From Botryosphaeria dothidea (Eukaryota > Ascomycota > Dothideomycetes > Botryosphaeriales > Botryosphaeriaceae): a stretch of DNA of 64,000 nt. The position numbers were made by a program, and so were the translations under genes. The stretch lies in the NCBI GenBank assembly GCA_011503125.2, contig WWBZ02000033.1, positions 3,596,001-3,660,000 on the forward strand. Reading direction: 5' to 3'. This document shows positions 1 to 64,000 of this stretch, piece by piece. Each line of letters opens with the position of its first letter. Positions within the stretch are counted from its first letter, which is position 1. The notes beneath the pieces are model-generated. The model was not told the origin of the DNA. It made no database searches and saw only the letters and a program-made list of their open reading frames with translations.

Positions 1-3000
1 GCCGCGTGGCTGCACAGAGTCCGACGTCGTCTCCAATAAGACACCGCCCCATTTCGGCCTGCGAGCGCCACAACTCGCGGCACTGCGCACCCGCCAAGCC
101 TACCCGCTCCGGGCCAAGATTCGACCTGCCCCTTGGCGGGTCAGATCTCCGCATCCACCGTCCAGACAGCGGCCAGCGGCCCTATCACGCGGTGAGCCAC
201 AATCACGGCTACCCCCGTTCCAATCCCGGTCGGACTCAGACGGCCCCTATTACCACTGCACGGGTTCCCTCCGCGCAAAAGAAAGGGGACTGCCAGCGAG
301 GGAGCTGCGGGTAGGTGCGCGGCTGGTCCGCTGTCCGCCGTCCGACCGTCACCCAGGCAGCCGTCCGTTCTGACGCTGACGAGCTGTTGCGCACAGAACC
401 GCCGGGCAATCGCCGTTGGACTTTTTTTGAGAAAAGCAAAGAGTTCTGGACCAGAGTGGAGCAGGACCGAGCAAAACCGGTGTGAATCATCATGCTGTGG
501 ACCGGGAAGAGGGCTTCGAGAGCATGTGGCATGCAAGAAACGAAGAAAAACTCCACAGCGTCGCCGCAAAGAGGGCTGCTAGCGGCCGCTGTGGAGCTGC
601 TGCTTTTCCGGTCAACCGCGCTAAACTGCGGTACGAAGCGCCGTCGTAGGGCTTTTGAGCTCTGAACCGGCCCACTTCTCGCGTGCTCGACCGCCGCAGT
701 TCGCCGCCGCCTGCCTGCCAGCGGAAGAATTTCTGCGGGATGGCGACACGCACGCCGACGATGGGCCGTACCAAGCGAAAACCGGGGGAAGCGTGATCTA
801 TCTGTCTGACACGTTGTACCCGCGCCCGCTGCCAGCCTTTCTGGTCGGCAGCAGTCGAGACGAGAGCAACAGCGGGTCCCCAGGATGTTGGGAATCAGGT
901 CTCATGAGAGCAACAGCTATCGATCACCAGGTACAAGTTTCAGCACCAGATCCAACAACTCAAACATCACGACAAATAGCTACCGGGGAAGCTGTGGCGG
1001 CCTCCCCGTGCCGCCAGCGTCACGTTGCCTCTATCTGATACGCGCCCCGATGATCGATCTTCTTGTCCACTTTCCCCTCACGCATATTGCCCACCAGCCT
1101 CCAGATCAGCGCGGTCCTCACCTCACGCACTGCGCTCTGTGCAGCACTTTTGCGCCAAAATATGCTTTGCAACCGCTAGCCATTCCCGATCAGACAAGAC
1201 GACCGGCAGCGGGCAGACCACCAACAACGTCATGGCCCGCGTCCACTTTCTCCCACCACGTCATTGTGAGCGGCGAAATATTGTCTTTGCTGCCGGCGTA
1301 TCGTCAAACCTATTCCCCCACCTTCCGCATATTGCGAGCTCGCAGTCCACAATCAACCCCTCCTGCAGATGAAAATGCGACAAGACGCTGAAGAAATGCC
1401 ACAACCGAGCTGCCCGCGAAGCCGCAGATGCCGCGCCGGCTCCACGGAGATCACCCACCTCCACCAACTCTCATACCCCTCCACTCACAACGCGCAAGCC
1501 GCAATTCACCCCGCTTTTGGCCCCCATCCGAAATATCCCGTTATCACCTTCCGTGGCCGATTGTCAAGTTGTAAAACATGCAGCAACATGCAGGGCCCGC
1601 AATCGGCACAAGTGTGCATGCACAGCAGGAGGCAACACCGGCGACGTCGCCAACCCAAGCCGCCGCTGCCGCAGTCCTCTTCTGGGCGTTCTCTTGTCTA
1701 ACGCCGAGATCTTGTCCGTCTGACCGCATCCCGGAAGCCACGATTCGCCCAAGTTGGCTCTTGAAGAATTGAAGCAATCTGTAGCAAGTAGTCCCTAGTT
1801 TCTGTCCTACGTGTAGTTGGCAGTATTGCTATGACCAGGTCAGGTAGGGATGCTGCCGCACGGGACTCGACGCACCCATGCACGACACATTAGGCCCAGG
1901 AGCAGGCGTTCATGCGGCTGCTACAATTTCTCTCCGCTTCCTCAAGTGTCCATTTTGGTTTATATGAGATTGAACTAACCAGCCCCGGTTCCGGTCATCT
2001 GACTACAGCATTTGTGAAAAGCTACCACCGATGACTGCCTGATTGCCCCCTCTTTGCGTTTATTGCCGACTGGGAGGTGCGGGGGCGGGCTTGTTGGACA
2101 TCGACTGCGCTGCGAATCGAATCGGTCGGAGCAGTTGTTCGGCAAATTTGAGATTATGCACGCATATCGGAGGGCGCAGCTGAAGGAACAAAGAAGAACT
2201 GTGTTGGTAGTTCTTGGTAATGCGAGGCCTCCAGCATTAGTTTCAATCTCTTTGGGAATTATCAGCCAACGAATTATTATTTCCCGCCCCTGCATGCAGC
2301 AATCGCTCCATTCAGCAGTTAAAAATTGCAACAACACCAACTTGACCCTGCAGATTCCCGTCCGATGTAGCAGCGACGGGCAGAGATTTTTTTTTGTTTC
2401 TTTTCGCCCCCTTCTCGACGATCTGTCCTCTGTTCATCGTATCGCTCACAACAGCGCGCGCGTCGGCCGCCTCCACTCGCCCCGCAGCTCCGCTCCCCGC
2501 GGCCCCGCCGTCTATCACATCACCACACATAGAATCGACGGCTTTCACTCGGCCATTACATACGCGTTACCCCATGCGAGGAGCGCAAGAAGTGGCAACA
2601 GTGTCGCGTGAGAATCTCTCTGTTTCCAGCAAGGGGCAGCAGAAGCAGCGCGCCCAGCGCATCATCAGACGTTCCACGCGCACACACACATACACGAGTT
2701 CACAATCCCGAATCCCGGGGGGGACCGGTCATTTAGCGGCGGAAGGGTGACCGGCAGATGCACGCTTCCCAACGCCTGTAGGACTAGCGCAACCGCCTCT
2801 CTGCGACAAAAGGAAAGAGATAATCAGGCGAGCAAAGGTCTCGTCGCCCATCCGTGACTATCGCGTGACTCTCGTTTTCGCTTCCCGTTTGACCTTGGAG
2901 AAAGGGTGGTTGTCGCGCCCGCTGACTGCTCACTAGTGTCGCTTTGCTCTCCTCAACTCTTGCACAGCCAGCTATAGCGCGCCACTCATTTCCTCCGCCC

Positions 3001-5244
3001 ACGTCATTAGTCTTCATCGTCGGCTCTACTTCTGCTTCCTCAGCAATGAGAGCGCTCCCCTACGGCGGGGCGCCCGGAGACCGAGCGGAGCGGAACCGCG
3101 GGACCAGCACGCATCCGACTTGAGACAGCACTACTCAATCGACGCTGATTGCAATCATTTCAGAAGCAGGCGTCCGGATCTCCACGGTATCTACCGGCAC
3201 AGTTCGCTCAGGGTCCAATGCTGGCTCCTGCATCCGTTGCCAAGCGCAAACCCGGTCCCTGTTCTAGACACTAAATGCCGGTGTGGCTGGTAAATGCAGG
3301 GCGCGATGCTGGACGGACTCCGCGGACAACGCACCCGGCGAAAACGCGTCCAGAGTCCGGTACACTACACGGTTGTTGGCGAATGACGAGGCGCTGGAGG
3401 CGTCATCGCGAAGGGGGCACCGATACCCTTGAACCAAGGAGGCTGAGCTGCGCTGCGAGCCATGGTTGAGAGCTTGAAGCTCTCTCTTGCCCCCTCTCCA
3501 CACGTTCCCGTGGCGAGGAAAGCGCGCATCACAAGCTGCAGAGCCGCTTGGTGCTCGACGTCATCGTCATTACCACCACTCAGACATGCACAAAATGAAG
3601 ATCTGCTCTTCCCCGCACGAACAACGCGAGACTAAGATTCTTGGGGTTTCAGAGGGATGGTGATGGTAGAGCTTTTTTCCCCTCCTCCCCCGCTTACGTA
3701 GCACAGGCAGACCTGGACCGGTGACGCCAGACGATTCATTCCGCAAACTTGAGGCTGTGCGCGCCATCGTCCGCCCTAAAATGCCCATCACTCGTTTCAC
3801 GTCTGCACCGCCGGAATGGTCCGCGGCTTCCGTCGGCGCGAGTCATCTCAGACAAGCGGGCAAGAAAAAAAAATTGGGCTTGGTAAGGAATTGAATTTCG
3901 ACGGTGGATCGCTCGCTACGCACGGGGTCGGCGGTGAAGGAGCGTCGTGATAATGGGGACGCTTAGGGCAAAGTTTTTTGGCTTCTTGCCAACGCCAGGC
4001 GTGTACGTCATCCCAGGACTTCCGGAGAGTCTTGAGGATAGACGGGACGTTGGCGTTGCGCGTTGGTGGGGATGATGACGGCGGCCAAGAAGGGGCTGTG
4101 CGCGGTGGGCTCTCGCGGTGGATGCTTGGTGTTTTGGAGGCGCGGCTTCCGGTCTATCCAGAGATCGGTGCCTCGATTGCTCTCGCGAAAATTTCAGGCC
4201 AGGCAAGGCATGAGGAATTGAATGAAAGATTTTCGGACAAATAGTTGCGGCTGCCTTGTTGCAGAGCCCTGGTCTACTTTTCGTCCGGCCGTGATAATCT
4301 CATTATGAGCCTATGTAGACCGCGTGCTGTCCCCAGCTTCTCGGGATTTTGTGTAGGCGAAGCACGGGCGTCTCAACATTCTACGCTACGGTAATGATGG
4401 TCGAGAGAGGCGGGATCAAGGGGTGTCGCCTCGCCAACTGTCAATATGATGACAGAAGCTCGTGCCATTAAGACTCCACTAGGGGTATAAGAGTGTGTTG
4501 AGTGAAGTCAGGCCTTATAGTGGTTATAGGGGAGGGAGCTTGGGCCTGGTTCTTTTGTTGACAAATTACTGCATTTGGAAACGTATGCGCCAAGGTGGGG
4601 TCTCGCTCTGGTTTCCGACATGTGAAGTGGACGGGAACATCGTCCCTACTCCTACTGCGGCCATGGTATAGATTCTGGGCTTTGGTATTATTAGCACGTT
4701 GTGTAGAATACACAAAGTGAATGACTCAGCCTTTCGGAGTAGTCAAGCATGCGGACTGAAGAATGCGAGTTCATCATGAAGGCCATGGCATGCATGCATT
4801 ATATATTGTTCTGTCATCGAGTACAACGATCTTTTCTTCTATAGCATAAGCTTTAGAATGGAACTTCTACAACCTGGCAGAGCCGCCTACTCAAGTCAAT
4901 CTAAGCCACAGGTACATTATTTTACTCTCTTCAAGCAGGTCAAGTGTTTTATACTATTTCTACTTCCTCGTTGTTTAATCAACGAGCAGTACACTTTGTA
5001 AAGAGATGTAGCTGGCACTGTAGTTCCATATTCGATAATCGACAGGCCATTGGATCAATTTCTCAAAATCCAAACGGTGTTCTGCATTCTCAAGCCCCTG
5101 TACGGGACTGGTATCTACTTAGTAGTGTCTACGTTTAATTCATAAACCAGGGCTGTTACAAATCTAGTTCTTACGCTTTGGCGTGCACAATGCCGAAGAC
5201 TTGAAGAGAAGTACCGCTTTTGTTTCGTCATACTATTGTGACAT
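1..5244. other. no supported gene (intergenic or unrecognised)
   Basis: Open frames here are short, overlap on both strands, have biased composition (Arg/Pro/Ser/Cys rich) and show no family I recognise. The first 4.3 kb is GC-balanced with pyrimidine tracts; a T-run lies near 2389-2400 and a short CA run near 2680. From about 4.3 kb the sequence is more AT-rich and leads into the 3' side of HOM6. A gene made of many small exons cannot be excluded. Confidence 0.5.
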
Positions 5245-6483
5245 TTACCGCAGGAGACGGAGAACCTTGATCAAATCACCAGAGACACCCATGGCCGTGA
5301 CATCACCACCGGCACCAGCCCCCTGAATGATGAGTGGGTTGCTGCCGTAGCGCTTGGTGTAGAAGTTGATGATGTTATCGCTACCCTTGAGACCAGCAAT
5401 AGGGTGAGAGAGATCAAACCTGATGACAGTTAGTTTTTATGCCTCGATGACTCTATTGTGAAAGGATACTTACTTCTCCAAGCCGACCTTGACGGACTTC
5501 GAGGCCACGTCGATGCTACCAACGAACCTGACCACCTTGCCTTCCTTAGCAGCCTCCTCCTTCAGCTTGTCCATCTCGCCATCGAATTGGGGCAGCTTCT
5601 CCAAGAACTCGTCTCCGCTGGAAACGCTCTCAAGCTCCTTGGGAATCAAGCTCTGCACGGGGAAGCTGGTAGGGCTCTCAACGGGCAGACCGGACAGACG
5701 GGCGAGAATGGTCAGCTTCCTCGCAACGTCGAGGCCGTTCAGGTCATCACGCGGATCAGGCTCAGTGTAGCCCAGCTCCTTGGCCTTCTTGACCTCGGCG
5801 GAGAAGGCGCCACCGCCGCCGCCGACGGGCATGAAGCTGTTGAAGAGGAAGGACATAGTGCCGGAGAAGACGCCCTCGATCTTGGTCACCTCGTCGCCCG
5901 TCTCGACCAGCTCCTTGAGCGTCGAGATGACAGGCAGGCCGGCGCCGACGCTGCTCTCGTGGAAGACGAAGCCGCCGGAGCCGGAGCCGTTGCCCGCGGC
6001 GCCATAGATGGCTTGCCACAGCGCATACGAGGAGGAGAAGGCCTTCTTGTTGGGGGTGACGACGCTGATGCCCTTCTTGAGGAAGAGCGGGTAGGCGTCG
6101 GCGATGTCTTGGTTCGAGGTGTTGTCGACGAGGATGACCTTGCTGGGGGCGGCGCCCAGGTAGTCGGCGATCTGGGTCGGGTTGAGGGCGGGGGTGTTGG
6201 AGGCGGCGAGGTCTTTCTCCCAGGTGGTCAGGCTCAGGGAGCGGTAGTCGGGGCTGTGGAGGACCTTGCTGCTGCGGGCGAGCAGGATCAGGGAGAGGTA
6301 GGTCGGAGCGGTCTGGGATTGGGAGAAGCGCGGAGCGATGGCGTGAAGCTGGTCAAGGAAGCACTTTCCAACTCCGCCGGTACCTGGCGAGTCGTGTCAG
6401 CGCGGACGAACGGGAGTTGGACGAGCGGTGGGGCAGGCGTTCGAACCGACGATGGCGATGAAGATCTGGCGCGGAGGAGACAT
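5245..6483 (-). CDS. HOM6: homoserine dehydrogenase
   Basis: Catalyses NAD(P)H-dependent reduction of aspartate semialdehyde to homoserine in the threonine/methionine branch; cytosolic. The model has three exons (6483-6447, 6383-5474, 5419-5245) with introns of 63 and 54 bp, giving 373 aa, normal for fungal enzymes. The N-terminal Rossmann motif AIVGTGGVGK is created only after splicing intron 1, which supports that junction. The catalytic domain is clear: VTPNKKAFS, GAGLPVISTLKEL, KIEGVFSGTMSF and the YTEPDPRDDLNG region. The C-terminus reads NPLIIQGAGAGGDVTAMGV followed by VLRLLR. It is divergent from the CCDC174-like gene across a 299-bp shared upstream region. The family assignment is firm; the exact donor of intron 1 (GTTCGA) is not a strong consensus. 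Confidence 0.95.
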
Positions 6484-6782
6484 TGCGGCAGCAATTGAGG
6501 TCTAGGAGATGGCAATTGAAGAGAGTGAGGGGTGAGAAGTTGGAGAAAGAGAGTTTAAGGAGGTTCGGCGTCAATGGCGTCAGATGAAGAGTGGGTTGCG
6601 GTGACACGGCGGGGAGCTGTGACAGAATTCACTCGCGAGCCCCGCTGTCGTCAGGGATTGCGCTCCGCCGCGCGCGACGAACCCTGGCCGAAGTTCGGAG
6701 CGGGAGAGCGACGCCCTCTCCGCTGCCAACCCTCAGCCCTGCACTGCACATCACCACAAGCCCGCCTCCGCCCCCGCTTATC
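6484..6782. promoter_or_regulatory. shared divergent promoter of HOM6 and the CCDC174-like gene
   Basis: The two start codons face away from each other across 299 bp, so both core promoters must lie here. No TATA-like element is evident. The inference rests on gene arrangement only. Confidence 0.55.
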
Positions 6783-7826
6783 ATGGCCTCGAACAAAGAT
6801 GCAGCCCTCTACGGCATTCCGCGCCCCAGGAAGGCTTCCGACAAGGAGCCCACCTCGTCCACCAATCTCGCCTTCGCCTCGCAGCTGTCATCGCTCATCT
6901 CCGCCGGCTCCTCGTCCTCGAAGCCCACCTCCGCTGGCCGCCCGCACCCGAAGAACAAGGATGACATCTTCACTGTGCACAATAAGAATTCCCGCAAGCG
7001 CGCGTTGAAAGACCTCGACGACACGGACTTCACCCAGCGCCACAGCACCTCCAGCGAAGTTCTCGACGAAGCAACATGGAAGCGCTCGAAACGCAAGATG
7101 GAGGAGAAGGCCCGCTTGTACGCCGCTATGAAACGTGGTGATGTCGAGGATGCCGATGAGCGCTACGCTGTCGATTTCGACCGCAAATGGGTTGAGAAGC
7201 AGGATGCAGGCGAGTCGGATACATCGTCCGACGACGATGCTGGGAGCGAACCGGAGGAGATGGTCGAATATGTGGACGAGTTTGGTAGGACGAGGAAGGG
7301 CACAAAAGCGGATGCTGCGAGGGAGGAACGGCGAAAGAAGTCCATGCTGGACGAACCAGACCGTTTCACTGCAAGACCAGCCATGCCCACGAACATTATC
7401 TATGGCGACACGATCCAGACTGCTGCGTTCAACCCCGATGAGACCATTGCCGAGAAGATGGCGGAACTTGCTTCGAAGAGGGAAGATACTCCACCGAAGG
7501 ACACCCACTTTGACGGCAACGCAGAAATCAGAAACAAGGGCACAGGCTACTTCCGCTTCTCACAGGATGAGGAAGAGCGCAAGAAACAGATGGAGGCTCT
7601 CGAGCAAGAGCGGCTGGAGACTGAACGTAAGAGGGCAGAACGGGACAAGAAAAGGGAAGATCGAAAGAGAGAGGTTGAGGAGAGGCGAAAGGCTCTCAAG
7701 GAAAAGAGGTCGAAAGCACAAGCCGACAAGTTTCTTGATGGGCTTATTGGCGAGTTGGGCGATAAGAGCGAAGAGTCCAAGCCCACTCCAAAGGAGGCAG
7801 AGACCGAAGTTGCTAATGCTGACTGA
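6783..7826 (+). CDS. CCDC174-like coiled-coil nuclear protein
   Basis: Single-exon protein of 347 aa from the ATG at 6783. The frame is open further upstream, but that stretch looks like 5' leader and lies in the shared promoter. The N-terminus is Ser-rich; then comes a basic segment KNSRKRALKDLDD and a central conserved block with YVDEFGRTRKG and DEPDRFTARPAMPTNIIYGD. The C-terminal third, about residues 250-330, is a strongly charged Glu/Lys/Arg coiled coil. This order and the EFGRTR core match the CCDC174 family; the human member associates with the exon-junction factor eIF4A3. The molecular role in fungi is not established, so a splicing or RNA role is inference. It shares a 299-bp divergent promoter with HOM6. 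Confidence 0.8.
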   Translation: MASNKDAALYGIPRPRKASDKEPTSSTNLAFASQLSSLISAGSSSSKPTSAGRPHPKNKDDIFTVHNKNSRKRALKDLDDTDFTQRHSTSSEVLDEATWKRSKRKMEEKARLYAAMKRGDVEDADERYAVDFDRKWVEKQDAGESDTSSDDDAGSEPEEMVEYVDEFGRTRKGTKADAAREERRKKSMLDEPDRFTARPAMPTNIIYGDTIQTAAFNPDETIAEKMAELASKREDTPPKDTHFDGNAEIRNKGTGYFRFSQDEEERKKQMEALEQERLETERKRAERDKKREDRKREVEERRKALKEKRSKAQADKFLDGLIGELGDKSEESKPTPKEAETEVANAD

Positions 7827-8872
7827 GCTGAGAGTTGATGGAGGAAACCTCATTCCAAAGCCGTTGTGATTCCAGGCATGAGATATCGGGTTAGTATTGC
7901 GGGATCAGGACGTGGAAACTAGAGATCAGAGGATTCCAAGATTCCAGGCACTTCGTGTGACCTTGTGTCTACGCCAAACCCTTCACAATTCGTTCTCCCG
8001 GGGACAAGAAAAAATGCTCCAGGTGCAGTGATACATGGGTGCATATAGACCCTGAAGTGGACACATTGGTTCAAGGGATCAAAAACTCCTTCCAGATGTG
8101 TTCGAGCACTCACCTTTAAAACTGGTTGGAAATCCACGAAGACCAAGGCATTGACCATGAGGAAGTACTTAGGGGTCAACCTGAGTTTGAAGATCTGATT
8201 TAAAATGTCGATTTCCACGGAAATGGTATCGGAACTCCAATTAAGAAACCAAGAAATTTCGTTCTGACAGTGGAAATTCCTCTTTATCTTACTACAGCTT
8301 AGGTATCTGAGATGATACGAAAGCTGGGAGGAAGTAGACATGGAAGACGGATGGATTTCCTTTGACACAATTCATGCCAATCATCCTTTTCCTATGGAAC
8401 GAGGGACAATTTTAAAAATTCCAATCGACCTGCCATTTCATCAGCAATTTTGGCATCTTCAAATTGAAATAATGCACTCGCTATCCTGCGAAAGGATGAA
8501 GGCTCCTTGGATGTTTGAGAGAGCGAGGACATCCGAAGATCCCATCTTCACGTTATATTCTAGGTCACCAGGATTAAGACTAGCTCCATGATGGGATCCG
8601 GATGAATGATCAGGCTCGATATTCGTTGCAGTTGGTCTGCCGGCCCCATGAACGATGCTGACGCGATAGTAGACAAGCTGCCAGTTCCTTTGTCCCGTGG
8701 CTGCGGTGAGTTGTTTTATTTGATATATTGCTGCGGTCTAACAAGAACGCAAAAGCCATGCGATATAATTCAATAGCCAGGTTCCTTTATGTACCAAAAC
8801 TGACGGATCCTAGGCCAGATACTCCTCGTCGCTGTCTGAGTTCTCCATGGTCCCTCTTCATCCAACTCACAT
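7827..8872. other. intergenic, no supported gene
   Basis: 3' flank of the CCDC174-like gene and of the convergent GH71 gene. It is more AT-rich than its neighbours. A 149-codon minus-strand frame (7919-8368) shows no recognisable domain and is not called. Confidence 0.5.
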
Positions 8873-10664
8873 TCAACAATTGCCATCATTTCCATCATCA
8901 GCCAACCCAACCACCTGCGGATTCATGTTGTAAATACCGTCCGGACACCCATCCGATACGCACCTCCCGCCCGCCGCCACCCTCACAACCTTCCCATCCC
9001 CATCTACCACCTCCAACCGCTGCGCCCCGGCCTTCAACCCCTCCACCTTCCCATAATTCATCCCCTCCACCAGATCCACGCTTCCGATCTCCTCGCCTCC
9101 GCTCACCAACCGCGCCTTCCACCCATCACTCCCCTCCCCAACCACCACCGCCCAATTCAGCACATCCTCGCCCGTGTCCCAACCATCCGGCTTCGCGTAC
9201 ACGCCGCCATTCCCCTCGTTTGGGCACGACGCGCTCTGGAGAATCGCCTTGTACCACAGCGCGCCGGTAGCCGCATTGGAAGACGGAGACGGGCGCATCG
9301 CGGACGCGGACGAGGCGTTGGCGCGGAAGGCGTCCGCGAAGGAGCCGATCAGTGGCAGCCAGTCGGTGTGCGGCGCGAGGGTCTGCGTGGCGTAGCGAGC
9401 AGGGTCGGCGTCGGTGTTCTGCTCGGGCCAGAGGGGGCCGATGTAGTGGGATTCGGGGCCGTCGTTCTGCAACCTTCGTCAGTGGTCGAGACAGGGGATG
9501 GGGGGAAGAGGGGCGGGCTTGCGCACCCAGGTGATGAACTCGGCGTACTCGGGCTTGGGCGTCATCTCGAGCACGTTCTTCATGCGCTCGGGCAGGTTGA
9601 GCTCGCCGGCGCGGTAGAGGTTGGTGCTGTACTTTTGGCGCTGTCAGTCCCCGTATCTCTATGGAATCTTGTCGCAACACTCACAGCATCCTTGTACTGC
9701 AGCGCGCTCAGCCCAACCATGTAGTCCTTCCCCCTCGCCTCCGCCCCCGCCGCGACAGGCGCGTCCGGCCCCACGTCGCCCGGATACGCGCCGCCGTACC
9801 CAGCGCGCTCCGGCCACGCCGCCTCCCAGCTGAACAGCCCGTCCACCACGCCGCCCCAGTAGTCCCACCACCCCGACGCGGCGTCGTAGTAGCCCTGCGT
9901 GTGGTCGAAGTCCGGCACGAAGTAGACAGCGTTGTCGAAGACGCGGCCGCGCCACTCGTCCCACGTCTCGTTCGTCAGGCCGCCGTCGGCGAAGGTCGAG
10001 ACGAAGGGCGCGTCGTTGGCGCCGCCGCGCGCGTACGAGGCGTGGTCTTTGTATTGCGCGAGCAGCGCGTCGTAGTCGGAGAGGGATGCGCCGGCGCCGA
10101 GGGCCGCGGACAGGTCGAGCGAGAAGAGGAGGTGGAAGGAGGGCGTGGCAGGGGCGTGGGCGAAGAGGGCGGAGAGGGTCGAGGTGACGTAGGATTGGCG
10201 CGGGTCGCCGATGTTGAGGACGAAGCCGTCGAGGCCGGCGGCCGCGGCTGTTTCGATGTCGGTTTGGGCGTGGGCGTCGGTGGTGGTGCCGACCTGTTGG
10301 TGGGGTGGGGGGTGTGGTTAGTTCGGTGGGTCTCTTTTTTGGGCTTGTATTTTGTGTGTGTGTTGGGGGGGGAGGGGGCTGTTTGGGACGGAGAGGTAGA
10401 AGGGGACGGAAGTAAACGACAAGATGTTATGCATTGGCATGTGATTACTAGGTATAGACTTGGAATTTATGCGGGAAATAGTGTGGAGGTGAAGACCATT
10501 CAGCACGAGGAACTCGAAACAGAACAACAGGAAATGTTGAGTTACGAAGAGGGGCATACCATGTAGTGTGCATAGACCGCCTTAGCGGCAGTAAGGTTGG
10601 CAAAGTATAGGGCTGAACTGGTAACAGCCACCAGGGCCGAGCGTAGTCTAAAGCGGCACATCAT
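8873..10664 (-). CDS. secreted GH71 alpha-1,3-glucanase (mutanase)
   Basis: Glycoside hydrolase family 71 enzymes hydrolyse alpha-1,3-glucan, either in the fungus's own wall or in other fungi; extracellular or wall-associated. The model has four exons (10664-10560, 10293-9685, 9640-9527, 9476-8873 with the last intron ending at 9467, so exon 4 is 9466-8873), about 473 aa. Introns are 266, 44 and 60 bp; all phase 0. A signal peptide precedes the mature start KAVYAHYMVGT. Family-typical blocks follow: DAHAQTDIETAAAAGLDGF, the VPDFDH and WWDYWGGVVDGLFSWEAAWP region, KDYMVGLSALQYKD, then EFITWNDGPESHYIGPLWP. The C-terminal part after about residue 330 carries a small beta-rich domain. Start choice: MM at 10664 gives the best signal peptide; an in-frame ATG at 10760 is unlikely. 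Intron 1 is unusually long for this window. Confidence 0.88.
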
Positions 10665-13600
10665 CCCGGATGACAGTGAGATGGAAGGCAATTGAGAATT
10701 GAATGGAAGATCAGACAGACTTGTGAGATACTCCAGGAAATACTGCGAGTCTCCCGACACTCATATATACGTTCCACAAGGGTGAAGGGCGAGGGAGACG
10801 TGTGGTTCTCGAGGACGACTTGCCCACCTGACGAGTAACCCTATCATCCCTCTGCAGTGGCTACTCTCCTTTCGATCAGTGAAGATGCAAGTGGACATTC
10901 GGATGAGGAGTGTGGCAGCTGCATCCACCAGTGAAGAACAGCGCCGCCACCTTCCCCTGTCATCCCCACATTCTGTCCAAGAGACACGTTGAGGATGTCC
11001 TTGACACCTTCCCAAAGCTACCTTCTTCTTTCTGCAAGGCATACCTTTCTCATCAGTGCTAAGCAGAGTGGCTGGTGACAGAAGCAGCGGGGAAAAGGGC
11101 CGCAGGCTGGCTCTGCAAACGCCGCCTACGCCAGCGGTCTCGCCCAAAGAGACGCGGGAATCAGATGCAGAGGTGACACAGCAGATGATATTGTGTACCT
11201 TACCTATCTGGGTAGTTACTCCTCAACTCCTTGCCGGAGATGGAAAGCAAGATCAGATGGCTCGGCCAGTGAGAAGTGCCGAAGGGGGAAAGGCATGCCG
11301 GCAGCTGACGGTGCAGCTCTCGTGCTTCCGTGCCTGCAGAAGTCCTGTGTCACAGGCCGTTCTCCGACCCGGAAGCATTCTCGAAGGAGCATGCGCAAGG
11401 AACATGCTTGCGGGATCAGATGGCGGGCGCCACGGTGGTGCAAGGGAGGTGGTGTTGCACGTCGGGTCTCAAACCGCAGACCTGAATAGCAAAGAACATC
11501 CCAGATGTCCTCTGGTAGCTGTTATTCTTGTGCTCAGATGGCTGGGAGCAAAGGTCAGTAGAACGGCATAAGAAAAAGCAAAGCGAAGAGCAAATCCTAA
11601 AGTTCAATGACGACAGCATGTGCGGACAAACAAGCGAAATCAACCCCGTCGAAGAGCCATCACGGCCCGAGATCTCGACTCGTCATCAGATGCACTCTTT
11701 CTGAAACGCTTTGTCTTCGGGCATGCAAGCCGAGACGGGGTCTCGGGCATCTGGCCCGTGACCGGCCACTTCATCCACTCGGGGATTTTTCTCTCACCGC
11801 TCGGGCTGTCACGGTAGAATGGACTGCCACGAGCCGAATAGTCGCTGATGTCTCCCGGCCGAGGAAAGCAGCGTGCCGTATGCTAGGTTCACGCGATCAA
11901 TTCTTGGGCACGAGAGTGGGCTTCTGGCGTTGGTGTGGTGCTTGAAGGGCAGTAGCTACACCGGCGCAGCTTGAACTTTTACTCCGGTGTTAGCCAAAAA
12001 TTATCCAGGGCATGTTGGGCGACCATGGGCTTGGCACTGGGGCGGGGAGCCGTCGCTGGAGCCAGTGACAGGATGGCGGAGGGGAATATACTCATATGTA
12101 GCATCGGATTGGTAATTACAAGGCTGGAGCAGCAAGAACGCAGGTGAAGTACCTGTCCTGGTGTAGGGCTGACATCAGCTGCACAGGTTGCTTGAATGTG
12201 GAAGGGCAGATTTTGGGGGGAGGCCGGGGATTGGCCGGGTGACGAGACGGAAGTGACTTGCTGGTCAGATTTTGTGAGGTACCTGGAGGGAGTCTGAAAT
12301 CATTCCATATTAATGTTGGCTATTATTTTGAAGTGGATAGACGCTCATGAGCAATGTGGAGTGAAACAGAAACCTATATGTTGTATGTTATCTTCGTCCT
12401 TCCTCGGGTTTCGCCTTTAATTTGCCTATAAAAATGTGTATTATTCACTGTATAGGTACCCACAATCTAGGTACCAGCCACAAGACTGCCCGGCCACACG
12501 CCCAGATCGGTACGGACCGAACCGTCTCCGCAAGCACCATTGGCCAGGTCGGCATGGCCAAGAAAACCACCTCAAAGGTCTTAGGTAATGGGATAGCGTT
12601 GTGCTTTGCTTAAGAATTCCTTCTTTCTGCACGTGGTGCATATCCACTTTTGGCGGAATAGATGCGTCCAGCCTATAAGGACCCAGAAGCCGGGTCAAAC
12701 GTGAACGGTCTTCTGGCGCCATCGCTCGCTTTGGGTAACATGCAGGGATGGGTGCGGGGATGCTTATACTACGCTGTGCAGGGATCGGCATGCGCGTGCT
12801 CTGCTACTTTACCACCTCAACAGATGCTACGCGCCGCCCGCGCGCTGTGGACCACAGCACGTCGGTGTCTTGAACGCGTGAATGGAACTCTGTCGAGAAA
12901 TTTCCATCTGACTACCCCGCAGCCTGCGGGAAGGATTCGTCATTCGTCACGCTTACCTGCGCCTTCGCGGCATCACGCCTCACCCGCAGCGGCGTGGAGG
13001 AACGGGGACGATTGGTCTGCAGCGCTCACGCCTCCGGTGCTCGCTAAGCTTAACCCATAGCCTTAAAGCAACCTTAGCAGCCGTGCCTATTTCTCCTGTC
13101 AGCTTTGTGGCTTGCTGCGCCTGAATAGGCAGGTCCCGCTTGCATGCGACCTGCCAGAATCTTACACATCGCATTGCAGCGAGACATGTGATGCCGCAGC
13201 AGACTCGGCGAGTTGTTGTCCGCGGGGGCGGCGCGTGATGCCGAAACAGTTTTTTCAACAACACTTTTTGGTGCTTCGTGGATGCGTGGGCCATGCTGCC
13301 CAGCCACGAAAACAAATGAGGTTCTCCTCTCCGTGCATCACGGTGACGCCCACCTGATTCATGCAGCCACACAGCTCACTCATCTTTATCACAGCGGCAG
13401 ATGCTCGGCCTCTAAGCTTCTTGCTGAAGATGGTAAAATCAAGAGCGCGGGGGCGATGATGAATGGTTGGAGCTTGAACAAGGAATTCCAGTCAGCCGAC
13501 ATTCTCGAAGTCTCCATGATGCCGAGGTTTCCACGGCGTGTTGTTCGAACAACCTTGTACTGAAAGGGAAATATTCGCGATTCCGTTCCAATCATACGAT

Positions 13601-15409
13601 ATGCTTTCCCATCGTTACTTTCCGCGGTTTCCTTATACCTTATCAGAACAAACAAATTTCCGCCTCCCACATGCTCAAAGCTTGCCCGCACGTGGAAATC
13701 CGATTGGCGAAAGCCCTTAAATTGCAGCGAAATCACCAGTAGCAGCTGGTAAACAGAGAAAGAGAAAGTTTTGACGAGGCCAAGAAAACGTACAGCGAGC
13801 ATGCGTTGTAAATCATTGGTCGGGAGAATCAACCGCAGCGGACCAGTGTTTTATGGCAAGTCTCATAAGGAAAAGAAATAAAAAGAAGAGATTGAAGGGA
13901 GGGGAGAAACGCTGCGAATGCGACGAGGCAGAAAAGACCGCACCCCATCACGCCACATATACATACATCCATCCCCACTCCTCTCCAACAACACGAAGGA
14001 GGATCAAAAAGCAGCAAGAGTCATGACACCAGCACACAGAGACACCGTGCGTTTCAGACGCCCCACGGCCGCCATGTTCGCGCAATCACATACGGCGACA
14101 AGAAAAGCACTGGCGGTGGGTCTCTTTTCTCTCCACGTTTTGTCACAGAGGAGTGGAGGTGTGTCGGTCGGATCTGATGGTCACTGCGCAAGGGGAGCCG
14201 ATCCTCGCTAGTCCGGAACGGGGAGGGCAGCTTTTCGCGGGCTGCGCATCATCACCTCGTCGACGTCATACTCAGGGTGAGTATGACTGAGATATGGTTG
14301 GATGTTTAGTGACACGTTGCAAGCGAGATGAAGAAAACTTTTTCCAGGGACGTTCGACATTGCGGAGAGAGAGGAATGGGCATGGGTCTCGCGTTGGATC
14401 CTCGGAATGCGGGCGTGGATGAATGTTCTACCGTGAATGATAGACTCGGTCTGCCTGTGACGTCTCTTCTTGGAGTGGGATTCAAGAGGCAAGAAAGGAA
14501 AGCATTGAGAAAAAAGTCAAGAAATATATTTAGCCCCCAACACCTCACTGAAGCACAAAGACAACAGCAAGAGAGCCCGTAGCTCGAACCGAGAAAAGTA
14601 GCGGACCCTTATTACCCGCGCCTACGCTTTCAGCGGCGCCCATGCTTCTCCCAGTGTAGGCGTTGATAGATATAATAGGAAATGCGATGTTGAATGCGGA
14701 GAGAGATGACAAGATTCGACCGAGAAAGTAGTAAATGTATGTGCAGTGATGTCCGCAAACAACATCGAGATAACATTTGTACATGGCCATCGTATCTACG
14801 TTTCCCCGCAACTGCCACAGAACTTCCTGGCCTCTTTCCACCTTCCTTGGGTTTTCTCGATTCGCGGTGCTCTTCAGACAACCTGCACAGAAAGCTGAGT
14901 CAGATTTTGTGAGTCTCCTCTGTCGAGTGAGACCCAGCATTAGGTAGCCAGGACTTGGCATATTGCTTTCCCCCCCACCCCTTTTTTTTTTTAACAAACC
15001 GGAGCCTTAGTAGACGAGCAAATGTTGTACTGGGTAAGGGAAATGTAGGCTACATAGATTTGCCAAAAGATCAGGGTATAGATTAGGAAAGCTTGTGGGT
15101 AGAGGGTACCAGGTGTGAAGATGTGGGGTGTATGCAATTCCGCACTAGAAAAAAAGCAGTAGTAACAGTCTGGACCTTTCAGTGCTAGAGTCGCTCCGAG
15201 GGTATAATGAGAATCCAAAATAAGGACACAAAAAAATAGAGAAAGATAATGCGGGTTCCGCGTTTGCACGGAAGAGTAGCCGGCGTGCTCAAGGGGGCGG
15301 CGGCGGCTGCCAAGGGGGCGTCATTACGCCTTTCCAAATTGATCTATTCCAATGATATGCGAGCAGTCCGTTTGTTGGCGAGGCCAAGCACAACAACAGG
15401 ATATTCCGC
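10665..15409. other. long intergenic stretch, no supported gene
   Basis: About 4.7 kb between the GH71 promoter and the 3' end of the 15.4-kb gene. Frames of 80-170 codons exist on both strands, but they overlap, have random-looking composition and no recognisable domain. A C-run followed by a T-run lies near 14970-14993. Part of 14.9-15.4 kb is probably 3' UTR of the minus-strand gene ending at 15410. A non-coding RNA or a gene of very small exons cannot be excluded. Confidence 0.5.
10762..10770 (-). promoter_or_regulatory. TATA-like element upstream of the GH71 gene
   Basis: On the minus strand this reads GTATATATG, about 100 nt upstream of the chosen GH71 start codon at 10664. Position and sequence suit a core promoter; the call is inference. 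Confidence 0.4.
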
Positions 15410-16123
15410 CTATTTGATGTGCTTGAACATGTCGTCTGCCCCGAGCGATCCATCATTGAGATCCGTACCCAATTTCTTGAGCTCCGGCAGCTTAGGCGGA
15501 GGTGGGCCCTTCTTCGTGGAGTTCTCTTCCTCGATTGCGCTACCGTTCTGGAACTCGCTGGCTTCGGAGAGACTACCAATGCCGAACATAGTACTCGCGC
15601 GCTTGTTGAACCAGCTTCCACTCTTCCTGCGCTCCCGGGCACCCGGGCGCGCGTTCGGACCTGCGTTTGTTGACGTAGAGCTCTGCGGGCTGGTGGGGCG
15701 GCCGTTGCGTAGGCTGTCGGATGAGGAGGCGGAGCGGAAGCCCAGGAAGCGACGCATGGACGAGGGGCGCTTGCCGCCGGAGGTGCTCTCAGTGGTCGGG
15801 GTCGGGCTCAAGGGGTTTTTGGAGCCGGGCGAGCCGGGCTTGGTGTTGGCCGTGGCGACGCTCTCGGTGCGGCCACGGGCGTTGGCATTGCCATTGGTGG
15901 AGGAGCTGTCTTTCGCTTGATCCATGGGGTCGGTGGGGGTGGTGTCATGAGGCGAGGTCGGATGCGACGACAGAGGACCACCTCCGGGAGTGGGCGGGCG
16001 TCCTGGTGTGGCAGGCGGGGATTCGGGCGGGGCGGGGATGTCAGTCCCAGCGGTAAGGGAGAAGTCGATGGGCTTGATCTCGAGGGGGATGAAGACCGGT
16101 TTATTAGTGCTGGAGGGCGCCAT
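15410..16123 (-). CDS. Ser/Pro-rich conserved fungal protein, function unknown
   Basis: Single-exon frame of 237 aa. It is mostly predicted disorder rich in Ser, Pro, Thr and Gly, with an N-terminal KPVFIPLEIKPIDFSLTAG segment. A basic core around residues 130-150 contains RPSSMRRFLGFRS, which looks like a phosphorylation or membrane-binding patch. A second basic patch is RERRKSGSWFNKRASTMFG. The short C-terminal block is PPPPKLPELKKLGTDL ending in GADDMFKHIK. Ordered islands at both ends of a disordered protein suggest real constraint rather than a chance frame. I do not recognise a named family. It is divergent from TAD2. Confidence 0.7.
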   Translation of the reverse strand: MAPSSTNKPVFIPLEIKPIDFSLTAGTDIPAPPESPPATPGRPPTPGGGPLSSHPTSPHDTTPTDPMDQAKDSSSTNGNANARGRTESVATANTKPGSPGSKNPLSPTPTTESTSGGKRPSSMRRFLGFRSASSSDSLRNGRPTSPQSSTSTNAGPNARPGARERRKSGSWFNKRASTMFGIGSLSEASEFQNGSAIEEENSTKKGPPPPKLPELKKLGTDLNDGSLGADDMFKHIK

Positions 16124-16723
16124 GCTGGTAAGGCGGCAGGGTGCGTGTTCCAGAGAGCGTTTGATCGGGAGCGCGGAGTGCCTGATCGGAGGTGGCAGCT
16201 GCAGGGTGGTTGGCTGACGGCAGAGTGATGCTTAATCGCGGCGCAAAAGAGCGGTCGAGGGTGAAGGAGCGCCTGCAGACCCTGATCTGCTGGGGACGAA
16301 GCTGGTGTGATTTGCGCGTTGCGGGGACGGGAGCCGGACAGGGGAAGCTAGTCGCGAGCGCCTCAGAGCGAGAGTGTTGCTGCAGTACCTGAGAGCGAGC
16401 GGCGGGCGCGGGAGGTGGAGGCTTCTGGCGCCAATGACGGAGGAGTGTGAGGTGGAGGACACGCGAGCCGGCGCCTGGTCTGGGAGAGAGGAGTGGAACG
16501 TGGATGGCGTCGGATGGGCGTGGTGAAGGGAGAGCGAGCCGTGGGCTTAGCAGCCAAGGAGGGCAAAGCGACGACGCCTGCAAGAGAGCAGCAGCAGGCG
16601 CACCAACTGGACCCTGCGCGCTGTGCCCGCGCCATCAACGGCGATCGGCCGCGCAAAACCATCGGGTTTTTTTCTGCGCCAGCCTGTTTCAGGCAGTCTG
16701 CATATGATATCTACACCCAACTC
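16124..16723. promoter_or_regulatory. divergent upstream region between the 15.4-kb gene and TAD2
   Basis: 600 bp between two divergent start codons. The TAD2 frame is open upstream to 16493, but that extension has no deaminase similarity and is treated as leader. No clear TATA box is seen. Confidence 0.45.
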
Positions 16724-17410
16724 ATGGCCGACGAGCCGCAGCCCAAGCGCCTGCGCAAACAGGAGGACCGCGCCTACCACGCGCGCTTCATGCGCGAGGC
16801 GTTGCAGATGGCCGACCTGGCCCTGCAGACCGACGAGACGCCCGTCGGCTGCGTCTTCGTGCATGACGGCCGCGTTATCGGTCGCGGCATGAACGACACG
16901 AACCGCTCGCTGAACGGAACGCGTCACGCCGAGTTCGTTGCCATCTCGCAGATCCTCGCCATCCACCCGCCCAGCATCCTGCGCGAGACGGACCTCTATG
17001 TCACCGTCGAGCCCTGCGTCATGTGTGCCTCTGCTCTGCGCCAGTTCGGCATCAGAGCCGTCTATTTTGGCTGTTGGAACGACAGATTTGGCGGTACCGG
17101 AGGCGTCTTGAACATCCATACCGAGTACGTGCACGCCCCACCATGCGCCGGCTGAGTGATGGCTGACAGCGAGTAAAAGCCCGAGTGTCGACCCGCCGTA
17201 CCCGGTCCACGGCGGCATCTTCAGGGAAGAGGCTATCATGCTGCTGCGCAAGTTCTACGTCCAGGAGAATGTCAAAGGTAGGCTGCCGCCAATGGATACC
17301 CGTCGCCCGGAGAATGCTGATGCCGTACAGCTCCCGAACCCAAGCAGAAGGGGACGCGCGAGTTGAAGACAGAGATTGTGCCGCTTGCCGTGGACAAGAA
17401 CGGAGCTTAG
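16724..17410 (+). CDS. TAD2: tRNA-specific adenosine-34 deaminase catalytic subunit
   Basis: Converts adenosine to inosine at wobble position 34 of several tRNAs, normally as a dimer with TAD3. Three exons (16724-17124, 17180-17277, 17331-17410) with introns of 55 and 53 bp give 192 aa. The zinc-deaminase signature is complete: H68-A-E70 in GTRHAEFVAI, with E70 as proton shuttle, and C98/C101 in EPCVMCASAL. The N-terminal helix FMREALQMADLAL and TPVGCVFVHDGRVIGRG are typical of TadA/TAD2. Splicing into exon 2 gives NIHTDPS then DPPYPVHGGIFREEAIMLL, as expected. The start at 16724 is chosen because the upstream open extension to 16493 lacks family similarity. Confidence 0.93.
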
Positions 17411-17532
17411 ATACCCCAGGATATAGTACAGTGTCACATTTCAGACCCAACGCCTTCTCAAAATGCCGTGGTGACCCACTACCAACGCCATGCTATGCTC
17501 TGTCGTAAAATATGTGTCGGAGAGCAAGGACT

Positions 17533-17934
17533 TTATAGCTTGCCGTCGTGTTCGCCTGGCAGTCTCTTGACGCGCTTCTGCTCCCAGTCATCGAGGTCCT
17601 TTGCAGCCAGTCTCTGTTACGAGCCCCTGTCAGCACACAAAGCTTGTCTCCCGAAATTGGCAGGACTTACGTAGTACTCTTCCTTCATGTCTACCTTCCT
17701 GCGGTTCTTCCCAATGCCTAATTCCTCCTCTCGCGTCATTTGTCGGACCTTGCGGTCGTGTCGCTCGTAACGCAGCGCGGTCGCGGGCGTCAAGAAAAAG
17801 CTTCCGGCAACCATTGTGGCGATAAACGGTAGGCCGAAGAGAAGGAACGGATGCCTCTGCATCTGTACGCGATACTTTGCGGCGAGGCTATTCTGGGCGG
17901 CGGCCCCGCGGAATTTCTTGGACTGGAAAGCCAT
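17533..17934 (-). CDS. COX16: cytochrome c oxidase assembly protein COX16
   Basis: Mitochondrial inner-membrane factor needed for assembly of complex IV. Two exons (17934-17671 and 17613-17533) with a 57-bp intron give 114 aa. A basic N-terminus precedes one membrane segment at about residues 29-51 (FLLFGLPFIATMVAGSFFL). The family hallmark TPATALRYERHDRKV follows, then the RRKVDMKEEYY block. Exon 2 supplies RLAAKDLDDWEQKRVKRLPG, the usual C-terminal match. It is convergent with TAD2, whose stop is 122 bp away, and divergent from MEC1. Confidence 0.93.
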
Positions 17935-18285
17935 TGTGAAAGAGGGCGAACAGGACGTCTCTGGACGATGAGGCGAATGGTGGGACAGTAGAAGACTAGG
18001 ACGTTCCTGGAGGGAGGTTGCTGCAGGTCACGACGTGGGGTGAATGGGAGGAGATGATTTGCATCCGTCCGGATCGCCGTTGCAGCGGGCTGATGCGCCG
18101 CCGACCGTCATGCCACACGCTGAAGCGATAAGGATGGGCGGACTGTTTATCTCCACGTGACTGCGTGCTGCCTTTTCCGCTCTTCCACGCGTCACGACTC
18201 GTCTTTCGCCTCTCTGCGCCCCCATCGCTAACCCCGTTGCCGCCACATGGCTCGCCATCCGGTTTAACGCCTCTTGTCACCAGAA
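17935..18285. promoter_or_regulatory. shared divergent promoter of COX16 and MEC1
   Basis: 351 bp between the two start codons. No distinctive element was recognised. The MEC1 frame has no upstream ATG in frame close by, supporting the start at 18286. Confidence 0.5.
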
Positions 18286-21200
18286 ATGGCTCGCAAAGTT
18301 GGCGATCCGGTCCAGCGCGTTTCCGCGGCTGGCATGACAGCCCAGAGCAACGGGGTCCCGCCGCCGTCTACCATCGCCGCTCAGATCGTCAACAATCATT
18401 CTCGCGCACATGAGGCCCAGGAGCCTACTAACAACGCCCTTTTCGGCCAACTGCTACAAGAATTCCTGTCTGATCCATCCGCCGAGGAGTCAAATGCGGA
18501 GACCAATTTGCAGCTGGTTTCTGTAGTTGTCGAGGCCGGCTTCAAAGCCCTACTCAAAGAGAACCCCTTCGGTCGAGACGTCTTGCTCTCTCAGGCCAAG
18601 GATGGTATCTCCGTCATTCGCATCACCATAGAACGCAATCCTGAGCTTCTGTTTTACGCCGAAGCAGAAAGCTCAGGTTCTGCGGCCCAGCCAGCCCTAG
18701 CTGCAAAACTCCTGCCTACTCTGTTTTCTCTATTATCCCGTCCGTCCCTTGCATTATTGCATGCAGACTTACGAGTGCTTTTTCACTCCTTCATACAATC
18801 ACTCTCTGCAGGCAGCGCTACCAGGCATCACGTAAATGTCTTGATTGAGACATATCAGGCATCTGTCAATGGTCTGTTTTGCGGGTCTCTCTAGTTTGAG
18901 GAATTTGCTGACCACGTCCACAGCCATCATGACCGCTCTGGAGACATGCAGTGCTGTCAAGTCTCCATTTCCCTCGTTCAAGGTCACACTACCACCACCC
19001 AACGTCGTTTTGCGATTGCTGCCAGAGGGAAGACCAACCGTGGCGATACCTGAGCATTGCCAGATGGAATTAGTTAGTCCAGCTCAAGCTGTTAATATTG
19101 CGCTGGCATTACTCGATCCTATATGGAAAACTCTAGACTCGCCCTCAAGCATATCCTTCATAGGCGCACTCCGCACGGCTATGCCTGTGTGGGTGGCGGA
19201 TTGCCTGGATCGACTATGGACATTTTGTGGGCGGTTGAAGCTCTTCAGGATCTCTCAACGGGACCAAGTGGACCTGCTTTTCCTTTCATTCCTGTCTCTT
19301 TTGAGACTTCTCATCCCTGATGCTGTTGATGTGCAGGCTGGTATTACCCTCAGCCCCAGAATCTCTACGGCTTTTTATGAGACGCTGTCAGAGATCACGG
19401 AGCAGATCTATCATCTACCCTCGTCTGCTTCCGTTCAACTCGAACTTTCTCATGTTCTTCTCTGTCTGGCATGGTTCAATCGACCCTCCAAGCAGGATGG
19501 ACTCGTGACGTTCGAGCGGAGCTCAACAACTACAAACTTGCACAATGAGTTGCTACTTCCAAATCTCGAATCAATTGCTCAAGACGAATCTTTTATTGCT
19601 GAGCTTCATCCCGATCTTCGAGTCAGTATTCCTTTACTTCTTTATTGTTACCCTCTCAATACTGACCTTCATAATAGACCGCCATTGTCCTCTGTATCCG
19701 GAAGCAGAACAACAGAACGGATGGGCGGGGCGATACTCAGGCTTCAATTCAGCCGGAGTCGGTTCGTGAGGCGACGAGATTCGAAGACACTCAGCTGCTG
19801 GAGAAGTTCTCGGAGTTGCTACTCGAAAATCAGCAGGAATTTCCGGACAATGAGAGGCCTCGCAAACGACAACGAATTGAAAATTCGAATCAAAAAGCCA
19901 GCCACAAGTCTCTTTGGGGCCACTTGATGGCAACTCTTGGGAGGTACCTGGCAGTACCCGGCGAACCGAGCCTGGGAGATATCATGAATGTAGTGGAGTA
20001 TGTGGTTGGCGCTTCGCAATCGTTTTTCGCAGCTAACAGTCATGTAGGGAGACATTTCCAGCCATGTCTGAAAATGACAAGTGCAAAGCCCTCACCGCAT
20101 TCATGAGGCTTCCGTGTGCTGCAGTAGGTACTCTGAGAGCAGACATACTTAGTAACGGCGAGATCATCAACATGACCTGCACTGTGTGTGACAAAGATGA
20201 TGACAAGCCTGTTGTCGATCATCGATTTTGGAACGCTGAGGGTGCCGACGGCTCTTGGAAGGTGGCCCTTGAGATCATGGACAAAATCATCGACTGCTTG
20301 GAAATCGATCGACCAAAAGGGCCCAGAGTTCTGGCTGCGACGAGCATCAAAAACTTGTTGAACCACGTCAACGACAAAGATGCATTGAGTCTTCAAAGGT
20401 CTGCACTTTGCCAATGGTGCATGAAGTCTCTGAAGAGCTCTCTGAGAGAACTACGCATTGCTGCTGGGTAAGTTACAGCTTCTTATCATTTAGATCTTGC
20501 TAATGGCAACAGGCATACACTACCGGCTTTTCTACGCGATGATGTCCCAGAGAAGGCTCGGGAGAGGAACCGCCTGAATGCGCTCAAGTTTATGATGGAA
20601 ATTGCAGACCGAGATGAATTCGGAGAACAGGAGACACTCATTCTTGCTTTAGGTCAAGTAGCGAGGTACGTTGCGTGTTTGCATCACACCTGGATGGTTG
20701 ACTTACGATGACTGTAGGGTTTGTGGTGATGATGAGCTCATCATCATTCTGAGACGATTGATCAACTATCTTGGCCACACTCACCCACTTATCTACGGCG
20801 TCGCGTACAATGAGGTGAGGTTACTATCTTCCATGTACACAGTACTCTACTAATACTTGATAGCTTGCGGCACTTGCGGAAGCATTCAACTGTAAGCGTT
20901 CGGAAATGCTCCGGCCTTTCTGGAGAGAACTTGGCTTTGAAGTGTTCAAAGATCTCTGCGTCCTCCCACAAAAGGCACAGCTTCTCTCCGATCTGCTTGA
21001 TACAAGCGTAATGCAGCTTCTCGAAAGGACACAGAGAGAGGTTCTACCTTACCTCGTCTTGGATAAGAAAAGAGACGTCCTCAAGCGTATTGCAGTGGCG
21101 CGTGGCACTACAGTTCAAGACATATGTCTACAGCCCAAGGAAAACCTCACTGCCATTCTGGCCAGGCTTTTGATGCATCCGGCCGACGACATTGAAACCT

Positions 21201-24200
21201 CCGCCACTGCTATTCTGACCGATTCAGTCCCTGAATTCGCTAAGGAGGACTTATCCAGCCTGGTCAAGACACAGCCGGTTCTGATTGCGTGCGAAATTCT
21301 CAAAGCTGCAGCTAGTGAGGAGAGTGCAACAAAGAAGCAGGTATGTATAATCCAGCCAGCCTACACACCAATCTTGCTAACTTGAGCAGATTCATCAAGC
21401 ATTTCATACTTTCGCTATGCTTGCCGAGCGTCCGAGCCGAGCATCAAGTAGGCAGAACACCAAGGAAACCAAGGCTTTAGTCCAGTTCTTCGAGAATAAC
21501 ATCCTCGGAATCATGGCACAGTTTTCCAATCTGATTGACAGCCCAAAAGACCCTCAACCACTTTCGGAGAGGAACAAGTACCTGGGTGCCATCGAGGAGC
21601 TCATTTTCTTGGCAAAGGCAAACGTCAGCCCCGCATTGCCACAGGTAATCGCCCTACCCCCTCAAAGAGATCGCTGGCACTGACATAAATAGATCCGTGC
21701 CTGTCTTCAATCTGCCCTCGACGTCCCACAGCTTTGCAATAAAGCATTTTCGGCCTGGGCCTCACTTTTGGACGCTGTCCACAAAGATGAAATTGAGCAG
21801 CTGATCGACCAGACTTTCTCTATCGTTGTCCGATACTGGGATTCATTCACACCGGACTCCCAGGAAAAGGCACACGGGATAATCTCTGGCATGGTCCAAA
21901 AGCACAACACACTTCTCCAGGAAAGAATCTGGATGCTACCTTCATTGAAGTCGATTCCGGTCTTCAGCAAAATCGAAGCTGAGATCGGCCGATTCCGCGA
22001 GAAGTCGCCTGTCAACCAGTTTGAAGCCTTCACAAAACGTTGTCGAGATGAGAGCGCATCCGTTGTGGCTCAATCTCTTCAAGAGTTGAGATCTTACCTT
22101 GAGACGAATCAGCAGTTCATTCACGAGACAACTGTTAGTCAGCATCCGAGCCCAGTGGTTGCGGAACTTTGCCGCTCTGTTCTGGATGCTTCCATCAGAT
22201 TTACCGAAAGCCACTCGGAGATTGCCATCCTGGCCGCAGAGTGCCTTGGCCTGATTGGCTGTTTGGATCCTTCCCGCACAGAAACGGTGCGACCCAGGCG
22301 GGAGATTGTTGTGCTGTCGAACTTCGAGCGTGCTGACGAAGCTGTTGAATTCATTGCGTTCATGCTTGAGTCTGTTCTTGTCAAAGCTTACCAGTCCGCA
22401 ACGAACGCCATCAACCAAGCATACATTGCATATGCAATGCAGGAAATGCTCAAATTCTGCGGCTTCAACAACGAAGCAACTGCATACCGTCCACGCTCCT
22501 CACAAGGGAGCCCGACCTATAACAGGTGGATCGAGATCCCTGAGGCAGTGCGAAGCACACTCACGCCTTTTCTAAACTCAAAGTATGAGATCAAGCGCCC
22601 CATAAACAGAGACCAGAAGCCCACTCAGGACTATCCAATTTTCAGACCCGGCATTTCGCATGCTGTATGGCTAAGGGAATTCGTCTTCGATCTACTTCTA
22701 CGTCCGAAAGGAGATAACCCGCAGATGATGTTCCCGGTACTTTCAAGAATTATCAAAGACCATGACTCATCCATTGCGACATTCCTACTGCCCTTCGCGG
22801 TCGTCAACGTCATTTTAGGAGGAACTGAGCAGGAGATTAAGGTCGTTGGCCAAGAGCTTCTCGTCATCTTGCAGACTGAGATAAGCGAATCAGGTCTCAG
22901 AGCGGACAGTTTGAAGCAATGCAGTGAAGTAAGTTTGGTTAGGTCATTCTGTTAGGCTTCAACTGACTTGTCACAGAATGTCTTCCAGGTTTTGGATTAC
23001 ATGTCGAAATGGCTGCAAGAGAAGCGCAAGCAGTTGACTGAAGGTCGCATACATGCAGCACGATCCGGACGAGAGCCATCTGAACTTGATGAAGTCACCG
23101 CTGTTTCCCAAATGAGTAGTGTTGAAGACGTTTTGCATTCCATTCCGGCCGAAGTCATATCTCGTCGAGCTGTTGAGTGCGGTTCGTATTCTCGAGCTCT
23201 CTTTCATTGGGAGCAGTACATGCGGCAGAAGAAAGAGCAGGCCGAAGCCTCCGACGATGAGACATTGGATCAAGAGAGCCTCTATCACCATCTTCAATAT
23301 ATCTACACGCAGATTGATGAACCCGATGGTATCGAGGGTATTTCAGCACATCTTCAAATATTAGACCCAGCTCAACAAGTTTTGGAACACCGGAAGGCCG
23401 GCCGTTGGACTGCAGCACAGAGCTGGTATGAAATGTCCTTGGCTGAAAAACGAGACGATCCGGAAATTCAGTTCCAGCTTGCGAGTTGTTTGCGGGAGTC
23501 CGGTCAATATGGTAAGTAGTGAACATGGTGTTCTTTGGCTTGATTAACACCATTGCAGATTCGCTTCTGGCGCAGGTCCAAAGCTTCCAAAGGTCAATGC
23601 AAAGGTCGAACGAGTCTTGTTCGCTAAAGGTACTCTCGCTCGCAGCAGAAGCCGCCTGGGTCACCGGTAAATGGCAAGATTGGGAATCAATCCTGGACAC
23701 TGCTCCTTTGGACATGACGGAATTCAATATCGGAGTTGCTGAGGCTTTCCTGTCATTGCGAGATAAAGACGTTCAGGGGTTCAAGGGGAAAATCTTCGAG
23801 CAGAGGCAGATAATCGCCGAAGGTCTATCGCCTTCGACCACCACTTCTCTTCAGGCGTGTCACGACCCAATGCTGAAGCTACACGTACTCTGGGAAATTG
23901 AAGCCATCAGCGGAACTTCAGATACTCAATTGAGTCGGGAAGAACTCATGAGAAATCTAGACCGACGCTTGGACGTTTTAGGAGCTTACACGGCCGAGAA
24001 GCAGTATGTTCTGGGGCTGAGACGAGCAGCGATGCAGCTCTCGTCAATAGGATTCAGCAATTTCGACATTGCGTCTTCCTGGCTCACAACCTCTAGGTTG
24101 GCGAGGAAAGCTAATCAGACAAATACAGCATTTGATGCGGTCCTTCACGCAACCCGTCTTGGAGAGAGCGAAGCCAAAATTGAGCACTCACGCCTCCTTT

Positions 24201-26419
24201 GGAAAGATGGCCATCACAGAAAAGCAATCCAGAACCTCGAAGGTGCGATAAAGGCAAACGTGTTCACACCGACCGAGAGATTGCCAGCCAACATTGGGGA
24301 CAGCATGTCAACCACTACCACTGAGGAGCAGCAACAACTGGTCAATAAACTTGCGGCAAGGGCTTATCTTTTGAAAGCCAAGTGGTTGGATCAGTCAGGC
24401 CAGTCTTCCTCACACAACGTCATCCAATGCTACCATACGGCTATTCGGCTTTATAACAGATGGGAGAAGGTGCATTACTATCTCGGTAAGCACTACAACA
24501 AGTTACTCGAATCGGACAAGACGCAACCAAAGGTCAGCTTCTCGACCAAATGCGGCGAGCATACTAGACTCATCATTGAGAACTTTTTGCGGGGAATCAT
24601 GTTTGGTACCAAGCATCTTCACGAAACAATACCAAAGGTCCTCACACTTTGGCTCGATCTGGGTATGGAAGCTTCCAAAGACATCCTACCAAAAGACTGG
24701 GAGAGGCATCGGGAACGTTACGAAAGAGAGTAAGTACACGAGTGTTTGACCTGTTTGTGGCACAGCTGACTGGTACCAGGGAGAACATTGCCGTCGTCCG
24801 AGCTCTTCGGCTCGATCTGATCCACCAGCAGATCAGGAAGTATGTCCTGGAAAGGCTGCCGCCGTATATCTTCTACACCGCCCTACCACAGATGATCACC
24901 CGTATCAGCCATCCTCATCCCAAGACGTATGACATGCTATCAAGGATCATTGTAAAGGTGGCTTCTACGCACCCACAGCAATCACTGTGGAGTCTTTTAG
25001 CTGTGGTCAAGTCCAAGAATCATGACCGGAGTACGCGTGGCTCCCAGTTGCTGATGAAGTTGAAGGTATTCATCCGCTTTCTGTGATCTTGACTTCGTGA
25101 TGCTTACAACTGCGCAGGAATTGAGCAAGAAGGCAAAGCCGGACTCTTCTGGGCCCGATCTGAAGACTTTAATTGTTCAAGGCGAACGGCTCTCGACAGC
25201 TTTGTTGCATGCTTGTGATGCTCATTTACCCGACAAGCAAAGTCGTGTCAGCCTGTCCAGAGATTTGGGCTTCCCGCACAAGCTGGCTCCATGCGGCCTG
25301 GTCGTTCCCATCGAGACGACAATGGTAGCGAGTTTGCCGCGCAACTCAGAAGTAACGCCAAGGCAGTACAAGGCCGCATTCTCCGGGAACGTTATCACCA
25401 TCGCATCATTTAATGATGACGTCCTCATTCTCCAATCTCTGCAGCGACCACGAAAGTTGGTTGTGCGGGGCTCGGATGGACGGAGTTACGGTCTCTTGTG
25501 CAAGCCGAAGGATGATCTGCGAAAGGATCAGCGGCTGATGGAGTTCAATGCTATGGTAAACCGGGCTCTTTTGGGGGATGTCGAGTCGAGCAAGAGGCGA
25601 CTTGACATCAAGACTTATGCGGTGACTCCGCTGAATGAGGAATGCGGTGCCATCGAGTGGGTGGAAGGTCTCAAGCCCATGCGCGACATCATCCTCAAGC
25701 TCTACCGCGAAAAGAACCTGCGCATCGACTACGGCACGACGCGCGCCAGGCTCGACGAGGCGTGCAAGAGCCGTGAGAACGTTACTATTTTCACCGATGA
25801 GATCATCAAGCACTTCCGGCCAGTGCTGTACGAGTGGTTCATCGAGACGTTCCCAGAGCCGGAGACGTGGTTCGCAGCGCGGCTGAAGTACACGCGGTCC
25901 TGCGCCGTAATGTCCATCGTCGGACACGTGCTGGGGCTGGGCGACCGGCACGGCGAGAACGTGCTGCTGATCGAGGACGACGGCCGGGTCTTCCACGTCG
26001 ACTTCAACTGCCTCTTCGACAAGGGGCTCACGTTCGAGAAGCCGGAGCTCGTGCCGTTCCGCCTCACGCACAACATGGTCGACGCGATGGGCGCGTATGG
26101 CGTCGAAGGCCCATTTCGACTTGCTGCGGAGCTGACGCTCAGGCAGCTGCGCCAGCATATCGATACGCTCATGACCATCCTCGAGACTTTCCTGTACGAT
26201 CCGACGGCCGATTTTATTGGCAAGAAGAAGAAGCATTATCGCGGCGTGCCCAGCACGCCTGAGGAGGTGCTCGAGAGCGTCAAGAAGAAGGTGAGGGGCT
26301 TCTTGCCGGACGAGACGGTGCCGTTGAGTGTGGAGGGGTACGTGGATGCGTTGATTGAGAGAGCGACGGATCCGCATAACTTGGCGGCGATGTACATTGG
26401 GTGGTGTGCTTTCTTTTAA
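18286..26419 (+). CDS. MEC1: ATR-family checkpoint kinase (Mec1/UvsB)
   Basis: PI3K-like protein kinase that senses RPA-coated single-stranded DNA and activates the replication/DNA-damage checkpoint in the nucleus. Thirteen exons: 18286-18871, 18924-19621, 19678-19997, 20048-20467, 20513-20665, 20718-20814, 20864-21340, 21390-21644, 21693-22928, 22977-23511, 23559-24729, 24780-25065, 25118-26419. They total 7536 nt, or 2511 aa, normal for ATR. Introns are 45-56 bp with clear branch sites. The N-terminal two thirds is HEAT/FAT helical repeat. The kinase domain is in the last exon: GLGDRHGENVLL at about residue 2350 and VFHVDFNCLFDKG at about 2370. The C-terminus is a complete FATC motif, DPHNLAAMYIGWCAFF. 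The ATR-type HVDFNCLFDKG activation segment separates it from ATM and TOR. The first junction uses the weaker donor GTCTGT. Confidence 0.95.
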
Positions 26420-26665
26420 GTCTCGGGGCGGGAGGACGTGGAAACAGGGGAATATCCCTCGAACCTCAAATCAGCCAAATGAAAAATTCAGAGGTTAAAT
26501 TCAAGCATAAATAAGCGAAAGGATCCGTGGTCCCGCATATGTATTTGTATACGTCATGCGTGGTGGCTGTTGTCGCTTGGCTTAGTGCTTATCCTGCAGC
26601 GTCAACTTTATTTCATCAACTACAATAGCTTCTATTCATTATCACATTGACATCCCTTCACCATA

Positions 26666-28417
26666 TCAGACAACCAGCTTCCTCAACGCCTCAAAATCCG
26701 GCTCGCCCAACCCCGTCGTCGCATCCCAGCCCGGCAGCGCCTCCCACCCGGGCTCGAACCACGTCGAGTTGGAGCACCCGCCCGTCTGCCCCTCCGTCAC
26801 GTCCCTGAACGCGCCCCGCAGCCCTTCGGAATACAGCAGCGGATTCAGGAACCCCAGCACCGGCTTGCCCGCCCGCAGTCTCAAATCGTTCAGCAGCGCC
26901 ACCATGGCCGCGAACACGGGCGTGCTCGCGCTCGTGCCCTTGGCCTGGAAGCTGTACCCGCCCACCGTCACGACGTACGCATTCCCGATCAGCGCCACGT
27001 CCGGGAACGCGCGGCCCGCGGCGTTGTAGTACGGCGCGTGCGACCCGTTCAAGCGCCGCACGTACGCGCCGACCGCGCCCGCCTGCCACGCCGGCCGCGC
27101 GAACACGTCGCTGAAGCCGCCCGCGCTGTACGTCGCTGGCCCGCCCCACGCCGCCGTCGCGCCGATGCTCGTCACCCACGGACAGGTTGCGGGGAAGGTG
27201 GGGATGAAGCGCGCGGCGCCGGCCGCGTCGACGCAATCCGCGCTGCCCGTGCCGAGCGCGCCGCCGTCGCCGGACGCGTCGACGACGGAGACGCCGCGCG
27301 CGGCGAGGCGCGCGAACAGGTCGCAGGCGCGGCGGGCGTAGGCGGGCGGCACCGTCTGCTCGTCGTCGCTGTACGAGATGGAGAGGACGTGGGGCGGCGC
27401 GTCGAGGGCGACGAGGCGCTCGAGGAACTCGAGGTAGGGCTCGTTCTGCGACTGGGCGGCGGGGACGGTGGTGTTGCCCGGCTGGTGCAGCTCGGGCGGG
27501 CGGCCGCCGGTGGAGATGTAGGTGAGGGGCAGGGGCCCCGTGAAGGCGAGGCTGTATTCGAGGTCGAGCATGGCTTCGACGCCGACGGTGGCGGGGGTGT
27601 CGGGGGCGAGGCCGCCGTTGATGAGGGTGGTGGTGTAGTCGTAGGTGGTGTTGGTGAGGCCGTATTCCTGGAGGAAGGAGCGCAGGTCCGCGCGGCTGGG
27701 GTATTCTTCGAGGAAGCCGGCGATGGCGATGGTGGAGCCCGAGCTGTTGTCCGGCGGGAAGTGGGTGATGTTGTATTTGGTCTTGAGGTTGGACGGGCAG
27801 GTGTCGACTTTGCAGTCTGGCGGCGTGGGCAGGTTGTGCTGCCGCGTCTGCAGGCTGGGGTGCTGGTAGCGGCTGATGCCCAGGAATTGGGTTGCCGGGA
27901 AGAGGAAGTCGATGCTGGCGTTCAGCGTGGACGGGATGCTGTAGGACTGGGTCCGCAGCACGGGAGAGCGGTCGTTGTAGCTGTATCGAGCGAAGCTGGC
28001 GTTGAACACCTCGCGCGCTCGGCCGACGGTGGTGGAGAAGTTGATCCATTCGCCCTTTTGGGAGACGTCATGGATATTCTCGGCTCTCAGCCAGTCGCTG
28101 ACGGCAGAGCCGGCGGCAGACGTGTCTGGCAGGACAGCCTGCAGTTCGGCAGCATTGAGGTATTTGCCGTAGTTTGGTGATGCCGGGTTGCTGACATCTT
28201 CGGCTATCCGTAGATAGTGTGAATGAGGACGGTGCAGAGCAATGCGAAGACTCAGCGTCTCATGGTCGGCTGCCTGGGAATGGAACGCCCATCCTGTCGG
28301 CAAGACGGGAACAGATTCGTGCTCAACGAGGTCTGGTGCGCGTGAGTAAAGTGCTCTGCACGACCCGGTCTGAGAGAAGGCCCAAAGAGCAAGGCCCAGA
28401 GGCGTTTGAAGATGCAT
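26666..28417 (-). CDS. secreted sedolisin (S53) tripeptidyl-peptidase
   Basis: Acid-active serine-carboxyl protease, secreted as a zymogen. One exon, 583 aa. Signal peptide is at residues 1-22; the pro-domain runs to about 195 (SPNYGKYLN and TQFLGISRYQ are pro-kumamolisin landmarks). The S53 catalytic set is present: E281 and D285 in VGVEAMLDLEYS, the oxyanion Asp384 in ASGDGGALG, and Ser496 in KGTSASTP. The calcium-site landmarks FRDVTEGQ and WDATTGLGEPDF are near the C-terminus. Several N-x-S/T sites suggest glycosylation. It is divergent from the aspartic protease at 29297. Long antisense frames are GC-rich shadows. Confidence 0.94.
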   Translation of the reverse strand: MHLQTPLGLALWAFSQTGSCRALYSRAPDLVEHESVPVLPTGWAFHSQAADHETLSLRIALHRPHSHYLRIAEDVSNPASPNYGKYLNAAELQAVLPDTSAAGSAVSDWLRAENIHDVSQKGEWINFSTTVGRAREVFNASFARYSYNDRSPVLRTQSYSIPSTLNASIDFLFPATQFLGISRYQHPSLQTRQHNLPTPPDCKVDTCPSNLKTKYNITHFPPDNSSGSTIAIAGFLEEYPSRADLRSFLQEYGLTNTTYDYTTTLINGGLAPDTPATVGVEAMLDLEYSLAFTGPLPLTYISTGGRPPELHQPGNTTVPAAQSQNEPYLEFLERLVALDAPPHVLSISYSDDEQTVPPAYARRACDLFARLAARGVSVVDASGDGGALGTGSADCVDAAGAARFIPTFPATCPWVTSIGATAAWGGPATYSAGGFSDVFARPAWQAGAVGAYVRRLNGSHAPYYNAAGRAFPDVALIGNAYVVTVGGYSFQAKGTSASTPVFAAMVALLNDLRLRAGKPVLGFLNPLLYSEGLRGAFRDVTEGQTGGCSNSTWFEPGWEALPGWDATTGLGEPDFEALRKLVV

Positions 28418-29296
28418 TCTTGTTCAATGCCTGGGAGCGAAGGGAACGAACCGGAGTTGAGCTGCAAAAGAAGTCACGACCATTGGATTTATTATAGCGT
28501 CATTGTCGGACGGCGTGACAAGGCAACTGAGGTTAGAGGCGAGTTGAATGGCATGTCACTGTCGTACTGGTCGGGGCTCGTATTCACGATGGCACATAGT
28601 GAACCTTGCGGATGGAGGGCGGAAGGCGGGCTAGCGTGCGGTGCTATCAATGCGCGCTCGGGGTTGATCGGCCGATTACTCTCGCGAGATGCGTCGTAAA
28701 ATGTGAATTGTGCGGGGGATGTGCCCCGAGTGCTGCTGAATTCAGATATCCGTCTCTTCCAATTTCTTGGCTCCCACACGTTGCAGTTGGCATCCCATTT
28801 CGAGGCCTGCAAGCAGCGACAAAGACAGAACACTGAAAGTCAAAAGGGGCGTCTAGAAGACCGTTAGAAGGCGGTTGTTTTAGCTTTATTGGTTAGCGCA
28901 GACCTAATACAATGCAAGCAGGTCGGTCCGAGCCAGTCCAAGGATTCCTGCTGATGAGCTTGACTGCTGCCCAGGCGCCGGCTAAAAGCCTTGCCATTAG
29001 CAAAAGTTCGCCACGATTGTTCGCGGCGTAGCAGCATCTAAATTTACGCCCTACCGCCCCACACTTCGGCCGCCAGTCCCGAAGAGGCAGTTCACAAAAC
29101 AACGCCCCTGTCAGACGAAACAAGGTTAATACGAAGCATCATGAACAACGGCCTACCCGCTAGCAACATCGCGGACAACCGACTTCGTATTTGAAGCAAC
29201 ATATAAACACCCCGTGTCTTCCACCAGAGCATTCACAAGCCAGGAACGCGTCGTCATTCCCTTAACCAGAAATCCATTCTGAAGCCTTTCGCTATC
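28418..29296. promoter_or_regulatory. shared divergent upstream region of two secreted acid proteases
   Basis: 879 bp lie between the sedolisin and aspartic-protease starts. GCCAGG at about 29239 and CTTGGC at about 28765 match the degenerate PacC hexamer, but two hits are close to chance expectation. A TATA element lies on the aspartic-protease side. Co-regulation by pH or nitrogen is inference. Confidence 0.45.
29201..29208 (+). promoter_or_regulatory. TATA box of the aspartic protease
   Basis: ATATAAAC about 90 nt upstream of the ATG at 29297, a good core-promoter distance. Confidence 0.5.
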
Positions 29297-30664
29297 ATGT
29301 TCCCGCTGCTTTTCCTGCCTGCCATTGCGGCCGCCGCCCCTGCTGCAAGACAGGCGCAGGCACCTGCCATCCTGCCTTTGTCCTACAAGTACGGAGGCTA
29401 CCCCAAGGTCTCCACGGATATCGTCTGGGGCACTCCCGGCCAGGAACCCATTGAGACCGTGGTTGACTTGGGTTCCGCCGATTTCTGGGTAAGCCCAAAT
29501 ACTTCAGTTGCAATGCCATCTCACTAACATTCGCCACAGGTCTACGGTCCCAATGGCACCATCAACTCCGGAAGCCCTTACCTGGGTGGCACTGGTGACT
29601 GCACTGAGAATGTCACGCCCTTTTTCAACTGGCCCGAGTCCTCCACGGCCACCGGCTTCACGGAAGACATGAAAGGCTACGCCTACGGTGGTGCGTCTCT
29701 ACCCCCTCCATCCCCGAACACGCATTTGCCAAACTAACCACTCCCGCACCCAGGCAACGGCAAGCTCATCACCGCGCCCGCCCACGTCAACGACACCATC
29801 TCCTTCACCAACACCAAATACCCCAGCCTCCTCAACCAGCAAGTCCAGCTCGCCAACTTCACCCGCGTGCGCTCGCGCGCCACCACCTGCGCCGGCAGCC
29901 CCTACGAGCGCAGCATCCTCGGCATCTCCGAGGACACGGGCACCAACACGGGGCCGTCCTTCCGCGGCGACCTGCTCTCGACCGGCCGCATCGAGTCGCC
30001 CACGCTCGCGCTCTGGTTCGACGCGCCGCCCGCCGCCATCACCGACGCCTTCGTCGGCACCGCGCTCTTCGGCTCCCTGCCCGACGCCTCCAAGTACAGC
30101 GGCCCGCTCGTCAAGGTCGCCCAGCACCCGCCCGAGCCCCCCTACGTCGGCTACTACGTCGCGACGCCGCGCTTCTCGTTCGGGGGCCTGGCCATCCCCG
30201 TCAACACCACCGCCACCCCGCAGTGCCTCATCGACTCCGGCTTCGGCACCGAGAACCTGCCGCTGGCCACCCCGGACTTCCTCAACGCCACCGGCCTCGT
30301 CGAGAGCAACGGCTACCCCGCCTACCCCGGCCCGTGCGAGAGCATCCCCCGGAACCAGACGCTGGACTACACCTTCGCCGGCGTCGCCGGCGACGAGGTG
30401 ACCGTCAAGGTGCCGCTGCGCAGCTATGCCAGGGGCATCAACGACTACTACAACCAGACGAACGTGTGCGGGCTGAGCTTCACGCTCGAGTCGACCGCGT
30501 CGTGTGCGCTGGGCGCGCCCTTCTTCACCGCGGCGTTTTTGGCGTTCAACGACGATACGAAGGAGATGGCGGTGGCGCAGGGCGGTGTGTCGAGCGGCGC
30601 GGAGGAGGGTGTGGAGGGGCTGGGCGAGGTTACTGTGGTCAAGAGGGGTGCGGGCTTGCCGTAG
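29297..30664 (+). CDS. secreted pepsin-type aspartic protease
   Basis: A1-family aspartic protease, extracellular. Three exons (29297-29488, 29540-29690, 29754-30664), introns 51 and 63 bp, 417 aa. The signal peptide ends in the Ala-rich stretch before residue 18. The first active-site Asp is D57 in VVDLGSADFW; the usual Thr/Ser after Asp is Leu. The second Asp is about residue 275 in CLIDSGFGT. The flap region around GGTGDC and the cysteine pairs TTCAG, NVCGLSF and SCALGAPF suit a secreted fold. Several N-x-S/T sites are present. For intron 2 an alternative donor three bases upstream at 29688 would drop one Gly. No GPI signal is seen. It pairs divergently with the sedolisin. Confidence 0.9.
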
Positions 30665-31762
30665 GTCATGTAATGTTTAGTTTATGAATGTGATGAGGTA
30701 GCGATCAGTTCGAATGTGTTTGCGTTGGTGGGGGATCTCGGCATGTTTTTTTTTTTTTTTTTGGTGGATCGGACTCCGGGTTGAGCAAACCAAAAGCTTC
30801 TAACCCTTGACTTTTGAAATATGCTTATCGGACTGCTGGAACTTGCAATTATGAATTAGCTTGTATGGTATGCTTAATGCTCCGCAAGATCGACAGTGTA
30901 TGCACGTAATCGGCGCATATTCTCAACTCACCGATCTGCGAACCTGGCAACATCCTCAAGATTCGCAGCTTGCTTGACCTGTTCCTACCAATGCAGGGCC
31001 AGGTTTCTGAATACAAGCACAGCAATCATGGGCATTCCGGAACCTTCCGGGCCTCCAGTCCAAGGACATCCTCGAGTCATTCGTCTTGCGCGCCTCAATC
31101 ATAGGCAGTCTGTGCACTGTCCCTTCACGACTCGCAAATACGGGAGACTGCTATGCTTCCGCAAGGCTGAAAAAAGTTTTTGCCTATATGCAGGACCTCT
31201 CGGACTGTACTAGTGGGTTCGAGGCCAGACTTTGCTATTTGCAAGACTGGTTGAGAAGCGGAAAGATGCATGCAGTGTATCTTGCTCTACAGGCCAATTT
31301 CTACTATCTGGTGCAGATCAATGTCAGTGCAACAGTCAGGCGGCCGCTCCATCATCCTCTGAAGTATTCTGTCTCAGCTCATGCTCCTCCGAGTCGGAAC
31401 CCCCGCATATTTTTATTCCTCCAAATCCCCGAAAGTCCAATGTTTGATGGAGAAAGTAAGACCACTTCGATCCGAACACCACCCGAAGCACTTGAGCGCT
31501 TATCATGCGGACATTGGCCACTGCTGGGCTATGTCGATGTCTTAACTAGTTTTGAATCACCATTCTAGAGGGTGGAGAATCAGGCAGATCATCCACGAAT
31601 CCTTGTACACGTCATTCCCCAGACGAATATAAGAAAAGGGGGCATCGCGAGAATCCCACCGGCTTTGGATTGTGCATATTTCACCATCTTTACTCCTCCA
31701 TACATTCACCTACGTGTCTACCCCCAAAGGTCATCTCAAGTTACTTCCGAACCAGAACAAAA
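30665..31762. other. intergenic, no supported gene; promoter of knottin gene at its end
   Basis: A T-run lies at about 30746-30762 in the 3' flank of the aspartic protease. The rest is AT-richer with no supported coding region. ATATAA at about 31627-31632 lies 130 nt before the ATG of the small secreted peptide and is a plausible TATA box. Confidence 0.45.
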
Positions 31763-32128
31763 ATGAAGGCTTTCACTTTCCTCGCCATCTCTCTCCTCGC
31801 CGTCCTCGGTGTTGCTTCTCCTACCGCCGACCGGAGCTCGGAGCTCACCCTCGAGCCTCGCCAATGCCTTGTTAATGGCCGTATGTTTTGTCGGGGTCTC
31901 CATAGTGACACTGATACTAATGTTCGCCAGTCTTCTGCGGTTCGGCTTCTGAGTGCTGCTCCGGAAACTGCATCAGTATGTTCATTTTCAGATTATTGTC
32001 TCTTCCCACCTGTCATGTTGCTGTTGAAGCACGCCTGGACTACGTAGCTGACCGCCTAATCAGCCGTTCTCTGCCAGAACGCACCCGAAGGGCCCCGTTG
32101 TCAACCGGAGGGCAAGTCGTGCATCTAA
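31763..32128 (+). CDS. small secreted cysteine-rich peptide with knottin-like framework
   Basis: Three exons (31763-31880, 31931-31975, 32064-32128) with introns of 50 and 88 bp give a 75-aa precursor. Residues 1-19 form a clear signal peptide (MKAFTFLAISLL start). A short acidic spacer ends in E-P-R at residue 33, a possible processing site. The mature part has eight Cys at residues 35, 42, 48, 49, 53, 58, 67 and 74. The first six follow C-x6-C-x5-CC-x3-C-x4-C, the inhibitor-cystine-knot spacing; two more Cys follow. All three exons contribute Cys and the cysteine phase is kept across both introns, which supports the model. Function is unknown: candidate secreted effector or antimicrobial. 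Homology to any named peptide is not claimed. Confidence 0.78.
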
Positions 32129-32432
32129 GCAAACTTCTTGGGAGAGAATTTGGGATCGATTTCCGATGATGGATGTTTGTAGAGAAGCGCCGGGTAGGAG
32201 CAGCCGTACAGCTACCCGACAAGAGTCGAACCATCAATGACATCATTCATCATCCACATCTGCAGAGTTCCATCTGGCGGTGAACTCCGTGAAACGACAT
32301 CTCAAAGACTGGATTTCCGTGTCTCAAGCTATCGCCAAGAATGACCAGCAGCTCGGTTGATACCAACTCGCAAACGCGTCTCTCACAAAGTGTGCTGGAT
32401 CCCGCCAGACCACCCAGTCGCCCCTTCTCCTC
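32129..32432. other. short intergenic stretch
   Basis: 3' flanks of the convergent knottin and Asn-repeat genes. Nothing else is seen. Confidence 0.5.
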
Positions 32433-32826
32433 CTACTCCCTCGCCGCATCAAGCCGCTTCTGCACATACGCATACGTCTCCGCCACCCCGCCCGCCACCA
32501 CCGCCTCGAACGCCGGGCCCGGCTTGTTCGCCGGCCAGTTGCAGACCTCGCCCACCGTCAGGACCGGGCTGATGTCGAAGCCGCCCGGGATGGGCGTGGC
32601 CCGCGGTACGATGGTGTGAGGAGCGGGTTGTTTGTGGTGGTGGGGGAGGGACGCTTACGACGATGATTTTGGTGTTGCTGGGGACGATGACGGGGATGGG
32701 GATCATGGCGAGGTTGGAGATGCGGGTTGTGCACTGGGAGGGGTTAGTGGTTGGGCTGGTTAGTGGAGGCGTGGAGGGTGTACCTGTGTGGTTTGAGGCT
32801 TGTGGCAGGTGCGGTTGGGAGGGGGG

Positions 32827-32864
<38 letters not shown>

Positions 32865-32879
32865 GCGGAAAGCGGCCAT
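32433..32879 (-). CDS. hypothetical small protein with Asn repeat; second intron lacks a normal acceptor
   Basis: Possible exons are 32879-32784, 32733-32659 and 32609-32433. Exon 1 encodes MAAFR, 13 Asn, then PPPNRTCHKPQTTQ. Intron 1 (50 bp) is normal and joins to CTTRISNLAMIPIPVIVP. Exon 2 ends before a good GTAAGC donor. The most protein-like third exon contains GGFDISPVLTVGEVCNWP and ends VQKRLDAARE; it would need a 49-bp intron ending in ATC instead of AG. The only AG further down gives a Gly-rich frame that looks unnatural. So the gene is either broken at this acceptor or mis-modelled. No family recognised; three Cys and no signal peptide. Confidence 0.4.
32826..32865. repeat. (GTT)13 microsatellite encoding poly-Asn
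   Basis: About 13 perfect GTT units on the plus strand, read as AAC (Asn) codons on the minus strand in the hypothetical gene. Perfect codon identity suggests recent slippage expansion. Confidence 0.9.
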
Positions 32880-33700
32880 GGTTGTTTGCGGGTGCTGTTC
32901 TGAGGGTTGTGTGGGCGTGGATGTCCAGATGTCGATGAGACGATAGGTTGCGATGGTTGCAGAGTCAGGGAAGGGTTGAGGCTGCTTCAAGTGATGGGAC
33001 GTGGAAGCGCTCAGATCGCGATTTGCACGATTGGATGATGCCGGCTGCTCATTCGTCGTGTGTGCGTATCCGCGGGATTTATGCAGGCGTGGCTGGGTGC
33101 AGCGGTGGTAGCGGTGAGGGCATCTTGTCTTCAAGTTGATAGCAAGTGTTGCACTTTCACTGAAACTGTTCATCGTCTGGATTAGGCTTCTAACAGCAAT
33201 TCCTCTGATATGTTACACAGTGCAGTGTCTCCATAGGCAACGAAGATCTCAGATGTGGGCTTAATTTCAGGAACCTTTTGGCCAGAAGGATATCACATGA
33301 TATGCAAGTATCCTAGCCTACCGAAACTAATTAGATCATCTTTCTGACGTGAGACACGCTGGCGGACATAGATTGCAATCTTCTGATACTTAATTCGGCC
33401 TTGTGCAGGCTTTTTTACAGACGCAGCTATGGGAAAGAATCATCCACAAAACAAATACGCAACGAGAGAATATGCATGGAGGGTGGGTGTACAGTCTTGG
33501 ATAACTGTTAAACGTATATCTAAGGAAGATTGGCATACTTCGAAAAGACCAGAAAAGCCCAAATGACATTCCTGCAATTAAACAGCAGCCTGAGAGGTCG
33601 TACAACCCATATCAGTGAGTGAATAAACCCCATGTAGACGAATTGTAAGACGCCAATAGCTTGAAGAAGAGCCATCTAGCTTGCTGGGCACCAGCACCAT
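32880..33700. other. intergenic, no supported gene
   Basis: Upstream of the Asn-repeat gene and downstream of the DUF2235 pseudogene. AT content rises from about 33.1 kb, marking the edge of the accessory region. An upstream extension of the Asn-repeat frame to 33173 looks like leader. Confidence 0.45.
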
Positions 33701-34690
33701 CTAATGGCATGGAATCAGCTCTTCCAAATATTCTTTCAGCTTTGGCGGATCTGGCAGCTTCGAATTCTCCAACGACAAGCGACCGATGAGCTTTAGCTCC
33801 AAGCTTCGGCTCTCGTACATGTACTGTGAGATCTCGACAGTCTTCTTCGTCGGACGCTCGTAGGTCAAAGTCCACACACTCTCATCGTCCTGTTCCTCCC
33901 GCTTCCATTGCGACTTTTGCTTGCTGGAAGATGAGACACCATTCTCGCTGAAGAGGGTCCCCTTGGCTTTTGGGGCCCGCATAGCCCCAATGAGTTTACC
34001 AAAGTCAGATAGACTCCAGCAAATGACCTCTCTTGTGTCCTGTTATGCTTCTTGGCTTCGGAGAACATGTTGAACACCAGGCCTTTGAGTACCTCCTCGT
34101 TGAAGTGAACCAGCCTTGCGCTTTCAAGTTGCGAGACCATCCAGGCTAGAGCCATAACAGACATGACCCTGTCTCGGTAATCGGACGCTCCGCCACCAAC
34201 AACGGAATGGACGCCAATAAGCCAGCATTTTTTGAGCACTTGGTTTTGGTATGGCGAGCCTCTGAATAGCGAACCTAAACGAAATTCTTCGGGGCTTTCG
34301 TAGGATCGGCTCGGAGAGGAAGCACACCCATCGTGCCGACGGTATCCCATGCAGCAACGCACAAAATGCCAGGCTCGCCTTTGATAGCAGTGCCAGAGGA
34401 TGCTTACGTGTTGGTGCCTGTGGACGAAGCCCTTGCTGAAAGCCATTTCGTACAGAAATTCTCGACATGGGATTCAAGGGTCCTGGGTTTTGCCTGGAAG
34501 GATGCCAAAATCGCACACGAAGATTGCCAAAGCCCTGGCTAATGACAGCTCCTCGAGAGAACCCGACAAGGACTATCTGGTCGCTATCTTCGTATTCCTT
34601 GCATAGCCATTCGTAGCAGTGACAAATGTTCTCGTCGACGCCGAGCGCCCCAGCCTTGCTGAAAACTGTCTGCCCCACCCCGCGACGCGT
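33701..34690 (-). pseudogene. DUF2235 (Tle1-like alpha/beta hydrolase) pseudogene
   Basis: Family blocks appear in the right order but in changing frames. ICHCYEWLCKEYEDSDQIVLVG then GFSRGA carries the nucleophile Ser. SLARALAIFVCDFGIL follows in a shifted frame, and AAWDTVGTMGVLP lies in that frame after a TAA. LIGVHSVVGGG, with the His region, and MALAWMVSQLES lie in yet another frame. A C-terminal tail with KEYLEELIPCH ends at 33701. Short introns cannot repair these breaks; one candidate would be only about 29 bp. The gene start is also missing its usual RLIVxCDGT block. An intact paralogue lies at 48910-52025 on the same strand, but the two differ too much for a recent duplicate. Intact forms are predicted lipases. 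Confidence 0.8.
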
Positions 34691-35187
34691 AACAAGTAGC
34701 CATAAGCTTAAGATTATAGGGTATTGGGGTCTAGAAACTTAACCTTATTCAGTAATTTAGGGTGGAGAGGCTTTTGACTAACGTTTTATTGCTGCTTACT
34801 TATTGCGTCCAATTGCATGGAACAGATCGCATGGACACTGGCAGAATAACAAGTATCGGGACTTCAATATCGTCAAATCAGCTAACGAAATTATAAAACG
34901 GAAGTTGTACTAAGCTCTGTATGAGCTATCCAACAAATGGCGGTCTGCCAAACGTGGCTTGAATGGGCGTAGCACAAACACATTCGCTTGCAATTTTGAG
35001 CCAGTCAACCGGTCACGAATCTCAATTGATATACTCGTCTCTACAGCATGAAACAACTCTAAATGTATGATTTTCCGGCAGAGCTTATCTTGTTTGGCAT
35101 TGATGCATCAGAATTCATCGCTAATTGTGAAAACCAAAGGCATGAGCACTACTGAATAGCAAAGGAATTCAAGAAAGCATGTTCCGA
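34691..35187. other. AT-rich intergenic
   Basis: AT-rich sequence with frequent TAA/TTA and no coding frame. It could be decayed mobile or repeated DNA, but no terminal repeats are visible. Confidence 0.4.
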
Positions 35188-36411
35188 TTAGGGGGAGGAC
35201 AAGGTCAGGAGTGCTGGGTTGAAGGCAATGTAGGAGGCAGCCGCCGAGCCAATATTGTCCCATGTACTAATATGCCACCTCATCCTCTCCTTCATAATTT
35301 CAGGTGCCCCTGCACTGATCCTGAGTTTCTGTGCATGGTCGAAGTCCAATTTGTTGATTCCAATAAGAACGCGTGGAGGGACCTGAAACCCCATGGAATC
35401 AAAAGTGACGTAGCCGCTATTTTCGTGACTGCTGTGGCCCCGAGGTGGTAGCTCGCCACTGCTCACTTCCGGCATGTCTGCAGGATGAGCAATCCAAGTG
35501 GCACCGCAGGAAGAGATTTTCGAATCATCCCATGTATCGATGTTGATGGTGAATCCGGTCTCCGTGACTTCTGTTGCGTACGTATGAACGCGCCATCCTC
35601 CATCAGAACTGATGTCCATAGAGTTGAACCAGACCACCACTTTCGGTGGAGCCGCATACGCACGCTTGAAGGTGATGCGCCGAGATGTCTTCGGCTGCGG
35701 TTCCGTCCAAGGGTGATCGTCCATGGTGTTGAATGTGCCGTATTGGTAGTCTGGGCTGTTCGTCGCAATTTCCATGCAGCAGCAACCGGCCTCTTTCAGG
35801 TTCGTAGTAAACCAGGACTGAAGAGTGATAGAGAATATGCGCTGACCTTCGTCGACCTCAGCGCAGGCTCTTACCCGGAGATTGCTACCAGTGTCTACGT
35901 GTATAGAACTGATTCCCAAAGCCACGCAGTGCGCTCTCGTCGTGTCGTTGAAAGAGAAAACCTGCCATTTTGCGACCTCGGCTACCACTGTATGATGTTT
36001 CACTTGTCTCGCGTGGAAAGATCCGTTGTTTCTGGCTGGTTTCTGTGCCGATCGTGACAAGAGTAGTTCTGTTATATCGGAGTCGCCCTTCTCGATCGCA
36101 AGACCCAGAAGAGGTCCGCCCTTGATAGAGCAGTTGGCATCGGCTCCTTCTTGTAGCAAATATTCGACCACCTCAATATGCTGCTGTTCAACTGAAGCAA
36201 CCAAAGCATCGTCGGAAGAGACTTGAACAAGCTCCGGTGGCATGAATCTCCTGAGCACTTGGAGGAACGCTTTCACTTTTGACTGATTCCCGTCTCTTGC
36301 TGCCTCGATCAAGGAGCTTTCCACATCTGCGCCCAGATCTGTATTCGAGTTAAGACAACGTGAACCAAACACCTCAGAAGCGTGACCTACAGCATTGGCC
36401 GTTCCCTCCAT
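35188..36411 (-). CDS. ankyrin-repeat plus H-type lectin protein
   Basis: One exon, 407 aa, no signal peptide. Residues about 25-120 are ankyrin-like: SSLIEAARDGNQSKVKAFL, HIEVVEYLLQEGADANC and DITELLLSRSA. The rest is three tandem H-type lectin-like units, at about 135-215 (degenerate), 225-305 and 320-405. The second unit is canonical: ITFKRAYAAPPKVVVWF, D-GGWRVHTYATEVTETGF, TWDDS and ATWIAHP. The third has YVTFDSMGFQVPPRVLIG and ISTWDNIG. H-type lectins bind sugars, classically GalNAc. Ankyrin plus lectin in a cytosolic protein suggests recognition followed by protein interaction. It sits next to the HeLo gene, so a role in non-self or injury sensing is possible but is inference. Confidence 0.82.
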   Translation of the reverse strand: MEGTANAVGHASEVFGSRCLNSNTDLGADVESSLIEAARDGNQSKVKAFLQVLRRFMPPELVQVSSDDALVASVEQQHIEVVEYLLQEGADANCSIKGGPLLGLAIEKGDSDITELLLSRSAQKPARNNGSFHARQVKHHTVVAEVAKWQVFSFNDTTRAHCVALGISSIHVDTGSNLRVRACAEVDEGQRIFSITLQSWFTTNLKEAGCCCMEIATNSPDYQYGTFNTMDDHPWTEPQPKTSRRITFKRAYAAPPKVVVWFNSMDISSDGGWRVHTYATEVTETGFTINIDTWDDSKISSCGATWIAHPADMPEVSSGELPPRGHSSHENSGYVTFDSMGFQVPPRVLIGINKLDFDHAQKLRISAGAPEIMKERMRWHISTWDNIGSAAASYIAFNPALLTLSSP

Positions 36412-37393
36412 AGTGGTTCTCCTAATACATCACTCGTCATTTAATTGATTACTTTGATGAATTCGAGGAGATTATCATACCGTGAAGTTCTGATTCCCCG
36501 CGAAGGACTGTCGGCTTACTTGCAGATTGACCTTTGTTACTTCGTGGTTATTCCATTGGTTCGTATCGTCATCCTGGTTCATGATTAAGATTCAGAATCG
36601 AAATGAGGATCAGATAGAGCGCACATGAGATTCTTGTATCGCATCCTTTTGCGTCATAGCTTAAAGAGAAATAACCGACACCGGCAGAAGACCTTTGAAA
36701 CTCCGGATTCAGAATGCGGCAGTTAGGTGAGATGATAGCTGGAGGCAAGGTGTGTTGTTGGGCTGGTCGTTTGCGCGGTGAGGTAATTTGTCGCCTACTT
36801 TTGGCCAAAGCTGCATTTCATTTAGTAAGCAGCCACGTGGACGCTGTGGGCGACGCATGAAGCTACTTGATGTGAGTAAGCGGCGTGACGGTGCCGTGTT
36901 AACTGCTGCCTGCCGATCAACGTTACAGCAAATCAATGATTGGCAATGGCAAGGAAAATCTTTAGGGGCATCGTGACGTATATGCATGGATAATATGTAT
37001 CCCATGTGATTCTGGTAAGCGGAAGCAAGATTTCTACGGCACCAATTATAGTGTATCGTCCGCAAGTTCCGTTTATCCGTTCGTGTAAAGTGGAAACAGA
37101 GATAGATCTGCGGTCGCCAACAATTCGGCTTTAACTGCATGGGGTCACATAAAGCGAGAAAATTCATTGCTGAATTACAAAGCCGACGTTTCATGCCAAG
37201 TGAAACACCCCCACCAGAGTCATAAAGAAGCTTAATCAAGACTGAGACTTGAAGTCGAAGCATCCGTGTGGATGGATTTGTCGCTACCAGAGCAATACAG
37301 GTACGTCCAGATGAATGCTTCCACTGCCCACGGAATGTCCAAATGAGGGGATTACAAAGAGAAGGAAGAGTCTTCAGCCAAGGCGCAAGTAGA
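36412..37393. other. intergenic between the ankyrin-lectin and HeLo genes
   Basis: Promoter of the ankyrin-lectin gene and 3' flank of the HeLo gene. It contains one degenerate copy of the MITE-like repeat (37253-37333). A 184-codon minus-strand frame (36709-37263) has Cys/His/Arg-rich composition and no recognisable domain; not called. Confidence 0.5.
37253..37333. mobile_element. MITE-like palindromic repeat, copy near the HeLo gene
   Basis: The right arm TACGTCCAGATGAATGCTTC, then CACTGCCCACGG, matches the right arms of the copies at 59.2 and 62.4 kb. The left arm GTCGAAGCATCCGTGTGGAT is a degenerate match to the left arm. Length is about 81 bp. It is the most diverged of the five copies. 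Confidence 0.5.
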
Positions 37394-38242
37394 TTAGTAA
37401 AAGGTCAACCCCCCAGATATACTCTGTTGCGAAATCTGTTGCCCAATCGTAACACCAGGGGAATTGTTCCAAGTGTTCTTCATTCTGAATTCCGAAAGAC
37501 TCTGTACTTTTTTACTTGACCGCCCTTTGCATGGGTAGGGGAGTAGGTGACTTACGTGGAGTTTTGCGGTTACATCCGAGATTGCGGCTTCGAGCTCCAA
37601 GTCTTGATCAGCTGCCACGTTACTGAGCATCGCCAGGCTGTCGCTTGGAACAGTCTTCAGGATATTGCGTACGTCATCCTGGCATATCTGCTGTTGGGCA
37701 GCTTTTGAAGCTGGGAATAACTCGGTGAGATCCTTGACGAGGTCTGTGACCTCTGCAATAAGCTTCCTTACATGCTCCTCTTTGTACAACGCCCACTTCG
37801 TCTTCTCACGCAAGCTTGTCCGGTTCTGACGTCCATGACACAAGTGGCGCATCTTTTCATGTAAAGATTCAACGGCCGGATCCAAGTCAGTCGGTGAATC
37901 GTATGCGCGCGGGCCCCCGCTCTGGCCTTTCAGCTTGGCGGAAGCCTGTTCAGTCCTGGAAAAAAGCTCGACAATGTGACCCAACACTTCCCCGGCTTTC
38001 TTGGCGTCTTCGTCTGATCCCAAAACCCCGTGAAGTGAGTGTGCCTTCTGGACGTCATCAGCCAGTCCCACAGCTTTCCCCCATCTTGAGAGCCGTAGTT
38101 GGGCCATGTCCAGCTTGAGAAGGCTGGTCTGGAAATCTACTCCGAGATTCCGACCGATTTGAACATACTTGAAGCAGTCCACGGCGTTATTAAACAAGGC
38201 TGCAAGCCCAACAACGCCGACCGCGAGTCCAGCGGGATCCAT
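37394..38242 (-). CDS. HeLo-domain protein with C-terminal amyloid-like motif (HET-S type)
   Basis: HeLo domains are membrane-damaging cell-death effectors held inactive until a C-terminal prion-forming segment is templated. Two exons (38242-37556, 37501-37394) with a 54-bp intron give 264 aa. The N-terminal membrane-active helix is GLAVGVVGLAALFNNAVDCF, followed by KYVQIGRNLGVDF and LDMAQLRLSRWGKAVGL, the HET-S/LOP-B hallmark order. The rest up to about residue 225 is helical. Exon 2 encodes only 35 residues, ending K-N-T-W-N-N, then PGVTIGQQISQQSISGG and LTFY. This tail matches the tail of the divergent hydrolase at 38935. The intron length is a multiple of three, so retention would insert 18 residues without stopping. 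The domain call is firm; amyloid activity is inferred. Confidence 0.9.
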   Translation of the reverse strand: MDPAGLAVGVVGLAALFNNAVDCFKYVQIGRNLGVDFQTSLLKLDMAQLRLSRWGKAVGLADDVQKAHSLHGVLGSDEDAKKAGEVLGHIVELFSRTEQASAKLKGQSGGPRAYDSPTDLDPAVESLHEKMRHLCHGRQNRTSLREKTKWALYKEEHVRKLIAEVTDLVKDLTELFPASKAAQQQICQDDVRNILKTVPSDSLAMLSNVAADQDLELEAAISDVTAKLHVSHLLPYPCKGRSSKKVQSLSEFRMKNTWNNSPGVTIGQQISQQSISGGLTFY

Positions 38243-38934
38243 GCCTCGAGAGCACGGACAGACAGGGCAAAGATATCAGAGGCGAATGACGTGAAGTGAC
38301 GGATAATTGAGGTCGAAGATTCTCACGGCCGTATGGGTGAGTCACAAATGATAGCGTGTGTTGCTGGCAAGCAGCACGGTCTCCACAGACGTTTTCTCGA
38401 ACAATGCCCTGGCACAGAGGATCGACTGACCTTAATTAGACGTGCGTTGGGTAGCCAGGTGGAGACTTACCGGTGTCGCAGGGCTGCAATCACATAAGCG
38501 AGGAAGCTTTGTTGTTGAGATTGGGCCTCACCTACGAGCAATCAGGCTTTTATATTAACGGACACATCACCGTCTCTTGCGAGCTGTTACATGAAAGTGG
38601 AGAACGGATGCAATGCTACCTCACCCCTGTTGCGACAACACTGATGTTCTGCCCCACACTTTCACATCCGCCACAGGTGCCCCCAGCCAGAATGTAACCA
38701 CATGCAGGAATTCAGGCTGCGCCTCGCGGAGGGTTGCTGGCATCATGATCAACCGAGCCGGTCAGCTCAACAGCCAGTTTGTGGTTAACAGCCTGCCACG
38801 CTGCGTGAGCCATAACCAACCTGTGCAATTGGTGGAAGATAAGCCAGGAGTCGGGTCATAGATGAAGAAAAAATATTTAATGGAGAGGACGTTCGTGCAT
38901 TATGAGACACAAGTCCTCAACAAAAACATCAAAA
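38243..38934. promoter_or_regulatory. shared divergent upstream region of the HeLo and hydrolase genes
   Basis: 692 bp between the two start codons of the motif-sharing pair. AT-rich, without a supported frame. An AATATTTAA stretch at about 38873-38881 lies 54 nt before the hydrolase ATG. Head-to-head arrangement suggests joint expression. Confidence 0.5.
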
Positions 38935-40019
38935 ATGCCTGCGTACGTCTTGGAACGAATCAGTGCCCGCAAGGATGCTAAGGTCGAGTAAGTATAGAGG
39001 TTATCACCCACTCAGAGCGGTCTTTCACTAAAATCACAAAGTGTAGTTTTCGTGCAGGACTTCGTTGGAAATCGGAAGACTTCTTGGACCAAAGATTCTA
39101 TTCTGTGGCCGCAAGACCTTCTCCTGTCTGATATTCCGGATGCACAGATCTGGATGGCGGGATATGAAAGGGAGATCGAAGACATGGGCCTCGAGCTCCT
39201 CAGTTCCACGATCGAGGAGCATGCTGAGGATCTTTGTAAGCAGCTATCCTCTGAGAAAACACCGGAGAATCCCGTCGTATTCGTTGCTGCCGGTCTTGGA
39301 GGTCTTGTTTGTGCGCAGGTTGGTTTTATTTTACAAAAAAGATGTCCGTAGACTGACGTTGATAGATTATGTATGACGGGCTTATGAGCCAAGAGGCAGA
39401 TGCCCTGTCAAACGTAGTGAAGAGAGTCAAAGGGCTTGTCTTTCTGGGTACTCCATTTCAGACACGTCAACAGGCCAGATACACAGAGATCGTCAGAAAG
39501 ATTGCACAGACCGTTCACACGAGGGAGCCAGACAACTTTCAGCATCGAAGACTCAGCCACATCGCCGACTCGTTCATCGGAAAATTGAAAGAACAGTCCC
39601 ACGAGCGGAGACTGAACATCTCCTTGCTTTGTGAAAAGCAGGATACCGTTGAAACAGTATTATTCCATGCCACTCCAAAATAAGTCCTTGACTTACCCAG
39701 ACAGGTCATTTCCCAAAACGAAGTCAAGCTTGACGGCTACGGTGAGCCCATGCCGATTCCAGCAGGCTACACCAACTTGTCCAAGTTCACGGACAGGAGA
39801 GAGGAAGGATATCAGACGATATTATCTGTAATCAAGAAGATTGCTCGCTCGGAGAAGAAGACTGAGCCACAGGTAAGCTATCTCTCAGTCCAATTCGCTG
39901 GTATATACGCTGAAAAAGTATAGACCATGCCCGCCAACACTTGGAACAACTATAACAGTGTAAAAGTCGCTCAGCAAGTAGCACAGGCAATCATTCATGG
40001 GAATCAAATCTTTCATTAA
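38935..40019 (+). CDS. SesB-like alpha/beta hydrolase, catalytically degenerate, with shared amyloid-like tail
   Basis: Five exons (38935-38987, 39042-39318, 39366-39656, 39705-39872, 39924-40019), introns 47-54 bp, 294 aa. The fold landmarks of the SesB/PGAP1-like hydrolases found at N-termini of fungal NLRs are present: a VVFV strand, a WPQDLL segment, DAQIWMAGYE, GLGGLVCAQ, VKGLVFLGTPFQTRQ and a late KLDGYGEPMPIPAGYTN block. The catalytic positions have changed. The first strand ends in Q-D instead of H-G, the nucleophile elbow reads VAAGLGG with no Ser, and the expected late His is Tyr (AGYTNLSKF). The last exon encodes only 31 residues, P-A-N-T-W-N-N then VKVAQQVAQAIIHGNQIF, resembling the HeLo tail. 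It is probably a signalling pseudo-enzyme; that is inference. Confidence 0.85.
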
Positions 40020-40908
40020 TTGTTGAATTGTGGATTATTCGCATTACCAGATGATGAGTGGCATGAGGAGGAGGGTAGGTGACCCTGCAGCCTCTTATAT
40101 AGTAGCTATCTAGCAAATTTTCGCTGTTGATCCTTGGTACAATAAGACCCTGTTTCTCCTAACAGTTCATAGTCCAACATTAATTGCCACTAGCTACCTC
40201 TGGTCAGAGGTGCGCACGTTGGCTTTTACCCTTTCCTTTGTTATTTGGATTCTTATCATAGCAGCACACATGTAGATCAAGCGCTTAATTTTGACGTCTA
40301 GTTAAAGTATATCATAGTCAGTTTTTTCAAATGGCTCAACTGATTGGACGTGTTCGGCTCAACCATCGTTTACTAAGATATTCATCCATCCAAGGACCCC
40401 TACATTAAACGCAACACCAGACTACAATCCCTTCGACTTGCTGCGGAACATGTTTTATTTCAATTCATATGCTCTCAAAACTTTTCACTGGTTGATTTTC
40501 ACATCTTCACAGCCCATTCGGGTGCCATGGTGTATCAACAAACTTACCTATTTCGTCGGAGCTGAAGGCGAGACAAGCGCGAAGCTGAAGTTAAAGGGAC
40601 AGGGCGCGCTAGGTGTTCATGGGTCCGTTTGCATCCTGGTTGCGGACATGAGCAAAGGTTCCTTAGAAAATAGACCGCAAGAAACTCTTGAACAGCTGAA
40701 AACAGCACCCAATTGGACCAGGCTCTGTAGAGAAACTTCATTGATGGAACACAATAGCTACGTATCGCAGAATTAGCTGTGAAAGTCGTGGGCCCTTGAA
40801 TTTGGAGGGGACGGGCAAGCGCTCTCGCTTTAGCAATCTGTAAATACTTCCCTCTTACATTACATAATACAAACTGTACTACAATATCGCTCCAAGCTTT
40901 CTTTAGAA
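40020..40908. other. intergenic, no supported gene
   Basis: AT-rich 3' flanks of the hydrolase and of the HET pseudogene. A 112-codon plus-strand frame (40438-40776) shows no recognisable domain and is not called. Confidence 0.45.
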
Positions 40909-43492
40909 TTATGATAGGTTGGAAACTTCACTAGACCCTCCCCCTTGACAGAGACTGCGTACCTCCTGGCCGTCCATACAACTGTGAAGGCAGCATTCTC
41001 CCACAAATTGGAACTGCGGTTGCGGCTCAGACTCACTGGGCGCGACCGCTCCATCTCGAGGACGCAAGACATAAAGGACTTTTCCACCAAACAACGCTAC
41101 AACCATATCACCAATCTTGGTGCCAGCCGGACATAGCCCAAGCCTATTCTTTCTCATGAAGAGGAAACACTTACCCTCAAAGTGCCTCCATTTCATTTGG
41201 AATGCGGCCGCATAAACTTCAAGATTGTCCTTCGGAATACGTGTTCGCAGGTACGCTTGAGCCTCAAGGGGAATCTTTGTCATTTCGGGGTCTTCTGGGG
41301 GATTTACCCAACATGCTGCCAGCTGCTCACCAACACCAGGCTGTTCCCACAATCCTTTTCAGCCGGGTTGAGAGGTCTGGTAAATGTTCTTCGTCTCCCC
41401 TGTAAGGGTCTCGATGTACATCTCGAAGAGGTCGTCCCTGGACTTCTTGTTGAACGGACAACTGGGGCCATGTTGCCGATGATATATTTCACATACATCG
41501 TATAGCTTCTGGATAGCCCACCAGAATTGTACAAGGCTATTTATCGGTGGTTCATCAGACAGGACCTGGCGCGGAAATGGCTCTGACGGAATAGAAAACT
41601 CATCCGATAGCTTTCCTTGTATAACGTCCAAGCGGACACCGCGTAAAGATAGGATACGGCTTTTGGCGTTTCCCTCTAACAGGCCTTTGTCTATCTCCAT
41701 GCCACCTGCAACGCTGGTCTGGACCGTCGAGTGCAGAGAAGCGGTTCCATTTCCGGATCTTGGAATGTGCCATGGTGCCCAAGAGGGGTGCCGCTCTGCC
41801 CCTTGGTCAGCATTTAACTGCTTGCAATTTTCGCAGGCAAGCTCTTCCGATGTTGTCATTCCACTAGTAAGACTGAGGACTTCAAGCGAGTTGTGGCGGC
41901 TAATACATGTGCGCGCGAGGTTGGCGTAAGCTTGGCTCGTAGATTCGTTGTAGTCCGGGGCGACAATGGGAAATCCTTGAATATCCTTACAGAGACCTAG
42001 AACTCCGAATAGCTTGTCCCGTGGATCGGTCGTGAAGAGTCGAGAAATTGTGGCTGAAAAGAGCTCCAAGACATCCATAAAGCCGCTCTGATTTTCTGAT
42101 TCTGGACCATGATGAATGGCCAAGTCTTGGCCAGAGTGGTGGTAGACCGTGATCTTCGAGGTCGTGATCAAGCACCCGGCAAGCTTGGTAGACTTGGTTC
42201 GCTAGGAAAATCGTTTCCATGGTATACCCGAGTTGTGCCCAGTCCGTATGAATACGGAGTCCCTTTTGGCACAATAAACCTCCTGGATCACTCAAACCCG
42301 CCGGAACCAAGGACTTGAGAGGAGCTCACGCATCCATCCACTCAATTTCTGTCTCGGTACAGCTTCTCCTTCTCGCTCCCAGCTATTAGTCATCAGATTT
42401 GCTATCGTACGAAATGACTCGGTTGATGGGTACGCAATATCGATGTTGTCCTCAAGCTCTAATTTCAGTGAGCGTGACATGCCTTCGAGGAACCCGCCCA
42501 ACTCGTCGTTCTTGTGTTTCCCAGTGAGGAATATCTGAACAGCGCCAGCTTGAGAGTAGATCTCCCTTATCATGGAAACCTGGTGGCTTCTTTCGTCAGC
42601 ATCGCCCTGGTTGATGGGCAACGCATCGATCCAAAAAAAAAGCTGGCTGGTGCTCTCCATCTCGTCGCCTGAGCATTTTTCTGGGTTGGGTCTGAGACAC
42701 TCCAGGGCTTCGTACAAGTTCCTGGTGACTAAGAAATAGACAATTTTTGAGTCGTGTCCAGCTTTGGTGCCGTTCGGAACAAAGACCAACTGAATCTGGC
42801 GAGGATTCCGGAAATCGCCCCATGCATACGTGTCAGACTATTTTGCCCTACTATATCAGGTATCACATTCTTTCGGGCATCAAGATCAGTAGCTACTCTT
42901 TGCCACCTCCTCACTACTCCTCATGTTCACAAGCTTCGGATATTAACATCGGCTTCTGTTCTCCTCGGTTATTTAAACACTCTTTTATGTATATAAGTAA
43001 GCCTAACGACCTCCCTCTCAGAAGACAGGCAGAATCTACTCTCTTTTCTGACCTCACAACTCTTCACTCTCAAATCCAACAATACGACAATTCAGTGTAG
43101 TGGTTTTTACATTCCGAGATTGGGTACTTCATGATCCAACACATCATGGCCTTATTCGGCGTGGCAGGCACGATTCGGATGAGTCGTATCTCCTTCTTCG
43201 CTTTGTCAACGCCCTCGTACGATCCATACTCGTTTCGTAGGCACCGGAGACTAGATATTTGTGCGTCATCGATTGCGGTCGCGTGTGTTGAATGACAGGG
43301 GCAGAAGTCGGCATCCGCGGGTAGAGCAGGGAAGGCATTGAGGGCGTGGTCTGCGAGATGTTTGCAGTCGTCGCACAAGTCTTCGTCGCAAGTCTCACAC
43401 TTCCAACGTGTTTCCCGGATCGGAGCAATACCACAACTGTCGCACATGTAAAGTGACTCCCGGGATACCGCTCTCTCTGCCATGGAGTCCAT
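40909..43492 (-). pseudogene. HET-domain (heterokaryon incompatibility) pseudogene with ZZ finger
   Basis: Intact HET proteins trigger incompatibility cell death. The 5' part (43492-43090) encodes a ZZ-type zinc finger (CDSCGIAPIRETRWKCETC, DLCDDCKHLADH) and the start of HET (IRLIRIVP, YTELSYCW). HET resumes near 42810 with WGDFRNPRQIQL, TRNLYEALECLRP, FFWIDALPINQGDADERSHQ and SSPWFRRV. The invariant WVIQE then reads TGA-VIQE (stop at 42292-42294). Next, LANQVYQACRVL and LPPLWPRLG lie in another frame, before return to the first frame at FMDVLELFSA and TTDPRDKLFGVLGLC. A second in-frame TGA lies at 41359-41361, before the C-terminal block GLCPAGTKIGDMVVALFGGK ending at 40909. No clean splice joins 43.09 to 42.83 kb. 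Two stops plus two compensating shifts make it non-functional unless the sequence is wrong. Confidence 0.82.
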
Positions 43493-43926
43493 TTGAATTC
43501 GATTCCTTCCAGAGTGTGAAATTGAGTTTGTGTTGGCTCAGCTGGTAAGACCGGTTGATGAGGTCAAGATGCAAACATAGAATAGTGGGGCCAAGGACTT
43601 GGAAGGTGCGGAAAACAAGGCGGAGCTGCTGCGGACTGGGATCGGGCACATGATCTGCACGTAAAGCTGACGAAGAAAACCGGATTGGGCTTGGCTTACA
43701 TATACAGTCAGCCAGTGCTCTGCTCTACGTGTAACGTTTCACAGATTATTCTGATCCCACGTGCTTTCAATATAAGTATTACTTTAGCGCTGTAATTATC
43801 TCTTTACACAATTAAACGGTAGTTTAAGGTAATAGAGAAGAACTTTCATCTAAAGAAGTAGCGCTTTACTACTATATTCTTTTTAGCAGAAGTCTTCCAT
43901 ATCTTGGTAGCCTCTATACAGCAAGG
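43493..43926. other. AT-rich intergenic
   Basis: Upstream of the HET pseudogene and downstream of the allantoinase pseudogene. The 43.74-43.92 kb part is very AT-rich with many TAA/TTA steps, resembling degraded repeat DNA. No frame. Confidence 0.45.
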
Positions 43927-45379
43927 CTAGAATGCCGTTTTCAAGCCTGCCTTGGCTCCACCAGCAGAGGGAGCCTCCTGAAGAAGGTCTTCCGACTTCG
44001 TGTAAACTTTCTCTCCACGCAACCATGTCTCAGTGACGACACCCTTAAGCGTCTTGGTCTCATACGGCGAAATCTTATGGCGGAACTGCATCGTGCTCGG
44101 TCCTACGACAAAAGTAGCCTCATCATCAAAAACGACGATATCCGAATCATACCCAACCGCGATATCCCCCTTCGAATCCAATCCAACCTGCTCAGCCGTA
44201 TTCTTCGAAGTCAACCTCACGACATCCTCAATCCCAAGGCCGCGCTTCTCACCCTCCGTCCACAAGATACTGAGCCCCAGCCCCAGCCCCAGCCCCAGCC
44301 CGCTAATCCCGCCCCAAGCGGAGAAAAAGTCACTCTCCTGCCCTTCGACGCTATGCGGCTCAACCGGGCGGCTCTGCGGCAAGAGCTTCGAGTCCAGCGT
44401 ACAGGGCGAGTGGTCCGACACGACCGAGCGGATCACGCTGCCCCGCCTCTGCAGCTCCACCCACAACCCTTCCTGGTTCGCCTGCTCGCGTGTCGGCGAC
44501 GAGCACTTGTACTGCGTATCGCCCTCCTCGACCCCTTCGGCCGCGAGGCTGAGGTAGTGGAAGCACGTCTCGGCGGTGATCCTGACGCCCCTGGCGCGCG
44601 CCTCCTGGAGGGTGGGGATGCCCTGCATCGCGGAGAGGTGCACGATGTGCAGGTCCAGCCGCGGCGCGACGTGGGCGAGTGAGAGGATCTCCTCGATGGC
44701 GTAGGTCTCGAGGGCGGCGGGCGCGTGTCGAGGTAGGTCTGGTAGTTGGTGCGCGGGCCCGGGATGGGGACGCCGTTCTCGCCTGCGAGGGTGACGTTGG
44801 GAGGGTCCATTTCGGCGTGGAACATGACGGTGGTGGGGCGAGTTGGCGAGCTCGAGCAGGGCCTTTTCGATGTCGGAGGGGCCGAGGGCGGGGAACTCGT
44901 CGATCTGTGGAGAGGTAATCGGTAGGCTGTTGAAGTCCTGAACAGGGCGTCTTGTTTACTCCACTGTCAATGAGGAAGCCCTTGGAGCCTCTCACACCAG
45001 CTTCTACCAGGGGCTTGAGCTCCTTCTCGTTGTCAAGAATGATTAGCATTGACCTTGAGCAGCCTTTACCTTCGTGTTTAGGTTTTCAACAGTAGTAGTA
45101 GGTGGAAGCGCATTTAGCGGCATGTCAATGAGCGTAGTCACGCCACCAGATGCCGCAGCCCTAGTACCGGACCAAAACCCTTCCCATTCAGTCCGCCCAG
45201 GTTCATTCAGAGGGTCCCATTGGGAAAGTCGGAAAGAGAAAGAACAGAGTCGAAAACAGAAATGATCTTGCCATTAGTGGTGTTGACCACCCATGTTGCC
45301 TCTTTCAGGCGCCCAGATACAACAGCGCGGGAAGAAGCAATAACTGCCAGGGAAGGTGCAGGGTATGAATTGTTGTATT
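43927..45379 (-). pseudogene. DAL1: allantoinase pseudogene
   Basis: Allantoinase opens allantoin to allantoate in purine degradation. The N-terminal part reads AVIASSRAVVSGRL and [16 protein letters not shown], then NGT-L and [19 protein letters not shown]. The LLPGLVDAHVH segment with the zinc ligands HxH, expected just before NEPG, is absent from the DNA. A second gap follows AAQGQC: a stop, then NEKELKPLVEAGVRG in another frame. A normal intron (GTAAAC to CACAG, ending at 44905) leads to DEFPALGPSDIEKALLEL. Single-base shifts then occur near 44835 and near 44715 before ETYAIEEILSLAHV, ITAETCFHYLSLAAEG, SDHSPCT, FSAWGGISG and ILWTEG. Two deletions, two frameshifts and lost metal ligands mean it cannot work. 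Confidence 0.88.
44274..44301. repeat. GGGGCT hexanucleotide repeat in the allantoinase pseudogene
   Basis: Four to five CCCCAG/GCCCCA units on the plus strand encode alternating Gly-Leu between GGISG and SILWTEG, where the family has no such expansion. The minus strand is G-rich and could form a quadruplex. Confidence 0.8.
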
Positions 45380-46836
45380 CATGATATGGGGTTGTGGGAG
45401 ACTTGCAGAAGGATTAGGCCAAAACCTCAGGGCAGAGAATTGAAGTGAGCATCTCTGCGGGGTTGACGTGGCTCTATGAGCGGCCCAACACTGGATTTAT
45501 TGGACGGGTCTATAATCTGCAGTAACACAGAGCCTTGAGCCACAGCGAAGAGCGTGATAAATAGAATGAACGAATTCTCAGAGGCAAGGAGTTGGAGTGA
45601 CAATAGAGGCCAGTTGGATTGCTGTATTCTTAAGGAGAGGCAGCAATGTGCGCCTGATATCCACATACTGTCAAGGAACAGGCAAGATCAGCAACTTGCA
45701 TCTGAACCTGAATACGCAAATGGAACAAACTTGCCTGCACCGGAAAAGGTATACTCGGATTCCGACAACCTCCGAGGGACTCTACCATGGATGTAAAAGG
45801 CCGCCATTGAGTTGAAGGTTATTACCCAATAAAAATGGTACTTTGAGGCAGTACTTAAACGTTCTCTGACTTGGCAATGGAGACAACCGTTCTGATCATC
45901 AGCATATTTCCTCACCGCTGCCCCGGACTTTGACCTCTTCCAGTGTTCTCGTCACGCCGTCAACTTGACGGCGCAATGTATCAAATGCCAAGGGACTCCA
46001 CAATACTTGCAATGACGATTTCGGCGTGGTGTCCCGATTTTTAGCGCACAATTTTGAGCTTGGTATCAGCCTTGGTGCCGCTTAACCGTGTTTCTATCGA
46101 ATAATAGAAAACACACCGTACAACCACTTCTCCATTCGGCAAATCCGCCCGCTCCAAGTTCCTAGACAGGCAATTTGTAAACCCCAGGCATAATGTAAGA
46201 GCTACCATTCCATTCGTGATATACCGGGTGCATACATGTTTTCTACGACATTCAAGTGGCTGCTTCCTGGTGTTGGCACTTCATGAAGTGATATTTCACG
46301 TGGAAGTTTACCTTTCTGTTGGAAATCACGTGTTTTGCATATTGCTTTTGCAACACCAGATAGCTTAGTCACTCACTTACGTATATAAGGAGGGTGGGCC
46401 ACCTATGCCCTTCCTCCTCATGCCAATCATCAATGGATCATCGTTGTTCATCAACAATACAACACTTTCTTATTCGAATAATTCTTCACCAGCACGTGGT
46501 CTGGAATCGATGGCTCTTACCCCGTGACAAATAAGGGTGAAATACTTGTTATTCTCGACATATCCGACAGCACGCACCCAGAGCTGTTACGGCCCCCACA
46601 TACGTAGAAGAATAGCACTCAGGGTGATACGAAAAGGAAGGGGAAGGATTTGGAGACTGGGAAAGAAGAAGAGCACATTGAAACAGAGTTTGGGGATGCG
46701 AATGCAAACGGGTAGCCACCGTACGAGTTCAAGAGATGACTTTTTCGTTCACATAACCAGCTCATTGACCACTCCCTTCCCATAATAAATCATTTCGTCT
46801 GTCTCTTTTTCAAGTCTCGGGTCTCCAACCTCCTTT
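45380..46836. other. intergenic, no supported gene
   Basis: AT-rich. Frames up to about 80 codons on both strands without recognisable features. 46.37-46.44 kb has a TATATAAGG element at about 46382-46390, but no gene follows on the plus strand that I can support. Confidence 0.45.
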
Positions 46837-48330
46837 TCAACCCCGAGCTTTTTTACCCCAAACGACACCGTACCTCTTTCTTTCCTCTTTCCAGTCCACG
46901 GCGTTCTTGCCATCAAAGGTCCCCGGACTCAAAGCTTGAAGCATTTCTAAGATCTCAGGATCGTTCCAGTCTTCTTCCCTCAGTGTGTACTCGTTTCCAG
47001 ATATCATGGGTAGCCTTGCCGTAAAATTATGGATCTCATCACTCAGGATGCCGTATAGTTTTGCACTTTTTTCTTGGAATTCTTCCTTGGTTACGCCATT
47101 GCCGGTGAGTTTGTGGAATGGATGGGCAGTGACTTCCTGGCGGCGCTTTTGTGCGCTCTCGAATGAAGCTCCCATGAAATCCCGTATCTGCTCCGTCGTG
47201 CTGTTGTAATCACCCCTTTTCTTTGTATTTGGTATTGATTCCAGCAATTCGCGAAAAGATGCTGCTGCGACGAACTTCTGTGTGCGCCGAATATCCTTCA
47301 TGACATCTTTCCGAGATTGGGTCACCCTTAAAACCAATTCATGGACGTCTTCTTCGATGTCCAGTAACTTATCATCACCAAACGACTTGGCAATTGTAAC
47401 CAGTTGCGTGTCCAGCGCCTCGATTTTGGGCCGTATATTTGAAAGCTAGAACTCATCGAGCAATTGACGCGTGAGTCTCATTTCGACATTCGTAGTATTG
47501 ATCTCGTCTTGAATATCCTGAAGCGGACCATGATCTGTCTGCACTGACTTTTCTTCGGTCAAGATCCTCACGACTTTGGGCAGGATTTCGGCGATTGTGA
47601 TGACCCCCGCAAGGACAGGAACCGCATGCCGGTGGGTGACTCTCGAATAGAGGTTGAGACGTCGAAGGGTCTCTGAATCGTGCTCCGGGTTGTCTTGCAC
47701 GTCCAGACTGCCGACTTCTCTGCAGAATGCTCCAACACGTCGGCCAAGGCACTCCCAAGCTCGGCTCTTGACGGCCCTGTTGAAGGAGCCCGCGTACACC
47801 GCCATCCATACAGTGGCTCTACCGAGTATCCATTTACATCTTCCCTTGACTTTACTGAGAAATGGCTCATGCAGGGCCTCCTGAAATGCGTGCACCAGAT
47901 TCTTCTCCCGCTCCTTCAGTCTCACTTCGTCGGTCTTAAGTTTTTGACTGATTGCCGTTCTGAACTTCTTTCTTATCAAAGTGAAAATGAAGCAGTTGAT
48001 AAGGTCTATCAGAGCTTCGGTCGTTTCTTCGGGCCTGTGATCGTATTGCGCTCTGGATCCTCCGAAATCCAAGGCCTCGACAACAAACGCTTCACGGCCG
48101 AGCTTTATGAACTCTGCTGACCATCCGCGACAACCCAAACGATCTTGGAGAGAAGTATCCGGCTCGGTCATCTGCGGCACGATATGGTCAACGAACTTCT
48201 GGTACGCGCTCTTTGCCTCGAGATCTAGCTTCCATGTTCGAGCATTCAAACGAGAAAAGCCGAAGTCGTCGCTCATTGCCGTTAAGTCTGCTCTTAGCAC
48301 GCTCGTGTATCTTTTTTCTTTGCTCTTCAC
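46837..48330 (-). CDS. unknown helical protein, interrupted by one in-frame TAG
   Basis: One frame runs from 48330 to 46837 (about 497 codons) except for a TAG at 47446-47448. The N-terminal 294 residues are Lys/Glu/Arg-rich with helical periodicity; one moderately hydrophobic stretch is HAVPVLAGVITIAEILPKVV. After the TAG the frame continues seamlessly with IRPKIEALDTQLVTIAKSFG and ends with DWKEERKRYGVVWGKKARG. Two explanations fit. It could be a nonsense change (CAG to TAG), making it a pseudogene. Or TAG could be the acceptor of a short phase-0 intron: a weak donor GTCGAA lies 42 nt upstream and GTGCAG about 100 nt upstream. I do not recognise the family. Membership of the accessory region with three pseudogenes makes either plausible. 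Confidence 0.6.
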
Positions 48331-48909
48331 GTCAAGGTTCAGTTCTCTTTTGTCTTGATTTTGAACAAAGCTTCTGACGAGGCTGAAATTTGGCAGAGCG
48401 TTGCCCCGCCTGCAATGCTGTTTGTAAGCAGTCGATCATGGATCACAACCCCTGCCACTGATCTCAACAATGACATCGGGTAGCATCATGGTCCGATAGA
48501 TACTCCTGCAGCTTGATAAGCTGACCATATAAGATTTTTGGAAACGGTAAGGAAGTAAATTTCACCCGTAGCACAACAGCAGGGCCTCGTATGTCTTGTG
48601 ATATCTGTTTTTGCTCCAGACCCATGCTCTCATCTACATTAGGTCACAACCAACCCACATCGGTAGCTCGCATGCAATTTCTAAAAAGAGTCTTTCTTCA
48701 AAACCTAATTACCGCTAACGAAACTCTCAATTCCTATTCCTTTGTAGAATCCTGTACCTATAAAATGCCTTTCTTTTCCTGTACCCCCATACCTAGCCCC
48801 AACGCCTTCCACTCCCCATCTTCATCGGGTCCACTTACAACGTTCTCCGCCACTCATATGCGCTGCAAATACCCACGCAATACCAACACAAGCACATCCC
48901 ACCCTCAGC
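48331..48909. other. intergenic, no supported gene
   Basis: Upstream of the unknown 46.8-kb gene and 3' flank of the DUF2235 gene. Nothing recognised. Confidence 0.5.
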
Positions 48910-51900
48910 CTACCCAACCCTCTCGGGCATACTCCTCCTATACTCGCTCCCCGGTGGCCCACCCTTGATCCTCCTCCTCTCCACCACCTCCTCCCTGACC
49001 ACATCCCCCTCATCCGGCGGCGGCATGCTCATCCGCTCCCTCGGGCCCCTACTCTTACTCCGCGCACGGCTCTTCCTTGGCCGCGTTCGCGGCGGCCAAA
49101 GCAGATACTCAAACGTCTCGGGATCCCTCTCGGCGAGCTCCCTCTCCAGGCGGCTGAGCGGGGCCTCCGGCAAGACCTTTGTGCTGACGTCCCTCTCATC
49201 CACATTGCCACGCAGCTTCCAGTAGACGTCCGGCGGCGGCCCGGACGGCCTGTCGCGGGGGTCGACGACGGCGTCGTCCGGGTACTCGACCACCAGGCGC
49301 CAGTCGTCCAACGGCTCCGGGTCGTACTTGCCTTTGTCCTCGACGCCGGGCCCGCCAAGACGGAAGCGGGAGCGCACCGATGCGTGCATGTACTCGTGCG
49401 TGTCGCGCAGCGGGCGCCCTGTTGAGCGGCCCGTGTGCGGGTCGACGGCCGTGTACTGGCCAGGCGTGCGGGTGGCGCTGCCGCCGAGGCTGTAGATGCC
49501 GGCGGACGAGTTTGGTATTTCGCCGAAGGACCAGGGCCGGAGGGGTTGGTGGTGGCGCTCATAGTACCGGTCGTTCTCTTCTTCCTGGTCGAAGATATAC
49601 TTGATCTTGAAGTCAAGGAAGGGTTGGAGCTGGGAGACCATCCAGGCTAGTGAGATGTTAGCGAGCTGCTGGTCGTCGTAGCCACCGCCGACGTTGCTGT
49701 GGACACCCGGGAACCAGACTTGACGGAGGATCGTCCGATTGTCTCGAGGCTTCTCCCAGACCGCTGGAGAAAAGGATGCTCGACGTTCGTCCAGCGCTAA
49801 TGCTTGGAAGGCGTACTCGATGCAATTGGAAAGTTTGGTGTCATAGAAGGTCATCTCTCTTGACTGCATCGGTTGAAGGCCAACCCGCGTAAGCCACCCG
49901 ATTCTCGGAGCTCCAAGAGCGCCAACGGTATCCCACACTCCAATGGCCTTCACCCTCACGCCAAGGTAAGTCAACCCTCTTGCTTCAAGCTCATGTCTGT
50001 ACGCTGGATCACCCGCGTTAGGCTTGTTTGGGAATGGAATGTCCGGATTCCTGTCCCTGTGGTTCCGATCTCGCCGATGCTGCACATCCTCGAAGATTGC
50101 CACGAAAGCCCCGAGGCCTCTTTTCGTCAAGATTCCTATAGAGTCTATCAAGCCCGCAATGCTACGTGCGGTGAAAGCACCTCTAGAGAAGCCGATCAGG
50201 TAGATTTCGTCGCCAGGCGTGTAATTATTGCTCAAGAAGGAATAAGCTTCGCGTACGTTCTCCTCAAGCCCACCACCTGTTGAGCCGTTGATTACTTTGT
50301 TGATGACGTTTCCTCGAGAACCGACACCAAAATGGTAGTAGACAATCTGTGGTATGCCATCCTTGGACATGGGCTTGATGGCGCGGGACATGCGTGTTAC
50401 ATTACTGGGGACGGCAAGCTCACCGCTGGCCATGCCATTATCCGAGTTTAGCCATGTGCCTATATTCGTTAGCAAATAATGTAATCAAAGGAAAAAAAAA
50501 GAATTGGCAATAAGAGAACAGAGCGAACAAATTAAAAAAGAATTCCAGGAAGGGACGAGTCAGCTTTCTATCAAGTATCATGAACCAGCAATTCCAATCC
50601 AAAAAAGACGAGCAAGAATCAAGTTGAACTTTCAAAGATGTGACGGGTGATCAGCTTCTCCTCGGAAGTGTCTTTAACCGAGCATAATAACACAAGGATG
50701 GAAAATCCAAAGTTTTGGGTGTACTAGAAAGAAGAGCCGGAAATAGATGAGCCGGTCATGTCATGGAAGGCCAGAGAGATCATGAGCCGCATCTGAATGC
50801 ATATTTTTTTTTTTTTCGGGTGGTCTTTCTTCCGCAAAGACGAGGCCACTCGAGTTTCACAGATCAGACATCAGCAGCACTTACCGTCCGAAGAAGGCAG
50901 TCCAGGAAAGCTGAAAAGGCCGGACAAACCTCAAAGTCCAAGACGAGAACACAAAATCAATGTCAAAGGCCACCGCCACCATTCACAAACAGAACGCAGC
51001 AAGAAGAAAAAGAAGAAGAACTCACCATCACAAGCCACGATCAACCTCTTGAATGGCGGCGGACTGTCCGCTCCCCTCATATCCAGGCTGGCCTTCCTCC
51101 TGACCCGACTCTTACTCCTGGCCCTACTCTTACTCCTGCTCGGCACGATCTGCTCCACGATCTCAATCTCCTGCGGCTGGCTCCTGACCACCAATACTCC
51201 ATCATCACGCGTGTACACGCCTTCCTCTCTCCCGGATCCGTTCCCCCTCGAACCGGCATGGACGATGTCATACTCTGACCGTCTGCTATGATTCGACGGC
51301 ACCGGCCCACCGCCATACTCGTATATGGTGACACTCTCCTCCCTCGCAGGCGACGGGGCCTTCGTGAGCGCCATCTGGCTCGGATGCACGCTGTTGGGCG
51401 GGTTGGTCATGGTGGACACACTCTTCGCGCGGCCGCCGCCTCTCCGCTCATCCACATCAATCACAACGTCCCTCTCCCTCTCCCTCTCCCTACCGCCACC
51501 GCCTCTCCTCTCGTCAATATCAATCATGACCTCTCTTTCTCGCCCATCCCGGCTCCGTTCATCGATGTCGACCACGATTTCCCTGTCCCTCGGCTCCCTC
51601 TCCCTCTCCCTCTCCCTCTCCCTCTCCCTCACAATTCTCTCCTCCCTCACCGACATCGGCGGTGCCGGCGCAGGCGGGGGAGGCGGCGGTGGCACGACAA
51701 TCTCCTCCCTCACGCTTCTCCTCCCACTGGGCGGCGGCGGCGGTGGCACGACGATCTCTTCCCTCACGCTCCTCCTCGAACTTGGTGGCGGCACATCCCT
51801 CACCGTTTCGCGGACCTCCTGCACCTCGATCAGGTCATGATGCGACGGCGGCGGCGGCGGCGGTGGCGGCGGCCCTCCGTACATCGACGTGGCGCGTGGG

Positions 51901-52025
51901 CGAGACGACGATACGGGGCTGCGCGGGCGCTCGACGACCACGTACTCGTCATCGTAATAGCGGTCGCGGTCACCCCGCGTGCGCGAGTAGTCGCGGTAGT
52001 AGTGGCGATCGTCGCGGTCGGCCAT
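48910..52025 (-). CDS. DUF2235 (Tle1-like) alpha/beta hydrolase with low-complexity N-terminus
   Basis: Two exons (52025-51026, 50459-48910) give 849 aa. The intron is 566 bp, ten times longer than typical here, and the junction restores RLIVACDG-TWLNSDNG exactly. Residues 1 to about 325 are disordered: Arg/Asp/Tyr start, poly-Pro runs, two copies of SVREEIVVPPPPPP, Arg-Glu repeats and VIDVDERRGGG repeats. The catalytic domain has GDEIYLIGFSRGAFTARS (nucleophile Ser), KAIGVWDTVGALG (Asp region) and VWFPGVHSNVGGGYDD (His). This matches DUF2235, related to the bacterial type VI phospholipase Tle1. The C-terminal tail is basic (TRPRKSRARSKSRGPRE). Substrate is not predictable; a lipase is likely. 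A decayed relative lies at 33701. Confidence 0.9.
51595..51630. repeat. (TCCCTC)6 coding repeat, Arg-Glu tract
   Basis: Six perfect hexamers, read on the minus strand as alternating Arg-Glu in the DUF2235 protein. A shorter tract of the same unit lies at about 51470-51490 in the same exon. Confidence 0.85.
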
Positions 52026-54379
52026 TTGCTTGGATAGTTTCCTGTCTTATGCAAGGCTCGGTTTTCTTTCTCTTTCTAAACGATGGTTGGCGCGTGCGAT
52101 GCTGGTTTTCCCTTTGGTTCGGGTCGGGTCCTTTCCGAGTCCTGGGTAAATTTTGGTTGGTGAGTCTGTTCGTCCCAGCTTTGGTTCTGTCCCTTGGTTG
52201 GCTGGGGCGAGTGACGACGCCGGTCCGGATGGCTGGTGGGGTAGCAGGTAAGGTGTCACTCAGTCGCGCAAAGTGCCGATAGGGCTGAGCGATGGCGCGG
52301 CTCCTGCTGCTTTGTTGCTAGGCGCGATGCGGTTTGATGCTGGTGCTGCCACTGCTGCCTACGTTGCCTACCGCGCAGACGGATGAGTCGTTGCTGCAGC
52401 GGATGTCTAGGGCATCGAACGGGGAGGCGCGGCGGGGCAGAACAAAACCGGCGCGCGTCCGGAAGACCGGGGAATGGGCCAGAGTGAGAAAGGGAATCCC
52501 CGACTGGAGTGCGTTGGGCGTGTGGAATGTGACCAGGCAGCAGGCCAGGGCTGACGAGCGTGCCGATGATGGCGGGGCGGGACGTGATGTGAGCGGCGGA
52601 GAGCGGGGGATGGCTGGCGATCAGATGTCGCTCGCGTGCGTCGCTGCCTGCTGCTTGTGGAAGTTGCAACGGAACAAAACGAACGAACGCGCGCTGGTGG
52701 GATGAGTGGGATGAGACGGAAGAAAAAAACAAGGCTGGAAAGCAGGAAGCCCGTCACATGGCCCCTCCTTCTCTGCTCTGACTGCTCACCGAAACGAAAC
52801 AACAGCGCGGCTGCGGAAAGAGCCAACAGCAAGCTGCACACCACCGGCCGGAAACAGGGAATCTGGGAATAAGTGAGGAAAACAAGGATGGGAGATCGGG
52901 CTACGGCAAGGCGTCCCTCACCAACGGGACGCAGCAGCAAGCAGCAGAATCACCTCAGTTTCTGTTTGGCTCGCTCTCATGTTTCGCATGCTCATGCGCG
53001 CCGGGGGATGCGGTTGGGTTGGTCGGGCAAAGAGGGGATACCTAAGACGATGCACGCATGGTTGGGCCCACAGGCCTATTGCTTTCCACGCGTTTCCGTC
53101 CGGCACTTTGTTGGTTGTTCCGACTGCATCTGTCTCACAACCTGGTCGTCGGGCGCGCGGTAAGGCTGCTGCTTGAGGCTCACCGATGGTGATGGCTGCC
53201 CTAGGCACCATCTCGACTAGTCCCAGCGAACTGACCAGCCAGCTACGTAGCAACCAAGCCTCGCGTGCCCGATGGGCATCATCCATGCTGCATGCTGTTC
53301 AATTCGTAGCGCTCCGCCCAACCTACTCTTGCCCAAGCGTTCAAGGGTCTCCTCAGGGTCCATAATAGTGTAGTGCCTGTGCTTTGCCGCAATGATGCAG
53401 GAGCAAAAAAAAAAAAGAAGATAAGAGAGAAAGAAAAAGCAAGTGCGATGCGCCGTGCAAAGACGTCAGCTCTCAGCGATGATCTGGAGAAGAGCAGCCT
53501 GCACAGGCAGGTGCTTTGACCTGATCCTCTGTCTCGCCTCGCCGCAACAGTGTCCGTTCTCCTGAAGATCATCAACTCCCACGTCCAAGCCCACCCGGCA
53601 CGCCCGCGCATCCCCCAGCCTGCGTGTTGCTGATTGCGGCCACCCCCCCCCCTTTCGTCATCCTTGTCGCACAGCTCGTAAAGACCCCCGGCCGCACTCA
53701 TTGATTCGTCTTGCGTCTCCCGAGCCTCTGTCTTCCGGCCTGTGCCGCGAACACGAATGGACCATTGCGCATCACGTCCACGTACCTCTCCGGCGCCAAA
53801 GCTCCGAGTCATCACATCACTATTCGCACATACGTAGTAGCATATTTGCAGCAGCAAATGGGAAATCCCGTATCTTGTTGTCTAACCTAGCCATCCCCCG
53901 ACACCGCTCTCGCATACAAGTATCAGAAACAGGGGGGTTTTGGTGGCAGCGCCGGTAGACATGAATCATCCGTCCTCGTCTTCATCTTTCGTGCGGTGCT
54001 AATTCTACAGCTTCCCAAAAATAAATAATCCGCGTATCGCAACAGATACGCCAGCCCAGTTCTCAGTCTTTGCGCCTCTTCCCTTCGTGACTAGCTTGAC
54101 GAAGCAAGCCAAACGATCAATCCTTCGTTCTGAAAGATCAAGACTCATGTGATACAGTAAATCAGCGCTATGCCACCCCAAAGCCAGACGTTGTGTCTAG
54201 CAAAGAAAATAGGAAATATAGTAGAAGACAGTGAAAGAAAGGTGCATGAGATACAGAGAAATCGAGATGAGAGGCCTCAAATGATAGAGAATACTCCGAA
54301 ATGAAAAGCGAAATCCCATTTTGACCCCATACGCCTTGGAGAAGTCTTTTGTGATCTTAAATCAGGAAAAGTGAAGCAA
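52026..54379. other. long upstream region of the DUF2235 gene and 3' flank of GDS1
   Basis: About 2.35 kb without a supported gene. It has polypurine and polypyrimidine runs: an A-run at about 53406-53416 and a C-run at about 53643-53652. Frames are short and overlap on both strands. 54.0-54.38 kb is AT-richer and is probably GDS1 3' UTR. Confidence 0.45.
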
Positions 54380-55684
54380 CTAGTAGTCGCCAAGGAGGTC
54401 ATCCAGCTCGTCCAACTCAATGGATTCCGGATTCTTCCAGTCAGACCAGACCCAGCTGTCGTCGTTGACGACACGGACATCTTCCATGGCATCGGGTTTT
54501 GAGTTCGTCTCGTGATCCACTGGCTTGAAGACGGGGCTGGAGACGCCGAATTCGACCGAAGCAACAGAGCTCGAGGCATTACTCTCGACGCTCTGGCCGA
54601 AGAGAAGAGCGGCAGCTTCAGAATTGCGCAGGGCAGCGCTCTCCTCATTCTCGGGCTCGTTCGTGAGACGAGTGCTCTCATCGTCGATATTACTCGACGA
54701 GGCAGGGGCATCCGCAGGTGTTGACTTCTCCGACTGTTGGCTGCGATTGCGCTGTTGCAACGAGGAAGCCGTGGCAGTGAACTCTCGCTCGTCTCTCTCG
54801 AGAGGCGGGCTGGCAGCACGCCGATTATGCGCCATGTTGTTGGTGGGAGCGATATCGCGCATTAACGAACTGCGACCGGAGAACGTGGTCGTGTCGCTCT
54901 CGTCATCCAGCTCAGGGGACGATAGGTCGACCTCAGGCGAGGGCGACATGGCGCAACGAGCACGCCTATCGCGCTCCTCCTCCTCGGAATCATCTGCTGC
55001 CGAAGAGAGGGAAGGCGATATTATGCGCGAGGGAATGTTTGCGCTCGCCGACGCCTCGTTAGGCTCGGGAATAGGCTGGTGGGGTGTCGTAGTGAGGAAG
55101 AAGTAGATGCGCTTTGGGTGCGTGCCGACGAGTTCTCTTCCCACTGGGCAAGGCGAAAGAGCGGTCCAAGGCCGGCGAATGTATGCGGTCAGACGCGAGG
55201 AAATTATGGCGGAGGGGTTGGCAGAGCTGTAACCTTGGTTAGAGGCTTTAATTTGATGAGAATCAAATGCGTTTACGTACCTTTCGACGATGGGCAGTTG
55301 CGGAGAGAGCACGGCGGCGAGTTCCTTGAGCAGATGCGGGCGGTTGCCAGTCTCCTCGAGCTGTTTTATCACCGCGACAACGATGTCGTCGTTGATGCCT
55401 TGTGTGTCGATTTTTGGAGCGCCCTCAGCACCTGGCGACGGCGGTGGAGTGTGCTCAGTCTTGGGTCGTTCATCGCGGAATTTGGGTGCAGCAGTCGCGG
55501 GCGGGCTCAGAGGCGCAGGCGAGGCGCTCGACGTATGCGAGCGCTTTATTTTCTTCTGCGGTGGTTGCTCGGAGGCGGGCGCATTCGAGGGCGGTGAGCG
55601 GTGCGACGAGGATCGCGAGCTGTTTGGCAGCTGGATGCCGAGCATGGGTAGCGACAGCGACTTTCTCCTGGTGTTGTAGCCCAT
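54380..55684 (-). CDS. GDS1: GDS1-like winged-helix protein
   Basis: Two exons (55684-55281, 55226-54380) with a 54-bp intron give 416 aa. The N-terminus GYNTRRKSLSLPMLGI is followed by a Ser/Pro-rich linker with a basic PPQKKIKRSH, a possible nuclear signal. The GDS1-type winged-helix region is at about residues 92-165: NDDIVVAVIKQLEETGNRP, LLKELAAVLSPQLPIVE, then after splicing ANPSAIISSRLTAYIRRPW. The remainder is acidic and Ser-rich and ends WSDWKNPESIELDELDDLL, suitable for an activation or interaction segment. Yeast GDS1 is a nuclear protein linked to respiratory growth; a transcriptional role here is inferred. An in-frame upstream ATG exists (to 55843), but conservation begins at 55684. 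Confidence 0.82.
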   Translation of the reverse strand: MGYNTRRKSLSLPMLGIQLPNSSRSSSHRSPPSNAPASEQPPQKKIKRSHTSSASPAPLSPPATAAPKFRDERPKTEHTPPPSPGAEGAPKIDTQGINDDIVVAVIKQLEETGNRPHLLKELAAVLSPQLPIVERYVNAFDSHQIKASNQGYSSANPSAIISSRLTAYIRRPWTALSPCPVGRELVGTHPKRIYFFLTTTPHQPIPEPNEASASANIPSRIISPSLSSAADDSEEEERDRRARCAMSPSPEVDLSSPELDDESDTTTFSGRSSLMRDIAPTNNMAHNRRAASPPLERDEREFTATASSLQQRNRSQQSEKSTPADAPASSSNIDDESTRLTNEPENEESAALRNSEAAALLFGQSVESNASSSVASVEFGVSSPVFKPVDHETNSKPDAMEDVRVVNDDSWVWSDWKNPESIELDELDDLLGDY

Positions 55685-58019
55685 GATGGTGGAGACTTCT
55701 CTTAGGTTGCAAGGCGGGGTGCGAGAAATCGAGGCGAGTGTCGCGCGATCGAGACAACAATAATAGCGACGTGGGAGAGGGTTTGTTGTTGGAGAGGCGG
55801 TGGAAGGGGTCCTATTGGTGGCGACCAGGGGCGTGGAATGCAAGACGGTGAGACTGCTGGCACGGCTGGTTCCTTGCCTGAATGGTCAACGGCGCATGCG
55901 ACGTGGTACAAGCGAAGCGCAAAGCTGAGCTCTTTGGATGCAAGCTGCGGGACAGGCTGCAGGTTGCAGCGGGTGTGCTGAGCAATGCTGATGCTGCGAC
56001 CGGCGGGCGTGTCTGGGAGGCGTGCGTGCGTGTGGTGGTCCTCGCGGCGTCAATGCGTGAGGCAGGACGATCGAACAGCAGTTGCCAGCAACCAGGAGCT
56101 TCAGGGAACGCTGCGCAGGGCGGCGGCAAATAATACAGATATGTATGATACAGGGAGCAGCGCGCTTGGCGAGCAACGATGATGACGATGAAGCAGACGG
56201 AATACAGGCAGCAACAGACGGAATGGGATGTAGCGGCTGGAAGAGGAACAGGGACTGGAGTAAGGCGGGCTGGCAATGGATGGCAATTGGGAGTCGAGAA
56301 GAGATGGTGGCAGGCAGACGAGACCTGACGGCTAGGAGTACCAAGGGGGCAGTAGCGGCGGGCAGGGATAGTTGAATGTTTGTCGTCAGTCTGCCTCAGA
56401 CGGGCTTAGCTCAACAATATTTTTTACACTGCCTTTTTTTTTGTTCAAGGGGCATCCAGTGCTTGACCATTCCCGACCCTTCCGCACCACCGATGGCGCC
56501 GCCTGATGTGCAGATTTCAGTCGCCTCCACTGTGAGGTGGCCACAGCAACGGGCGACGGCCGTGGCCGAGGCCGTCGTCCGCCAGCAGGCCGCAGGCTTT
56601 GTGCGCGCCAGCCAGCCGCTGGTCGGCTCGCAATGACGCTCGCCCACGGCGCTGATCGCTCTGGGCGCTCCCTTGCACACGACCACCACTCAACGTCGAT
56701 ACCCTCATCATCGCACGCGACGAGCCGCATCTGAATCTCGTCTTGTGTCCCCGGCCTCGGCCGATCCAGCGAAATTGCCCGTCGGCTGTCTTGTGCCGTC
56801 AATCGATTTTTTTTCTTTGCTGCTGTCTGTGCGCGCGAATAAGCCCGACAACCACATGGGATCGCCGCAACGTCTGCGCTATCACATAATTCGGGATTAG
56901 CTCAGTGGCTGCTGAGATTCGCGCTTGGTTCGGTGTCTGGTCCTAGTGGTGGACCAGTTTTAGCTCGGTGCCCTTCTTGTCCAGCGACCGGCAGCGTGCG
57001 TCGACCGCTGCTCAGCCTAACGCCAGCAGGCCAGACTGCTGCCACAGGTACGTATCCTGGCCATAATTTACGGACGTGAGCGCTCGGCGCCTTGTAGGAC
57101 CGGTGAGGGCATGCCTGCAGTGCGTTTCCGTTGGAGTGAGGGCGCGGAGTAAGGTAAGGATCTCTCGTTTCAGGGTGCATTGCATTTTCGACGGCGGCAC
57201 TGGCTGGGGACTGCACGACCGCTCTCATCAACATGCGACCCGTCCACCCTGATACATACCGCATCAGAACATCGCTTCGAGCAGCCCCGCGCCGCCGCCC
57301 GTCACTTTCGTCATTCGTCCGCTAAGCTGAACACACCCGACCATGGACAGCGACGTCAGGGCCAGATTTAGCTTCTCCTGGGCGCGACAGCAGTAGTCCA
57401 TCTCGCATCGGGGGAACAGTAGCAAACGAACAAGATGCGACACGCCGTTTGACGGGGGAGCCAGCTCCCCGGCGTAAGCGCAACGCGCTGGACGAATGGC
57501 GGGGCTTTTAATGCTAGCCCCTCACGTGCTTCTGACTCAGGGCCACCCGCACCTCGTTGCCCTCCCCCGGTCTCTCTTGCGCGCTACTCTTACACCTGCA
57601 TGAGGAGAGAAAACCGTTTGGCGTCGCGCGCAGATGTTCCCGGCCAAGCTAACTGCATCCATCGCCAGCGGCGCAGCGCGGCGTTCTTCGAAGCGGCCTC
57701 GAAGCTCACTGAAGCTTGAATGGCCTATGATGCTGCAGGCGATCAGCCTCCAGGCCAACCTTCATCATGCGCATAACGCAGACCGCCTTCTGGTCCCCAT
57801 CCTTTCAATTGCCCGAAACTGCAACAAGAGCGCAACACCGCAACTTTGGCTGGCCGTGTGCGCTGGCACTGCGGAGAACTCTCCTCACCTCCTCCACTCG
57901 ACTCTCGTACTTGCAACCGGCTTCCGACATGCTCCTATCAACCTGGATTACGCTCGTCAGTAGGCCCGACTACGCGAATCTCACGCGATTGCGATTGTCA
58001 GATTGCGAAACAAGAATGC

Positions 58020-58048
58020 GGGGAGGGAGGGAGGGAGGGGTGGAGGGG
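58020..58048 (+). repeat. G-rich tract, potential G-quadruplex
   Basis: Five or more runs of three to four G separated by single A or T bases (GGGA repeats). This meets the simple quadruplex pattern; formation in cells is untested. Confidence 0.6.
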
Positions 58049-58813
58049 TAGCCCACGGCGTAGTCGCTACGCCACCGCCGAACTTCTTGCGATATCATCG
58101 TGTCGTTCGAAATTACTCTCGTCCGTCGATTACTAGAATAGTAGCGTGCCGCTCAATTGCGTGTTGGCCATCGGATTCAGCTCGGGCAGAAGTCCCTGCC
58201 CCCTTCCTCCCACCTCTCCGCGCGCCACGCTTGTTCGCAAACATACCTGTCCGTCACCCCGCGCAACGTGAGTGGCAGGGCTCAAGTTGCCGCTGGGCGG
58301 CTCGCGGCTCATGGCTCGACCGGGTTGATGACGCCAGGTCTGCTGCCACTGGTCAATGGCAGCAGCAGGCCAAAAGAGGTTCGAGCAGCTAGCCGCTCAG
58401 GACGAACGTGGGTGCTCATGCCCAGGGATACTGCCTGCTTGCGTCCTTAATTGATGTTGAGTTGATGCGAGTAAGGTTGCTCGAGAGTATTCCCTTCGCT
58501 TCTCCTTGTGTCATCCTGACTCGTAGATTGTGCACTATTCGATCGGTCGTGAATTGGGAAATCGTCTTTCCCGCATGCGCCATGTCTTGAGACACGAGCT
58601 TGCGGCATGTTCACCCCAGCGCCTCCAATGGTGACCAACCGCGATATCCGCCAGGAGCGTCTCAGAGATACGATATGAACGATTAGAGTTTTCGAGAGTT
58701 TCTCGAACTAATGAAGGAAGCTTACGGATAAGACCGCGGAACTACCTTCCAATATCCCGTCGCGTGGCTGAGCATGGATAGTGTGATGCAGAATGTTTGC
58801 TGCCGTGGGAACA

Positions 58814-58880
58814 TGAAGCATTCGTCCGGGCGTGACTGTCATGATTATCCTTACACGCTTACGTACGGATGAATGCTTCA
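58814..58880. mobile_element. MITE-like palindromic repeat, copy 1
   Basis: Arms TGAAGCATTCGTCCGGGCGT and ACGTACGGATGAATGCTTCA are near-perfect inverted repeats around a short AT-rich centre; 67 bp in total. It lacks the outermost GGGGAGT extension seen in copies 2 and 4. Confidence 0.7.
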
Positions 58881-59042
58881 AATACCCATAGCTCTTATTA
58901 CAATGTCGGCAGCCAACCACTCAAAACACTCAGCCAGGTGAGTACCTCTGCAGGTATGGAGGCAATCTCAAACCTTAAGGTGTTCTGTCCGTGCCAAGGT
59001 GATCTTTGTCGCTAGGATCCCCCGTCGGGGCGATGAAAGTAG

Positions 59043-59108
59043 GTTGGTGGAGCAGCGCCACATTACGACCACCTATTCGGTGGTCGAGATCGCGCTGCTC
59101 ACCCCAAC
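59043..59108. other. strong hairpin / cruciform element
   Basis: A 7-bp perfect stem GACCACC/GGTGGTC with loop TATTC is nested in a 9-bp perfect stem GAGCAGCGC/GCGCTGCTC, flanked by GTTGG/CCAAC. It could be a structured RNA, an old palindromic repeat or a terminator-like fold. No H/ACA or C/D box was evident. Confidence 0.55.
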
Positions 59109-59137
59109 TATCGACACGAGGTCGTAATAATGGGCAT

Positions 59138-59220
59138 ATGGGGTTGAAGCATTCGTCCTGACGTCAATGTGATTGATTTTGCTGAACACTTACGTCCGGA
59201 TGACTGCTTCCACTCCGCAT
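59138..59220. mobile_element. MITE-like palindromic repeat, copy 2
   Basis: Left arm ATGGGGTTGAAGCATTCGTC and right arm GGATGACTGCTTCCACTCCG pair with few mismatches; 83 bp. It lies 32 bp from the stop codon of the convergent OMS1-like gene. Confidence 0.75.
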
Positions 59221-59252
59221 GTTTGTTTCCGTCATCATGACCGCCAGCCTCC

Positions 59253-60500
59253 TCACCAACTGCTTTTTGCTGGCGGAGCATCATCTGTCCCGCCCCGCTG
59301 TGAAATCCCACCTGCTGATGTTCTCCGCTGTGCCGCCTCCGCCTCCGCCTTTTCACTTTTCCGCAATTCGACCCACCAGGTGGTGCCGAAGTGGTACCAC
59401 GGCCTGCTAATCTTAGCAACCTCCAATCCGCTCTTATCCACGATAGTACCAATATCCTTGTTCCACCAACACCCATGCTTGTCTGCGTGCCCAGGGGCTG
59501 CTTTGTCCAAAATGTTGTTCAACCAATCATGTGTGCCTCTGCCGTGTTCCAACAATAATATCTTCCCATCACGCTTCAGCATCTCTCCCATCCGCTGTAG
59601 GAGTTTCTCCGGCTGAGGTGTCGAGCACAACCCCATAGTCTGCACAATTGTGTCGAACTTGCCCGCTTCCTGACCTCTTGCCATAGCCTCGCTATCCGTG
59701 GGACCTTCAATGGGCTCCAACGCGCTTTGCGCCCTAAACTCCACGTTCCCAATCTTCTCCCTCAAGCCCACCATGCGCTTATTCCTCTCCTTCTTCTCTT
59801 TCCTCAGCTCCTCCCACTTCTTCTTCGCGACCTCGAGCATTGGCGCGCTCTGGTCCAGCAGCACCAAAGCCCTCACCTTCCCCCAATCATAGAATGCCGT
59901 ATTCCTGCCCGTACCCGCGCTCACCTCCAGCACGTCGCCGTGCGCTTTACTGACCAGCTTCCGTCGCAGGCGATCTATGCCAATTGTCTTCTCGGTGCTG
60001 CCCACATCCTCGTCGAACCGGGCGGCATACGCGTCGTACCTATCCGAGACGTCTGCCGGCACCGGATGCGCAGGCTGGTAGGGATTGAGGACTGAGTATG
60101 TCGCGCTGGCGATGTAGAAGGCGATGCCCGCACCGACAAGGCTCGCGCCAATGAGGGGGATGCGGCGGCTGCGTTGAAGTGGCGCGGGAGGCTTCGCGGC
60201 GTCAATGGCGGCCTGTGCAGCTTGGAGTCGCGGGGCGCGCGCGCGTGGAGAGTACGCGAGCGGCTTGGGCCTGGCGGCGGCGGGTGGTTTCTGCGAAGCT
60301 TTCGAGGTTCCCCGCGGCGGGGCTGCGGACTTGCTGCCCATGGCGCAGGCGCAATTGGCCGCGATGCGAGCGGTTGAGATGGCAGGTGTTTTGCAAGCTT
60401 TCTTCCTCGGTATCGCGAAGCGCCCTGGGGAACAAAGGGCCGGCGTCGGAGGTATGGGAGGGCTGAAAGCCGCCGGTTGCCGCCCTTGGACGCCGCGCAT
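59253..60500 (-). CDS. OMS1: OMS1-like mitochondrial methyltransferase
   Basis: Class I SAM-dependent methyltransferase of the Oms1 family, anchored in the mitochondrial inner membrane. From the ATG at 60500 it is 415 aa. The first 53 residues are Arg/Pro/Ala-rich without acidic residues, suiting a targeting peptide; an internal ATG at 60341 would give 362 aa, and the frame is open to 60641. One membrane segment lies at about residues 114-137 (IPLIGASLVGAGIAFYIASA). SAM motif I is DVLEVSAGTGRNTAFY; LVLLDQSAPML and ILLLEHGRG follow, then HGCWWNKDIGTIVDKSGLE, typical of the family. It is divergent from the oxidase across 211 bp. The substrate is not known from sequence. Confidence 0.86.
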   Translation of the reverse strand: MRGVQGRQPAAFSPPIPPTPALCSPGRFAIPRKKACKTPAISTARIAANCACAMGSKSAAPPRGTSKASQKPPAAARPKPLAYSPRARAPRLQAAQAAIDAAKPPAPLQRSRRIPLIGASLVGAGIAFYIASATYSVLNPYQPAHPVPADVSDRYDAYAARFDEDVGSTEKTIGIDRLRRKLVSKAHGDVLEVSAGTGRNTAFYDWGKVRALVLLDQSAPMLEVAKKKWEELRKEKKERNKRMVGLREKIGNVEFRAQSALEPIEGPTDSEAMARGQEAGKFDTIVQTMGLCSTPQPEKLLQRMGEMLKRDGKILLLEHGRGTHDWLNNILDKAAPGHADKHGCWWNKDIGTIVDKSGLEVAKISRPWYHFGTTWWVELRKSEKAEAEAAQRRTSAGGISQRGGTDDAPPAKSSW

Positions 60501-60711
60501 CACTTTCTCCGCAAAAAAATCTCCAGGTGGGCCATTATCTCGGCCGCGCCTGAATCTCACGCCATTGAATGTAGCTCCTCCTCTTTCTCTTTCCTTCGGT
60601 TGGCGCAATCGGTATAGACTGGTACATATACAGCTGTACATGATTCCTCTTTTCGTTATTCATTAGAAGCGTCTTGTATCATCCTCGTGCTTTGTTACCT
60701 AATTTGCGGCT

Positions 60712-62316
60712 ATGGCGAATCCAGTACCATCCTCAGTCCTCATCATCGGCTCTGGCGTCTTCGGCCTGTCGACTGCCTACTCGCTGGCCACGAAACCCGA
60801 ATACAAGAACACGGACATCACGCTCGTCGATCGCCAGAGCTTCCCTTCCAACGACTCATCCAGCGTAGGTTCGCAAAGCGGATAACCGAGACTGCGCGTC
60901 CGAACGTGAACTAGTCATCCGGACGCATTTGTCACAGCATTTCCCGTACACTTGCGTCCGCACGACTGCTTCGACTCCCCATGAGCCGGTCACACACGCC
61001 TTCCAAAGCCACCCTGAGCTGAGAACACCCACGCATCACAGATCGACACCTCCCGCATCATCCGCCCCGACTACGCCGACTCCGCCTACTCCGCCCTCGC
61101 CTACATTGCACAAGACCTCTGGCGCACGACCGAATGGGGCGCATCAGGACGGTACACGGAAGCAGGCCTCGCGCTGACGGCCGACGCCAGCGGGTCCGAA
61201 TATGTCGACGAGTCGTTCAAGAACGTCGTGAGCCTGGAGCCGACGGCCACGAGCGAGCGCTGCACTTTGCCCGAGTCGCGCGGCCACGGGCGGCCCAGGA
61301 TCGAGGAGCTGAAGAGCACGGCAGATGTGCTGCGATGCGCTGGCACCGGCGGCATCAACGGCGTGCAAGGATACGTGAACTGGACGTCGGGCTGGGCTGA
61401 CGCGGAAGCGTGCATGCGGTACCTCTACTCCAAGGTGCAAGCGACGCAACGCGTGCGCTTCGTCAAGGGCACCGTCGCGCGCCTTGACATCGCCTTCCCC
61501 AGCACGCCCAGCGGCAAGAAGCATGTCCGCGGCGCACACCTCGCCAACGGCCGCACGCTCAGCGCCGATCTCACCATCGTCGCCGCCGGCGCATGGTCCT
61601 CCGCGCTGCTCGACCTGCGCGGCATCGTGAACGCGACGGGGCAAACGCTGGCGTACGTGCCGCTGTCGCCCAGCGAGCAGTCGGCGCTGGGCGACTCGCC
61701 GACGGTGCTCAACCTCAGCACGGGCATGTTCTGCATCCCGCCGTCGCAGAACCTGCTCAAGCTGGCGCGCCACGGCCACGGCTACACCAACCCCGTCACG
61801 ATCGCGCACCCGGAAGAGCCGCCCGCTAGCGCCTCGCGCATCACTGTCTCGCTGCCGCGCACGCACCTCACGTCGCCGGCGCTGCCGGCGCACCTCCCGC
61901 GCGAAGCCACGCGCGCCCTCCAGGGCCTCGCGCGCACGCTCTATCCGCCCGGCGCCGCGCCGCACGACGCGTCCTTCTCGCCGCTGCCCATCGCGGACCG
62001 GCCCTTCAGCGGCACGCGCCTGTGCTACTACGCCGACACGCCCGAGGGCGACTTCCTCATCTCCTACCACCCAGCCTACGACCAGTCGCTCTTCGTCGCG
62101 ACGGGCGGCTCCGGCCACGGCTTCAAGTTCCTGCCCGTCATCGGTGACCAGATCGTCGCGTGCATACAGGGCCGCTGCTCGGCCGAGTTCAAGGACAAGT
62201 GGGCGTGGCCGCCGAGGCGAATCCCGGAGGGGCAGTGGGAAGGTGATGGCAGCAGGGGCGGACCGAAAGGTATGGTGTTGGATGGCGAGTATGCGAAAGA
62301 TAGCGCGAGGCTGTGA
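60712..62316 (+). CDS. peroxisomal FAD-dependent amino-acid oxidase (saccharopine/fructosyl-amine oxidase family)
   Basis: Two exons (60712-60864, 61042-62316) give 475 aa. The N-terminal FAD-binding motif is VLIIGSGVFGLSTAYSL. Splicing restores DSSS-IDTSRIIRPDYAD, a family landmark. LTIVAAGAWSS and the C-terminal ATGGSGHGFKFLPVIGDQI complete the FAD fold. The Cys in RLCYYADTPEGDFLI is where this family attaches flavin covalently. The protein ends S-A-R-L, a PTS1-like peroxisomal signal. The family oxidises secondary amines (saccharopine, fructosyl amino acids, sarcosine); which one is not decidable here. The 177-bp intron is three times the local norm because it carries a MITE-like repeat (60907-60983). 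Confidence 0.88.
60907..60983. mobile_element. MITE-like palindromic repeat, copy 3, inside an intron
   Basis: Right arm TTGCGTCCGCACGACTGCTT then CGACTCCCCAT matches copies 2 and 4; the left arm TGAACTAGTCATCCGGACGC is more diverged. About 77 bp, wholly within the intron of the FAD oxidase gene. Confidence 0.7.
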
Positions 62317-63380
62317 ATGAAAACTAAGACTAGAGATAAAGAGGTGGGATTGTGCGAGTCGTGGGGAGTTGAAGCACTCATCCGGACGTGGATGTGTGAT
62401 GCAAGATTGGACATTTACGTCCGGACGACTACTTCAACTCCCCACGGGTTTGAGGAAGACGCGTCATTTGATCCGAGTGTTTTTCTATTTCTCTTTCGTG
62501 TTCGTGTATTCAAACTGTAAAAAAGCGAAGACACAAGTACGTATACGAGCGGAACGTGGGGATAAAGACTGCTTAGCGAGCGGAGCGGAGCGGACTTCGA
62601 GAGCACAGCTACCATCATAACGGTGACCGATTTCATCCGTAGTTGCGAAGATCTTTTCAAAGATTCAAGGAGAGATATCAAATAGTTTGTGCATTATCAA
62701 ATCACAACCGCCCAAGAAACGCTTATTGCTCGTGGAAACTAAATTGATACTACGTATCTATCTAGGCGGAGTCCATGCCGCTCCACGACGCTGTCCTTTT
62801 TTTGTTTGTTTTGTTTGGAAGCCCTTGGCGTCTATAAAGTCCAAGGTGAAAAGCCATGACATCGCAAAGGCAGTCGTACCAGGCTCTTCCCTAAAAAGAT
62901 CCGTCATCCATCGTCAAACCTACCCCCTCGCCGCTGTATCGTATCCCGGAATCTCGTCGCAATTTCCATCCTAACGAAGAAAAACGCAGTGTATCTCAAA
63001 TTAGCCCAGCAAACCCTCGGGTGAAATCCGCCGCCTCTTGCGGGTTGTTTCCTCTAAAACGTGTTTAGAAAGTGAAAGGGGTAATAAGTTTTTGAAACCC
63101 GAAGCCTCAGCAAAAGCCTGAGACCGAGAAAGCCCACCAAAAAAACACCATGCAATGCCGCAAAAAGCAGAAGACGCAAGCACGAAGCAGGAAAAAAAGC
63201 CGCTTCCGAAGCCCGAATAAGTTCAGATAGGGCGTAGAAAATCGAAGCCGAATCTCGGCAGTCGATCTGTGAGGTGATGTTTATTAATACAAAACAATCG
63301 GAGACTGGGTTGAAGGTGGTTGTCACAGGTGCCAGAAGCGAATGATCTAGTAGTGATCGTATGATCTTCGGCGCAGAAAT
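62317..63380. other. intergenic between convergent oxidase and TBP genes
   Basis: Contains MITE copy 4 and 3' flanks. No supported coding region. Confidence 0.5.
62360..62446. mobile_element. MITE-like palindromic repeat, copy 4 (best preserved)
   Basis: Left arm GTGGGGAGTTGAAGCACTCA then TCCGGACGT; right arm ACGTCCGGACGACTACTTCA then ACTCCCCAC. The arms match at 26 of 29 positions. About 87 bp, 44 bp after the oxidase stop codon. No clear target-site duplication could be assigned by eye. Confidence 0.8.
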
Positions 63381-64000
63381 TTAGCTCTTGCGGAAGTCTA
63401 GAGAATGTTAGCACTGATCACGAAATGAGGTGAATTACTTTGCGTACCAGACAACACGGGGTAGATCAGCTCGAAGGCCTGGTAGATCTCCTCGCGGACC
63501 TTGGCACCGGTGAGGACGATCTTGCCGGAGACGAAAATCAAAAGGACAATCTTCGGCTTCATCATACGGTAGATCAGACCGGGGAACAGTTCAGGCTCGT
63601 AGGAGCTGAAGTTGTGATGGCGGCTAGCCAGACCCTCAAGGCGAATCGGGAACTTGATGTCGCAAGAACCGACGATGTTCTGGATCTTGAAGTCCGTGAA
63701 CTTCGCGTTGAAACCGAGCTTCTGAATGATGCGGGCGTACTTGCGTGATGCAAGTTTCGAGTCGTCTTCCGACTTAGCGCCAGTGACGACCATCTTGCCC
63801 GATGCGAAGATGAGTGCAGTCGTCTTGGGTTCACGAATACGCATGATGACGGCCGCGAAACGCTAGAGCCAAAGTTCAGTAAGACCGTTCATCAAGAGCC
63901 AAAAAGCTGACAAGACGCCAGTACCTTCGGGTTGTACTCCGCATTGCGAGCGTGCAACGCGATCGTCTTCAGGTCCAGGCGACAGTCAAGGTTGACGGTA
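63381..64000 (-). CDS. SPT15: TATA-binding protein, 5' part outside the window
   Basis: General transcription factor that binds the TATA box for all three RNA polymerases. Visible exons are 64000-63925 (continues beyond the window), 63862-63448 and 63397-63381, with introns of 62 and 50 bp. The saddle core is near invariant: [54 protein letters not shown], then in repeat two [40 protein letters not shown] and [20 protein letters not shown]. The last intron falls one base into the codon of VLS-D-FRKS, so the final exon has only 17 coding bases. The variable N-terminus and start codon are not in the window. Confidence 0.97.

What the first reader, a model, noticed from the sequence alone, without database searches (positions are those of the whole stretch)
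37394..40019. Divergent HeLo effector and SesB-like hydrolase share a C-terminal amyloid-like motif
Read directly: the HeLo protein and the head-to-head hydrolase both end in N-T-W-N-N, three residues, V-x-[IV]-x-Q-Q-[IV]-x-Q, then I, G and F at matching positions (12 identities in about 27 with no gap, many others conservative). The rest of the proteins are unrelated. Known: in het-S/nwd2 and HELLP/SBP/PNT1 clusters, a membrane-killing effector and its regulators carry the same prion-forming motif, and the regulator's motif templates the effector's. Inference: this pair is such a system. The motif has the V-x-[IV]-G-like core of HRAM/PP/RHIM motifs but differs from the forms I know, so it may be a divergent or new class. 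No NLR partner is visible in the window.
Basis: partly seen in the sequence, partly recalled or inferred. Interest (0 to 1): 0.88.

Follow-up and report, generated by a model that had tools for sequence, protein, structure and literature searches.

The report
Fungal death-motif trio with lectin sensor
In a plant-associated fungus, three neighbouring genes (a likely cell-killing protein, a dead enzyme and a sugar-binding protein) carry the same short amyloid-like tag, which suggests that a lectin, not the usual NOD-type receptor, may trigger prion-like cell suicide.

Summary
The HeLo protein and the divergent SesB-like protein end in the same 28-residue motif (12 of 28 identical; 0 of 200,000 shuffles as good). 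The third is a short exon with its own ATG just upstream of a frame with ankyrin repeats and three H-type lectin domains. In the gene models each motif sits on a short exon with a phase-0 border. The SesB-like protein keeps an alpha/beta-hydrolase fold but lacks the catalytic serine and histidine; a foreign homologue with the same tail keeps both. The motif occurs on HeLo tails of several Dothideomycetes. It matches no Pfam model and fits the printed PP, PUASM and GDQN patterns poorly; a tie to sigma is open, HRAM was tested only through Pfam. Best reading: an amyloid-signalling cluster with HeLo as killer, a lectin-ankyrin protein in the place normally held by an NLR, and a pseudo-hydrolase as third partner. 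Amyloid formation, templating, cell death and splicing of gene 3 are inferred. Source: Botryosphaeria dothidea.

The parts
37394..38242 (-). HeLo effector gene: exon 1 38242-37556, intron 37555-37502 (54 nt, GTAAGT..TACAG, phase 0), last exon 37501-37394; 264 aa
   Evidence: PF14479 E 4e-49; PDB 2wvo E 5e-32; the intron length is a multiple of 3 without stop, so the tail is in frame whether or not it is spliced
37397..37480 (-). C-terminal motif of HeLo protein KNTWNNSPGVTIGQQISQQSISGGLTFY
   Evidence: profile from 16 foreign tails E 3.7e-6 in the window
38935..40019 (+). SesB-like pseudo-hydrolase gene, 5 exons: 38935-38987, 39042-39318, 39366-39656, 39705-39872, 39924-40019; 294 aa = NCBI GTA08_BOTSDO05913 (P0121)
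   Evidence: exon model equals P0121; alpha/beta-hydrolase fold in AlphaFold2 model (pLDDT 60.6) and Foldseek; catalytic Ser and His absent
39933..40016 (+). C-terminal motif of pseudo-hydrolase ANTWNNYNSVKVAQQVAQAIIHGNQIFH, on the last exon (39924-40019)
   Evidence: E 9e-12
35188..36582 (-). Receptor-like gene: N-terminal motif, ankyrin repeats, three H-type lectin domains; proposed exons 36582-36481, 36421-36391, 36338-35188; 427 aa
   Evidence: H_lectin E 1.9e-39, 3 stretches; Ank_2 E 1.9e-7; gene model from a search of canonical splice sites; splicing inferred, no RNA
36481..36564 (-). N-terminal motif TNQWNNHEVTKVNLQVSRQSFAGNQNFT (residues 7-34 after the ATG at 36582; ends exactly at the exon-1 donor)
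   Evidence: E 2.6e-5 with a profile holding no window sequence; 12 of 28 identical to the pseudo-hydrolase motif, 10 of 28 to the HeLo motif

Best explanation
Three adjacent genes form one amyloid-signalling cell-death cluster. Shown by sequence: the HeLo protein and a SesB-like pseudo-hydrolase end in the same 28-residue motif, and a short exon with its own ATG, just upstream of an ankyrin/H-type-lectin reading frame, encodes a third copy. Inferred: that exon is the N-terminus of the ankyrin-lectin protein, and this protein is the sensor. When its three lectin modules are clustered by a multivalent glycan ligand (for example on an invader, or from damage or cell fusion), its N-terminal motifs are brought together and fold into an amyloid seed. 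The seed templates the HeLo tail, which releases the HeLo N-terminal helix to permeabilise the fungal plasma membrane and kill the cell. Ligand clustering would thus do the job that NOD-driven oligomerisation does in NWD2/HET-S. The pseudo-hydrolase descends from an active second effector (a foreign homologue keeps Ser and His and the same tail) and now most likely acts as a non-catalytic partner: a decoy, buffer or scaffold for the motif, or a bait. My own odds for the steps: shared functional motif in one system 0.95; amyloid-type templating 0.8; motif exon spliced to the ankyrin-lectin frame 0.75; pseudo-hydrolase with a present role rather than a relic 0.55.
For: A profile made from 16 foreign tails ranks these three sites first among all stop-to-stop pieces of 15 or more residues in the six frames of the window: E 9e-12, 3.7e-6, 2.6e-5; the next is 0.2. 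All three pairs beat 200,000 shuffles. The motif lies at the C-terminus of the two effector-type proteins and from residue 7 of the proposed receptor; most PP and HRAM motifs sit at positions 5-9 of NLRs (PMC9815663, section). In each gene model the motif is on a short exon with a phase-0 border and little else (7, 3 and 6 further residues). All three window motifs share a one-residue longer spacing between W and I/V with a foreign SesB homologue (P0122) and a Coniosporium HeLo (P0003); of the other 15 foreign tails in that alignment 14 have the short form and P0027 also has an extra residue. 17 of 120 listed HeLo homologues carry this motif, 52 a PP-type tail, none both, 51 neither (15 of the 17 were also rows of the profile). 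A SesB-like homologue with intact Ser and His and the same tail exists elsewhere (P0122). A profile scan of 49 distinct NLR-type places found no copy. A HET domain lies 2.3 kb from the cluster. A predicted lectin-fold domain determines recognition in a fungal allorecognition system (het-B, PMC10890737, abstract).
Against: No RNA, no fibril or death assay. Joining the motif exon to the ankyrin-lectin frame needs either two introns and a 31-nt exon, or one intron with an unusual GAG acceptor; no one-intron model with a [CT]AG acceptor works. The only near-identical database protein (P0128, 407 aa, one residue different) starts at the downstream ATG, although it may be an unspliced gene call. No relative of the ankyrin-lectin gene with a motif was found (6 hits in all). 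With HeLo tails alone as profile (15 rows) the values fall to 0.003 for the lectin gene and 0.0079 for HeLo, next hit 0.083. The absence of an NLR with the motif is weakly tested: own-genome protein searches found nothing outside the cluster, but they also missed known copies inside it (one search missed the lectin gene's, saw only the SesB-like tail, saw only itself); the profile scan read 49 places with about 1.5 kb upstream, while NPHP3_N alone gives 142 stretches. The lectin gene's motif carries 3 charged residues (1 each in the others).
Confidence: 0.6

Rival explanations
1. The motif exon is not part of the ankyrin-lectin protein (it is an upstream reading frame or a motif-only peptide); the true receptor is an NLR elsewhere in the genome with a diverged motif, as suspected for non-adjacent pairs.
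For: No one-intron model with a [CT]AG acceptor exists; P0128 starts at the inner ATG; non-adjacent NLR/effector pairing is discussed in PMC9815663 (section read); most NLR-type places of the genome were not read and the protein searches were insensitive.
Against: A fully canonical two-intron model, and a one-intron model with a GAG acceptor, both restore the frame; the motif ends exactly at a donor site; none of the 49 NLR-type places scanned holds the motif.
Confidence: 0.2
2. The motif is a divergent member of a known amyloid class (sigma, or one of the unnamed motifs such as NLR34 of Wojciechowski et al. 2022) rather than a separate class.
For: Some foreign members fit sigma submotif B better than PP-type controls do (4-5 of 8 positions in P0007, P0022, P0025, P0037, P0067, P0076 against 2-3 of 8 in 12 controls), though the window motifs reach only 2-3 of 8. 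NLR34 is a 28-residue ascomycete motif without assigned effectors; its logo is not in text, so it could not be compared. HRAM was tested only through Pfam.
Against: 0 of 18 tails match any Pfam model at E up to 10 (HMMER's filters drop most matches above 0.1), and the lectin gene's motif exon none at E up to 1; profile-profile probability with PP-type tails 3%; no class-A or window sequence fits more than 4 of 11 PP positions (12 PP-type controls 5-7), 3 of 7 PUASM or 4 of 13 GDQN.
Confidence: 0.3
3. The shared motif is a homotypic interaction tag that assembles the three proteins without amyloid folding.
For: No fibril data; the motif is short and the lectin gene's copy holds three charged residues.
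Against: N/Q- and aromatic-containing composition with few charges, position at effector C-termini and a proposed receptor N-terminus, and a HeLo effector whose close relatives carry PP-type tails all follow the amyloid-signalling pattern.
Confidence: 0.1
4. Chance or low-complexity convergence of N/Q-rich ends.
For: All three motifs are N/Q-rich (7, 9 and 10 of 28).
Against: 0 of 200,000 composition-keeping shuffles for each pair; profile without window sequences; tails of the same kind on HeLo homologues of other fungi and on P0122.
Confidence: 0.01

Closest known systems
HET-S / NWD2 (HRAM) amyloid signalling
   Same: HeLo protein (E 5e-32 to the HET-s HeLo structure 2wvo) with a C-terminal motif, and a motif at the proposed N-terminus of the gene next door
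   Different: Single 28-residue motif not matched by any Pfam model; receptor-place protein has ankyrin and H-type lectin domains and no NACHT or NB-ARC match in Pfam
HELLP / SBP / PNT1 (PP motif) and sesA / sesB / het-eN (sigma motif) triads
   Same: Three-gene logic: pore-former or SesA, SesB-type protein and a receptor sharing one motif (PMC3321046 passages; PMC5485727 section)
   Different: Motif is not PP and not plainly sigma; SesB-type protein has lost its catalytic Ser and His; no NLR
GDQN motif pair of Fusarium oxysporum
   Same: A recently reported extra fungal amyloid-motif family, found as receptor N-terminus plus effector C-terminus (PMC12261475 section)
   Different: Pattern does not fit (2-3 of 13 positions in the window motifs); its receptor is a probable NLR and its effector a SesA-type protein
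het-B of Podospora anserina
   Same: Predicted lectin-fold domain as recognition module in fungal regulated cell death (PMC10890737, abstract)
   Different: The lectin fold is fused to a HET domain, not to an amyloid motif
H-type lectins (Helix pomatia agglutinin, discoidin II)
   Same: Same domain family by sequence and fold
   Different: Those are stand-alone agglutinins (recalled); here three copies follow ankyrin repeats

Membership tests
NLR-based amyloid signalling (HET-S/NWD2 type) | HeLo or HeLo-like effector with a C-terminal motif | tested here: met
NLR-based amyloid signalling (HET-S/NWD2 type) | Neighbouring gene with the same motif at its N-terminus | tested here: inconclusive
   Motif exon with ATG at 36582-36481 is there; its splicing to the ankyrin-lectin frame is inferred
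NLR-based amyloid signalling (HET-S/NWD2 type) | That neighbour is an NLR (NACHT or NB-ARC plus repeats) | tested here: not met
   Only ankyrin and H_lectin families in Pfam
NLR-based amyloid signalling (HET-S/NWD2 type) | Motif forms transmissible amyloid and templates the effector | not testable with these tools
   needs wet-lab work
PP-motif systems (HELLP/SBP/PNT1) | Tail fits FxGx(x)NxGLQLxGxNxGxL / PF17046 | tested here: not met
   12 PP-type control tails reach 5-7 of 11, window motifs 2-3 of 11, other class-A tails at most 4
sigma-motif systems (sesA/sesB/het-eN) | Three-fold repeat of GxGxQFN / GGTQNINT submotifs | tested here: inconclusive
   submotif B at 2-3 of 8 positions in the window, up to 5 of 8 in relatives; no Pfam hit; published sigma sequences not at hand
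SesB-like lipase/esterase | alpha/beta-hydrolase fold | tested here: met
   AlphaFold2 model pLDDT 60.6, pTM 0.66; Foldseek best hit a serine hydrolase, E 2.4e-5, TM 0.41; homology to P0122. No Pfam hydrolase hit for the window protein itself
SesB-like lipase/esterase | Catalytic Ser (HSLGG) and His (H-x-D/E-M/I-C-K) | tested here: not met
   AAGLGG and YTNLSK in the window protein (P0121); AHSLGG and HSDMCK in P0122
H-type lectin | PF09458 domain | tested here: met
   3 stretches, E 1.9e-39; PDB H-type lectins E 6e-7
H-type lectin | Sugar binding | not testable with these tools
   binding-site residues were not assessed against a ligand complex

The most novel reading that the evidence does not exclude
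A new class of amyloid signalling motif wired to a receptor without a NOD: an ankyrin/H-type-lectin pattern-recognition protein that senses glycans and, by ligand-driven clustering alone, seeds prion-like activation of a HeLo death effector, with a catalytically dead SesB as third motif partner.
Probability: 0.45. Interest if true: 0.88.

Novelty: new variant of a known kind. Interest (0 to 1): 0.72.

Why it matters
Fungal amyloid signalling has been described, in the papers I read parts of, with NLRs as the switch, and what fungal immune receptors recognise is largely unknown (recalled). A cluster in which the receptor-place protein is a lectin would make the ligand question directly testable (glycan arrays), would suggest that amyloid death signalling does not need a nucleotide switch, and would add a motif class. 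The packaging of the motif on short phase-0 exons in three unrelated genes suggests how such tags move between proteins. I found no paper reporting this in an open-access PMC library: 20 of 43 listed; 15 of 2,917 listed, none of the 15 holds 'H-type lectin'; 2 of 2, off topic by title; 10 of 10; 3 listed of 4, on molluscs; 10 of 55 listed. Subscription papers and supplements were not searched.

Tried and rejected
Rejected: (1) chance similarity. (2) A PP-type tail: Pfam PF17046 is named Ses_B but is the PP motif according to PMC12261475 (section read); it is annotated on many relatives of the HeLo protein but does not match these motifs. (3) An active SesB hydrolase. (4) My first hydrolase model (start MPAGLSLKSQ), used: replaced by the NCBI model P0121, which my exon coordinates reproduce. 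(5) My first junction for the ankyrin-lectin gene (one intron, GAG acceptor), used as the query: it also keeps the frame, but the two-intron model uses the commoner acceptor form. (6) The third NTWNN site in the genome: reads as an STT3-type oligosaccharyltransferase. (7) A SesB-like gene with intact motifs at locus L008 near a NACHT match: no motif of this class found by the profile. Led nowhere: HeLo paralogues L045 and L046 run into other sequence by eye, not into the motif. The AlphaFold2 model of the ankyrin part is poor (pLDDT under 50 for residues 1-160), so only the lectin fold is used.
Full report
Origin. My first hydrolase model is covered to 96% at 100% identity by P0121, Botryosphaeria dothidea GTA08_BOTSDO05913, on a contig of 4,557,172 bases. 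The window lies on a contig of the same length in the held genome. The species is thus B. dothidea (Dothideomycetes, Botryosphaeriales).

The two tails. The HeLo gene (38242-37394, minus) has one 54-nt intron whose removal keeps the frame, so the tail is coded with or without splicing. Pfam HeLo E is 4e-49; the HET-s HeLo structure 2wvo matches at 5e-32. The SesB-like gene (38935-40019, plus) has five exons that reproduce P0121 exactly, tail included. The two tails share 12 of 28 residues without a gap; 0 of 200,000 shuffles score as high. NTWNN codons occur 3 times in 51.7 Mb: two here, one in an STT3-like gene (by eye).

The third copy. A profile of 18 tails (two of them from the window) scanned over the loci then held and the window found one more place in the window. 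I rebuilt the profile from the 16 foreign rows only: its best three hits in the window are the SesB-like tail (9e-12), the HeLo tail (3.7e-6) and the new place (2.6e-5); the fourth is 0.2. The rows were chosen by me from the tails. With HeLo tails alone (15 rows) the same three lead but the values weaken: 1e-10, 0.003 for the new place, 0.0079 for HeLo, then 0.083. The new copy reads TNQWNNHEVTKVNLQVSRQSFAGNQNFT, residues 7-34 after an ATG at 36582, and ends at a GTATGA donor. Downstream on the same strand lies a frame with ankyrin repeats (Ank_2 1.9e-7) and three H-type lectin stretches (1.9e-39).

Gene model of the third gene. Keeping this donor, with [CT]AG acceptors, introns of 40-160 nt and the search limited to about 430 nt from the ATG, no one-intron model restores the frame; twelve two-intron models do. 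The one I prefer uses introns of 59 nt (ending TATTAG) and 52 nt (GTAGGT...TACAG) with a 31-nt exon, giving 427 residues. A one-intron model with a GAG acceptor also keeps the frame (439 residues). Both are inference. The single near-identical database entry P0128 (407 aa, one residue different) begins at an inner ATG, as an unspliced gene call would.

Modular exons. The last exon of the HeLo gene codes for 7 residues plus the motif, that of the SesB-like gene for 3 plus the motif, and the proposed first exon of the lectin gene for 6 plus the motif; each bordering intron is in phase 0. By codon position the HeLo and SesB-like motif DNAs agree at 17, 17 and 9 of 28 sites, as expected from conservation of protein rather than a fresh duplication; the other two pairs (14, 12, 10 and 15, 16, 13) show this less clearly.

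Dead enzyme. Against P0122, P0123 and others the nucleophile motif HSLGG reads AGLGG, the histidine motif HSDMCK reads YTNLSK, and the HG near the N-terminus reads QD. The window protein has no Pfam hydrolase hit, but its model has an alpha/beta-hydrolase fold (pLDDT 60.6; Foldseek best E 2.4e-5 at TM 0.41). P0122 has intact Ser and His motifs and the same tail, so the ancestor was probably an active motif-bearing effector. The same genome holds another SesB-like gene with intact motifs.

Family of the motif. Of 120 listed HeLo homologues (180 found in all), 17 carry this motif, 52 a PP-type tail, none both, and 51 neither. Fifteen of the 17 were rows of the profile that counted them; P0001 and P0095 were not. 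Many of the 51 end near the intron position and look like unspliced calls (by eye). Named carriers include Coniosporium, Paraphaeosphaeria, Corynespora, Byssothecium, Exserohilum, Polyplosphaeria and Alternaria. Two of these were looked up and are Dothideomycetes. All three window motifs, P0122 and P0003 have one residue more between W and the I/V position; of the other 15 foreign tails aligned, 14 have the short form and P0027 has an extra residue. A length variant shared by three unrelated proteins of one cluster fits the within-cluster co-evolution of motifs reported for sigma (PMC3321046, passages).

Known classes. None of the 18 tails matches a Pfam model at E up to 10, with the filters HMMER applies, nor does the lectin gene's motif exon at E up to 1. 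Profile comparison with PP-type tails gives 3% probability, E 0.014. The printed PP pattern fits at most 4 of 11 positions in the 20 motifs and 5-7 of 11 in 12 PP-type control tails, a modest gap; PUASM (at most 3 of 7) and GDQN (at most 4 of 13) do no better than in the controls. Against separateness: sigma submotif B fits 4-5 of 8 positions in six relatives and 2-3 of 8 in the controls and in the window motifs, so a distant tie to sigma stays open. HRAM was tested only through Pfam. The unnamed motif NLR34 of PMC9815663 could not be compared, because logos and supplements are not readable here.

Is there an NLR instead? Own-genome searches with the HeLo tail, a class consensus and the lectin gene's motif found nothing outside the cluster, but none of the three found every known copy inside it, so they say little.

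Mechanism. From papers read in part: NLR N-terminal motifs are proposed or shown to template the motif of HeLo or SesB-type effectors (PMC5485727 section 5; PMC3321046 passages). Here the protein in the receptor place has no nucleotide switch in Pfam. I infer that glycan-driven clustering of its lectin domains brings the motifs together, that the seed converts the HeLo tail, and that the HeLo N-terminal helix then attacks the fungal membrane. The pseudo-hydrolase may buffer or scaffold the motif or serve as bait. Each of these steps is untested.

Verdict. I rate it a new variant of a known kind, with a real chance of a new motif class and a receptor without a NOD.

Noticed in passing
window 42295-42837 (-), probably continuing to 40912: HET-domain match (PF06985 E 4.9e-14) close to the cluster, another candidate cell-death or allorecognition gene.
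   Followed up: partly
window 33868-34738 (-): Two frames directly beyond the lectin gene each match a part of the Tle1-like phospholipase domain (PF09994, profile positions 66-108 and 245-287); multi-exon or decayed gene. No motif found there by the profile.
   Followed up: partly
window 48913-50484 (-): Full Tle1-like phospholipase domain (PF09994 E 1.7e-83), a second match to this family within 15 kb.
   Followed up: no
window 43930-44955 (-): Amidohydrolase match (PF01979 E 9.2e-9).
   Followed up: no
HeLo homologues P0001-P0120: Close HeLo relatives carry either a PP-type tail (52 of 120) or the motif described here (17 of 120), none both: tail swapping on one HeLo lineage.
   Followed up: partly
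L045, L046 (HeLo paralogues in the same genome): HeLo-matching frames continue into sequence that looks kinase-like by eye, an arrangement reminiscent of MLKL (recalled); not tested with a profile.
   Followed up: no
   Followed up: no
L008 (SesB-like gene) and nearby NACHT match at C58:847787: A SesB-like gene with intact AHSLGG and DHCAMC lies close to a NACHT match on the other strand, possibly a second effector/NLR pair.
   Followed up: no
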